Assembly (NCBI GenBank): GCA_021821565.1
Contig: JAKACI010000091.1
Span: 1 to 6,238, forward strand
Direction: 5' to 3'
Origin: a bacterium
GTDB lineage: Bacteria > SZUA-79 > Acidulodesulfobacterales > Acidulodesulfobacteraceae
DNA: 6,238 nucleotides
This document shows, one piece after another, positions 1-6,238 of the stretch. The notes below the pieces were generated by a model, which saw only the letters and a program-made list of their open reading frames with translations, was not told the DNA's origin and searched no databases. Made by a program: the position numbers and the translations under genes. Every line of letters starts with the position of its first letter. Positions within the stretch are counted from its first letter, which is position 1.

Positions 1-163
1 TAAAGTAATGAGGAAGGTCGACGTACATATTTATATCGGCTACGGTGTGCTGAAAGGACTTTTTTTTATCAAGAACAGATATGGGATAATGCAGGTTTTT
101 TATTCCCACTTTATCTATGGCTATACCTCTTTTATCCTTTGAATTTTGAACATCCGTCAACAT
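1..163 (-). CDS. folE2: GTP cyclohydrolase FolE2 (type IB), N-terminal part, runs off the window
   Basis: The minus strand from ATG 163-161 is open to the window edge and encodes 54 residues beginning MLTDVQNSKDKRGIAIDKVG, followed by IKNLHYPISVLD, FQHTVADINMYVDLPHYF. This is the recognisable start of the FolE2/GCYH-IB family (DVQ...D.R.I.IDKVG, then QHTVA.I.M.VDLPH.F). FolE2 converts GTP to dihydroneopterin triphosphate, the first step towards folate and, in many bacteria, queuosine; it is cytoplasmic and unrelated in sequence to zinc-dependent FolE. Only about the first fifth is visible, so the catalytic Cys/His/Glu residues cannot be checked. The start lies 9 bases downstream of the toxin stop, with no clear Shine-Dalgarno and no convincing promoter of its own in the toxin 3' end. 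It is therefore probably cotranscribed with the toxin-antitoxin pair (inference). The T8 run at 60-67 encodes lysines within the frame. Confidence 0.88.
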   Translation of the reverse strand, partial: MLTDVQNSKDKRGIAIDKVGIKNLHYPISVLDKKKSFQHTVADINMYVDLPHYF

Positions 164-172
164 TAAATTGAA

Positions 173-469
173 TTAATATAATTTTTTAAAGACCTGATTA
201 TGAGTTCCTAACGCCGCAAGGTAAAGAGCTTGAGACTCCGTATCTATTTTAAAAATTAATAACCAATCGTTTTTTATATGAATTGTCTCGTAGGCATTAA
301 AATTGCCTTTTAAGTTATGTCTTTTATATATTAAATCTATATCTCTCTCTTCTTGCAGATTAATAATTATACTTTTGAGTGTTTCAAAATCTAATTTTGA
401 ATATTTGCCACTAACCTTATCTCGTTCTATATCCTTTTTATAACGCTTTTCAATTCTTATTTTTAACAT
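173..469 (-). CDS. yafQ: YafQ-type mRNA interferase toxin (RelE superfamily)
   Basis: This 98-residue protein has the RelE/ParE size and fold pattern and is closest to YafQ. It carries the whole catalytic set known from E. coli YafQ (His50, His63, Asp67, Trp68, His87, Phe91). The matching residues here are H51 (YKRHNLKG), H64 and D68-W69 (IHIKNDWLLIFK), H90 (GTHNQVF) and F94. YafQ enters the ribosomal A site and cuts mRNA at lysine AAA codons followed by A or G; that is family knowledge and was not tested here. With all these residues present the toxin looks intact. Its ATG lies 20 bases after the antitoxin stop. No Shine-Dalgarno is visible in that AT-only spacer, so translation probably depends on coupling to the antitoxin, which keeps toxin below antitoxin. 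folE2 follows directly. Confidence 0.92.
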   Translation of the reverse strand: MLKIRIEKRYKKDIERDKVSGKYSKLDFETLKSIIINLQEERDIDLIYKRHNLKGNFNAYETIHIKNDWLLIFKIDTESQALYLAALGTHNQVFKKLY

Positions 470-489
470 TTAATATTAAGGAATAATTT

Positions 490-744
490 TTAAATGCCGA
501 GTTTTTTGAATAAGTCTTCTGCTGTATTATATGTTTCGGTATTTATATCGTTTTCTAAATTCTCGATTCGTTTTTTGACATCCTCGGAAGGCAATGCTAA
601 TTCAAACGGAATTTTTTTTTCGATAGAAACCACTGCTAAAAATAAGTTAACGGCATCTCCTAGACTTAATCCTAGCGCATCAAAAACTTCTTTAGAACTA
701 TTATAAAATTCATTATCTATCCTCACGCTTGTTTGTCTTTTCAT
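490..744 (-). CDS. dinJ: DinJ/RelB-type antitoxin, ribbon-helix-helix
   Basis: This 84-residue antitoxin is the partner of the YafQ-like toxin just downstream. Residues 1-45 form a ribbon-helix-helix DNA-binding domain: a beta strand KRQTSVRID, then helices around NSSKEVFDALG and SLGDAVNLFLAVV. The following KKIPFEL matches the family's ALPF.L junction. The C-terminal tail ends NTAEDLFKKLGI, nearly the same as the end of E. coli DinJ (DADDLFDKLGI), the part that wraps and inhibits YafQ. The antitoxin-first gene order is typical. A strong Shine-Dalgarno, GGGGGAG (positions 757-751), lies 6 bases before the ATG, in contrast to the toxin, which has none. Autoregulation is likely because an inverted repeat overlaps the promoter -10 box. 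A run of nine A on the coding strand (plus-strand T9 at 612-620) lies inside the gene. Confidence 0.92.
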   Translation of the reverse strand: MKRQTSVRIDNEFYNSSKEVFDALGLSLGDAVNLFLAVVSIEKKIPFELALPSEDVKKRIENLENDINTETYNTAEDLFKKLGI

Positions 745-765
745 AGCTAACTCCCCCGACTCTTT

Positions 766-777
766 TACTAAATAGTA
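766..777. promoter_or_regulatory. Putative operator for antitoxin autorepression
   Basis: TACTA-AA-TAGTA is a perfect inverted repeat with 5-base arms. It overlaps the -10 box (779-774) and the expected transcription start of the toxin-antitoxin promoter. Ribbon-helix-helix antitoxins bind short inverted repeats at this position. The repeat is seen directly; its function as the operator is inferred from position only. Confidence 0.5.
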
Positions 778-802
778 TAATGCATTTGGAGTACAAAATC
801 AA
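774..802 (-). promoter_or_regulatory. Promoter of the toxin-antitoxin operon
   Basis: On the minus strand, -35 TTGATT (802-797), a 17-base spacer and -10 TATACT (779-774) form a good sigma70-type promoter. It predicts a start near 767 and a short leader to the antitoxin ATG at 744. It begins only 14 bases after the pilQ stop codon, and no terminator hairpin is visible between them. Transcription of the pil operon may therefore run into the toxin-antitoxin genes as well. Confidence 0.7.
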
Positions 803-815
803 GCAGAAATTATAA

Positions 816-2249
816 TTATCCTTTTATAATTCTTGGAGTAATGAAAATTAGCAGTTCATCTTTTGAATAACTAATATTCCTTGATTTGAACAACCACCCT
901 AATAGCGGAATATTCATAAGTCCGGGTATGCCGCTTGTAGATATATTTTTACTCAACTGGTAAACTCCGCCTATTACTACCGTGTTATTATTATTAACTA
1001 TGACTGTAGAATTTGCGCTTTCCGTGTCTAAAGTCGCCTGGGCTCCGGATACGGGAGGCGCAACAGAATCATTTGAAGAGTTAATAGTTAACTTAATGCT
1101 GCCGTTTGACATAATATGCGGCGTTATTGAAAGAGAAATCTGGGCTGTTATTGCCTGAGGAGCCGCAACCGCTCCAACGCCTGCAACGGAAGGCAAATAT
1201 AACGTCTCGCCTTTTGCAATAGTTGCGGTTTGATTGTTAAGGACGACAACTTTTGGCGATGCCACGTCTTTAGCTTTAGCTAAACTCTCCAATGCTTCCA
1301 ATGTTGCTGTAATGCTTGCATATTGATTTACTATTCCCACTGAAAAAGTTCCGGGGGAAGGGGTAGTAATTTTCGGCACTCCTGCCGTAGGAGCTATCAA
1401 ACCAGGACCTGAAGGAGTACCTGCTAACTGCCCCGCAAAATAGTTAGGAGAAGCAGCCATATCAGTATTTGTAGGAGCGGCGGCACCATAACCGCCTTCC
1501 CAGTTAATTCCTAATTGGGTAGTGTATGACCGGCTGACTTCTACCATCTTAGCGACAATTTCAACTTCAGGAGTTCTTTCATCAAGTTGTTTTACAAGAT
1601 TTTCGGCTTTTATAACATTTTTTCTAATATCTGTCACAATAAGCGCATGCATTGATTTATCGACCATCACCGTGCCTTCGGGACTCAACACTGTTTTTAC
1701 TTTTGACATTAAACCTGCGACGCTGACATAATTCACGGGAATAACTTTAGTTATTTTATGTCCCGATATTGCCTTTGCTTTTTTTTGGGCAGAAATAACG
1801 GAAGCAATAGAGCTTGATGAATTAATATAATAGATACTGTCTTTTTTAACTATTCCCAGCCCGTATGCGTCCAATATAACAGAAAATACGTCTTTTAACG
1901 GAACATTATGCATTTTCATTGTTACTGTGCCTTTTACATTAGAACCTATCAAGACATTCATATCTGAAACTTTTGCTATCATCCGTATAACATCTACTAA
2001 ACTGGCATTTTGAAAATCAAAACTGACATTCATAGTCGCGGGGTCAACAAATAATTTTCTAACATGTTTTGAATTAGTATGTTTTGAATTTTTTAATGCA
2101 AAGACCGTATTTGCAAATGAATTTGTCTGGAGTGAAAAAAATATTAAAAGCATAGCCAAAAAAACTACCGTGAAAAGTAAAATGAAATTGTTTTTATTTT
2201 TCTGTTTTTTTATAACTTTTATAATTTTATCTCTGCTTTTTTTATTCAT
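816..2249 (-). CDS. pilQ: Type IV pilus secretin PilQ, short form without AMIN domains
   Basis: A 477-residue secretin, the outer-membrane ring through which the pilus leaves the cell. A very basic N-terminus (1-21) and a hydrophobic stretch (FILLFTVVFLAMLLIFFSL, about 22-40) form a long signal sequence. An STN/N0 domain (about 73-142, SFDFQNASLVDVIRMIAKVS) comes next. A secretin N1-type domain follows (about 165-222, KVIPVNYVSVAGLMSKVKTV then ALIVTDIRKNV.K). The C-terminal secretin channel domain (about 228-475) has ASPKVVVLNNQTATI, TVVIGGVY, GIPGLMNIPLLGWLF and ELLIFITPRII. PilQ proteins are often 600-750 residues with AMIN domains that bind peptidoglycan; none is seen here. ATG 2249 is preferred over an upstream in-frame GTG at 2267 because GGAGG (2258-2254) lies 4 bases before the ATG and would fall inside the longer frame. 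It is the last gene of the operon. HofQ/MshL-like secretins are alternatives, but the pilMNOP context favours PilQ. Confidence 0.93.
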   Translation of the reverse strand: MNKKSRDKIIKVIKKQKNKNNFILLFTVVFLAMLLIFFSLQTNSFANTVFALKNSKHTNSKHVRKLFVDPATMNVSFDFQNASLVDVIRMIAKVSDMNVLIGSNVKGTVTMKMHNVPLKDVFSVILDAYGLGIVKKDSIYYINSSSSIASVISAQKKAKAISGHKITKVIPVNYVSVAGLMSKVKTVLSPEGTVMVDKSMHALIVTDIRKNVIKAENLVKQLDERTPEVEIVAKMVEVSRSYTTQLGINWEGGYGAAAPTNTDMAASPNYFAGQLAGTPSGPGLIAPTAGVPKITTPSPGTFSVGIVNQYASITATLEALESLAKAKDVASPKVVVLNNQTATIAKGETLYLPSVAGVGAVAAPQAITAQISLSITPHIMSNGSIKLTINSSNDSVAPPVSGAQATLDTESANSTVIVNNNNTVVIGGVYQLSKNISTSGIPGLMNIPLLGWLFKSRNISYSKDELLIFITPRIIKG

Positions 2250-2262
2250 TTTTCCTCCGGTT
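2250..2262 (-). promoter_or_regulatory. Ribosome binding site that sets the pilQ start
   Basis: On the minus strand CCGGAGGAAAA lies directly before ATG 2249, with GGAGG at 2258-2254. It is one of the few strong Shine-Dalgarno sequences in this AT-rich window. It favours the ATG over the GTG 18 bases upstream, which has only AT-rich sequence in front of it. Confidence 0.7.
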
Positions 2263-2307
2263 CTCACGTATATAGATGTATAAATATAATATTAATATAT
2301 AAATATT

Positions 2308-2396
2308 ATTTCTTAATCTTATTGTATATTATTTTATTGCATGTTTCTTATTTTATTGCATATTATTTTATTTCATATTTCTTAGTTTATTTCATA
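2308..2396. repeat. Degenerate tandem repeat spanning the 3' end of pilO::pilP and the gap to pilQ
   Basis: Two tandem 34-base units (2329-2362 and 2363-2396) match at 30 of 34 positions. Each unit contains two copies of a 14-base core TTATTTTATTKCAT (starts 2329, 2348, 2363, 2382; the 2382 copy has TTAG). A further degenerate half-copy lies at 2308-2328. Read on the coding strand the cores are ATGAAATAA or ATGCAATAA, and the first one is the actual Met-Lys-stop end of pilO::pilP. The array therefore looks like repeated duplication of the gene's last codons into the spacer. The remaining pilQ leader (2250-2307) is almost pure A/T and holds a weak 8-base inverted repeat (2286-2293 with 2302-2309). 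No convincing terminator or separate pilQ promoter was seen. Confidence 0.8.
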
Positions 2397-3517
2397 CTCA
2401 TTACATAATTAATAGCATGCATTTGCCCTAGTTGGTTATATGTTTTTTCTGTTAAAACTATTGAATTATTTGTAATATTTATTATTCTTGCTCTATTGAC
2501 TCCCATAATAGAACCTGCGGTTACTATATAAGACCTTCCGTTCGGAGTTGAAACCATAGCAAAGTATTTTCCGTCTCTTTCCATTATACCTACAATATGA
2601 AGAGACGACAAACTGTATTGAAGAAGAGGAATTTCACCGTACTTAAACGACATATTAGGTTTTTGAGTATATAAAAATGTTCTGAACGGATTTCTTAGTA
2701 AATTATACGGATAAGGATTTATATTTAAATTCTTATTCTTATAATTCAACTTTTTTATTTTTTGTTTATTGCTGTTTTTATTGTTATTTTTGTTATTTAT
2801 ATTGTTATTATCGTGTGTATTATATTTATATTTATATTTATATTTATATTTATATTTTAATTTATTGGCAGCCGGCATCGGCGATATTTTAGATTTAGTT
2901 TTATATTTTATATTTTTGTCGTATTTTATTTTATCGGCTGTAAAATTCGGCAAAGCTCCTATAAATGAAAAAGTAGTGCCTTCAAAACTTATGATAATTT
3001 TATGATGCTTTGAAGAATTTCCGGTTATAGACACATTATGAACGTCAACAATTCTGTTCATATCGGCAAGTTTATAAAAAAACTTATAAACATTAAAAAA
3101 AGAACCGCTAATATTCATTGAAAAAGGAACTTCTTCATAGAAACTTTTAGGCGCAACTATGCCGGGTTTAAACATATCCAAATTTAAATGCAGGGTTTTA
3201 ACATAATTTGAAACTTGCATTAAAAGACCCGGTATATTTTTTTTTGACGGAAGTTCGGTCAACAAGCTTAAAAATTCTATATCAAGTTTTTTCTGTTTTT
3301 TTATCAGAGCAGGATAAGTTCTAACTTCCGACAGATACGAAGCGTATCTTGTTTTAACAATATTAAGCGAAGACTGCTTCTGGTTTAAGGAAGTTTTTAA
3401 GGCGGTAAAAAACATAAAATAATAAATCGCTATTATAGCAATAAAGATAGCTGCGCCTATAACCACTCCTAAGAACGTCTGATTTTTAAAATTCACATTT
3501 TTAATATCTAAATTCAT
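2387..3517 (-). CDS. pilO: PilO-PilP fusion protein of the type IV pilus alignment complex
   Basis: One uninterrupted 376-residue frame holds two proteins that are normally separate. Residues 1-190 are PilO: a short cytoplasmic start, a membrane helix (about 17-38), a coiled-coil stretch (40-80), then the periplasmic core with LLTELPSKKNIPGLLMQVS, the PFSMNISGSFFNVYKFFYKL segment and IVDVHNVSIT. Residues 276-376 are the PilP beta-rich domain: RNPFR, LLQYSLSSLHIVGIMERDG, FAMVSTPNGRSYIVTAGSIM and INITNNSIVLTE. Between them lies a linker (about 191-275) rich in Lys, Asn and Tyr, including (Lys-Tyr)6 at 221-232. PilP is usually a separate lipoprotein; here there is no second signal or lipobox, and the PilO helix would anchor both. 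Both parts would be periplasmic, so the topology is consistent. The start lies 7 bases after the pilN stop, with only a weak Shine-Dalgarno. The fusion would couple PilN/PilO to the PilQ secretin. Confidence 0.9.
   Translation of the reverse strand: MNLDIKNVNFKNQTFLGVVIGAAIFIAIIAIYYFMFFTALKTSLNQKQSSLNIVKTRYASYLSEVRTYPALIKKQKKLDIEFLSLLTELPSKKNIPGLLMQVSNYVKTLHLNLDMFKPGIVAPKSFYEEVPFSMNISGSFFNVYKFFYKLADMNRIVDVHNVSITGNSSKHHKIIISFEGTTFSFIGALPNFTADKIKYDKNIKYKTKSKISPMPAANKLKYKYKYKYKYKYNTHDNNNINNKNNNKNSNKQKIKKLNYKNKNLNINPYPYNLLRNPFRTFLYTQKPNMSFKYGEIPLLQYSLSSLHIVGIMERDGKYFAMVSTPNGRSYIVTAGSIMGVNRARIINITNNSIVLTEKTYNQLGQMHAINYVMSMK
2821..2856. repeat. Perfect hexanucleotide microsatellite (TATATT)6 inside pilO::pilP
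   Basis: Six exact tandem copies of TATATT on the plus strand are read on the minus strand as AAA TAT codons, giving (Lys-Tyr)6 at residues 221-232 of the fusion linker. Because the unit is 6 bases, gain or loss of copies keeps the frame and changes linker length by two residues each time. The adjoining 2771-2815 is an imperfect TTGTTATT-like low-complexity stretch encoding the Asn-rich segment. Confidence 0.95.
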
Positions 3518-3524
3518 AACAATC

Positions 3525-4136
3525 TTAAGGTCGTTTTACAATAGGTTTTTTTATTATATTTTTAGGTTTAAGTTTTTTATATTTGCTCTCCATCGTAAAA
3601 CTAAAATTTTGGAGCTTTAAATCCTGTTTTTTAGTTTCCGCAGTTTGTATTAAATTTATAGAATGAAAAAAACCTGTTCTTTTTATTTTTTTCATAAACA
3701 TTGATACAACCTGACCATCCAATGCAACCCCGCTAATACTTATATTTCCGTTATCTGATTTTAAAGAGCTTAACCATGCAAATTTTGGTATGGCGCTTGT
3801 AAGAGAAAAAGTGTAACCTATCGGACCTTGCTGTTCCTTTTTTAATGTCTTTATTATATTAATTTTTTGGAGTATCTGACTTTGCACTTTTCTAATTTCA
3901 ACAACTTTTTGAACTTTAGGCATCAAAACAGAAATTTTTGAATCGTATGAAAATATATTATTAGTAACATTATGTATTTTATTTTGCATAAAAGACTGCA
4001 TAAAATAAATTGAAGCGGCAGCCGCTACTATCGGAACAATTAAATAAGGAATAAAGAACATAATACTGCCTTTATCAACATTTACCTTAAATTTTTTTGA
4101 TTTTGGTTTTTTATTGAGATTTATTTTTATAATCAT
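3525..4136 (-). CDS. pilN: Type IV pilus inner-membrane alignment protein PilN
   Basis: This 203-residue bitopic membrane protein starts MIIKINLNKKP, the conserved short cytoplasmic peptide (INL motif) that in PilN inserts into a groove of PilM. One membrane helix follows (about 25-47, IMFFIPYLIVPIVAAAASIYF). A coiled-coil segment (about 50-100) comes next, then a ferredoxin-like periplasmic domain (about 104-184) with the family's SLTSAIPKFAWLSSLKSDNG, ISISGVALDGQVVSMFMKK and FFHSINL. It would pair with the PilO part of the next gene product. The last 19 residues form a strongly basic tail (YKKLKPKNIIKKPIVKRP), a little longer than usual. Its ATG overlaps the pilM stop as ATGA, and an AGAGGA Shine-Dalgarno lies within the pilM 3' end, so translation is probably coupled. 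The identification is secure from motif and position together. Confidence 0.94.
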   Translation of the reverse strand: MIIKINLNKKPKSKKFKVNVDKGSIMFFIPYLIVPIVAAAASIYFMQSFMQNKIHNVTNNIFSYDSKISVLMPKVQKVVEIRKVQSQILQKINIIKTLKKEQQGPIGYTFSLTSAIPKFAWLSSLKSDNGNISISGVALDGQVVSMFMKKIKRTGFFHSINLIQTAETKKQDLKLQNFSFTMESKYKKLKPKNIIKKPIVKRP

Positions 4137-5203
4137 GGCTCTAATCCTCTAACTGTCAAACCTACCGCAACCCCGAACAGAGAAGATTTTGATTCGATAA
4201 AATTAGTATCGCTTATATTGTGATTAAATACTATTTTTCTAAATGGATTAATTATTGAAACAGGTATATTTAGTTTGGCTTCTATATCTCCAGAAAGTCC
4301 CGAAAGCATAGCAGACCCTCCCGTAATAAATATTTTTTTCGGATACTGTTTGTCGTTATTGGCGGCAAAATAGTCTATAGTTCTTTGTATCTCCGATGTT
4401 ATTCTTGTAACAATCATATTTATATATATCATATAATTGGTTTTAAAATTTTCGTCTCTCTTTTCAATACCGCCTGTCTTAATGTTTTCAGCTTCATTAA
4501 AATCCATCTGAAATTTTTTTGCTATTTCTTCGGTAATATTAACCCCTCCGATAGGTATATCTCTTCTGAATAGATTAAAGCCTTTATTCACTATATGAAC
4601 ATTTGTTTCTGTTGCGCCTACTTTTATAATACCCGTAATCTGGTCGGTTTCTTCGGGATAATTGAAATTAAACATATTTTCCGTCGCAATACAATCAACA
4701 TCTACTATAGGCGAATGCAATCCGCACTCGTTTATTAAATCAACTCTGTCATTTATAATATCTTTTTTACCTGCAATAATCATTATCAGGCTGCTGCCTG
4801 CATCCGCAGCGGAATCTCCTAATATCTCATAGTCAAACGATACTTCATTAATATCGTAAGTTATATACTGCTGCGCTTCATAAAAAATAGCGGGTCCAAG
4901 CTCGGATTCTTTCATTTTGGGCATATCTATATTTTTTACGATAACATGCTTACATGGAATTGATATTATAACATTTTTTTCTTTAATATCATGATTTGCA
5001 AAAGAACTTTTAATATATGAAACTGCCGAGGCATGGTCTTTTAAAAAACCGTCTGCAACAATTCCGCCTGGAAGGTCAATTAAATCAATTGAATCTATCG
5101 TGTATTTACTGACGGATTTAGATAATTCCAATATTTTTATAGAACTGTATCCTATATCTATACCGACTATTCTCTTTGAGGATAAATTAAATTTAAACGC
5201 CAT
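4133..5203 (-). CDS. pilM: Type IV pilus assembly protein PilM, actin-like ATPase
   Basis: This 356-residue cytoplasmic protein has the FtsA/actin-like fold, and PilM binds the cytoplasmic tail of PilN to form the base of the alignment complex. The phosphate-1 motif is RIVGIDIGYSSIKILEL (11-27), the hallmark PilM start. MPKMKESELGPAIFYEAQQYI (about 94-114) is the characteristic PilM segment. Phosphate-2 is IIKVGATETNVHIV (192-205). An adenosine-type motif IFITGGSAMLSGL lies at 291-303. The length is typical. One oddity: position 194 is Lys where PilM and actin-like proteins usually have Asp (DIGA). It is the first gene of the operon, with a moderate AGG Shine-Dalgarno about 9 bases before the ATG and a promoter candidate about 70 bases upstream. 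Its stop overlaps the pilN start by 4 bases. Confidence 0.95.
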   Translation of the reverse strand: MAFKFNLSSKRIVGIDIGYSSIKILELSKSVSKYTIDSIDLIDLPGGIVADGFLKDHASAVSYIKSSFANHDIKEKNVIISIPCKHVIVKNIDMPKMKESELGPAIFYEAQQYITYDINEVSFDYEILGDSAADAGSSLIMIIAGKKDIINDRVDLINECGLHSPIVDVDCIATENMFNFNYPEETDQITGIIKVGATETNVHIVNKGFNLFRRDIPIGGVNITEEIAKKFQMDFNEAENIKTGGIEKRDENFKTNYMIYINMIVTRITSEIQRTIDYFAANNDKQYPKKIFITGGSAMLSGLSGDIEAKLNIPVSIINPFRKIVFNHNISDTNFIESKSSLFGVAVGLTVRGLEP

Positions 5204-5221
5204 AGATATTTACCTGAGTAA

Positions 5222-5273
5222 TAATAATTATAATTACATAAGCTGATATAATAATATGAGCTAATAATTATAA
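5222..5273. repeat. Pair of 12-base direct repeats in the pilM leader
   Basis: TAATAATTATAA occurs exactly at 5222-5233 and again at 5262-5273, with starts 40 bases apart. The second copy overlaps the candidate -10 region of pilM, and the first continues into a 12-base palindrome TAATTATAATTA (5225-5236). The repeats are seen directly. A regulator-binding role is only a possibility in sequence this rich in A and T. Confidence 0.4.
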
Positions 5274-5301
5274 AGATAAAATAAGATTTAATAATTGTCA
5301 A
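5273..5301 (-). promoter_or_regulatory. Candidate promoter of the pilM-N-OP-Q operon
   Basis: On the minus strand a consensus -35 TTGACA (5301-5296) is followed after 17 bases by TATCTT (5278-5273). An exact TATAAT lies at 5272-5267, but its spacing of 23 bases is too long for this -35. The predicted leader is about 60 bases. AT richness makes chance -10 boxes common, so the perfect -35 carries most of the weight. No sigma54-type GG/GC site was seen. Confidence 0.5.
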
Positions 5302-5379
5302 GTTATTTTTGATATTTTTGACTAAAATTATTAAATATACGTCTAAACAATTTCCAAAAAAAATAATTCTATTTTTATT

Positions 5380-5408
5380 TTGAATTTTAAGCGAAAATCA
5401 TATATGAT
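5380..5408 (+). promoter_or_regulatory. Candidate promoter of the glycosyltransferase gene
   Basis: TTGAAT (5380-5385), a 17-base spacer and TATGAT (5403-5408) match a sigma70-type promoter at 4 of 6 and 5 of 6 positions. The predicted start near 5415 gives a leader of about 45 bases. It is divergent from the pilM promoter candidate; the rest of 5204-5459 holds no reading frame worth calling. Confidence 0.5.
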
Positions 5409-5439
5409 ATTTATTTTAATTGTTAAGAAAAATATATCT

Positions 5440-5452
5440 AACGTTAAACGTT
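5440..5452. repeat. Small inverted repeat in the place of the ribosome binding site
   Basis: AACGT-TAA-ACGTT (equally, AACGTT repeated 7 bases apart) ends 7 bases before the glycosyltransferase ATG, where a Shine-Dalgarno would be expected; none is present. It could form a small hairpin or bind a protein; either is inference. Confidence 0.4.
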
Positions 5453-5459
5453 CATAAAC

Positions 5460-6203
5460 ATGAGCAAAAATAAATTAATCACAAACATTTTATTTGGATT
5501 CTTAATTGTTTTATTTGTTTTTAGAATAATTTTCATTAATCAAATAGACCTCATTCCTGAAGAAACATACTACTGGCAATGGTCGCGCCATCTTTCGCTT
5601 TCGTATTACGATATGTCTCCTATGATAGCATACATAATTGCATTAACAACTTTTTTCGGGAGGCTTAATTCTCAATTTTTTGTCAGGTTAGGCGCCCCAA
5701 TAATTTCATTGCTTATTTCTCTATTTGTATATTTTATGTTACAAAAATTAACATCCAGCAGAATATACAGTTTGGGGGCTGCAGTTCTACTTAATATTAT
5801 ACCTATATTTAATATAGGGTCTATTCTCATAGTTTACGGCGATGCTCAGCTTTTATTTTTTTCTCTTTCAATTTTTTTTTTAATTTATCTAATTGTATCT
5901 AAAAAAGATTACTATATTTATTTAATAGGAATGTCTGTTGGATTTGCTCTCCTAAGTAAATATACCGCCGTGTTTTTATATCCCGTCGTTTTTTTATTCT
6001 TCCTTTTTAGCAATAATTATAGAAAATATTTATTTAAAAAAGAACCGTATATTGCTTTTTTAATATCTTTGATTTTATTTTCTCCAGTTATTGTATGGAA
6101 TTACTTAAATGATTATGCATCCTTAAAACATTTATTCGCTTTATCAGGTAATTACGTAAATTTTAATACATTTATTTATAATATGTTTTTATTTATGAGT
6201 TAA
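5460..6203 (+). CDS. ArnT/PMT-like membrane glycosyltransferase, truncated by an early stop
   Basis: The 247 residues match the N-terminal half of the GT39/GT83 (dolichyl-mannosyltransferase/ArnT-like) family, which moves a sugar from an undecaprenyl-linked donor to an acceptor such as lipid A or protein at the periplasmic face. After a first membrane helix (about 7-27) comes the acidic first loop LIPEETYYWQWSRHLSLSYYD (E34/E35; other members have DE). The following PMIAY, VRLGAP, LLNIIPIFNIGS and VYGDAQLLFF (D128, the second conserved acidic residue) are family segments, as are ALLSKYTAVFLYP and ILFSPVIVWNYLNDYAS. Several membrane helices are evident. Family members are usually 450-550 residues, so about half is missing. 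The TAA at 6201-6203 appears to interrupt a frame that otherwise continues to the window edge, so this may be a pseudogene. A T10 run lies at 5872-5881. The donor and acceptor cannot be told from sequence. The start has no Shine-Dalgarno. Confidence 0.82.
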   Translation: MSKNKLITNILFGFLIVLFVFRIIFINQIDLIPEETYYWQWSRHLSLSYYDMSPMIAYIIALTTFFGRLNSQFFVRLGAPIISLLISLFVYFMLQKLTSSRIYSLGAAVLLNIIPIFNIGSILIVYGDAQLLFFSLSIFFLIYLIVSKKDYYIYLIGMSVGFALLSKYTAVFLYPVVFLFFLFSNNYRKYLFKKEPYIAFLISLILFSPVIVWNYLNDYASLKHLFALSGNYVNFNTFIYNMFLFMS

Positions 6204-6238
6204 ATATACATCATTTCTACTTTTTATTCCCTTATATA

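Follow-up and report, generated by a model that had tools for sequence, protein, structure and literature searches.

The 6,238-nucleotide stretch of DNA analyzed here (the window) encodes a natural fusion of the pilus alignment proteins PilO and PilP. Judged from its sequence, the fusion very probably fills the roles of PilO and of PilP together in the alignment complex of a retractile type IVa pilus. Comparison of genes and genomes indicates that the fusion is real and conserved in its clade of uncultivated acidophiles, and it is a further, clade-wide case of a fusion type that has already been published.

PilO and PilP domains in one reading frame

The fusion gene, designated pilOP here, and its neighbors are located as follows.

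816..2267, minus strand: pilQ secretin gene (PF00263, E 1.9e-41; TIGR02515 at 282.3 bits, just below its cut-off of 284.35)
2387..3517, minus strand: pilOP, PilO-PilP fusion gene (376 aa, ATG start, uninterrupted ORF)
2423..2773, minus strand: PilP domain by Pfam, residues 249-365 (PF04351, E 3.5e-13)
2693..2962, minus strand: linker, residues 186-275 (90 aa, with 23 Lys/Arg, 3 Asp/Glu and 20 Asn)
2820..2865, minus strand: hexanucleotide-type repeat in the linker, encoding (Lys-Tyr)n (TRF)
2960..3385, minus strand: PilO domain, residues 45-186 (PF04350, E 6e-25)
3416..3481, minus strand: N-terminal hydrophobic helix, residues about 13-34 (Kyte-Doolittle; helix in the structure model)
3525..4136, minus strand: pilN (PF05137, E 1.8e-13; no NCBIfam match)
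4133..5203, minus strand: pilM (PF11104, E 4.7e-67; TIGR01175 over its cut-off)

Both Pfam profiles scored above their curated cut-offs in this single 376-aa frame: PilO, behind the N-terminal membrane helix, at 88.5 bits (cut-off 22) and PilP, as the C-terminal beta domain, at 50.2 bits (cut-off 25.6). In the NCBIfam scan, the sole match was pilP_fam, below its cut-off. The preliminary description had called PilO and PilP as one protein at 2387-3517 on the minus strand, and both its coordinates and its domain calls were right; the profile check that it proposed for the C-terminal part of the protein returned PF04351 at residues 249-365. A profile search also matched PilO chains of known structure (3jc8_Oa, 2rjz_A, and 5uvr_A). 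The AlphaFold2 model of the whole fusion was poor (pLDDT 60, pTM 0.31), with low-confidence stretches at residues 106-128 and 183-295, a helix at residues 13-66, and a confident part at about residues 301-376 in the PilP domain (pLDDT 83-90). Foldseek matched this model to solved PilO and PilP chains, the latter in 2lc4, 2y4x, 2ivw, and 4av2. No PilO-PilP contact could be read from the AlphaFold models, which are weak outside the PilP domain.

The N-terminal helix of the window fusion reaches a 17-residue Kyte-Doolittle mean of 3.01, compared to at most 1.36 after residue 60. This helix is the only strongly hydrophobic stretch in all eight fused proteins (means of 2.5-3.2 versus at most 1.39 in the linker and PilP parts) and therefore must also export the PilP half.

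pilN and pilM lie upstream of pilOP and pilQ lies downstream, all on the same strand, so that the proposed reduction of the alignment complex to four genes is borne out by a pilM-pilN-pilOP-pilQ cluster. The window PilQ contains N0, STN, Secretin_N, and Secretin domains in the Pfam scan, which gave no match to an AMIN domain. At its edges, the window holds other genes. A YafQ-type toxin gene (173-469, minus strand; PF15738, E 2e-19) and a RelB-type antitoxin gene (490-744, minus strand; PF04221, E 2.5e-12) sit between pilQ and the start of folE2 (window 1 to about 165; family assigned by PF02649 in locus L001), and this pair is absent from between pilQ and folE2 in loci L001 and L002. A PMT_2-type glycosyltransferase frame (5460-6203, plus strand) ends after 247 aa, compared to 515-516 aa in L001 and L003, and inspection by eye of the last bases of the window revealed no continuation in another frame.

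Distribution of the fusion and trees of its carriers

A protein search returned 33 homologues; both domains are present in 11 of them, and the other 22 have PilO alone. One fused protein (P0007, 363 aa) comes from Candidatus Acididesulfobacter guangdongensis; Acididesulfobacter is placed in Candidatus Acidulodesulfobacteriota by NCBI, and we infer this phylum name for the compared genomes. PF04351 was found at one place each in 27 of 30 genomes of the phylum, fused in 7 and split in 20, and was not found in G011, G019, and G024, perhaps as a result of incomplete assemblies. Each of the seven fused relatives thus has a single PF04351 place at E up to 0.001, and G001 and G002 also have one at E up to 10. 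A hidden separate pilP, which would have undermined the preliminary description, is thereby rejected for the fused relatives.

When the fusion was mapped onto phylogenies, as had been suggested, the fused genomes formed one group. RpoB was found in 21 of the 30 genomes, including five of the seven fused genomes, and these five make up one side of a branch with support of 100/100, adjoined by the split genome G003. A second tree combined PilN, PilQ, and the cores of PilO and PilP in 28 rows; some of these rows lack PilQ or PilN or have only part of it. In this tree, the eight fused rows, including the window, formed one group at 100/100 next to G003, and the window was nearest to G008 (93% identity) and G004. 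The end branch of G003 is long (0.4), and the placement of G003 therefore leans on agreement with the RpoB tree. The two trees are most simply read as a single fusion within the clade.

Among the split relatives, the distance between pilO and pilP runs from a 4-nt overlap to a 73-nt gap. The nearest unfused relative in both trees, G003, carries its genes (L003 8001-8594 and 8623-9108) at the same place in the cluster as the fusion. It differs in having two genes 28 nt apart and a PilP with its own hydrophobic N-terminus.

Unfused PilP proteins of the phylum and the lipid anchor

Characterized PilP is described as an inner-membrane lipoprotein in the available text of two papers (PMC4471445, PMC3724824), and the preliminary description had proposed that a covalent tether replaced both the lipid anchor and the disordered arm of PilP. 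The PilP domain is internal to the fusion and has no N-terminal lipoprotein signal, which lowers the case for a lipoprotein PilP but not for a PilP domain. However, the unfused PilPs of the same phylum also failed to show a convincing lipobox ahead of the PilP motif: a strict pattern matched 0 of 20, and a loose pattern matched one (G016, L030, residues 5-8, ahead of the hydrophobic stretch) and none of the other 19. These proteins start with a hydrophobic N-terminus, which by eye reads as a Sec-type signal. Because unfused PilPs of the phylum lack a convincing lipobox, an acyl anchor had probably been missing already when the fusion arose, and we rejected the idea that fusion caused the loss of the lipid. 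As for the disordered arm, it did not just disappear: its place is taken by a linker that is longer and of low model confidence. Lipobox-like N-termini were seen by eye on PilPs from genomes outside the phylum (L043, L045, and L052).

Pilus type and a second, unfused system

Models for PilB and PilT, the extension and retraction ATPases of a type IVa pilus, scored over their cut-offs in all seven fused genomes and in G003, and thus both ATPases are present in 8/8 relatives. All seven fused genomes also encode a second, unfused PilO. In G005 (L032 4780-9128), this PilO has PilM-, PilN-, and secretin-like neighbors, and the position of PilP is taken by a 125-aa protein whose T2SSC match (E 0.0018) lies below cut-off. 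Homologues of pilM, pilN, and pilQ occur in the corresponding stretches of G001 and G003. Such a second PilM/N/O-secretin operon was observed in L032 (G005) and also in L031 and L033. By these profile matches, the second system is unfused, diverged, and without a second PF04351 pilP.

The linker and alternative readings of the fusion

The linker of the window fusion has 90 residues when counted from the end of the GTTFSF motif (residue 185) up to NPFRTF at residue 276; the preliminary description had given 85. In the eight fused genes (the window and seven genomes), the linker ranges from 73 to 132 residues with a net charge of +8 to +24, and it is Lys/Asn-rich and of low confidence in the structure model. 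TRF reported periods of 12 and 18 with 92-94% matches for the (Lys-Tyr)n repeat, whose whole-unit changes preserve the frame. Protein-guided dN/dS values for the linker, which presuppose the frame, were 0.11-0.46 and below 1 in 8/8 pairs; in the same pairs, PilO gave 0.10-0.19 and PilP 0.05-0.12, so that the linker is looser than both. Open frames as long as the linkers occurred in at most 0.2% of 2000 draws of a first-order Markov simulation for each of the eight fused genes, and in 0 of 2000 draws for the window's own linker. In frame-blind nucleotide alignments of the linkers, gaps indivisible by three occurred in four of six pairs; they lie between repeats, whose placement is beyond this kind of alignment. 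Our reading therefore follows the protein-guided values, by which the linker evolves as coding DNA, although the purifying selection may reflect frame-keeping alone.

As we picture it, the PilO helix would set the fusion protein in the inner membrane in an N-in/C-out orientation and, because there is no second hydrophobic stretch, would carry the PilP domain into the periplasm. The PilO part would pair with PilN, the basic linker of 73-132 residues would span to the PilP domain, and the PilP domain would dock on the N-terminal part of PilQ. The fusion probably arose once from adjacent pilO and pilP genes, when the stop codon of pilO and the signal of PilP were lost, with the length of the linker drifting afterwards.

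This reading is compatible with a neutral fusion without functional consequence, which differs from it on benefit alone and which we rate at somewhat less than an even chance. Loss of the stop would have been tolerated since PilO and PilP adjoin, and the linker would have grown by AT-biased low-complexity expansion. Asn/Lys-rich low-complexity insertions resembling the linker do occur in unrelated proteins of the same AT-rich genomes, including a FolE2-like protein of 314 aa in L002 (6956-7900), compared to 273 aa in L001, and proteins encoded in L032 (2256-4514 and 4780-6129). Moreover, of the 97 genomes with a PilP match in a wider sample, just 8 have the fusion. By contrast, retention of the fusion in all seven clade genomes examined and purifying selection on the linker, even if possibly for frame-keeping alone, argue against a neutral fusion.

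Alternatively, the fusion could be made and then cut in the basic linker into free PilO and free PilP, so that fusion would solve export and dosage only. In favor of this are the high Lys content of the linker, its low confidence in the model, and its variable length, as well as the fact that the PilP half could then do without a separate signal; however, no conserved cleavage motif stands out by eye in the linker alignment, and we regard this possibility as unlikely. The claim that fusion fixes a 1:1 stoichiometry follows only if the product stays uncleaved, and the same inference is already contained in a published excerpt (PMC3169554). Less likely still is a functional role for the long basic linker, which would act as an electrostatic tether of tunable length, keeping PilO close to PilP across the peptidoglycan of an acidophile, while its hexanucleotide (Lys-Tyr)n repeats would allow length changes in frame.

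An internal start in the linker, yielding a separate PilP beside or instead of the fused form, is highly improbable. An in-frame start-like codon does occur at linker residue 188/189 in all eight fused genes (ATG in five and TTG in three), with a purine-rich stretch two bases ahead of it (AGGAG in three and AGGCG in five), and in the window fusion further such codons are ATG at 214 and TTG at 257. This reading is disfavored because its product would be without an export signal (hydropathy at most 1.39, versus 2.5-3.2 for the N-terminal helix). In addition, the two-base spacing is short, unfused PilO tails often contain the IG residues behind this AGG as well, and the ATG at 214 is not conserved. 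Finally, at least two of the clade genomes are metagenome-assembled, but an assembly or sequencing artefact (a missed stop or frameshift) has a negligible chance of being correct and was rejected by conservation and codon evidence, namely recurrence of the fusion, each time with another linker, across 11 protein clusters and seven genomes, and linker dN/dS below 1 in every pair.

Other PilO-PilP fusions and published precedents

The preliminary description knew of no characterized example of such a fusion, yet PilO-PilP fusions have been in print since 2011. In the available text of Korotkov et al. (2011), a few are mentioned, P. putida Q88CU9 is cited, and the fusions are said possibly to imply a 1:1 ratio (PMC3169554). 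Among the literature excerpts retrieved for "PilO-PilP", only this paper uses the term for a gene fusion (PMC3169554). In the available text of the paper proposing the order Ca. Acidulodesulfobacterales, there was no mention of PilO or PilP, and pilA was the sole pilus gene mentioned (PMC6776010). As excerpted, Q88CU9 resembles the window protein as a PilO and PilP gene fusion of a type IV pilus system with the same 1:1 inference; it belongs to another lineage (PMC3169554).

The wider sample comprised 386 genomes, 97 of which have a PilP match at E up to 0.001 (27 in the phylum and 70 outside). The eight fused genomes are the seven in the phylum and G124 outside it. Outside the phylum, we translated all PilP open frames of at least 287 aa plus those of G293 and G157 (20 places) and a second G322 place, and G124 was the one fusion among them. 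Frames of 245-257 aa in G071, G077, and G335 were not fusions, with PilO in a separate frame; still smaller frames lack the length for two complete domains, and translation of six PilO places with long frames gave no fusions.

The G124 fusion (L038 1702-2658) is compact, with 318 aa, PilO at residues 42-179, and PilP at residues 194-293. One of five genomes in its phylum is fused. At least 28 two-domain clusters of this compact family (P0034-P0061) were found among the best 120 of 139 matches. Like the window fusion, the compact G124 family has PilO and then PilP in one frame behind pilM (PF11104) and pilN (PF05137) genes. Unlike it, the compact fusion has 14 residues between its Pfam domains, compared to 62 in the window fusion, or 25 compared to 90 by the motif measure. 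A search with the PilP region of the window found its own clade only (11/11 matches), and on this ground the two families are most likely independent.

PilP domains were also observed inside much longer proteins with other parts, in L042 (G322), L037 (G061), L047 (G166), and L034-L036. The second G322 place encodes a 528-aa protein with its PilP match close to the end, and P0064 (307 aa) is annotated with PilN, PilP, and PilM domains together.

These cases form a natural experiment, which suggests that PilO and PilP can be covalently joined by linkers of 25 residues (compact family) to 132 residues (this clade). The fused lineages appear unrelated, and the neighboring pilM and pilN are kept. 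Such joining agrees with a machine that contains PilO and PilP in equal numbers, and the natural tether lengths are usable for testing distance and stoichiometry. The idea was published in 2011, in the text available to us (PMC3169554), and what is gained here is further cases and an evolutionary outline: the fusion has one origin in the clade, its sister has split genes, and nothing points to a lipid anchor at the time before fusion.

Comparison with known alignment complexes

The PilO and PilP of M. xanthus, P. aeruginosa, and N. meningitidis belong to the same Pfam families as the window protein and have the same folds. They differ in being two proteins, with PilP a lipoprotein, as described in the parts of the literature available to us (PMC4471445, PMC3724824). 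Yeast two-hybrid results for M. xanthus, as excerpted, report PilO-PilP and PilP-PilQ contacts (PMC3724824). The PilP-PilQ contact maps there to the Secretin_N region of PilQ and not further N-terminal, unlike the contact given in the available text of a review, in which the globular domain of PilP binds the secretin N0 (PMC3724824, PMC4471445). The architectural models PDB 3jc8 and 3jc9 together contain 24 PilO and 24 PilP chains. A covalent 1:1 link is therefore compatible with the known layout, given these contacts and the equal numbers of chains.

To our knowledge, GspC of type II secretion differs from the fusion in having no PilO/GspM core between its helix and its HR domain. It is like the fusion in being bitopic, with a secretin-binding HR domain that is structurally homologous to PilP, according to the available text (PMC4471445, PMC3169554). 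Another fusion in this machinery is PulL, which is described as the counterpart of PilM and PilN combined (PMC10191384).
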